A DNA stretch of 24,459 nucleotides, taken from a virus. Below the pieces are notes generated by a model. The model was not told the origin of the DNA. It ran no database searches and was given only the letters and a program-made list of their open reading frames with translations. Positions 1 through 24,459 of the stretch are shown here, piece by piece. The translations under genes were made by a program, and so were the position numbers. Location: positions 1-24,459 of IMG/VR virus record IMGVR_UViG_3300030107_006338. One strand, written 5' to 3'. Position 1 is the first letter of the stretch; every line of letters starts with the position of its first letter.

Positions 1-1309
1 CCCCTTCTTGCATGTAATTACAAGCATCCTCAGCAGCATCAACCCATTTCTGCTTATAAACTAATTCAGCACATACACTATGTAAGTCTTTGTTCTCTTC
101 AAGCGCTTGAATCCATACAGGATCCTTAGAGCCAAATGCTATTACATTTAATTCTTGACTAGAATAATCTGAACTTACAAACACCCAATCTTCCGGTGGT
201 ATGAAACAATTTCTAAATATATTATCAGCAGGAATTTGTTGCATATTAGGATTGTTAGAACTAATACGACCAGTATCTAATATTTGATGAAAGTTAGTAT
301 GAATTTTGCCATCACTCTTAAAGTATTTGAAGAATGGCTCACCATATGAAGTATATAACTTCATATATTCTTTATATTTAATATATTTCTTTACTAACCC
401 ATAAGAAGCATATTTATATAATTCTTTGCCATTCACATTTTCAAGATTTGGAATGATAACTTTGAATACATTTAATACTTGTTTGGGTGAATCCCAATTC
501 ACACCAACTTTCCTCAATTCTTTCTGATCCGTAAACAAATCACCTTGTACCCATTTTAATACAAACATTTGTAATCTAGGATCATTTATTACCATATTAT
601 CTAATAAATTATAATAATCTTTTGATTTATTTTCATTTATTTTACTTACTTCTAACCACTTATCCCTATCTAAATCTAATCCATTATATTCTATTTCAGA
701 CAATGCTAATACAGCTTTATTTTCTAACTCTACTACATTATCTAATTTTTGTTCTATTATTTGATTTAGTTGGCATTCTCTTATATTTACCAAATGCTTT
801 ACATCTTCAGCACCATATTTTATTTGTACATCAGTATAAGGTTTGCCTTGTAAATTTATAAATTGATTTCTTACTTCTTTATCTAATTTTAAATTAAAAT
901 AATGTTCTACCAACGCGTCCAAAGCATATTTTTTATTCTTTTTACCACAATTAAGTATCCTTTCAACCAAATATGTATCATATACATTATATAACGATAT
1001 GTTTGACCATCTTTTAATAAATTTATAATCGAATTTAGCATTTTGTAATATTTTTATTATTTCATTGCTCTCTAATATATTTTTTAAAGGAGAAATATCT
1101 ACATATCTAGTGTCAATAACCCATTGATGTTCATTGTTTCCAATTTGAAACATTATCATCTTTTTACAAGTAAAGTCCATTCCTTCTGTTTCAGTATCAA
1201 CAGCTATTACATCTTGAGTTTCTAAATAATTAATAGCACTATCTATATTAGCCATTGAATCTGTTTTATTTCTCAAGTTTAAACTATCATTTCCTATAAA
1301 ATGTATCAT
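1..1309 (-). CDS. DNA polymerase, family A, with 3'-5' exonuclease (3' end off window)
   Basis: Replicative polymerase of the Pol I/T7 family; 436 codons are visible, and the C-terminus (O-helix and last catalytic carboxylates) lies beyond the left edge. The three exonuclease motifs are readable: VDTETEG (D38, E40), NAKFDYKF (D94) and YGAEDV (D169). The polymerase domain begins with TGRISSNNPNMQQIP, and motif A is SSDYSSQELNVIA with the metal-binding Asp at D381. The start ATG at 1309 overlaps the stop of the upstream 75-residue gene in an ATGA, so the two are probably translationally coupled. The intact DTE and NAKFDY motifs suggest active proofreading. The family call is firm; its role as the phage replicase is inferred. 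Confidence 0.93.
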   Translation of the reverse strand, partial: MIHFIGNDSLNLRNKTDSMANIDSAINYLETQDVIAVDTETEGMDFTCKKMIMFQIGNNEHQWVIDTRYVDISPLKNILESNEIIKILQNAKFDYKFIKRWSNISLYNVYDTYLVERILNCGKKNKKYALDALVEHYFNLKLDKEVRNQFINLQGKPYTDVQIKYGAEDVKHLVNIRECQLNQIIEQKLDNVVELENKAVLALSEIEYNGLDLDRDKWLEVSKINENKSKDYYNLLDNMVINDPRLQMFVLKWVQGDLFTDQKELRKVGVNWDSPKQVLNVFKVIIPNLENVNGKELYKYASYGLVKKYIKYKEYMKLYTSYGEPFFKYFKSDGKIHTNFHQILDTGRISSNNPNMQQIPADNIFRNCFIPPEDWVFVSSDYSSQELNVIAFGSKDPVWIQALEENKDLHSVCAELVYKQKWVDAAEDACNYMQEG

Positions 1310-1533
1310 TTTTCAAGTGTTTTAAGTGTTTCTATATCATCTATACAACCCATGATAAACCTAACAATAGATCTAGCATATCCTCTAGAATATTTAGTTC
1401 CCCAAACTTCAAATGAAGGTTTGTTTTGAATAACTGCATCTTTATATGCAGGCATAAAGTCTCTGTCAAATGATCCATCTTCGACCATTTGAGATATAAA
1501 TTTCATATGTCCCATAACTTTTAATTTAAGCAT
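1306..1533 (-). CDS. hypothetical protein, 75 aa, coupled to DNA polymerase
   Basis: Unrecognised small basic protein, with no membrane segment or Cys cluster. It contains several aromatic and charged residues (FEVWGTKYSRGYARSIVRF) followed by an acidic helix-like C-terminus (DDIETLKTLEK), compatible with a small helical protein. Its TGA overlaps the polymerase ATG by four bases, so it is the first gene of the polymerase mRNA. The start codon lies only three bases after the T-run of a terminator-like hairpin, an odd position that suggests expression is controlled by readthrough. A polymerase accessory role is only a guess from position. Confidence 0.65.
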   Translation of the reverse strand: MLKLKVMGHMKFISQMVEDGSFDRDFMPAYKDAVIQNKPSFEVWGTKYSRGYARSIVRFIMGCIDDIETLKTLEK

Positions 1534-1536
1534 TAG

Positions 1537-1569
1537 AAAAAAATGAGGCGATAAATTAATATCGCCTCA
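1537..1569 (-). terminator. intrinsic terminator-like hairpin in the polymerase leader
   Basis: A perfect 10-bp stem (TGAGGCGATA at 1544-1553 pairs with TATCGCCTCA at 1560-1569) has a 6-base loop. On the minus strand it is followed directly by seven T residues (1543-1537). The GC-containing stem plus U-run is the classical Rho-independent pattern. It lies downstream of a promoter and directly before the 75-aa/polymerase pair, so it could act as an attenuator. Confidence 0.7.
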
Positions 1570-1580
1570 CACACACACAT
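1568..1580. repeat. (CA)6 dinucleotide tract
   Basis: Six CA units followed by T, inside the leader of the polymerase genes. Similar alternating tracts occur at 4079-4087 and 4903-4914, all in noncoding DNA next to gene starts of the left arm. Confidence 0.6.
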
Positions 1581-1618
1581 TTACTTGATTTTTAGTAGAT
1601 TATGACTTCTATCTAACA

Positions 1619-1641
1619 GTTATAATAACATTTATTATAAC
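1619..1641. promoter_or_regulatory. perfect 10-bp inverted repeat, possible operator
   Basis: GTTATAATAA (1619-1628) and TTATTATAAC (1632-1641) are perfect inverted copies separated by CAT. The element begins eight bases downstream of the -7 box of the minus-strand promoter at 1649-1679, so it would cover the transcription start and first transcribed bases. That is a typical place for a repressor site. As RNA it would be a weak A-U hairpin. Confidence 0.45.
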
Positions 1642-1648
1642 CAACAAG

Positions 1649-1679
1649 CAAATATAAACAATTTTTATATACTAAACAA
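1649..1679 (-). promoter_or_regulatory. flavobacterial-type promoter for the polymerase genes
   Basis: On the minus strand TTG (1679-1677), a 20-base spacer and TATATTTG (1656-1649) match the flavobacterial pattern TTG-N17-23-TAnnTTTG. It points toward the 75-aa and polymerase genes, with a leader of about 110 bases. The consensus is established for Flavobacterium; activity here is inferred. Confidence 0.55.
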
Positions 1680-1699
1680 GTAGTATATAAGGTTTTTTT
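1665..1699 (+). terminator. plus-facing terminator-like hairpin
   Basis: TTATATACTA (1665-1674) pairs perfectly with TAGTATATAA (1681-1690) around a 6-base loop. On the plus strand GG and seven T residues follow. No plus-strand gene ends here, so it could stop antisense transcription; on the minus strand it lies just after the stop of the 93-aa gene. The -33 element of the polymerase promoter sits in its loop. Confidence 0.45.
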
Positions 1700-1979
1700 A
1701 CACTAATTTTTTAAAATCTTCATTATTTAATATTAGATGAATATTCTTGATATTATGCATAAATATTTCCTTTGAAGGTGGTTCTTTAAATATCTCATTA
1801 TATTCTATCAATTCTGGACAAATGTCTGTTATTTTTGTGATCGCAGAAGTACATTCTTCTATGAATTTTATTGCTTCTATTTTATTTACAAATTTAATTG
1901 TGTCAATATCACATAAATCTATTATTGGTGACTGGTGATTTCCTAATAAATCACACTCGAATTTAACTAAGTAATACAT
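1698..1979 (-). CDS. hypothetical protein, 93 aa
   Basis: Unrecognised acidic soluble protein starting MYYLVKFECDLLG, alternating short hydrophobic stretches with charged helices (KIEAIKFIEECTSAI, NIHLILNNEDFKKLV). No signal peptide or transmembrane segment is seen. The ATG is preceded by two A-rich tandem repeats and no Shine-Dalgarno, typical of Bacteroidota. The gene is bounded by copies of the same TATAAGG-type repeat: two upstream and one directly after its stop. Part of the left-arm early genes; no function can be assigned. Confidence 0.65.
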   Translation of the reverse strand: MYYLVKFECDLLGNHQSPIIDLCDIDTIKFVNKIEAIKFIEECTSAITKITDICPELIEYNEIFKEPPSKEIFMHNIKNIHLILNNEDFKKLV

Positions 1980-1980
1980 T

Positions 1981-2002
1981 TTATAAGGTTTTTATAAGGT
2001 TT
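1981..2002. repeat. two tandem copies of an 11-bp repeat
   Basis: TTATAAGGTTT occurs twice end to end (1981-1991 and 1992-2002) with a partial third TTAT. It forms the whole gap between the 93-aa gene start and the upstream small membrane gene. Another TATAAGGTTT is at 1686-1695, beyond the 93-aa gene stop. Confidence 0.75.
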
Positions 2003-2179
2003 TTATTTATTTTTACATTCTGAAGTTATTTTTGTATATATATCATACATATCTTTAAACAATTCTCTTGAAATATTTAATTCTTTTCTTAAATTATTTA
2101 ACAAAGACTGTTGTTTTAATATGATTGCGATTAACATTACAAATATTAGTATTATTAATACTGTTATTATCTTTTCCAT
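2003..2179 (-). CDS. small single-pass membrane protein, 58 aa
   Basis: The ATG at 2179 opens a 58-codon frame ending in TAA at 2003-2005. The N-terminus is a clear membrane helix (residues 4-20, ITVLIILIFVMLIAIIL), followed by an amphipathic, coiled-coil-like tail (LLNNLRKELNISRELFKD) and a short C-terminus ending SECKNK. The shape, one N-terminal anchor plus a cytoplasmic helix, resembles small phage membrane or spanin-like proteins, but no family is recognised. Its first 86 bases overlap the 3' end of the preceding gene in another frame. It was picked by the convincing hydrophobic helix and A-rich leader. Confidence 0.5.
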   Translation of the reverse strand: MEKIITVLIILIFVMLIAIILKQQSLLNNLRKELNISRELFKDMYDIYTKITSECKNK

Positions 2180-2264
2180 TTTTATATTTTTTTAATTTAT
2201 ATTTAACATATCCATATTCACGAAGCTGTTGTAGCTCGTATTCTGTATAAAGTGATTTATCCAT
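2094..2264 (-). CDS. hypothetical protein, 56 aa (63 aa if the start is at 2285)
   Basis: Small basic protein beginning MDKSLYTEYELQQLREYGYV. An upstream in-frame ATG at 2285 would add seven residues and overlap the preceding gene by 17 bases; the internal ATG at 2264, five bases after the preceding stop, is preferred. The N-terminal half looks like a charged helix. The C-terminal third (DNNSINNTNICNVNRN) is low-complexity and lies opposite, in frame terms, the membrane helix of the next gene. Either the two genes truly overlap by 86 bases or this one is shorter in reality or spurious. Function unknown. Confidence 0.4.
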   Translation of the reverse strand: MDKSLYTEYELQQLREYGYVKYKLKKYKNGKDNNSINNTNICNVNRNHIKTTVFVK

Positions 2265-2268
2265 AATT

Positions 2269-2496
2269 CTATTTTTTAAATACATTATCTAAGGTTTCTA
2301 AATCTTTTTTAATTACTTTTTTAACATTATCTCTATCCCAAGGCTCCATTATTTTCTTGTGCCAGAACCACCAATCATTTTCATTCTTTAATTTCATTGA
2401 TTTTACTTGCATTTGTATTGCATATACAGTTGCTATTTTCTTCCCCCTAAGGAGTTTGATCATATAATATATAAATTTATCTTTAGTTTTATTCAT
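2269..2496 (-). CDS. hypothetical protein, 75 aa
   Basis: Unrecognised strongly basic small protein (MNKTKDKFIYYMIKLLRGKK start) with a Trp-rich centre (NDWWFWHKKIMEPWDRDN) and a lysine-rich helical C-terminus. No signal peptide. The Trp and Lys content would suit a nucleic-acid or protein-binding domain, but no family motif is seen. It ends in TAG five bases before the likely start of the next small gene, consistent with a polycistronic left-arm message. A 12-bp hairpin lies in the gap upstream. Confidence 0.6.
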   Translation of the reverse strand: MNKTKDKFIYYMIKLLRGKKIATVYAIQMQVKSMKLKNENDWWFWHKKIMEPWDRDNVKKVIKKDLETLDNVFKK

Positions 2497-2519
2497 GACA
2501 TATAGTTTTGTGCATACAT

Positions 2520-2559
2520 GTGTTGTTGAGACAAGACCTTAAACTTATCTCAACAACAC
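2520..2559. other. 12-bp perfect hairpin between two small genes
   Basis: GTGTTGTTGAGA (2520-2531) pairs perfectly with TCTCAACAACAC (2548-2559). Inside the loop AAG/CTT can add three more pairs after one mismatch. No T-run follows on either strand, so it is not a standard intrinsic terminator. It could be an RNA processing or stabilising stem, or a protein-binding site. Confidence 0.5.
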
Positions 2560-2577
2560 TCAATGCTAGTTATTTAT

Positions 2578-2850
2578 TTATTTGTTTATTCCATAATATT
2601 TTTCCTCGATTACATTCCATATTTTGAGGAAGACAGGTATAATTAGTATTAGCACACATATACCACCTAGAAGATATAAGAATGCTAATTCATAACTCCA
2701 CCCACCTACTAAAAATACAATAAACAGATAAATGAAATAAAAGCCACCAAAAAGAACAGCCAATAAATATGACAGTACTATGACAACAGTTGATAATTTA
2801 ACTACAACTGCAGTTAAATATTTTACGATACTAGTGATATATTTTCCCAT
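2578..2850 (-). CDS. integral membrane protein, 90 aa, three predicted helices
   Basis: Very hydrophobic protein with predicted membrane segments near residues 12-34 (VVVKLSTVVIVLSYLLAVLF), 36-50 (GFYFIYLFIVFLVGG) and 55-78 (AFLYLLGGICVLILIIPVFL). A short charged tail (EEKYYGINK) follows. Size and topology would fit a holin-like or superinfection-exclusion protein, but there is no lysin neighbour and no recognised family. The leader is A-rich (ACCTTTAAAAATTAAAATC) without Shine-Dalgarno. It follows two exported-protein genes and a 55-aa gene, so this stretch of the left arm looks directed at the cell envelope. Confidence 0.65.
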   Translation of the reverse strand: MGKYITSIVKYLTAVVVKLSTVVIVLSYLLAVLFGGFYFIYLFIVFLVGGWSYELAFLYLLGGICVLILIIPVFLKIWNVIEEKYYGINK

Positions 2851-2886
2851 GATTTTAATTTTTAAAGGTTAGTAATAATTAATAGT

Positions 2887-2954
2887 AGTCCTGAAAGGCT
2901 GTCATCCTTTATATACCCCATTTCGATTTTGTAGTGCGACAATTGCACAGGACT
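2887..2954 (-). other. possible structured RNA (branched hairpin) in an intergenic gap
   Basis: AGTCCTG (2887-2893) can pair with CAGGACT (2948-2954). Directly inside this stem are two small hairpins: AAAGG/CCTTT (2894-2898 with 2906-2910) and TGC/GCA (2935-2937 with 2945-2947). Together they could form a three-way junction in the 119-base gap before the membrane-protein gene. The helices are short, so the call is tentative. Confidence 0.3.
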
Positions 2955-2969
2955 GAGGAGATGAGAAAT

Positions 2970-3137
2970 CTATTTCCCACCTTTCCTTTTATTAAATACT
3001 TTATCAACAGCTTCATCAGCTTTAGATAATTTATATTTATCAGTTGTTAATTTAAAGTATTTAATATCTCTGTTTTTTATCCTAGCAAGATGCGAGAGTT
3101 CCATCTTGCTAAGGATATCTTTCAATTTATTTGCCAT
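2970..3137 (-). CDS. hypothetical basic protein, 55 aa
   Basis: The ATG at 3137 opens a 55-codon frame ending in TAG at 2970-2972. The protein is helical and lysine-rich: MANKLKDILSKMELSHLARI, then KYKLSKADEAVDKVFNKRK and a GGK end. It starts two bases after the stop of the transglutaminase-like gene, so the two are almost certainly cotranscribed. An unusually stable hairpin (14 bp with one bulge, 3079-3116) falls within codons 8-20. No family is recognised; a small nucleic-acid-binding role would suit the charge but is a guess. Confidence 0.55.
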   Translation of the reverse strand: MANKLKDILSKMELSHLARIKNRDIKYFKLTTDKYKLSKADEAVDKVFNKRKGGK

Positions 3138-3139
3138 AA

Positions 3140-3922
3140 TTAATTTAATTTATTTGATACTAATTTATTTATTCTCTCTGCTGCAGATTTGGATACTAAT
3201 ATGTGTTCTATGGATCTATTTGCAGATGGATTATAGAACTCAACCATTAAACAATGTGCACAATCATAGTCATATTCTTGACAGTCATGAAAGCAACAAA
3301 AGTTATACTCTTGTGCATAAAATTCATCATATGTATTGTCTATTGTTATAACAATCTCTTCTTTACGATCATTAACATACATTGGAATATGTACCTCTGA
3401 CCAAGCATGTCCTCCATCAGCTAATATATAAGATTCAACTCCCATATGTCTTAGCAATGAAACAAATGCCATTTCTCTTTCTGCACACCATCCAAATGTA
3501 TAAAAGTCTATTTCTTTTTCTCCAACCTCACACTCATAAGAGTATTGAGGTTTATTTGATACAAGATCAGACAAGAATACTTCAGGTGTTCTATCTCTTA
3601 ATACTACATTATCAGGAGCAGAGATATAATCTCTTGAATTGCTCCAAAAGTATGGTATTTCTAAGATACCACTAGCACTACAATCCATTGATTCAGTAGT
3701 AGTAAATAGTTTATGTAAGAAATATAATTTATAAAATGTACCTTTATTGTGTGTGTTATTCTTATCAATTCCATGTTGATCACAAAATAAATTATATACT
3801 TCTTTATAACTTTGTTCTATCTTGATTGAATTCTCTGAATATAATAAATCAAAGAAATTAACCACATTTATTTGTGCAAATCCATTGACACAAATAAATA
3901 AACTAATCATTATTGTTTTCAT
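3140..3922 (-). CDS. secreted transglutaminase-like (papain-fold) protein
   Basis: A 260-residue exported protein. Residues 1-17 (MKTIMISLFICVNGFAQ) form a signal peptide with a typical Bacteroidota cleavage site after AQ. The catalytic core follows the transglutaminase-like Cys-His-Asp order: FGWCAERE with C146, GGHAWSEV with H172, and ITIDNTYDEF with D195. A Cys-rich loop follows (CCFHDC, then CAHC, roughly residues 209-224), which may form disulfides or bind metal. Members of this superfamily include transglutaminases, peptidases and cell-wall amidases, so the substrate could be a host envelope protein or peptidoglycan. It is preceded at 16 bases by a lipoprotein gene. The fold call is good; substrate is unknown. 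Confidence 0.78.
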   Translation of the reverse strand: MKTIMISLFICVNGFAQINVVNFFDLLYSENSIKIEQSYKEVYNLFCDQHGIDKNNTHNKGTFYKLYFLHKLFTTTESMDCSASGILEIPYFWSNSRDYISAPDNVVLRDRTPEVFLSDLVSNKPQYSYECEVGEKEIDFYTFGWCAEREMAFVSLLRHMGVESYILADGGHAWSEVHIPMYVNDRKEEIVITIDNTYDEFYAQEYNFCCFHDCQEYDYDCAHCLMVEFYNPSANRSIEHILVSKSAAERINKLVSNKLN

Positions 3923-3938
3923 TTTATTTATTTTTTAA

Positions 3939-4076
3939 TTATTTATATACCCCATTTTTATTAGGTTTACCTGTTCCCCAACAAGTGCTTGCCATCCCTG
4001 ATGTAGCACAAGATGTGCATAGCAATAAATTCAACAGTAATATTATTGCTATTTTAACTATTCTGCTCTTTGTCAT
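3939..4076 (-). CDS. small lipoprotein, 45 aa
   Basis: The ATG at 4076 opens 45 codons ending in TAA at 3939-3941. The N-terminus is basic (MTKSR), followed by a hydrophobic stretch (IAIILLLNLLL) and CTSC, a lipobox-like site with C23 (or C20) as the probable lipidated Cys. The mature peptide is about 23-26 residues and ends TGKPNKNGVYK. It lies upstream of the secreted transglutaminase-like gene in the same transcript, so both products would leave the cytoplasm. Its job is unknown; a surface-exclusion or accessory role is possible. Confidence 0.65.
   Translation of the reverse strand: MTKSRIVKIAIILLLNLLLCTSCATSGMASTCWGTGKPNKNGVYK
3942..3957. repeat. 16-bp repeat shared with 2908-2923
   Basis: TTTATATACCCCATTT occurs here, covering the last codons of the lipoprotein gene, and again at 2908-2923 in a noncoding gap. 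In both places the minus-strand reading would be NGVYK, so the distant copy may be a remnant of a similar gene end. Confidence 0.55.
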
Positions 4077-4146
4077 AATGTGTGTGTTTTAAATGTGTTA
4101 ATACTCTTGTTATAGTCGCTCGCTACACAAGATAGTATGCTCGCGA

Positions 4147-4154
4147 CAAATATA
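4147..4154 (-). promoter_or_regulatory. probable -7 box of a flavobacterial-type promoter
   Basis: The minus-strand octamer TATATTTG is identical to the -7 box of the polymerase-leader promoter. It lies about 70 bases upstream of the lipoprotein start and directly after the terminator-like hairpin of the SSB-like gene. No TTG is found at the expected spacing, so the match is partial. Confidence 0.4.
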
Positions 4155-4155
4155 A

Positions 4156-4189
4156 AGTGAGCAAAGAGGATATTTCTACCCTCTTCACT
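4156..4189 (-). terminator. hairpin after the SSB-like gene, likely terminator
   Basis: AGTGA and AGAGG (4156-4160, 4165-4169) pair with CCTCT and TCACT (4180-4184, 4185-4189), with a 4-base bulge on one side. On the minus strand the stem is followed by TTTATATTTG. It starts 15 bases after the SSB-like stop codon. The tail is only moderately T-rich. Confidence 0.5.
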
Positions 4190-4204
4190 CATCTTTATGC
4201 ACTA

Positions 4205-4834
4205 TTAGAATGGTTTTTCAGCTGTTACTTCCACTTTGTCAGCAGACACTCCTGAATTGGCTTGTGTCAGCGTCTCCTCTGCGTCAGCAGTCAGCATTAA
4301 ATCTTCATCCCAACTTTCAGCTTGTTCGATAGGAATGTCAACCACAAACTTGTGCATAAAGATGTAATTACCTTTATGAAGGATGTAATCCCCATCTTTA
4401 CCCGCTCTCTTAGCGTATTTCTCAGGCTCTTCAGCTTCAAATTCAGTTGGCGTAGTTGTTTCTACTACTTGTATCCTAACTAAATTGCCATTATCCTTAC
4501 ATCTCGGGTTAAGAATGTTAAGTGCCATTCTTTCCTTGCCGTCAGGCCCTATTTCCCACTTATCAGACGAAGCTGAACAGTCTATTCCAAACAGTTTCTC
4601 TGCGTCTTTGGTTTCTACTCCCAACCACGCACGAGTAGCCTTGGATGAAAACCTATCATCTGAAGCATTTAATCTTGCTACTAAAGAGTTCGATGAAGAG
4701 CCTTTCTTCTCTGCAAAATGTAACTGAACTTTATTAGGGTTCTTGGTCTTGATTGCCTCAACCAATAAAGAACTCTTTGGTATTAGTGCCTCAATAGTTC
4801 CGCTATTAAGCACATTTTTAATTGTTGTATCCAT
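4205..4834 (-). CDS. probable single-stranded DNA-binding protein
   Basis: A 209-residue soluble protein, first gene of the left arm beside the divergent promoter/origin region. The body mixes beta-like stretches (KVQLHFAEKK, GDYILHKGNYIFMHKFVVDI) with polar loops. The C-terminal 30 residues are acidic (ESWDEDLMLTADAEETL) and the protein ends EKPF, resembling the acidic tail and Pro-Phe tip that bacterial and phage SSBs use to recruit partners. GC content and codon use are visibly higher than in neighbouring minus-strand genes, as in the capsid gene, suggesting a highly expressed product. No canonical OB-fold signature can be proven by eye, so the SSB call rests on tail, size and context. Confidence 0.45.
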   Translation of the reverse strand: MDTTIKNVLNSGTIEALIPKSSLLVEAIKTKNPNKVQLHFAEKKGSSSNSLVARLNASDDRFSSKATRAWLGVETKDAEKLFGIDCSASSDKWEIGPDGKERMALNILNPRCKDNGNLVRIQVVETTTPTEFEAEEPEKYAKRAGKDGDYILHKGNYIFMHKFVVDIPIEQAESWDEDLMLTADAEETLTQANSGVSADKVEVTAEKPF

Positions 4835-4857
4835 AATCTAATTAAATTAATTTAAAT

Positions 4858-4882
4858 GTCACTTGCTATCAGGTGAAGTGAC
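4858..4882. promoter_or_regulatory. inverted repeat in the SSB-like gene leader
   Basis: GTCACTT (4858-4864) and AAGTGAC (4876-4882) are perfect inverted copies around 11 bases, 24 bases upstream of the SSB-like ATG. It could be an operator or a leader hairpin controlling SSB translation. Confidence 0.4.
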
Positions 4883-4902
4883 TTAACCTTATATTTTAAA
4901 AA

Positions 4903-4914
4903 TGTGTGTGTGTG
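4903..4914. repeat. (TG)6 dinucleotide tract
   Basis: Alternating TG tract upstream of the SSB-like gene. The CACACTCACACA stretch at 4988-4999 could pair with it. Confidence 0.6.
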
Positions 4915-5037
4915 CTATACTATTTAATGATGATGATTGACAATGATAGCCATCAACCACTAAATGTAGCGTGAGAGAGGTGGAACGCACACTCACACAG
5001 TAACTGCAGTTGCTTTTACTACAGTTGGAACGGAAAG

Positions 5038-5065
5038 AAGTACCATTTGTAAAACGGGGGTACTT
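5038..5065. promoter_or_regulatory. 7-bp inverted repeat in the divergent region
   Basis: AAGTACC (5038-5044) and GGTACTT (5059-5065) are perfect inverted copies with a 14-base spacer ending in a G-run. Just downstream GGGGT (5085-5089) can pair with ACCCC (5102-5106). They look like protein-binding or structural elements of the control region. Confidence 0.35.
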
Positions 5066-5126
5066 TGAATTCCAAACGACAGTGGGGGTTTTAGTCTACA
5101 TACCCCTATACGCTCACTAATTCCCC

Positions 5127-5205
5127 AAATTTTTTAAAAATTTTCCTAAAAAATTTTTTTAACAATTTTATAATATTTTCTTAATATTGCTGTAACATAA
5201 ATATT
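5127..5205. other. A/T-tract stretch, likely bent or easily melted DNA
   Basis: Consecutive runs of A and T (for example TTTTTTAAAAATTTT and TAAAAAATTTTTTT), spaced near one helical turn, pass into ATATT repeats. Such tracts curve DNA and melt easily, typical of promoters and of origin unwinding elements. Confidence 0.4.
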
Positions 5206-5214
5206 GTACATTTG
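5187..5214 (+). promoter_or_regulatory. flavobacterial-type promoter facing right
   Basis: TTG (5187-5189), a 17-base spacer and TACATTTG (5207-5214) match TTG-N17-23-TAnnTTTG. It would start transcription near 5220 and drive the structured noncoding stretch and possibly the GroES operon. Confidence 0.55.
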
Positions 5215-5218
5215 TAAT

Positions 5219-5290
5219 ATGAAGATAGATATTTCAAATTATTTATATATTTTTATTATAATACTTGCATTTGTCATAGGTATTATGTAA
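5219..5290 (+). CDS. possible 23-residue hydrophobic leader peptide
   Basis: An ATG at 5219 opens 23 codons (MKIDISNYLYIFIIILAFVI then GIM) ending in TAA. The product would be a single membrane helix. It begins at or next to the predicted transcription start of the promoter at 5187-5214, so its message would be almost leaderless. The sequence here is AT-rich and could give such a frame by chance. It may be a tiny membrane peptide or nothing. Confidence 0.2.
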   Translation: MKIDISNYLYIFIIILAFVIGIM

Positions 5291-5298
5291 TATTGCAT

Positions 5299-5399
5299 TG
5301 GAGTCCAAGATCACCCTAGAGGGCCAAAAGGTAGTTATAGGGTCAGAAGTTGGGTTTACGAACTAATCTAATTAGTCACGGTTGTCCCCAATAACTCCA
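5299..5399 (+). ncRNA. candidate structured noncoding RNA or leader
   Basis: Clearly richer in G and C than its flanks and without a gene. AGTTAT (5333-5338) pairs with ATAACT (5391-5396), then after one mismatch GGG (5340-5342) pairs with CCC (5387-5389). Alternatively TGGAGT (5299-5304) pairs with ACTCCA (5394-5399). Inside is the hairpin ACTAAT-CTA-ATTAGT (5362-5376). The two outer pairings share bases, so they are mutually exclusive, as in switching RNAs. No known riboswitch or ribozyme core was recognised. Confidence 0.4.
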
Positions 5400-5438
5400 C
5401 AAATTGCTTTGATATAAAACTTAGGTGGGAATCATACT

Positions 5439-5481
5439 ATAGGCTGAAAGAAACGTACCCACATAGGCTAAAAACGGTAAG
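5439..5481 (+). repeat. two imperfect direct repeats beginning ATAGGCT
   Basis: ATAGGCT (5439-5445) and again at 5463-5469 are followed by similar A-rich tails reading GAAAGAAACGTA and AAAAACGGTA. They are 24 bases apart. GTGGG (5425-5429) can pair with CCCAC (5458-5462) across the first copy. They could be protein-binding iterons or part of the structured RNA. Confidence 0.35.
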
Positions 5482-5551
5482 TAGAAATTCAAAGTTAAAC
5501 TAATCTCTAAGGGGAGAGGTGTATCCAAAAATGAAAAAGTTTAAATATAAT

Positions 5552-5583
5552 TTGTTTTTATAAAATATTTTTTTATAAATTTG
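5552..5583 (+). promoter_or_regulatory. flavobacterial-type promoter for the GroES operon
   Basis: TTG (5552-5554), a 21-base spacer and TAAATTTG (5576-5583) match TTG-N17-23-TAnnTTTG. The box lies 20 bases before the GroES-like ATG, giving a very short leader. Confidence 0.5.
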
Positions 5584-5603
5584 TATAAACTAATTTATAC
5601 ATT

Positions 5604-5879
5604 ATGACAAAGAAAATAAACTTTAAACCTTATGGACAATGGATATTGCTCCCTAATCCCACACAATTAGAAACAGATTCTGGTATTATTTTAGATGAAA
5701 AGACTGCAAGGTCCCAAACTACAAATGTATTAAAAGTAGTAGCTTTAGGGCCCGAATGTAAATTCTGTAAAGTTGGTGAAACTGTAATGGTGGATCCTAC
5801 TATAGAGGCTAGGGTATTACATTTAGATGAGGGAGAATTTATATTAGTAGCAGAATATCAGATATTAGGTAAATTCTAA
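5604..5879 (+). CDS. GroES-like co-chaperonin (Cpn10)
   Basis: 91 residues, close to the usual 95-100 of GroES. The order of elements fits the family: an N-terminal strand (FKPYGQWILLPNP), a mobile-loop region ending in SGIILDEKTA (residues 26-35, matching the canonical GGIILP), VVALGP after it, then KVGETVMVDP and the C-terminal EGEFILVAEYQILGKF, equivalent to EYLIVRESDILAIL. It would cap host GroEL to help fold a phage protein, probably the capsid protein, as T4 gp31 does. First gene of the right arm, with its own promoter. The next gene's ATG overlaps its stop by one base. Confidence 0.8.
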   Translation: MTKKINFKPYGQWILLPNPTQLETDSGIILDEKTARSQTTNVLKVVALGPECKFCKVGETVMVDPTIEARVLHLDEGEFILVAEYQILGKF

Positions 5880-6121
5880 TGAAAGGTACAGCTACTATAA
5901 GTTTAGAAGACTTAGATAAATTAAGATCTGCGGCAGAGGATAAGGAGAAAATAAAAACCAATACCTTGTATTTTATGAAGGAGATACAAGTATTCCTTTC
6001 TTTTTTATGCACCAGATCTAATATAGAACTTTATATAGAAGAATATAATAAACAAGCTAAGTCTTCTAGAATTAAATTAGTTAATGGAAGAGTTACAATA
6101 GAAAAAATAGATGATAACTAA
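5879..6121 (+). CDS. hypothetical protein, 80 aa
   Basis: Unrecognised helical protein with a charged N-terminus (ISLEDLDKLRSAAEDKEKIK), a central FMKEIQVFLSFLCT stretch and a basic C-terminal part (KSSRIKLVNGRVTIEKIDDN). Its ATG overlaps the GroES-like stop (TAATG), and its own end overlaps the next gene, so it belongs to a tightly coupled operon. No signal peptide. No function can be assigned. Confidence 0.65.
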   Translation: MKGTATISLEDLDKLRSAAEDKEKIKTNTLYFMKEIQVFLSFLCTRSNIELYIEEYNKQAKSSRIKLVNGRVTIEKIDDN

Positions 6122-6299
6122 ATATACTACAACAGACTTTGAAGAGTTTATGTATACTCTTAATGATTTTGAGACTAGTGCTCAATTATTAGAATTTGAA
6201 ACTTCTTGTACATGGGACATGGAAGTAAAAATAAGTAAAAACCAATATATAATACATTTAAGTATAGATGAAAGTAAAGATAGAAATAAAAGCAAATAG
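6111..6299 (+). CDS. hypothetical protein, 62 aa
   Basis: Small acidic protein starting MITKYTTTDFEEFMYTLNDF, with an amphipathic N-terminal helix and a beta-like middle (TWDMEVKISKNQYIIHLSID). It ends in a basic tail. It overlaps the previous gene by 11 bases and the next by 32 bases, each in another frame. Unrecognised; supported mainly by its place in the overlapping series and consistent codon use. Confidence 0.5.
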   Translation: MITKYTTTDFEEFMYTLNDFETSAQLLEFETSCTWDMEVKISKNQYIIHLSIDESKDRNKSK

Positions 6300-6591
6300 T
6301 ATTTATAAAAGATTGCAAATATGGAACGGTATTTTTGATCTTACAAATAAAGAGCTAGAAGTATTAGCTGCTTTTATAAAAGTAAATATAAAAGCAAAGA
6401 GAAAGAATTTATGTAGTAAAGGTAATAAAGATGAGGTAGCTAATATACTAACTTTTGAAGATCCTAATACTTTAAATAATTATATAAAAAGACTTAAAGA
6501 TAAAGGAGCTCTTTTATATAAGAAAGGAATATATGATGTAAATAAATTGTTAAACCCAAAAATAACTCAAATTGATATCAACATTGTATAG
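6268..6591 (+). CDS. possible winged-helix DNA-binding protein, 107 aa
   Basis: A basic protein with the layout of a helix-turn-helix: FDLTNKELEVLAAFIKVNIK (first helices), then DEVANILTFEDPNTLNNYIK (recognition-helix-like), then RLKDKGALLYKKGIYDVNKL, which reads like the wing of MarR- or replication-initiator-type domains. The start ATG lies inside the previous gene (32-base overlap). A transcription or replication regulator is likely from the fold-like pattern, but no specific family was identified. Confidence 0.5.
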   Translation: MKVKIEIKANSIYKRLQIWNGIFDLTNKELEVLAAFIKVNIKAKRKNLCSKGNKDEVANILTFEDPNTLNNYIKRLKDKGALLYKKGIYDVNKLLNPKITQIDINIV

Positions 6592-6604
6592 AAATTATGT
6601 AGTT

Positions 6605-6700
6605 ATGGAATATGTAAAACTACCTTATCATATCTTAATAATACAAGATAAAAAAGGTAAATTATTAAAAATAGACGTAAGAGAAATATTCGATGAGTAA
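6605..6700 (+). CDS. hypothetical micro-protein, 31 aa
   Basis: The ATG at 6605 opens 31 codons (MEYVKLPYHILIIQDKKGKL then LKIDVREIFDE) ending in TAA at 6698-6700, which overlaps the next start by eight bases. The sequence resembles one or two beta hairpins with a short acidic end. The size is small, but codon use and the overlap with the following gene match the operon pattern. Confidence 0.45.
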   Translation: MEYVKLPYHILIIQDKKGKLLKIDVREIFDE

Positions 6701-7181
6701 AGATAAAAAAATGCCAAGTATATTTACTATGGCAAAAAATTTTGCTAAAGATTTAAGTACATACATTAAGGAGGGTGCCCCAAATGTATCTAATAAGATA
6801 TATATGGAAAGGTTAGAAGCATGTAATAAATGTCCAAATTTAAATAAGAAACATATGAGATGTACTTTATGTGGATGTTTAATTGAGCATAAAGCAAAAT
6901 GGAAAACAACTACATGTCCAGATAAACCTTCAAGATGGGCTCCTGTTTATAAGGATCTTAAAACTCCTAAAAGCGAAAGGTCTAGAAGAGCAATACAAGC
7001 AAATAAAATATTAAAGGATGCTGCTAATAAAGGAATATGGGATCCACAAAATCCAGAAACAGTTAATCCTTTACTTAAAAAAATGGGTTATAAATCAGGT
7101 GTAAAATTTTCAAAACCAATTGATGGAAGAGGGGAAAAAGAAAATAAAAAAGAAAAAGATAAGGGTAAGGACAAAGTTTAG
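6693..7181 (+). CDS. zinc-binding Cys-cluster protein, 162 aa
   Basis: Six Cys in a compact core: C44 and C47 (CNKC), C57, C60 and C62 (CTLCGC), and C75 (TTTCPDKPSRW). This is a zinc-ribbon-like arrangement seen in small conserved proteins of many tailed phages. The N-terminal part (FTMAKNFAKDLSTYIKEG) is a helix, typically placed before such clusters. After residue 90 the chain is basic and ends in a lysine/glutamate-rich tail. Likely a nucleic-acid or protein-binding factor; exact role unknown. The start overlaps the preceding micro-gene by eight bases. Confidence 0.65.
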   Translation: MSKDKKMPSIFTMAKNFAKDLSTYIKEGAPNVSNKIYMERLEACNKCPNLNKKHMRCTLCGCLIEHKAKWKTTTCPDKPSRWAPVYKDLKTPKSERSRRAIQANKILKDAANKGIWDPQNPETVNPLLKKMGYKSGVKFSKPIDGRGEKENKKEKDKGKDKV

Positions 7182-7209
7182 TAAAAATTTTTTACCTGCT
7201 ATAATATCA

Positions 7210-7542
7210 ATGTCTATAGATGATCTATATTCTTTATTACCAAAAAAAGTAATAGAGAATAAAGATAACTATAAAGATGTTATAGAAAGTTTAAAAGAGA
7301 ATGGATATGATGTTAATAAAGGATATGTAAAAGTAGCAGAATATTTTGATAAAGGATTAAAGGTTTTAGATGGTAAGAAAAGAGTTGCAATATTAAAAGA
7401 TCTTAAACTTAAAAAAAGAATAAACGTAATTAAAACACATGCTGTTAAAAAGGTAATGAAAAATGTGGAAATGAAAACAAAAAACATGAAAAGGATAATA
7501 AATGAGCACAGACAAAAAAGTAATAATACAAAAAATAGCTAG
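7210..7542 (+). CDS. ParB-like domain protein, 110 aa
   Basis: Begins MSIDDLYSLLPKKVIENKDN, a ParB/sulfiredoxin-like opening. The central VLDGKKRVAILKDLKLKKRI matches the DGhhR-V-aLk core of ParB-like domains, which bind or cut DNA or act as NTP-using clamps. The C-terminus is lysine-rich. The frame is open upstream to 7123, but that part overlaps the lysine-rich tail of the previous gene and has no convincing content, so the ATG at 7210 is chosen. Its end overlaps the HU-like gene by 41 bases. DNA transaction near packaging genes is plausible. Confidence 0.5.
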   Translation: MSIDDLYSLLPKKVIENKDNYKDVIESLKENGYDVNKGYVKVAEYFDKGLKVLDGKKRVAILKDLKLKKRINVIKTHAVKKVMKNVEMKTKNMKRIINEHRQKSNNTKNS

Positions 7543-7726
7543 TAAATATAATCTCCCATTACAAACTGTTGAAGAGATAGTATTTCATCAATTTAAATTT
7601 GTATCTAAAATAATGTCTGAAGGAAAATTTGATTCTATAAGACTTCCTTATTTTGGAAAGTTTCATGTAAATAAAAATAGACTTAAATATATAAAAGAAA
7701 AAAGTGGAATTAATAACAGTAAGTGA
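7502..7726 (+). CDS. HU/IHF-like DNA-binding protein, 74 aa
   Basis: Matches the first half of the HU/IHF fold: the helical pair (KKVIIQKIASKYNLPLQTVE, then IVFHQFKFVSKIMSEG) and the beta turn IRLPYFGKFHVNKNR, where GKF replaces the usual GNF/GTF. HU is about 90 residues with a DNA-grasping beta arm after this turn, but here the chain ends within about 20 residues, so the arm and last helix are missing or very reduced. Crass-like phages carry IHF-like subunits near TerL, which supports the call. It overlaps both neighbours (41 bases upstream, 23 downstream). Confidence 0.7.
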   Translation: MSTDKKVIIQKIASKYNLPLQTVEEIVFHQFKFVSKIMSEGKFDSIRLPYFGKFHVNKNRLKYIKEKSGINNSK

Positions 7727-8216
7727 AAATAAAGTAATACCCTCTCCCTATACTCTGACAATACCAGAGTTTAAACCTTTAAAAGTAGAAGAACTAGCCT
7801 ATGTCTATTACATGTGTGATCATAGATCTCCATTTGCAGTATATGACGAAGAGAGGAAAAAGGAAGAAGTTTCAAAAAGTGTATTTAAAGGAATAAATAC
7901 AAAAAAACTTTCTTGGAGCAAAATAAATGCAGCGTGTGATAAGTATAAAGAATTAACAGAAACCTCAGCTGTAAAATTATTAAAATCGGCTAAAGCTTCT
8001 GTAACAAAGTTAGAAAAGTATCTTAGAAATATAGATTTAACATTATTAGATGATAATGGGAAACCAATATATTCTGCTAAAGATCTAGTAGCAAATTTAT
8101 CAAAAATGGGTGATGTAATAGCTGGATTATCTAAATTAGAAGATCTAGTTAAGAAGGAAGAACAAGTAAATAATGCTAATAGAGGAGGGGTAATAACAAA
8201 TAAATATAGTCAATAA
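7704..8216 (+). CDS. possible terminase small subunit, 170 aa
   Basis: Starts with GTG inside the HU-like gene; no in-frame ATG is near, and the protein reads well from there. An N-terminal segment (IPSPYTLTIPEFKPLKVEEL) is followed by YYMCDHRSPFAVYDEERKKE, a helical region rich in Lys and Glu, and a C-terminal helix (LSKMGDVIAGLSKLEDLVKK). The helical make-up, size and position a few genes before TerL suit a small terminase or a packaging adaptor. No helix-turn-helix can be demonstrated, so this is a context call. Confidence 0.35.
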   Translation: MELITVSENKVIPSPYTLTIPEFKPLKVEELAYVYYMCDHRSPFAVYDEERKKEEVSKSVFKGINTKKLSWSKINAACDKYKELTETSAVKLLKSAKASVTKLEKYLRNIDLTLLDDNGKPIYSAKDLVANLSKMGDVIAGLSKLEDLVKKEEQVNNANRGGVITNKYSQ

Positions 8217-8226
8217 AATTAAAAAA

Positions 8227-8398
8227 AATGAAAATAGATTGGATAAATTCTTGGAAAAGTGGTAGAAAAAGTAATATCTTTGAAGTTACTTTTAGGTTAG
8301 GACAACTAACCGTACTTGAAATTTATATTAATCCTGATTTAAAAGAAAGCAGGTTTATGATATTAAATTTTGGGTTTGAACTTTGGAAAGAAAAATAA
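8227..8398 (+). pseudogene. small gene split by a +1 frameshift (programmed or broken)
   Basis: The ATG at 8227 reads MKIDWINSWKSGRKSNIF and then meets TGA at 8281-8283. Moving one base forward at the TTTT run (8278-8281) continues without a break as EVTFRLGQLTVLEIYINPDL and on to TAA at 8396-8398, giving a coherent 56-residue beta-rich protein. The downstream part has no ATG near its beginning. TTT-TGA is like the RF2 shift site CTT-TGA, so a real +1 frameshift is possible. A one-base assembly error in a T-run, or a dead gene, is equally compatible. Confidence 0.5.
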
Positions 8399-8399
8399 T

Positions 8400-8771
8400 A
8401 TGTATAATTACAACGCAAAATGCACTAGAGTAGTAGATGGTGATACTATCGACGCTGAAATAGATCTTGGATTTGATATTAAAGTAAGTAAAAGAATTAG
8501 ACTTGCAGGTATTAATGCCCCAGAATCTAGAACTAGAAATAAGGTAGAAAAAAAATTAGGGTTGGCCGCTAAAGAAAAATTAATAGAAATATTAGAAGGG
8601 GCGGCTAATTGTTTTGAATTAGAGTCTCAAGAGCTAGGTAAATATGGTAGAGTTCTTGGAAAATTACATATAGATAGAATTGCAGGAAAAGATGTAATAA
8701 CCAAAGTTTGTATAAATGATGAATTGGTAAAACTAGGTTACGCAACAGAATATGATGGAGGAAAACGATAG
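8400..8771 (+). CDS. thermonuclease-like nuclease (SNase family)
   Basis: 123 residues from the ATG at 8400, which lies just after the preceding gene. The staphylococcal nuclease signature is clear: VVDGDTIDAE (D13, equivalent to SNase D21), KRIRLAGINAPESR with R34 and E42 at the spacing of R35 and E43, and KYGRVLGKLH with R84 equivalent to R87. The second calcium ligand (D40 in SNase) is N39, so metal binding may differ. No signal peptide, so it would act inside the cell, perhaps on host DNA or in packaging. Its 3' end overlaps the next gene by 20 bases. Confidence 0.88.
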   Translation: MYNYNAKCTRVVDGDTIDAEIDLGFDIKVSKRIRLAGINAPESRTRNKVEKKLGLAAKEKLIEILEGAANCFELESQELGKYGRVLGKLHIDRIAGKDVITKVCINDELVKLGYATEYDGGKR

Positions 8772-9048
8772 TATGGAATTTTTAAAAGACCTAGAGATAT
8801 ATAATGAATCTATGGATAATGCTTATCTAATTATTACAAAAGAAAAGACTTTTGATGATATTTATTATGAGATGGAGCAAGGTATTCATGATAAATTTTA
8901 TTTACCTTTTGATCCTATAGCTCAAGACGGTCGAGATGATGGTACAATAGATCTTCTAATAGAACATTTTGAAGGAAGAGAAGAATTTGAAAAATGTGCT
9001 AAATTAATTAAGATCAAAGAGCTATGTTCAAAAATACAAACAGATTAA
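8752..9048 (+). CDS. hypothetical acidic protein, 98 aa
   Basis: Unrecognised acidic helical protein (MMEENDSMEFLKDLEIYNES start) with a central FYLPFDPIAQDGRDDGTIDL and a C-terminal helix EEFEKCAKLIKIKELCSKIQ. ATG codons at 8752 and 8755 are both possible. It overlaps the SNase end by 20 bases and the terminase start by 25, so it is translated from the same message. Close linkage to TerL suggests a packaging-linked role, but there is no direct sign. Confidence 0.6.
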   Translation: MMEENDSMEFLKDLEIYNESMDNAYLIITKEKTFDDIYYEMEQGIHDKFYLPFDPIAQDGRDDGTIDLLIEHFEGREEFEKCAKLIKIKELCSKIQTD

Positions 9049-10988
9049 GACCTGCAGCTTTATATTATATGAAGCACGGACACTATACGTCTGCTCTTCC
9101 TGGTACAAAAGATTATTATGAGTATTGGGATGAAGAAAAGAAACGATGTTTGTATGGATATAGTGTAGGAGATATAGAAATTACAGGTAACCACTACTTT
9201 TATTTAAATTATTGCCCCATTGACAGATCTGTTGATGAGGAGCTCCCAGATGGAACAATTATAGCTAGAAGAGAACGTACGTTCCCAGCATTTTATGATG
9301 GAGATCATAAATATTTTACAGCAGTAGATACAGCTAGAAGAACAGATAAACATCTTGTTGTTTTAAAAGCAAGACGTAAAGGATATTCTTATAAAGCTGC
9401 TGCTATGCTTGCGCGTAATTATTTTTTAATACGTAATAGTAAAAATTTTGTATTTGCTGGGCAAAAAGAATATTTAATTGGGGACGGTCTTTTATCTAAA
9501 GCTTGGGAGATACTTTCTTTTGTAGATGATAATACAGCTTGGACTCAACCAAGATTGAGAGACAGGGAAATGATTAAGATGTCTGGATATAAGAAAAATG
9601 TTAATGGGGCGGACGTAGAGCTTGGAATGAAAAGCCAAATAATGGGTGTATCGCTGAAAGACGCCCCAGATAAAGTAAGGGGTAAAGCTGGAGAGTTAAT
9701 ATTTTTTGAAGAGGCAGGTGCTTTTCCAGGATTATTGAAAGCTTGGGAAGTTACTATGCCTGTGATGCGTCAGGGTGCTAAAACACTTGGTACTATGGTT
9801 GCATTTGGTACAGGTGGTACAGAAGGAGCAGATTTTGAAGGGATGGAAGAATTGTTTTATAATCCAGATTCTTATGATTGTTTAGCATTTGAAAATGAAT
9901 GGGATGAGGGTGGTAAAGGAACTTATTGTGGATACTTTGTACCAATTCAAGAAAACTTAGAGGGATTTATAGATGATGATGGTAATTCAGATAGACCAAA
10001 GGCCGTAGAATTTGAAGAAAGTAATAGACAAAAGAAAAAGGGAACAAACGATCCAAAAGCTTATGATCAATATATAGCGGAACACCCAAAAAATCCTAGA
10101 GAAGCAACATTACAAGTATCTTCTAATTTATTTGATATAGCTTCTTTACAAGAACAATATAATAATGTTAGAGTAAATAAATTACAAGCTATAGGTACAA
10201 ATGGTAAATTATATTATGATCGTGAAGGAAAAATACAATTTAAATTAGATGGGGATTTAAAACCTATATCAAGATTTCCACATAGAAAAGAAGATAATTT
10301 ACAAGGAGCTGTTACTATATATGAATCTCCATATAAAAATGAAAAGCAACAAGTTCCTATGAATATGTATTTAGTTTGTCATGACCCTTATGCACAATCT
10401 CAATCTGCAGATTCTTCATCCTTAGGTACAGCATATGTTATAAAAAGAATTAATAATATATCCCAACCAGACGATTTAATAGTTGCTAGTTATGTAGCAC
10501 GTCCACATTCTCAAGATGAATTTAATAAGAATTTATTTATGTTAGCAGATTATTATAATGCTAAAATAGGATTTGAGAATGATCGAGGAGAAGTAATTGC
10601 GTATGCAAGAAGACATAGAAAACTACATAGATTACAAGAAGAGTTTGAAATGTTAGATAAAAAAGATCTTAGATCCAGAACAGTTAAACGTCAATATGGG
10701 ATGCATATGACAGAACCAAGAAAAAGACAAGGGGAAATATATATAAGAGATTGGTTAAATACTGTTAGATCTACAGATGAAAGTGGAAAAAAATTATTAA
10801 ACATGCATAAAATTTATGACTTGGGGTTATTACAAGAGTTAATTAAATTTAATCATGATGGTAACTTTGACCGTGTAATGGCATTAATGGTTGGTATGTA
10901 TCATACTAGAGAATTATATAATGCTGAAGTTAAAGAAGTATTAGAAGACGGTGCAGCAGATACATGGTTTGATAAGAATTATTATTAG
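9024..10988 (+). CDS. terL: terminase large subunit (TerL)
   Basis: 654-residue packaging motor. The N-terminal segment (YGYSVGDIEITGNHYFYLNY) is typical of crAss-like and related terminases. ATPase: Walker A-like VVLKARRKGYSYKAA (112-126), with the lysine-for-G change common in this group, Walker B LIFFEEAG (225-232) with acidic E229/E230, and a coupling motif TMVAFGTGG (257-265). Nuclease: YLVCHDPYA (D454), IGFENDRGE (E518) and HDGNFDRVMAL (D612/D616) give the three-carboxylate RNase H-like site. It ends TAG one base before the tRNA. It cuts concatemers and pumps DNA through the portal encoded just downstream. Confidence 0.93.
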   Translation: MFKNTNRLRPAALYYMKHGHYTSALPGTKDYYEYWDEEKKRCLYGYSVGDIEITGNHYFYLNYCPIDRSVDEELPDGTIIARRERTFPAFYDGDHKYFTAVDTARRTDKHLVVLKARRKGYSYKAAAMLARNYFLIRNSKNFVFAGQKEYLIGDGLLSKAWEILSFVDDNTAWTQPRLRDREMIKMSGYKKNVNGADVELGMKSQIMGVSLKDAPDKVRGKAGELIFFEEAGAFPGLLKAWEVTMPVMRQGAKTLGTMVAFGTGGTEGADFEGMEELFYNPDSYDCLAFENEWDEGGKGTYCGYFVPIQENLEGFIDDDGNSDRPKAVEFEESNRQKKKGTNDPKAYDQYIAEHPKNPREATLQVSSNLFDIASLQEQYNNVRVNKLQAIGTNGKLYYDREGKIQFKLDGDLKPISRFPHRKEDNLQGAVTIYESPYKNEKQQVPMNMYLVCHDPYAQSQSADSSSLGTAYVIKRINNISQPDDLIVASYVARPHSQDEFNKNLFMLADYYNAKIGFENDRGEVIAYARRHRKLHRLQEEFEMLDKKDLRSRTVKRQYGMHMTEPRKRQGEIYIRDWLNTVRSTDESGKKLLNMHKIYDLGLLQELIKFNHDGNFDRVMALMVGMYHTRELYNAEVKEVLEDGAADTWFDKNYY

Positions 10989-10989
10989 A

Positions 10990-11063
10990 GGTCACGTAGC
11001 TCAGCTGGATAGAGCATCTGCCTTCTAAGCAGACGGTCACAGGTTCGAATCCTGTCGTGATCA
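10990..11063 (+). tRNA. tRNA-Arg (anticodon UCU)
   Basis: 74 bases folding as a full cloverleaf. Acceptor GGTCACG pairs with CGTGATC (one G-U), discriminator A, D-arm GCTC/GAGC, anticodon stem TCTGC/GCAGA with loop CTTCTAA, T-arm ACAGG-TTCGAAT-CCTGT. The 3' CCA is not encoded. UCU reads AGA, by far the commonest Arg codon here, so it supports phage translation. It starts one base after the TerL stop. Confidence 0.97.
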
Positions 11064-11072
11064 CAATGTAAG

Positions 11073-11092
11073 TGTTATAGTATAATATAACA
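11073..11092. promoter_or_regulatory. 7-bp inverted repeat after the tRNA
   Basis: TGTTATA (11073-11079) and TATAACA (11086-11092) are perfect inverted copies around GTATAA. It could mark the 3' processing of the tRNA or be a binding site; half-sites resemble those at 1619-1641. Confidence 0.4.
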
Positions 11093-11133
11093 AATAAAAT
11101 TTGGAAATAGGTCTTAGTTTATAAAAATAATGT

Positions 11134-11149
11134 TATTTTTGTGTATAAT
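11134..11149 (+). promoter_or_regulatory. possible promoter elements before the portal gene
   Basis: TATTTTTG (11134-11141) fits the TAnnTTTG box and TATAAT (11144-11149) follows, 19 bases before the portal ATG. No TTG lies at the expected upstream distance, so the promoter is uncertain; readthrough from the terminase message is an alternative. Confidence 0.25.
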
Positions 11150-11167
11150 AGGTTAATAGAATAGTGT

Positions 11168-13546
11168 ATGTATTTAGGTTCAAATAAAATCCCAAAACAA
11201 AAATTACCCCTTAGTAAAAAGACTAAGAAATGGAGAGAAGAATGCGTAGAGGCATATATAGATCTTTCCACAGCTGGTTACAGTGAAAGACGTGACTGGC
11301 TAAAAACTTTATATGATTATTATAACGGTGTGATCGATGAAGCAGATTATAGATACGTACTCAAGCCTTACGGTAAAACAAGGCAAAATTTCCCCTCTAA
11401 GATGCGTAACTATCCTATCATTAAACCTATTATAGATCTGTTACTCGGAGAGAAGTCTAAAAGACCTCTCAATTACACCGTTACCGTACAAAATTCTGAT
11501 GCAATTACTATTAAAGAGCAGGCGAAATCAGAATTATTAATGAAAAACTTTCAACAACAGTTTATGAACCAGGCAAATGCAAGAGGAGCTAAAACAGGAG
11601 TTCCTACTCAGCCAGTTCAGCCGCCTGCTCACATAGCACAAATGTTTGAAAATAACTATGTGGATAATAGAGCTATAAAAGGTCAACAGGCTATGAATTT
11701 TATAGAACAGCACCAAGAGATATACGATAAGCTGCAAAAAGCTTGGTTTCATTTTTTAGTGGCTGGAGAAGTATATACTTGGAGAGGAGTTCGTAGCTCA
11801 GAACCTTTTTATGAAATATTAAATCCTTTAGATATTGATTATGATAAAGATCCAGATGTAGAGTTTGTAGAAGATGGGGATTGGGCTTTAATTAGAAAAT
11901 ATGTTCATGCATCTACAATTATAGATCATTATAGAGATTATTTATCTGATGAAAATATATTAAGATTAGAAGAACCTGAACATGCTAGTATGGATTCATA
12001 TCTAACTATGGCTAATAGGTCAGATGATAGAGAATTGTATAGAGAAAGATTAATTGAAGTAGTTAGTGTGTATTGGAAGAGTAGAAAAAGAATAGGATTT
12101 TTAAATTATATAGATCCAGAAACAGGAAGTTGGGAGCAGCAAAGAGTCGATGAAAAATTTAGAATGCCTGCAGAAATGAAACAAACAGGAGCTAAAGTAG
12201 AATGGGAATGGATTAATGAAGTATGGGAAGGTACAAGAATAGATGGTAATTTATATATTAAAATGGAACCTTGTACAAATCAAAGGACTTCCATGGATAA
12301 CCCATCTAAATGTAAACTCCCAATTAATGGAAGAAAATATTCAGATCTAAATTCTAAAAATATATCTATGGTGTCTCTTGGAATACCATATCAATTAAAT
12401 TATAATATTTATAAATATAGATTAGAATTAGCTATAGCAAAAAGTAAAGATATAATTGCTCAATTTGATATTAATATGATCCCTAAAAAATGGGATATGG
12501 ATAAGTTTATGTATTATGTAGAAGGTACAGGTATTGCTTGGGTAGATTATAATAAAGAAGGAATACAATTATCTCCTCAACATCAAGGAGTATTAGATTT
12601 GTCTATTAAAACAATTGAGCAGTATATAGTTCTTTTAAATTCTATAATGGAAGAATGGGAAAAAGTATCTGGAGTAAATAGACAAAGACAGGGTATGGTT
12701 GGAACATATGAAGGTAAAGCAACATCTCAACAAGCTATTGTACAATCATCTCATATTACAGAAGATCTATTTAGAAAGTTTTCTAGATTAGAACAAAGAG
12801 ATATGCAAGCATTATTAGACTATTCTAAAGAAGCATGGTTAACAGGAAAGAAAGGAATGTATGTAATGTCGGATGGAACTAAAGAGTTATTTGATCTTGA
12901 CAGTCTTCAACATATGGAATCAGAATATGGAATATTCTTATCAGATTCTGGACAAGATCAAGATAAATTAGATATATTAAAACAACTTGCTCAATCTATG
13001 GTTCAAAATGGAGTACCTGCTTCTACTATTGCAGAAATGGTTGATGCAGATAACTTTAGTCAAATTAAAGAAAAGATTAAAGGTGCTGAAAAAATGCAAC
13101 AACAATTAGCACAAGCTCAACAAAAAGCAGAAGCTCAACAACAAGAAGCTCAAAGACAACTTGAAAGGGAAAGAATAGAAAATGAAAATATGAATCAAGA
13201 AAAAGATAGAGAGACTAAAATACGTGTTGCAATGATACAGGCTGAAGCTAAGATGATGGATAATGCATATGATTCAGAAAAATCTGTAAGAGATGCTAGT
13301 ATTAAACAAAGGCAAAACGAATTAAAGACAGAAGATATAGTAGAAAAAGCTAGATCTAATAGAGCAAAAGAAGATTTAATAAGAGAAGATCAAAGATTAA
13401 AAGAAGAAAAAGAGGGTTCTGATAAAAGAGAAAGATCGGCAGATAGAAGACAGGCTAAAGAAGATAAAGAAAAAGATATAGAAATTAAAAAAGAAGATCA
13501 GGCTATAAAAAGAAAGGCAGCTGCAAACAAACCTAAATCTGAATAA
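11168..13546 (+). CDS. portal protein (crAss-like)
   Basis: 792 residues, in the size range of crAss-like portals. Near residues 79-100 it reads NYPIIKPIIDLLLGEKSKRP, characteristic of this family, and the middle carries the long mixed core that forms the dodecameric DNA channel. A glycine-poor, Gln/Lys/Glu-rich coiled coil fills residues 640-792 (QQQLAQAQQKAEAQQQEAQR and beyond), likely reaching into the capsid or holding cargo. The first 150-200 codons use more CGT, GCG and CTC than the AT-rich remainder. Its stop overlaps the next ATG by one base (TAATG). Head-tail vertex gene following TerL and the tRNA. Confidence 0.9.
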   Translation: MYLGSNKIPKQKLPLSKKTKKWREECVEAYIDLSTAGYSERRDWLKTLYDYYNGVIDEADYRYVLKPYGKTRQNFPSKMRNYPIIKPIIDLLLGEKSKRPLNYTVTVQNSDAITIKEQAKSELLMKNFQQQFMNQANARGAKTGVPTQPVQPPAHIAQMFENNYVDNRAIKGQQAMNFIEQHQEIYDKLQKAWFHFLVAGEVYTWRGVRSSEPFYEILNPLDIDYDKDPDVEFVEDGDWALIRKYVHASTIIDHYRDYLSDENILRLEEPEHASMDSYLTMANRSDDRELYRERLIEVVSVYWKSRKRIGFLNYIDPETGSWEQQRVDEKFRMPAEMKQTGAKVEWEWINEVWEGTRIDGNLYIKMEPCTNQRTSMDNPSKCKLPINGRKYSDLNSKNISMVSLGIPYQLNYNIYKYRLELAIAKSKDIIAQFDINMIPKKWDMDKFMYYVEGTGIAWVDYNKEGIQLSPQHQGVLDLSIKTIEQYIVLLNSIMEEWEKVSGVNRQRQGMVGTYEGKATSQQAIVQSSHITEDLFRKFSRLEQRDMQALLDYSKEAWLTGKKGMYVMSDGTKELFDLDSLQHMESEYGIFLSDSGQDQDKLDILKQLAQSMVQNGVPASTIAEMVDADNFSQIKEKIKGAEKMQQQLAQAQQKAEAQQQEAQRQLERERIENENMNQEKDRETKIRVAMIQAEAKMMDNAYDSEKSVRDASIKQRQNELKTEDIVEKARSNRAKEDLIREDQRLKEEKEGSDKRERSADRRQAKEDKEKDIEIKKEDQAIKRKAAANKPKSE

Positions 13547-16500
13547 TGTTAACAAACGAACAGAAATTAGATATAATGAAGCAAGCCTTTGAAGAAGGCT
13601 ATGATGGTTTTATGAGCGATCTTTGGGCTCAAGCTGATCCTCAAGAAGCAAGGAATATACAAACAGATCCTTCTTACCCTCCTTTATCCTCAACAAGTCC
13701 AACTGTACCAAATATAAAAAATGAATCTAGTCCTGCACCAATATCTAATATGTCTGCAGAAGAAATTCCTAATTCCCAAAGTTTAGTACAAAGTTATGAG
13801 TCTGCAAATATAGGAGAAATGCCTATGGGTGCAAATGTCCCAATGCAACTAGATGAACCAAACAGTTATAAAAAAGGTGGGTATAAAGTAAGTAATTTAA
13901 TAGGATTTAAACCAGATCTTACAGATATAAGTCCTAGAAATTATTTAAAGAATTATAAAAGATACGAAAGTGGGGGAGTACAAAATTTTATACATAAAGA
14001 TGATTATAAATTAGAAGATAACAAAATTGATCATTTAGAAAAAGTAAAACAGGCAACTTCACAACAACAGCAAAGAACTTATGATCCTTTAGGATTTGCA
14101 GGATACTATTATCAATCTCCTAAACATAGAGAACGATTAGAAAAAAGAGGTTATTCAGATGAAGAAATAGAACAAAGATCTGAATTTGTATCAGGATATG
14201 GATTAAGTAAAGGCCCAAAAATAGTAGATAGAACTGGTACTTCAGGAAGTAGAGCTTACCCGAAAAAAAATAAAATTGTAATGGACTTGGAGACAGATAG
14301 AGCAAGAGCTCCAAAAGTTACATACGATGAAATATTAGCTCATGAACTTGGTCATTTATCTACAGGATATACACCTTTAAAGAAAAAGGACGTTAAAGAA
14401 ATTGTAGATAGAAGTCAAGTACCTATTAAAGACGAACAAAATGATTATTTTGCATCAGAAATAAAATCTGATTTAGACTCAATTAGGTTTATGTTATTTA
14501 ATGCAGGAATTTATGATGCGGGTAAAGAAGATTTTGATTGGTATGATCTTAACCAAGCTAAAGAAAAATTAAAAGAGTCTCCTACATTTAGAAGAGTAAT
14601 AGATACTTTTGAAGATAATGATTTTATGTGGTTGATGAATAATATAGCAATGGAGGATTTAGAAATTCAAGATGGATTAGCTTTGAAAATGCCAAAGACA
14701 AGAGCTAGATTTGGGGGTAAAAGAAAGAAATATTTTGAAGGGGGAATATCAGGAGAAACAAGTGCACCTGTAGAGCAAATGTCTGATGACCAATTAAAAG
14801 CAATAATAATTGGTGAAGACTTTCACGATAGTTTTTCTGTGGAAGGACAAAATGCGCAAAGGCAACTTGACGCAAGATATGGAGAAGGTAATTGGGAAAT
14901 TGTAAATGCTGCTAATTTTAATTTAAATCAAACAATTCATCCACAAGGTGGGCCTGAAGGTTTTATAGGGCCAATCGCAAATAGAGGGGATTACAATCAT
15001 TACTGGGATTCTGAAGCACATCCAGGTACAGGACCAACTAATCAACCAGCAATAGATTTCTTTAGTGGTTTATCAGATGTTTGGCCTGAAAATATGGGAC
15101 CTAATACAGATATTATACTTTGGGGTCATACTTGGGAGCCGGGTACGGGAGCTAGTGATGAAGCTGCTTTTATGGGACATCCTTATATTGAAACAAAAGA
15201 AGGTGTAGATCCTTCAATAATGGATCCAGATAGTTGGGCTGAATTTATGGGAAGTCAACTAGAAGAAGATTGGGCAGGATGTATGTATTTTGGAACTTGT
15301 GGGGGAGGGGCAATAGGAAAAGGATCAGGTGTTCCTGTTAAGGGCTCTACATGGGAAGATGATATTAGTCTTACTGGATTAACAACCCCTATGCAGGACT
15401 TTACTACTCAGTTATCTGAGTTACGACCAGGAGATTTATATGGTTCAACTTATTATGCGCCAACAGAAACATGGTATGGGACTAAACTTAGTAATTATTA
15501 CCCATTTAAAACATTTGGATTTGACCCAACTACAAGAGCTGATGATGATGCTTTTGCAGGTACTATGTTTGATCCTTTAGAAAAAACAATGTCTTCAGTA
15601 TATGATGATGCATATGAAGTAGGAAGCCCATATCAAAAAATTACATTACAAGAACCTGGATTTGGTTATGATGGTTCAGAAGTTTCTCCTTTAGATATTC
15701 AATATTCTCAAACAGGTACCACGGAACTTGGTTATGATTATCCTGTGAAAAAGAGGTATAGTCCTACAAGTGGGTATGGTGAATCTTTCCCATTTTATGG
15801 TTCTTATGGGTATACTGATTTTCATAGGAGTGTCAGTGAGGCTTACAATTCTTTTCATCACAATAAACCGTATTATTTTGAAAGAACTGGTGGTCCAAGA
15901 AAAAAATATCCTCATGGAGGATTTCATAATCCGCTTTCTGCCCGAACTTTAATAGGCCCAAATCTTACAAAACCCATAGTTAATGCAATAAGTAATATTT
16001 TTTTTCCAGGCGCAGATAAATTTCATAATTGGACAAAAGAAAAAGGACTTACAACCCCAACTACAAGAGGAGGAACTTTTAGACCAGGTGTTGGGGGAAC
16101 ATATGAATCTCATCCGCTGAGACAACAAATAAATTTACCAGATTATCCTGTAGATGGTAGTAAATCAGAAATAGATCAGTGGTATGATACTGCAGGTCAT
16201 GAGTGGTTTCATCATCTTCAAGCACAAACGGGAAGATTAGCACAAAAAGAAATAAGACAAAATCCAGTAGCTTTAAAAGGTAAAGATATTGTAGGGCCAA
16301 TTAGTAAAGAGACTCAAGATTTACATTTTGGTGCAAGAGGTACTGATTTTGATCATGAAGTAGAAGAAATAGAAAACGATCTTATGGAATCACTTAGTAT
16401 TCCTGAAGCTTCACTTCTTAGCGAGAATCAAAGGATTGCATTATTAAACAATAAAACTCCAAGATGGGCACACAGATTGGCAGGACTGCCTAGTTTTCCT

Positions 16501-17226
16501 TCAAGATCAGGACAACATACTAATATACGTAATGAGGCTAACCAAAGATTGTATGAACATTCTCATACAACAGAAGGAGAGGCAAGAGATGTGGAAGAGG
16601 ATATAGGTGGAAATCAAGTCTTTAGAAGTTATTTTGATAAATATCATAAACCAAATGTCATAGCAGATTTTGAAAATCAAGCTCCACTATCAGCAGCAAA
16701 TGCTTATGTAGGAAATATTAGTGATACAGATAGAATAAGAAATGAAGTGTGGGGACAATTTGTTAAACCGGGAAATTTATATAATCCTAATATAACTAGA
16801 AAGTATTATAATGATGGTGGACCTCGTGATTTTAAAAATATAAAAGAGGCTTCTAAAGTTTATGCTGATAATTGGGGAATAAAGAATAAACAAGCATTAA
16901 ATATCTTAAAAGATATGAATTACAATGTTGGTGATACTGTTATGTTTTCTAGTTTAAGGGGTCCTGGTGGAGATAGCATGTTAAGAACACAAAATGAGCT
17001 TAATACGTATGATTATATGACAGAGTTATATCCTGAAATTATAGGTCCTGATGGAGTTTATGATATGGATTTAATGAATCAAAAAATGAAAGAGCATGGG
17101 TATAAAGATGAGTATGGTAATATTAAGAATTATAAAAGATGGAGTGTTGGAGATTTGAAGCTTCATCTATCAAAACTTTCTAAAACAGGTAATTTTAGAA
17201 ATGGAGGACTAAGAAGAAAAAAATAA
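13546..17226 (+). CDS. giant multi-domain virion-type protein with two HExxH metallopeptidase motifs
   Basis: 1226 residues, translated directly after the portal (one-base overlap). Residues 1-110 are Pro/Ser/Gln-rich and flexible. Around 266-270 lies AHELGHLSTGY, and around 885-890 AGHEWFHHLQAQTG: two HExxH zinc-peptidase-like motifs in separate regions. A middle section (about 400-790) is rich in Gly, Trp and Tyr and holds DIILWGHTW (H528) and GCMYFGTCGGG (C579, C585). Short Gly-Gly linkers with a Lys and a nearby aromatic recur at 111, 143, 399, 791, 1091 and 1220 and divide the protein into blocks. Between portal and scaffold it is likely packaged or part of the virion; enzymatic roles are inferred. 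Confidence 0.7.
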   Translation: MLTNEQKLDIMKQAFEEGYDGFMSDLWAQADPQEARNIQTDPSYPPLSSTSPTVPNIKNESSPAPISNMSAEEIPNSQSLVQSYESANIGEMPMGANVPMQLDEPNSYKKGGYKVSNLIGFKPDLTDISPRNYLKNYKRYESGGVQNFIHKDDYKLEDNKIDHLEKVKQATSQQQQRTYDPLGFAGYYYQSPKHRERLEKRGYSDEEIEQRSEFVSGYGLSKGPKIVDRTGTSGSRAYPKKNKIVMDLETDRARAPKVTYDEILAHELGHLSTGYTPLKKKDVKEIVDRSQVPIKDEQNDYFASEIKSDLDSIRFMLFNAGIYDAGKEDFDWYDLNQAKEKLKESPTFRRVIDTFEDNDFMWLMNNIAMEDLEIQDGLALKMPKTRARFGGKRKKYFEGGISGETSAPVEQMSDDQLKAIIIGEDFHDSFSVEGQNAQRQLDARYGEGNWEIVNAANFNLNQTIHPQGGPEGFIGPIANRGDYNHYWDSEAHPGTGPTNQPAIDFFSGLSDVWPENMGPNTDIILWGHTWEPGTGASDEAAFMGHPYIETKEGVDPSIMDPDSWAEFMGSQLEEDWAGCMYFGTCGGGAIGKGSGVPVKGSTWEDDISLTGLTTPMQDFTTQLSELRPGDLYGSTYYAPTETWYGTKLSNYYPFKTFGFDPTTRADDDAFAGTMFDPLEKTMSSVYDDAYEVGSPYQKITLQEPGFGYDGSEVSPLDIQYSQTGTTELGYDYPVKKRYSPTSGYGESFPFYGSYGYTDFHRSVSEAYNSFHHNKPYYFERTGGPRKKYPHGGFHNPLSARTLIGPNLTKPIVNAISNIFFPGADKFHNWTKEKGLTTPTTRGGTFRPGVGGTYESHPLRQQINLPDYPVDGSKSEIDQWYDTAGHEWFHHLQAQTGRLAQKEIRQNPVALKGKDIVGPISKETQDLHFGARGTDFDHEVEEIENDLMESLSIPEASLLSENQRIALLNNKTPRWAHRLAGLPSFPSRSGQHTNIRNEANQRLYEHSHTTEGEARDVEEDIGGNQVFRSYFDKYHKPNVIADFENQAPLSAANAYVGNISDTDRIRNEVWGQFVKPGNLYNPNITRKYYNDGGPRDFKNIKEASKVYADNWGIKNKQALNILKDMNYNVGDTVMFSSLRGPGGDSMLRTQNELNTYDYMTELYPEIIGPDGVYDMDLMNQKMKEHGYKDEYGNIKNYKRWSVGDLKLHLSKLSKTGNFRNGGLRRKK

Positions 17227-17234
17227 GTGTTATA

Positions 17235-17266
17235 TATTAAAGTGGCACTCTAAATTAACTTTAATA
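17235..17266. other. 9-bp A/T-rich hairpin after the giant gene
   Basis: TATTAAAGT (17235-17243) and ACTTTAATA (17258-17266) are perfect inverted copies with a 14-base loop. No T-run follows, so it may stabilise the message end rather than terminate. A TAAATTTG box (17290-17297) lies eight bases before the next ATG but lacks an upstream TTG. Confidence 0.4.
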
Positions 17267-17304
17267 ATAGAAAACTAATTAATATTAATTAAATTTGTAA
17301 ACCA

Positions 17305-18453
17305 ATGGACAATAACAAAAAAATCAATGTCGAAGACATATCTTTTGATGATATGCTAGACGGGGGAATAGAAGATGTTGTAGATGCAACAGAAGCGCCC
17401 CAAGTAGAAAAACCAGTTGAAAATGTTGAAGAAGCTAAAGCACAACCTGAGGAGAATTCTCTGGATGATGATGTTAAAGCTAAACAGCAGGAAGACGCGA
17501 AACAAGAACAGGTACTTGCGGAGGCAGAAATACCGCAACCAGCGCAAGAAACAACTTCTGAAAAAACTTCTGAAGTTAAAAATGAAGAAGGAAATGAAGA
17601 GGTGGATGACTCAGTAATTGGTCAAGTATTATCTTCTTTAGGATATGAAACTGACAATAAATATGAGGACACTCCAGAAGGATTGACTAAAATGGCGCAA
17701 GATGTTGGGTCTCAATTAGCGGAAGAGCAATTAGATACCCTATTTAAAAAATTTCCACTTGTAGCAGATCATTTACAATATGTAATGAGTGGTGGAAACA
17801 GTCAAGATTTTATGGCTGTTAATGATCCTAGATCAGATTTTTCTAGAATGAGAGTTCAAGAAAAAGATTTAGCCGGTCAAAAATATGTTCTTTCTGAATA
17901 TTTTAAATCAAAAGGACATGACAATAAGTTTATTAATGAACTTTTGGATGATTACCAAGAATCTGGTAAACTTTTTGCTAAAGCTCAAAATGCTCAAAAG
18001 TCTTTAGCTACTGCACAACAGCAGTATAAAAAGCAAATGTTGGCACAACAACAACAAATGCAACAACAACAAATGCAAGAGCAAAATAAATTTTGGAATG
18101 GTGTTTATAACACTATAGATAAATCCAAAGAATTTCAGGGAATACAAATCGCTGAAAGAGAGAAAGGGAAGTTTTTTGATTACCTTTCAAAACCTGTAAC
18201 CAAGGAAGGTTACACGCAAAGAGACATGGACTATTCAAAAGCGGATATGAATGTTAAACTTGCAATGGACTATTTAATGTATAAGGGTTTTAACCTGGAT
18301 AAATTGATTGACAGAAAAGCTAGAACTAAGAGTACACAATCTCTTAAGGATAGAATTAAAGGACATCAAGAAACTGTTAAAAGTGCAAGAAAAGCAAGTA
18401 AAACTTCAAATAAAGCGGTTGATATAGAAGATTTAGACTTAAGTCTCTTTTAA
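17305..18453 (+). CDS. capsid scaffolding protein
   Basis: 382 residues directly before the major capsid gene, the usual scaffold position. The N-terminal 110 residues are acidic and disordered (EDISFDDMLDGGIEDVVDAT, and many Glu/Gln/Pro). A middle helical part follows (LAEEQLDTLFKKFPLVADHL), then a Gln-rich coiled coil near residues 230-260 (QQQYKKQMLAQQQQMQQQQ) and a basic C-terminus (RIKGHQETVKSARKASKTSN) suitable for binding the capsid shell. No protease motif. Charge layout, coiled coil and neighbour make the call, not a sequence match. Confidence 0.65.
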   Translation: MDNNKKINVEDISFDDMLDGGIEDVVDATEAPQVEKPVENVEEAKAQPEENSLDDDVKAKQQEDAKQEQVLAEAEIPQPAQETTSEKTSEVKNEEGNEEVDDSVIGQVLSSLGYETDNKYEDTPEGLTKMAQDVGSQLAEEQLDTLFKKFPLVADHLQYVMSGGNSQDFMAVNDPRSDFSRMRVQEKDLAGQKYVLSEYFKSKGHDNKFINELLDDYQESGKLFAKAQNAQKSLATAQQQYKKQMLAQQQQMQQQQMQEQNKFWNGVYNTIDKSKEFQGIQIAEREKGKFFDYLSKPVTKEGYTQRDMDYSKADMNVKLAMDYLMYKGFNLDKLIDRKARTKSTQSLKDRIKGHQETVKSARKASKTSNKAVDIEDLDLSLF

Positions 18454-18481
18454 CCTATTTAACTTTTAAAATAGATAAAAA

Positions 18482-19945
18482 ATGGCATTAAATCAATCAG
18501 GTAAGAACATTAGCGTTGTTAAGACGTTTTATAATGATCAACAAATGACAGACATGAATAGTTTGTCAAACGCCTTGATGTCTAAGCCTACTGAATTATC
18601 TCCAATCATCACACACTTGGCTGGTAGAGACGATAAAAGATTCCCCCTATCATTTTTGACAGAAGGAGTTGGTAACGTTAAGTCAATGGATAGGCTGGAG
18701 TATGAATATCGTGTTAGAACTCATACGAGGAAAACACGACCAGTGCAAGAGACATTAAGTGACACAACAGGAGTAGGAATTGGAGGCGCAACCTTCGAAT
18801 TAATATTTCCTGATAAGTGGTTTGTATTTCCATACGTACTTGTAAACTCAAAAGGTGAGCAAGCTCGTATAATGAAAGAACCTACTCCACAAGGAGATCA
18901 AGGTTACAAATATACTTTACAATTAGTTAACCCATCAACTACAGCTTCGTTATCTTCAGGATATACGCAAGGTGATTTATGGGCACAAATGTATGCTCCA
19001 GTAGGAGTTGATTTCTCTAGAGGAAACGCTTCAAACTGGGAAAGTCCAGGAATGGTAAGAAACAAAATTGGTACAGTAAGAAAATCATATCACATGTCTG
19101 GTCATGCACGAGACTATGTTGTTGAGTTTGGATTACCTACTAAAGGAGGAAAGACTACTAAACTTTGGATGGATTACGAAGAATATCAACACATGCTTAA
19201 CTTTAAAGAAGAATGTGAGATGTTCTACTGGTATGGACAAAAAACATATAACGGAGCAGGTAATACTGTAATGAAAGATGAAAATGGTCAACCAGTTATT
19301 GTTGGTCCTGGTCTACTAGAACAAATAGTAAATAAGGAAACTTATTCTTCTATGACAGAGACTAAGATTAAAAACATTATTGGGGATTTATTCTACGGAA
19401 TGACTGATTCTCAAAATAAACAAGTTACGCTTTACACAGGAACAGGTGGTATGCGTGAATTTGATGAAGCTTTAAAAGGCCACTTTCAAAGCACTTCTTC
19501 TTCGGGAGGTAATTGGAAAATAGGTGGAGAAAATAGATTCATTACAGGTTCAGGCAGAAACTTGGGAATGACAGGGTACTTTACTTCTTATGAGCACATT
19601 GACGGACATACAGTAAATGTAGTTAAACTACCTTTATTTGATCATGGTCCTGTTGCTCAAGCAAGAGATAGACACCCGGTTACTGGATTCTCACTTGAAT
19701 CATACAGAATGGTATTTGTTGATCAATCAAATTATGATGGTCAAGCAAACCTTCAAATGCTTTCTAAAAAAGGAAGAGAAATGATGAGATGGTGTGTAGC
19801 TGGTAGTGTGGTACCTAGAGGATTCGATTCTTCAAGTTCAAGAGCTTCTGATGTTGACGGCGCGTCTGTCCACATGTTAAAGACAGCTGGTATTGTTCTT
19901 AAGAGATTTGATACTTCACTAGATATCGAGTGTACAGCGTCATAA
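18482..19945 (+). CDS. major capsid protein (crAss-like)
   Basis: 487 residues, as in crAss-like capsid proteins with an HK97 fold. It follows the scaffold gene and is encoded with higher GC and less skewed codons than its neighbours, as expected for the most abundant virion protein. Recognisable stretches are the N-terminal MTDMNSLSNALMSKPTELSP, the central EECEMFYWYGQKTYNGAG and KQVTLYTGTGGMREFDEAL, and RMVFVDQSNYDGQANLQM near the end. No long N-terminal pro-domain is obvious, so it may assemble uncleaved. The GroES-like protein encoded upstream may help it fold. The A-rich leader has no Shine-Dalgarno. Confidence 0.87.
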   Translation: MALNQSGKNISVVKTFYNDQQMTDMNSLSNALMSKPTELSPIITHLAGRDDKRFPLSFLTEGVGNVKSMDRLEYEYRVRTHTRKTRPVQETLSDTTGVGIGGATFELIFPDKWFVFPYVLVNSKGEQARIMKEPTPQGDQGYKYTLQLVNPSTTASLSSGYTQGDLWAQMYAPVGVDFSRGNASNWESPGMVRNKIGTVRKSYHMSGHARDYVVEFGLPTKGGKTTKLWMDYEEYQHMLNFKEECEMFYWYGQKTYNGAGNTVMKDENGQPVIVGPGLLEQIVNKETYSSMTETKIKNIIGDLFYGMTDSQNKQVTLYTGTGGMREFDEALKGHFQSTSSSGGNWKIGGENRFITGSGRNLGMTGYFTSYEHIDGHTVNVVKLPLFDHGPVAQARDRHPVTGFSLESYRMVFVDQSNYDGQANLQMLSKKGREMMRWCVAGSVVPRGFDSSSSRASDVDGASVHMLKTAGIVLKRFDTSLDIECTAS

Positions 19946-19946
19946 T

Positions 19947-19970
19947 ATAGCATAAGGATACTTATGTTAT
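19947..19970 (+). other. 10-bp hairpin right after the capsid gene
   Basis: ATAGCATAAG (19947-19956) pairs with CTTATGTTAT (19961-19970), one G-U included, around a GATA loop, two bases after the MCP stop. Only a weak T-rich tail follows. It may protect the 3' end of the abundant capsid message or act as a leaky terminator. Confidence 0.5.
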
Positions 19971-20002
19971 TTCACGTTGCATCGTGAGTCTATATAAATT
20001 GG

Positions 20003-20046
20003 TTTTTAGTTAGGTTGTGGGGGTAGTTCCCCACTTCCGCTAAAAA
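20003..20046 (+). other. two-part hairpin between the capsid gene and the next gene
   Basis: An inner stem GTGGGG/CCCCAC (20017-20022 with 20029-20034) has a 6-base loop. An outer TTTTTAG/CTAAAAA (20003-20009 with 20040-20046) encloses it across an internal loop. It is the most GC-rich stem in this arm, but no T-run comes directly after. A smaller TCACG/CGTGA stem lies at 19972-19987. Likely an RNA stability or partial termination element. Confidence 0.5.
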
Positions 20047-20109
20047 CTTTAGATAGGAGAGTTATTCTTTCCACCCTATTAATTATTAACTATTAAAAAG
20101 AACTGAAAT

Positions 20110-20922
20110 ATGGCAAGTAAAAAAGTTTACTTAAGAAGGAAGGCAATTGATAATTTTCTTCCTGAAGTGGTAAGAGCTGAGGCCACTATGAAACTCAGCA
20201 GTGTTTTTGTAAACAGACAACCTTTAAAAGGGTTTGATTATGAAGATGAAAAAAAATATCTAAATGGAATTTTAGATGTTGATCCAGCTAACCAAGAATG
20301 GCCAAAACATGCAAAAAGATTTTGGGCAGAATTAAGCATCAAAGTTGGATTTGAAGGAGTTGAATTAGAGATTGGTAAAGATGATAAAGGTAATCCATTA
20401 AGTATTATGGACTTTATACAATATAATTTTGCAATTAGACATCCTCATGTTTCTTTAACTGAGGAAGAAATGAATGCTCAATATACCAAACGATTTTATA
20501 TTCAAGATCTTTCAAGAGATGAAGCTAAGAAGAATTTAAGTATTCAAGGCAAAAAAGATGCAGATAAAGAGTTTATTAAAATTTCTTCTGATAAGAAAAA
20601 AATGGCTTGGGTATTAAGGCTTATGTCTAATACAAATCCAGATCTTATGACTAGAGAGCAAATGGAAAATACCTTATATGATTTAAAAGAAAAAGATCAT
20701 AGAAGATTTTTTAAAATTGCAACTGATAAACACCTTAGTATGAAAGCAGAAGTCGAAGAGATGGTTAGTGCTGGAGTATTAAGAAAAATTGGAAATCAAA
20801 TTATCTTTATTGATGAAATATTAGGTGATACAATGGATGACACAATAGTTCATTTAAAAGATAAAAAGAATTCTGGAAAATTAACAATATTAAGAGCAAA
20901 ACTTAAAGAGTTAACAGCATAG
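20110..20922 (+). CDS. virion-associated protein after MCP, 270 aa
   Basis: Basic soluble protein (MASKKVYLRRKAIDNFLPEV) with helical segments: KHAKRFWAELSIKVGFEGVE in the middle, KKKMAWVLRLMSNTNPDLMT and EQMENTLYDLKEKDHRRFFK. No signal peptide, membrane segment or catalytic motif is visible. Its stop TAG is immediately followed by the ATG of the connector-like gene, so they are translationally linked. Position between capsid and connector suggests a head-completion or assembly role; family unknown. Confidence 0.55.
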   Translation: MASKKVYLRRKAIDNFLPEVVRAEATMKLSSVFVNRQPLKGFDYEDEKKYLNGILDVDPANQEWPKHAKRFWAELSIKVGFEGVELEIGKDDKGNPLSIMDFIQYNFAIRHPHVSLTEEEMNAQYTKRFYIQDLSRDEAKKNLSIQGKKDADKEFIKISSDKKKMAWVLRLMSNTNPDLMTREQMENTLYDLKEKDHRRFFKIATDKHLSMKAEVEEMVSAGVLRKIGNQIIFIDEILGDTMDDTIVHLKDKKNSGKLTILRAKLKELTA

Positions 20923-22152
20923 ATGACAATAAATGAAATGCACAATTCAGTAATGCAGGGCGTTGACAAGATTAACGCCCAAGTTGCTGATACTATATTA
21001 GGAAATGAAATAGATAGAGAACTTAATAAAGCTATCCAAAGATTTGTTAATACAAGATTTCAACAGAATAATAGATATGGACAAGGGTTTGAGGAGTCTC
21101 AAAAAAGAAGAGATGATTTAAGAAGTTTGGTTACAGAAACTGTATATAATACAGATTTTAAAGAAGAGGTTAGAGGACCTACTCATCCAAATGGGGCTTT
21201 ATATGCAGATAGCTTTGCTTTACCAAATAATTACATGTACATGATTCATTCTATAGCAGGCATACAAAGAATGAATGATTGTTCAAAAATACCTTATATA
21301 TTAGAAGATCAAGATGAAATTTATTATTTTGTTCTTCCTGTTTCAGATTTTTTAGCTAATGGTGGTACAACTTGGCTTGATTCACTATGGTTAGTTCTAG
21401 GAGATAATTTTGATGAGAACTGGGGAGATGAAGGTTTTGGGATGGTGAATGTATGGCAAAACGAGGATTATGAGGGAGTAGCTTATAATAATAATGAGCA
21501 AGAAATTATTGATTCTGTTATGAACGTTTTTGGTAGTGGTGCAGTAGCTTTTTATGAAAACTTTATTGGTCCTACTCCTGGAGATCCTTTTGGGGTATTA
21601 CCTACTCTTAATGATCTTGTATTTCCAGGATCTATAGTACTTGCTTTTACAAATGAATACATGGTAAATAGTTTAGGAATAGAAAATATTAATGCAGATC
21701 CTTCTTTAGGAGATGTTCCTACTTTAGTTGGGAGATACAATAATGTAAATGTTGTAAGTACTCCACTTCAGTACCAACAAAATTTGGGATTAAAAAGAAT
21801 TCCAAATACTACAGACTTTATAAGAGAGTCTTATGCATGTAGAATGGTTCAACATGATGATATTTTTGCAATGTCTAGTGATCCATTCAATAAAACAAAA
21901 TACAGTAGTCCTCTTACTGTAATGAGAGGAAATACAATAGATATATATTCAGATGATGAATATATAACAGAGAAGTTAAGATTAACTTACTTAAGAAAAC
22001 CTGCTACGGTTTCACTATCTGAAAATGTTGGATGTGATCTTCCAGAACACACTCATCAAGAGGTTGTAACATTGGCAGTGTCTAGTATCTTGGAAGCTAT
22101 TTCCGATCCGAGGTATCAAACTCATCAAATGGAGATGGGAAATATGGAATAA
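20923..22152 (+). CDS. head-tail connector (ring-like) protein, 409 aa
   Basis: Starts MTINEMHNSVMQGVDKINAQ and contains GFEESQKRRDDLRSLVTETV near residue 55, both features I associate with a conserved crAss-like structural family in the collar/ring set. The C-terminal DLPEHTHQEVVTLAVSSILE is likewise family-like. Between residues 140 and 280 there is a Trp/Asn/Gly-rich acidic block (DNFDENWGDEGFGMVNVWQN) that may be a lineage-specific insert. Gene order, directly after capsid and its partner, fits a connector under the portal. Exact ring number cannot be told. Confidence 0.6.
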   Translation: MTINEMHNSVMQGVDKINAQVADTILGNEIDRELNKAIQRFVNTRFQQNNRYGQGFEESQKRRDDLRSLVTETVYNTDFKEEVRGPTHPNGALYADSFALPNNYMYMIHSIAGIQRMNDCSKIPYILEDQDEIYYFVLPVSDFLANGGTTWLDSLWLVLGDNFDENWGDEGFGMVNVWQNEDYEGVAYNNNEQEIIDSVMNVFGSGAVAFYENFIGPTPGDPFGVLPTLNDLVFPGSIVLAFTNEYMVNSLGIENINADPSLGDVPTLVGRYNNVNVVSTPLQYQQNLGLKRIPNTTDFIRESYACRMVQHDDIFAMSSDPFNKTKYSSPLTVMRGNTIDIYSDDEYITEKLRLTYLRKPATVSLSENVGCDLPEHTHQEVVTLAVSSILEAISDPRYQTHQMEMGNME

Positions 22153-22197
22153 TGATAATAATAATAAATTAGAATATTAATTTTAAAATAATTTAAA

Positions 22198-23265
22198 ATG
22201 GCAAGACAATTTTTAATAGGAGAGCTAGGAGGTGCTACAAGTACGTCTACAGGGCTTTTGGCAGATACAGCATTGGATATTCAAGTATTAAGTACAGCTT
22301 CTGAAACAGGACCTGTAAGTTATGCTTATGGTGATCCAATACCTGATATGTTCAGAATAGTTCAAGGTACAGGCACAGGTTCTCCAAACGTTTATTCAAA
22401 TTGGATAAACCCAAGAAATGTAATCGTATATGATGGTACTCCAGCGGAAGTAGCAGTTCACCATGAGGCAGATATAGATATAGCAACTACTGCAGCATTA
22501 GCTTCAGGTGGTTCTGCAACTAATATGACACTAGAACTTAAATTTGTAAATAAGTCTTCTAACGAAGCAAACGAATTTTGGAATCTTTCTGTTGATATAG
22601 CTGTAGGTGATACAAATACTGCTCAACAAGATAAAATAGCAGTTGCATATGACAATGCTACAAAACCAGATTGGTTAGTAAATACATGTGCTACAGATGC
22701 TGCTGCAGGCGGTAGTTTAGGACAACTTACAGGTTCAAGACCTGCAGGATCAACTGCTCTTACAGCTCCACCAACAGATAGAGTGACTTTTTATGGGAAT
22801 GTTCCCGGGTCAACACTTACTTCTTCAGGTAATACTTATGAAGGGGATGCTGCTAAAATACAATTAATACTTACATCTCAAAATGATATAGGCGATACAG
22901 TTTATACAATAGTTAATGATGTAGTTAATGGTCAAAATGGAGCAGGTACTTATTATACTGCAAAGAAATTTGAAGAAAAAATAAGAGGTAATATGTATGG
23001 TTACTATAACAGAATACAATTACCTAATACTCCAGATGTAGCCGCTGTTGATTCAGCTGCAGGAGCTCTTTATGACTTTGTTACTATAGTAGCTACAAAA
23101 GATGGTAGTTCTGCAAGTGGTCAAATACATGGAGTAGATAATTTAGATGAGATTTTTATAGGAGGTTTAGCAGGTGTAGCAACTTGGTCTGAAACAGCAA
23201 ATACTAGTTTTATAGCAAAACTAGACGCTATAATTAATCTACCTGGATTATATGGAAGTATATAA
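22198..23265 (+). CDS. probable virion structural protein, 355 aa
   Basis: Ala/Gly/Thr/Ser-rich, low in charge, with beta-type repeats and few Lys or Arg, typical of phage head-decoration, tail-tube or fibre-base proteins. Notable parts are FLIGELGGATSTSTGLLADT at the start, NMTLELKFVNKSSNEANEFW, and FEEKIRGNMYGYYNRIQLPN. No signal peptide or enzyme motif. An AT-rich gap of 45 bases without Shine-Dalgarno precedes it. Virion role is inferred from composition and context. Confidence 0.55.
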   Translation: MARQFLIGELGGATSTSTGLLADTALDIQVLSTASETGPVSYAYGDPIPDMFRIVQGTGTGSPNVYSNWINPRNVIVYDGTPAEVAVHHEADIDIATTAALASGGSATNMTLELKFVNKSSNEANEFWNLSVDIAVGDTNTAQQDKIAVAYDNATKPDWLVNTCATDAAAGGSLGQLTGSRPAGSTALTAPPTDRVTFYGNVPGSTLTSSGNTYEGDAAKIQLILTSQNDIGDTVYTIVNDVVNGQNGAGTYYTAKKFEEKIRGNMYGYYNRIQLPNTPDVAAVDSAAGALYDFVTIVATKDGSSASGQIHGVDNLDEIFIGGLAGVATWSETANTSFIAKLDAIINLPGLYGSI

Positions 23266-23297
23266 TAATTTAATAACAATTTAAAAAATTTAACAAC

Positions 23298-23921
23298 ATG
23301 GCAAGATCAGCAAGGAGATCAGATGGTCTCAACAAAAATTTTTCAGCGGTTGCAGCAGCCTCTAATCAAAGGCTTAATGATAATTTAAACAGATTTAGAA
23401 CTGGTGATCATAGAGGCTTAACACTTTCTACTAAAACAGATGCAGAATGTGATACAGGCTTTACTATGGCAACAGATACATACTATAATGCTAAATGGGT
23501 AGGCGATGCAGCATGTGCTATCGTTTTACCAGAAGCAAAACCAGGTGCTTATTGTGTGTTTAGAATATCAGCAGCTTGTGATGGAGGTCAAAACTTAACT
23601 TTCACATGTGCGGGTACTGATAAATATGCAGCTCATACAATACAAATTCCAGTTACTGATTTAGGTGACGGATTAGTAGCTGCTAGAACTAGAAATTTAC
23701 CTACAGACTTTACACAAGATGTAGCGGTAACTGGAGGTTCTATTGAGTCAGGTGATGCAGCAGATACAGTATTAACTATTACAGCAACAGCTACTAATAA
23801 TCAAACAGCAATTGGAGCAGAATTCGCATTTTATTGTGAAGATGACGGTTTTTGGTTTTACTCTTTCTTAGGTTCAGAACTAGGAAACGGTGCTAAAAAT
23901 ACCAATTGGGCAACATCTTAA
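23298..23921 (+). CDS. probable virion decoration/structural protein, 207 aa
   Basis: Starts with a basic helix (MARSARRSDGLNKNFSAVAA) and then becomes a Thr/Ala/Gly-rich beta protein with Cys pairs (PGAYCVFRISAACDGGQNLT, ending FAFYCEDDGFWFYSFLGSEL). Such a short helical head on a beta-sandwich body is common in capsid decoration and small fibre proteins of marine phages. No catalytic motif. A convincing hairpin terminator follows the stop by 15 bases. Confidence 0.55.
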   Translation: MARSARRSDGLNKNFSAVAAASNQRLNDNLNRFRTGDHRGLTLSTKTDAECDTGFTMATDTYYNAKWVGDAACAIVLPEAKPGAYCVFRISAACDGGQNLTFTCAGTDKYAAHTIQIPVTDLGDGLVAARTRNLPTDFTQDVAVTGGSIESGDAADTVLTITATATNNQTAIGAEFAFYCEDDGFWFYSFLGSELGNGAKNTNWATS

Positions 23922-23936
23922 TAGTTTAACAACAAT

Positions 23937-23986
23937 ATAGATTAATGGGGATCCTTGGGGTCCCCTATATCTATTTAATATTTTTT
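23937..23986 (+). terminator. intrinsic terminator-like hairpin
   Basis: GGGGA (23947-23951) pairs with TCCCC (23961-23965), extended outward by ATAGAT/ATCTAT (23937-23942 with 23969-23974) across a small internal loop. A T-rich tail with six T residues (23981-23986) follows. It ends the 207-aa gene message but also sits only four bases before the ATG of the next gene. Confidence 0.6.
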
Positions 23987-23990
23987 ATCC

Positions 23991-24459
23991 ATGGCAAGCA
24001 TAAACTTATCATTAACCTCTGATTGTAGATTATTAACTTATAAAATTACCGCACCATTAACTGAATTAGTTGATGCACCTTTAGAAGATCCTGGAGAAGC
24101 TTTTGAAAATGATGAAAGCATAGTTGCAATTGAAATTTATAATAATGGGGTTTTAGTTTCTAATACAGAAACGGCAATTCTTAATTTTGCCAGCGGGGAT
24201 GTATATACTAATACAACAACCATATCTGTCCCAGATGTTATAGGGGAAGATCCTGGTATTATTACAATTTTAATACAAGATGATCAAGGAGCAACTACAA
24301 GCGCAGCTATTCTGAGTTCTTGTGAATTAGACTGTTGTTTGGCACAAAAAGTTTTAGATCTAACAAATTGTACAGATTGTGATTCAAAATGTAGTGATCA
24401 ATTAGTTATAAGTCAAAAGATATTTTTATACATGGAATCTATAAGAACCCTTTTAGGGA
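23991..24459 (+). CDS. hypothetical structural protein with Cys-rich segment (3' end off window)
   Basis: Open from the ATG at 23991 to the right edge, 156 codons. The first 110 residues are beta-rich and acidic (MASINLSLTSDCRLLTYKIT, ISVPDVIGEDPGIITILIQD), like a phage tail or fibre domain. Then comes a dense Cys group: SSCELDCCLAQKV, and CTDCDSKCSDQ after about ten residues, which could bind metal. No signal peptide is seen. The ATG follows the T-run of a terminator-like hairpin. Family not recognised; a tail or connector component is a reasonable guess. Confidence 0.6.
   Translation, partial: MASINLSLTSDCRLLTYKITAPLTELVDAPLEDPGEAFENDESIVAIEIYNNGVLVSNTETAILNFASGDVYTNTTTISVPDVIGEDPGIITILIQDDQGATTSAAILSSCELDCCLAQKVLDLTNCTDCDSKCSDQLVISQKIFLYMESIRTLLG

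Follow-up and report, generated by a model that had tools for sequence, protein, structure and literature searches.

A crAss-like phage fragment carries the gene of a putatively secreted transglutaminase-like protein with membrane-anchored relatives in Bacteroidota

Introduction

The pseudomurein endoisopeptidases PeiW and PeiP are linked to the transglutaminase-like fold. Both are lysins of archaeal phages, and the available excerpts connect these phage-encoded proteins with transglutaminase-like cysteine peptidases (PMC4592898, PMC2989375). Genes of the BTLCP type (BTLCP/Peptidase_C93, the group of LapG and HvyA) are named as the commonest auxiliary gene of river phages in the accessible part of one survey (PMC11283719). 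Transglutaminase-like genes in phages are therefore not new, and with PeiW/PeiP and the river-phage genes at hand, the original prediction that the locus studied here resembles no described phage system was too strong for the enzyme class. Within the searches made, the particular family and its placement in a crAss-like phage appear new; a transglutaminase of a crAss-like phage was not found in the literature searched, which lay mostly outside subscription journals.

By analogy, the closest functional precedent would be the control of capsulation by HvyA. According to the accessible text, this Caulobacter protein of 272 aa carries a signal sequence but lacks a lipidation signal, requires each of its Cys, His and Asp residues, prevents capsulation and renders Caulobacter sensitive to phage phiCr30 (PMC4241560). 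For crAss001, sensitivity is reported to be governed by capsule phase variation (PMC8375218), and a phage enzyme acting like HvyA could therefore, by analogy, switch surface display. Phage-encoded lipoproteins for superinfection exclusion are represented by the Ltp type of phage TP-J34; in the available part of its description the host is Gram-positive, the phage is temperate and no enzyme partner is mentioned (PMC3952083).

Compared with these systems, the enzyme analyzed here, P0002, resembles HvyA in its size, its signal sequence, the lack of a lipid anchor and the Cys-His-Asp residues, and presumably also in its location. HvyA, however, is the product of a bacterial gene, and neither P0002 nor its seven relatives match a BTLCP or Peptidase_C93 Pfam model at E ≤ 1; P0002 has the predicted signal peptide and the triad of this group, but not the Pfam match. 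PeiW/PeiP and Ltp are likened to the present proteins by description, not by sequence.

Results and Discussion

Genomic context

The window, i.e. the whole stretch of DNA that was analyzed, is a virus fragment of 24,459 bases. Its terminase, portal and major capsid proteins match the PHROG families phrog_6681, 6547 and 11589 with E values of 2.4e-133, 1.5e-125 and 2.7e-88, respectively, and a tblastn search with the capsid protein matched 143 phage records, all with less than 60% identity and chiefly crAss-like, Bacteroides and Flavobacterium phages. Judged by these order-typical proteins and the presence of two divergent arms, the window is a fragment of a crAss-like phage (Crassvirales). The structural genes lie on the plus strand, the minus strand carries a family-A DNA polymerase gene together with the lipoprotein and enzyme genes, and the sign of the GC skew flips near 5 kb, between the arms.

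2-1309, minus strand: family-A DNA polymerase (family search)

The accessible part of a Crassvirales review describes the same two-arm layout, with the regulatory and replication module transcribed early or in the middle phase (PMC10136315). In view of this description, the term early arm is a fair inference for the enzyme locus; its predicted position in the polymerase-side arm was supported.

On the plus strand, the first gene of the arm encodes a GroES-like protein (5604-5879; NCBIfam E = 3.7e-5, Pfam Cpn10 E = 1.4e-3). A tRNA-Arg (tct) gene at 10990-11064 (+), between the terminase and portal genes, is 91% identical to the tRNA of the Shewanella phages Thanatos-1 and -2. The 1226-aa protein encoded between the portal and capsid genes (13546-17226, +) contains the sequences HELGH and HEWFH, which we take to be metalloprotease-like HExxH motifs.

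The enzyme gene

Both ORFs on which the prediction had been built were found on the minus strand, at 3140-3922 (260 aa) and 3939-4076 (45 aa). The gap between them measured the claimed 16 bases, with the lipoprotein gene upstream.

3140..3922, minus strand: P0002, 260-aa putatively secreted transglutaminase-like protein (ORF, relatives, profiles, fold comparison)
3875..3922, minus strand: predicted Sec signal peptide, P0002 residues 1-16, MKTIMISLFICVNGFA followed by Q (read from the sequence)
3485..3487, minus strand: codon of C146, putative nucleophile, motif FGWCAEREMA, at the N-terminal end of a predicted helix
3407..3409, minus strand: codon of H172, motif GGHAWSEV, at the start of a predicted strand
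3338..3340, minus strand: codon of D195, motif TIDNTYD, at the end of a predicted strand
3251..3289, minus strand: H212-x-C214-x6-C221-x2-C224 (alignment of phage and bacterial proteins)

P0002 begins with MKTIMISLFICVNGFAQ. The export signal that had been proposed was recovered as a signal peptide ending in GFA/Q, and the protein of a second phage (locus L003) keeps the type with GFS/Q. Likewise, the codons of C146, H172 and D195 were located at the expected positions. The three residues are invariant in all eight sequences of the family (two phage and six bacterial), and the triad is therefore not a chance pattern. The complete set of residues invariant in all eight comprises Y91, R97, R111, P113, F116, L117, D119, L120, Y127, F143, G144, C146, E148, E150, M151, A152, L156, H172, D195, T197 and Y230. 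The cluster H212-x-C214-x6-C221-x2-C224, on the other hand, is invariant in both phage proteins and absent from the six bacterial relatives; these residues possibly form disulfides or a metal site.

Relatives in phages and bacteria

To survey related phages, 80 loci were collected through relatives of the window's terminase. By tblastn, the enzyme was encoded in one of them, L003, whose terminase is 92% identical. Recognizable parts of the arm were present in 26 of the 80 loci, and the enzyme was missing from 25 of these 26 related intervals. A profile search of 41 whole records, many of which are fragments, detected it in two, namely the window and the contig of L003, the two proteins sharing about 47% identity over the alignment. 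Viral contigs were also scanned with words, profiles and motifs. While words of P0002 found nothing, one real match each was obtained with words of alignment A1 (104 stretches), alignment A2 (23 stretches), alignment A3 (6 stretches) and the motif WCxExEMA (22 stretches), and the motif WCxE...HAWxEV gave a single match; all real matches came from the contig of L003. Scans of genome contigs returned nothing real, and the seven stretches found in one of these scans contained no transglutaminase in the frames read. Because the enzyme is very rare in phages (two found), it is no core phage function.

A profile of the two phage sequences was run over a phylum-wide sample of Bacteroidota (395 genomes) and gave matches in 15 genomes at E ≤ 0.1. 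Convincing matches (E = 1.4e-12 to 2.1e-7) were located at four places in two genomes (L092, L093, L107 and L108). These are full-length relatives with a hydrophobic N-terminus, which share the three residues and the motifs of P0002 but differ in having a C-terminal transmembrane (TM) segment as anchor and HVRTQV or HVQTAV instead of HAWSEV as the His motif. With a six-sequence profile, matches at E ≤ 0.01 were obtained in 4 of 395 genomes from the class around a Chitinophaga centre, which we take to be Bacteroidia; two of them were convincing (E = 2.2e-42 and 4.9e-40) and two weak.

The two convincing ones, L141 and L142 (genomes G864 and G679), are the nearest bacterial relatives and full-length homologues of P0002 with identical motifs. 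Their identity to the phage enzymes is 33-35% overall and rises to 44-48% in the part that starts with the DRTP motif and extends slightly beyond the triad Asp. L142 starts with MKIFTTISIFILLLISC/RQDN and reads as a clear lipoprotein; L141, in which FLLQSC/NSS is found without an ATG start, also reads as a lipoprotein. They differ from P0002 in this lipobox anchor, in being single chromosomal genes and in lacking the HxCx6CxxC of the phages.

In the genome sets searched, the family was counted in 2 of 395, 2 of 195, 2 of 2, 1 of 12 and 1 of 108 genomes; it is rare in bacteria. The bacterial neighbours, whose translations were read by eye, look like housekeeping genes, and no pairing with a lipoprotein gene was seen among them. 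A tree built from all eight proteins, midpoint-rooted for drawing purposes only, separated the phage pair and L141/L142 from the four TM-anchored proteins with a split support of 100/100. The phage enzyme thus appears to derive from membrane-anchored envelope proteins of Bacteroidota that form a rare family.

Superfamily assignment

Direct searches with P0002 found 0 families in Pfam, a single weak match in PHROG (E = 0.15) and no match among phage sequences by tblastn. Overall, neither the lipoprotein nor the enzyme of the window had a weighty match in Pfam, PHROG, NCBIfam, PADLOC or the PDB. Even at a threshold of E ≤ 10, the Transglut_core model (PF01841) had no match in the 41 phage records. 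With the L003 enzyme as tblastn query, one Vibrio phage match was obtained and dismissed as chance (E = 9).

The relationship emerged from the bacterial members. Three of the four TM-anchored relatives match Transglut_core with E values of 4.5e-4 to 5.2e-3, their scores of 17.5-20.9 bits lying below the cut-off of 23. In an hmmscan of the eight-row alignment A3, Transglut_core was matched by four of the eight rows, and the only families listed for the eight members at E ≤ 1 were Transglut_core, Vac_ImportDeg and DUF6886. The eight-sequence profile was then aligned by hhalign with a Pfam-matched Transglut_core alignment (9 of 15 domain loci, selected for covering the motif). The match had a probability of 96.1% (E = 3.2e-9), and Cys, His and Asp of the two alignments coincided. 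The probability was 73.9% for the two phage proteins alone and 0.2% with an unrelated control alignment.

In a profile search of the PDB, mouse peptide:N-glycanase (PNGase) was the top match, at E = 0.0051 for the six-sequence profile and E = 0.0092 for the eight-sequence profile. A structure model of P0002 based on the two-sequence alignment was of modest quality (pLDDT 54, pTM 0.60), while a single-sequence model (pLDDT 35) was of no use. In the former, C146 lies close to the beginning of helix 142-159, strand 172-183 begins with H172, and strand 186-195 ends with D195. Foldseek returned no match to this model at E ≤ 0.001 in the PDB or BFVD. Re-examination of the Foldseek candidates with VIA-align, where Z values below 8 are not strong and can reflect a common arrangement, again ranked mouse PNGase (2f4m) first (Z = 6.1, 151 residues, 5.2 Å). 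Each of the 12 best rows, with Z values from 6.1 down to 4.2, belongs to what we take to be the transglutaminase/NAT/papain-like class, and TdT comes next. Since the sequence profile and the fold comparison both point to PNGase, we accept the superfamily. These data support the prediction that P0002 has a transglutaminase-like fold in which Cys, His and Asp form a papain-like triad; the absence of such a fold, which would have spoken against the prediction, was not the outcome. Within the searches made, P0002 appears to represent a new, as yet unnamed family of this superfamily, common to phages and Bacteroidota lipoproteins.

PNGase was the best solved structure by sequence profile as well as by fold comparison, and its catalytic core (2f4m, 1x3w, 3esw) aligns with Cys, His and Asp of P0002. 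This raises the question of whether P0002 is itself a glycoamidase of the PNGase kind, removing glycans from envelope or capsule-linked glycoproteins of the host. We consider this improbable. Both matches are weak, with E = 0.005-0.009 in the profile search and Z = 6.1 in the fold comparison, and the similarity in sequence, of about 70 residues, spans the shared catalytic core alone. Moreover, HxWxEV is general to the transglutaminase-like superfamily, and its Trp is absent from the relatives of two genomes (HVRTQV/HVQTAV). PNGases serve the disposal of misfolded glycoproteins in eukaryotes, whereas the known protein glycosylation of Bacteroidota is mainly O-linked.

The hairpin-bracketed block and the lipoprotein

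In the window, the enzyme gene lies between two hairpins, together with the genes of the lipoprotein, a 55-aa ORF and a 90-aa membrane protein.

4205..4834, minus strand: 209-aa gene, kept in the arm of relatives (family search, locus comparison)
4149..4198, minus strand: strong, terminator-like hairpin separating the 209-aa gene from the lipoprotein gene (-25.7 kcal/mol, z = -7.0)
3939..4076, minus strand: P0001, 45-aa small lipoprotein-like ORF, LLLCTS/C (ORF and lipobox reading)
2970..3137, minus strand: 55-aa ORF that immediately follows the enzyme gene, without a TM segment or a known family
2578..2850, minus strand: 90-aa multi-span membrane protein, encoded at the end of the block
2514..2563, minus strand: hairpin closing the block, loop AGTTTAAGGTCTTG also in L003 (about -25 kcal/mol, z = -4.8)

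The corresponding block of L003, between hairpins at 5747-5796 and 3762-3811, contains five ORFs, namely a 57-aa ORF, a 75-aa lipoprotein, a 70-aa membrane protein, the enzyme and a 99-aa ORF. The 90-aa membrane protein of the window is the positional counterpart of membrane proteins of 68-75 aa in the relatives. The 70-aa protein of L003 is 32% identical (E = 2e-6) to one in the enzyme-free locus L007 and shows a faint likeness (E = 0.01) to the 90-aa protein of the window. We read the block as a slot for envelope genes with exchangeable content and the enzyme as its recent cargo.

Hairpins with a (T)TTAAGGT-like loop recur in this arm, mostly just downstream of a small membrane-protein gene. 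They were located in the window (2514-2563, -), L003 (3762-3811), L004 (5374-5424), L005 (3131-3182), L006 (574-624), L007 (3934-3984), L017 (5476-5526), L019 (5606-5656), L020 (3769-3819) and L021 (5615-5665). The loop AGTTTAAGGTCTTG is identical in the window and L003, and the stems have changed. These hairpins are possibly a terminator or a regulatory RNA of the phage group; an Rfam search over the window matched the tRNA alone and none of the hairpins. Another hairpin (3069-3118, -; -21 kcal/mol) lies within the 55-aa ORF. Sigma-70-type promoter sites showed no excess (16 versus 17.8 in shuffles). The 13-mer ATGGGGTATATAA occurs exactly twice in the window, at 3943-3955 and 2909-2921 (-), each time shortly upstream of the start of a block gene; with two mismatches there are 6 matches versus 1.5 expected, and its 11-mer core was not found in the other 160 loci. 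A second lipoprotein near 2850-3016, suspected from this repeat, was rejected as the frame is closed.

P0001 has the sequence MTKSRIVKIAIILLLNLLLCTSCATSGMASTCWGTGKPNKNGVYK. The hydrophobic core and the lipobox Cys of the predicted signal are present, and a loose signal of this kind appeared on the coding strand in 0.2% of 1000 Markov-1 versions of the window interval. In the window and the 26 related intervals, 13 lipobox ORFs passed the loose filter, all of them on the coding strand. The signal is probably real, but it is not a textbook lipobox: PROSITE-type patterns exclude Cys at position -3, and P0001 passes only the loosened version.

The prediction further held that lipoprotein and enzyme form an adjacent pair. 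Both enzyme-bearing phages do have a lipoprotein in the hairpin-bracketed block, and lipobox ORFs occur in 0 of the 7 closest enzyme-free relatives (L004, L005, L007, L017, L019, L020 and L021, several of which are near-duplicates). Adjacency, however, did not survive the comparison, since in L003 a membrane-protein gene lies between the two genes, and the lipoproteins of the window and L003 have no detectable similarity. Lipobox ORFs are also present in at least 11 of the 25 related intervals without the enzyme, and the bacterial relatives stand alone amid what seem to be housekeeping genes. The two genes may thus be unrelated neighbouring cargo in a variable slot, each acting separately, with the lipoprotein serving, for example, as an exclusion lipoprotein. 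We regard the odds of this as even, and mere neighbourhood as at least as likely as true partnership. This possibility denies the partnership alone and is compatible with most other readings of the locus.

A constant signal with exchanged mature parts was observed among the lipoproteins of the related loci. The shared signal MNSNYTLKD...WLTSC precedes two unrelated mature parts, in proteins of 167 aa (L033 5939-6442, L036 3852-4355, L060 5495-5998 and L061 5736-6239) and 46 aa (L038 1817-1957, L043 5056-5196 and L046 5921-6061), an apparent domain swap.

Putative role in the host envelope

We tentatively propose that P0002 is an amide-bond enzyme of host origin that works in the periplasm and remodels the infected cell's surface, and assign a probability of about 0.4 to this reading as a whole. 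A crAss-like phage would have acquired the secreted enzyme from the Bacteroidota family of membrane-anchored envelope proteins and would express it from the two-hairpin block of the polymerase arm, along with two other small proteins of the block, the lipoprotein and the multi-span membrane protein. Once exported by the Sec route, the enzyme would remain in the periplasm, where Cys146, His172 and Asp195 may act on an amide bond in a host envelope protein by cleavage, deamidation or transfer. The infected cell would thereby present an altered surface, e.g. in the display of capsule or receptor, which would limit the adsorption of further phages or tune the infection. Superinfection exclusion would be a plausible benefit. 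An envelope role is suggested by the signal peptides in both phages and by the anchors of the relatives, which are lipids (clearly in L142) or C-terminal TM segments.

A more specific version would be a switch similar to HvyA, in which the lipid anchor was exchanged for free export, the enzyme stops capsule or receptor display and the block lipoprotein acts as docking or specificity partner; there is only a slim chance that all of this applies. In that case the phage would alter the same surface property that determines infection by crAss-like phages; capsule type governs infection in the cultured crAss-like cases. Envelope remodelling in general would offer a defined, mutable handle on surface alteration by crAss-like phages, a process that is little understood, within a family that is common to phages and Bacteroidota lipoproteins and has a phage-specific cysteine cluster.

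An exported enzyme of host origin, in an arm that is early or middle by analogy with the Crassvirales review, might also be anti-defence or metabolic cargo that inactivates a periplasmic defence or sensor protein of the host and leaves the surface unaltered. No specific target is indicated, however, and a PADLOC search with five proteins gave no match, making this rather unlikely.

The combination of lipoprotein, membrane protein and exported enzyme in one block is also what a lysis module could look like, with the enzyme as a peptidase cutting peptidoglycan cross-links, the lipoprotein as a spanin-like outer membrane partner and the membrane protein as a holin, and archaeal transglutaminase-like phage lysins exist in PeiW/PeiP. 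Such a function is unlikely, given that the genes lie in the polymerase arm and not among the late genes, where the accessible part of the review places lysis in crAss-like phages (PMC10136315), and that 25 of the 26 related intervals do without the enzyme. Furthermore, the late arm of the L003 contig encodes a holin-like protein (PF11351, 24.5 bits at a cut-off of 24.8) and a DUF5675 protein. This late arm also contains a gene for a thioredoxin with a signal peptide (L117:3570-3950, -; PF00085, E = 3e-9), which might act on periplasmic disulfides.

Follow-up and report, generated by a model that had tools for sequence, protein, structure and literature searches.

The question raised by this locus was what role a phage might have for a single protein that carries two separate HExxH motifs and is encoded directly behind the portal gene. 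The window, a stretch of 24,459 nucleotides (IMG/VR record IMGVR_UViG_3300030107_006338), came from a marine crAss-like phage. The capsid gene product matched Pfam Crass_capsid (E = 8.5e-81), placing the phage among the crAss-like phages; TerL matched PHROG 6681, and the portal matched 152 phage records, the matches listed being crAss-like. A crassvirus-type major capsid, portal and terminase, the combination by which Crassvirales are recognized, were all present. The gene with the two motifs, referred to here as the cassette gene, occupied a late-operon position between the portal and capsid genes. Promoter-like and terminator-like sites were no more numerous than in shuffled sequences.

11168..13546, + strand: portal protein gene, upstream neighbor of the cassette (PHROG 6547 portal, E = 1.5e-125)
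13546..17226, + strand: modular cassette protein, 1,226 aa, ATG start (open reading frame with relatives in the slot after the portal)
17305..18453, + strand: downstream gene, 382 aa, scaffold-like (conserved as the next gene in relatives; function suggested by its place before the capsid gene)
18482..19945, + strand: major capsid protein (Pfam Crass_capsid, E = 8.5e-81)

Direct reading of the open reading frame bore out the sequence-only reading in that HELGH (residues 266-270) and HEWFH(H) (residues 885-889(890)) lie in one 1,226-aa chain, 619 residues apart, and its proposed coupling to the portal was supported by a one-base overlap of the portal stop and cassette start codons (TAATG at 13544-13548). 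The claim that the two motifs have unrelated surroundings also held, as a profile-profile comparison of the modules containing them (modules A and C) gave a probability of 0.2%, which ruled out kinship. At the shuffle rate, the chance of two HExxH motifs in 1,226 aa was roughly 3e-4. Among 106 distinct portal-adjacent proteins the motif occurred 0.397 times per 1,000 aa, compared to 0.050 in the remaining open reading frames of these loci and 0.020 in shuffled sequences, an enrichment in the slot of about 20-fold over shuffles. The whole cassette protein had no match above chance to Pfam, NCBIfam or PDB sequences. One enzymatic domain was secure (module A) and two were predicted (modules B and C).

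14074..14661, + strand: module A, predicted gluzincin-type zinc peptidase, residues 177-372 (AF2 fold, VIA-align, tblastn)
14341..14355, + strand: HELGH of module A, residues 266-270 (H, E and H invariant in 11 relatives)
14458..14460, + strand: Glu305, predicted third zinc ligand of module A (invariant in 11 relatives; on the long helix that follows the one with HExxH)

Alignment of module A with its diverse relatives indicated that H266, E267, H270 and E305 were invariant (11 of 11 sequences). The AF2 model had pLDDT values mostly of 80 to 90 over model residues 73-265, and all 50 of the 50 rows returned by VIA-align for the confident part were zinc metallopeptidases or zincin-fold proteins. 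The best of these alignments (Z = 7.5, 3.9 Å over 155 residues) was modest when taken alone, its Z score being below 8, and Foldseek detected no match to module A in the PDB at an E value of 0.001. The HExxH motif, a Glu in a later helix and a zincin fold, the marks of a gluzincin, were all present in the model. Conservation and fold prediction thus gave good support for module A as a gluzincin-type zinc peptidase with predicted activity. In tblastn searches, module A matched phages phi17:2 and phi4:1 (E = 1e-15), where it is fused to a lysozyme domain (Phage_lysozyme2), and in one further relative (L088) it is fused to Glucosaminidase, PG_binding_1 and CHAP domains. No relative of module A or of the portal was found in bacterial and archaeal genomes.

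14785..15645, + strand: module B, putative clan CD-like cysteine peptidase, about residues 414-700 (invariant His and Cys in five sequences)
15127..15129, + strand: His528, candidate catalytic His of module B (IILWGH; by conservation)
15298..15300, + strand: Cys585, candidate nucleophile of module B (YFGTC; by conservation)
15928..16800, + strand: module C, HExxH module, residues 795-1085 (relatives L001 and L054)
16198..16215, + strand: HEWFHH, residues 885-890 (H885, E886, F888, H889 and Q892 kept in L001 and L054)
16573..16587, + strand: EGEAR, residues 1010-1014, candidate third-ligand segment of module C (T-x-E-G-E-A-R invariant in three sequences)

The putative peptidase module B, located between the two HExxH modules, had been overlooked in the sequence-only reading. 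Its LxxH and YxGxC motifs were invariant in five sequences with identities down to 19-21%. A low-confidence model had an alternating strand-helix order, with the His and Cys each following a predicted strand in low-confidence regions, and no Pfam match was obtained. The His/Cys pair resembles that of clan CD cysteine peptidases, suggesting a putative peptidase role.

In module A, the predicted third zinc ligand E305 lies in the helix after HExxH, so that this module withstood the refutation proposed in the sequence-only reading; the model of module C had a pLDDT of 37, and hence no zinc geometry can be claimed for this module. HExxH was retained in both known relatives of module C, and L054 has HEVFHD at this position, so that HExxH is the conserved form. 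L085 and L086 had other sequence in place of module C. We considered whether peptidase function is confined to module A, the other HExxH being an accidental or inactive sequence within an unrelated domain. The poor model, the lack of any family or structure match and the presence of only two relatives fit this explanation, but retention of HExxH, Q892 and EGEAR in L054 at 22% identity, purifying selection on module C (dN/dS = 0.53) and the enrichment of HExxH in the slot all argue against it, and it appears unlikely. Conservation of HExxH and EGEAR in three sequences points to module C as a second probable zinc-peptidase module. Searches of 50,697 phage records with modules B, C and D singly detected nothing credible, scans of IMG/VR with profiles of modules B and C yielded no contigs beyond those already found, and a profile search of the 49 records behind the relatives' loci yielded no further module B or C contigs.

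13546..13869, + strand: conserved N-terminal region, residues 1-108 (common to relatives in the slot)
13867..13884, + strand: first Lys/Arg-GG linker, YKKGGY, residues 108-113 (Y108, G111 and G112 invariant in 51 aligned relatives)
14713..14745, + strand: linker GGKRKKYFEGG, residues 390-400 (motif, enrichment)
15889..15921, + strand: linker GGPRKKYPHGG, residues 782-792 (motif, enrichment)
16798..16821, + strand: linker RKYYNDGG, residues 1085-1092 (module behind it replaced in L001)
16822..17190, + strand: module D, no assigned function, residues 1093-1215 (no family match; absent from the nearest relative)
17203..17223, + strand: C-terminal GGLRRKK (same type of tail as in relatives)

The N-terminal region had a dN/dS of 0.14 against L001 and matched DUF192 in 29 of 51 relatives, the cassette protein's own copy being shortened. 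Repeated Lys/Arg-GG linkers at module borders were a second feature overlooked earlier; in L001, the sequence after RKYYNDGG differs and module D is replaced. Such linkers occurred at 1.70 per 1,000 aa in slot proteins versus 0.05 in other open reading frames, and 14% of shared-segment ends lay within 5 aa of a linker, versus 3% at random. The first Gly of the linker was encoded by GGT in 61 of 107 cases against a background of 36%. As this codon bias is only mild, linker conservation appears to be mainly at the protein level, and a DNA-level constraint acting as a recombination signal was dismissed.

Some clan CD peptidases cleave after Lys or Arg. The cassette could be a self-processing polyprotein, in which the peptidase modules, B especially, would cleave the linkers, either while the particle assembles or once the protein is delivered, and so free single modules. 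The very basic linkers, their near confinement to the slot and the shared-segment ends near them are compatible with this, as are relatives in which the cassette is split into two open reading frames with linker-like ends and the zincin autoprocessing proposed for polyvalent proteins by Iyer et al. (2017, PMC5512222). Many relatives, however, have linkers but neither HExxH nor module B; the protein's own peptidases therefore cannot be generally required, and we regard self-processing as decidedly unlikely. Less probable again is a scheme in which the linkers are both recombination joints and cleavage sites, with the peptidase modules (zincins plus a caspase-like module) freeing a swappable set of injected enzymes; if true, the portal-coupled module-exchange locus would encode self-processing polyproteins and be comparable, on the phage side, to modular effector cassettes.

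A total of 530 portal relatives were found, and about 100 slots were read. These proteins had a conserved start followed by exchangeable modules, with overall lengths of 143 to 1,553 aa. Module content differed even at 95-100% portal identity and even between phages with identical portals. The modules included other zincins, Phage_lysozyme2 (3e-15), SLT transglycosylases and an ADP-ribosyltransferase (ART-PolyVal, 3e-14, in L064); the cassette protein itself had no such match. These results indicated that the slot is a module-exchange site and that few other spots in these phages are reshuffled as rapidly as the cassette gene. The locus is thus a hypervariable modular slot and not a fixed two-peptidase protein, which the sequence-only reading had understated.

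This content also bears on whether the proteins form an envelope-breaching periplasmic set, in which peptidases and muramidases would clear a path for the DNA through peptidoglycan and periplasmic or membrane proteins, with no cytoplasmic effector role. The fusions of module A in phi4:1 and L088, Phage_lysozyme2 and SLT in the same slot of relatives, and one relative's match to the PHROG 'internal virion protein with endolysin domain' favor such a set. One slot carries an ADP-ribosyltransferase, which speaks for at least some modules acting in the cytoplasm, and most modules have no peptidoglycan signature, leaving this a possible but somewhat doubtful explanation. A head fiber or capsid decoration, by analogy with PhiCrAss001 gp21, was judged highly improbable. 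The gene after the PhiCrAss001 portal encodes this capsid-bound fiber with a conserved start and a variable end (PMC10172136), and the cassette protein shares its gene position and pattern of conservation; against this, no significant BLASTP match to gp21 (97 aa) was obtained, which excludes membership in that family, the module content is enzymatic, and module A homologues lie within annotated tail or virion structural proteins, two with lysozyme domains.

The claim that no counterpart had been described was refuted. The virion protein g070 of the cultured Cellulophaga crassvirus phi14:2 (YP_008242294.1; 593 aa; annotated from experimental MS/MS proteomics) has two HExxH modules (HEFTH at 234 and HEFIH at 461), of which the second is homologous to module A (6e-13). 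The HEFTH module was weakly related to module A (probability of 77%), and a relationship with module C was unsupported (probability of 1%). Neither module B nor module C was detected in g070, whose gene follows a muzzle-type gene, a cargo position unlike that of the portal-adjacent cassette; behind the phi14:2 portal there is no gene of the cassette type. Similarly, the structural/tail protein of Cellulophaga phages phi17:2 (gp42) and phi4:1 (739 aa), which are 145-kb phages outside the Crassvirales classification, has HEFTH and HELNH in one chain and a C-terminal module homologous to A (1e-15), but differs in having an N-terminal phage tail lysozyme and no Lys/Arg-GG linkers of the cassette type. 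A possible parallel is offered by the T4 internal proteins, which are much smaller than the cassette protein and have capsid targeting sequences, a conserved targeting start preceding a variable injected effector.

The polyvalent proteins of phages and conjugative elements, as described in PMC5512222, combine several unrelated enzymatic domains per chain, lie near virion genes and have ART and lysozyme partners; zincin metallopeptidases are their commonest domains, sometimes more than one per protein, with members carrying 1 to 5, and neither crAss nor Cellulophaga is mentioned in the main text of that paper. Like the phage-type members, the cassette gene lies among virion genes of a phage with portal and terminase, and it is set apart from the proteins described there by its portal-adjacent fixed slot, linker pattern and clan CD-like module. 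PhiCrAss001 gp45 and gp46 are cargo proteins of the virion, stored in its head and tail and presumably ejected (PMC10172136). Both are without HExxH; gp45 (cargo protein C1) shares its gene position with g070 but has no sequence similarity to the cassette protein, whose gene follows the portal and not the muzzle gene, and membership in that family was rejected. In the open-licence papers on crAss-like phages that were consulted, PMC10172136 included, no peptidase at a portal-adjacent slot was mentioned. The novelty is the setting: a fixed slot after the portal, a conserved start, exchangeable modules and Lys/Arg-GG linkers.

Overall, the gene probably encodes a polyvalent virion cargo protein. 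The conserved N-terminal region, made with the portal, would bring the protein into the head as this is assembled, or into a portal-proximal cargo space. Modules A (gluzincin), B (predicted clan CD cysteine peptidase), C (predicted second HExxH module) and D, joined by the linkers, would leave the particle by way of portal and tail, either ahead of the DNA or together with it, and may cut host envelope, defense or housekeeping proteins at the start of infection. The suggestion of a phage virion-type protein is in line with this: given the module A homologue in MS/MS-annotated g070, the cassette product is best read as a virion protein that passes into the host. The late-operon position, the TAATG coupling and the zincin fold of A favor cargo, as do the fusions of A to lysozyme, glucosaminidase, peptidoglycan-binding and CHAP domains in other proteins and the ART-PolyVal, Phage_lysozyme2 and SLT domains of the slot; differing modules at 95-100% portal identity are as expected for host-facing effectors. 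On the other side, the evidence for packaging is homology of one module, at another locus in those phages, no cassette-like gene follows the phi14:2 portal, similarity to gp21 or gp45 is lacking, and the folds of modules B and C are of low confidence.

Few known phages are as abundant as the crassviruses. One fixed slot whose enzymes vary between phages with near-identical portals amounts to a payload catalogue, probably matched to host-specific barriers, and the linker motif provides a simple marker of module boundaries. Because phi14:2, with its two-HExxH virion protein, is in culture, the question can be tested on a phage-host pair in the laboratory.

In a crAss-like phage late gene block running from the terminase and portal genes through the reported gene to a 382-aa gene and the gene for the major capsid protein, the sequence-only reading had described a protein with two HExxH modules cotranslated with the portal. 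The open reading frame, its motifs (HELGH at residues 266 to 270 and HEWFHH at residues 885 to 890) and its coupling to the portal gene were confirmed, with one base shared between the portal stop codon and the start codon (TAATG).

Features of the window (nucleotides) and of the encoded protein (residues)
3140-3922, minus strand: 260-aa ORF, signal-peptide-like start, GWCAERE...GGHAWSEV pattern; transglutaminase-like by eye
5604-5879, plus strand: 91-aa ORF, by eye like a Cpn10/GroES-type co-chaperonin
8370-8771, plus strand: 133-aa ORF, by eye like a staphylococcal-nuclease-type (thermonuclease) protein
10990-11064, plus strand: tRNA-Arg (anticodon tct), between the terminase and portal genes
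Terminase large subunit: PHROG 6681, 2.4e-133
Portal: PHROG 6547, 1.5e-125
13546-17226, plus strand: reported ORF, 1226 aa
Major capsid protein: Pfam Crass_capsid, 8.5e-81
Residue 108: linker YKKGGY
Residues 177-372: module A
Residue 390: linker GGKRKKYFEGG
About residues 414-700: module B
Residue 782: linker GGPRKKYPHGG
Residues 795-1085: module C
Residue 1085: linker RKYYNDGG
Residues 1093-1215: module D
C-terminal end: GGLRRKK

A basic double-glycine motif recurs along the 1226-aa chain and separates its modules. In L001, the nearest relative (98% portal identity), modules A, B and C were kept and, from directly behind the RKYYNDGG linker, D was replaced by another sequence. Modules A and B were present and C was absent in two further relatives, L085 (portal 92% identical) and L086.

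Scans of IMG/VR with the portal and a second portal query detected 530 and 485 relatives, respectively, and about 100 distinct slots between the portal and the next conserved gene were readable. Slot genes encoded 143 to 1553 aa (70 complete cases), and nearly all of the proteins shared a conserved start followed by Y..GG. Pfam DUF192 matched this start in 29 of 51 slot proteins, mostly under the curated cut-off; the window protein has a shortened form of this region. Among portal pairs at 80 to 85% identity, 89% had less than one fifth of the post-start sequence in common, and modules were swapped between L079 and L081, whose portals were reported as 100% identical. This hypervariability, like the portal coupling and the modular anatomy, is shown by the sequences.

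The linker pattern [KR]GG[hydrophobic][KR] occurred at 1.70 per 1000 aa in slot proteins; the remaining ORFs on these contigs had 0.05 and shuffled sequences 0.035. The corresponding values for HExxH were 0.397, 0.050 and 0.020. Linkers are preferred joints, since 14% of shared-segment ends lay within 5 aa of one, versus 3% at random, although most ends lie elsewhere. Self-processing of the protein at its linkers is an attractive explanation but need not be invoked, as linkers also occur in many slots that lack a recognisable peptidase. The cassette was split into two ORFs in L149:10913-13255, L035:7270-8868 and L097:12172-14442; the second ORF opened with a linker-like head, e.g., MKKRKITKSRRRLYQTGG, and two of these ended in KKLKKARRKLY. 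A KCKYGCW-type motif stood at the C-terminal end, behind a basic GG tail, in 11 of 106 slot proteins (L020, L050, L076, L078, L103, L116, L127, L132, L136, L137 and L139).

Module A is a predicted zinc peptidase on all available computational tests. H266, E267, H270, E305 and R314 were kept in all 11 aligned sequences, including a phi14:2 virion protein, at identities to the window down to 26 to 30%; HExxH was lost in none. The AlphaFold2 model (pLDDT mostly 80 to 90) has three short strands, the HExxH helix and a long helix carrying E305, the predicted third ligand, a layout also given for the metallopeptidases of polyvalent proteins in a published survey (PMC5512222). Foldseek detected no PDB match at E 0.001, the best rows being zinc peptidases, and a VIA re-alignment gave 50 rows, every one a zincin-fold protein, the top one with Z 7.5 and 3.9 A over 155 residues. 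The dN/dS against L001 was 0.21. In L088:4167-7493, module A is joined with Glucosaminidase, PG_binding_1 and CHAP in one 1108-aa chain. The L132 slot protein has HEIGGH (HExxxH) at residue 450 where the homologous L130 module has HEFGH; the same survey reports HExxxH forms among polyvalent metallopeptidases (PMC5512222).

No relationship between modules A and C was detectable on comparison, as had been proposed. Chance is an unlikely explanation for the HExxH of module C, because HExxH, Q892 and T-x-EGEAR were kept in relative L054 at only 22% identity, and EGEAR is a plausible candidate third-ligand segment; the predicted structure had a pLDDT of 37.

Module B had been overlooked. In 5 of 5 sequences, down to 19 to 21% identity, one hydrophobic strand is followed by a His (IILWGH528) and a subsequent strand by a Cys (YFGTC585). 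Clan CD (caspase/gingipain-like) peptidases show the same order, and module B is somewhat more probably than otherwise a clan CD-like cysteine peptidase; the modelled region was of low confidence, and family models gave no match.

The claim that no counterpart had been described was rejected, and the interpretation built on the confirmed observation was supported in part. A structural search of viral models pointed to phi4:1 and the cultured crassvirus phi14:2. Like the window protein, phi14:2 g070 (593 aa) has two HExxH motifs (HEFTH at 234 and HEFIH at 461), and phi17:2 and phi4:1 encode a 739-aa protein in which two HExxH modules are combined with lysozyme; L089 and the second L149 ORF also hold two in one chain. 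Polyvalent proteins, which combine unrelated enzymatic domains, carry one to five zincin domains, with more than one in about 8% of zincin-bearing cases (PMC5512222). The HEFIH module matched the module-A profile (6e-13), and the GenBank annotation of g070 rests on experimental MS/MS proteomics, placing a module-A homologue in a virion protein. The g070 gene has a muzzle-type gene on one side and the next cargo and RNA-polymerase genes on the other, the position held by cargo protein C1 in PhiCrAss001 (PMC10172136).

These results favour, with moderate confidence, packaging and delivery of the window protein as virion cargo. The conserved start would direct packaging, the modules would be ejected, and the peptidases would attack the linkers or targets in the host envelope or cytoplasm. 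Other slots contained Phage_lysozyme2, SLT, ART-PolyVal and several further HExxH domains; as the main site of action, the lysozyme, glucosaminidase and CHAP fusions favour the envelope (periplasm) and the ADP-ribosyltransferase points to the cytoplasm. Neither envelope action nor self-processing conflicts with virion cargo, and both readings overlap with it. The portions of the crAss-like phage and polyvalent-protein literature covered held no description of such a slot, and it is this fixed, portal-coupled site of module exchange, with its linker pattern, that constitutes the point of interest.
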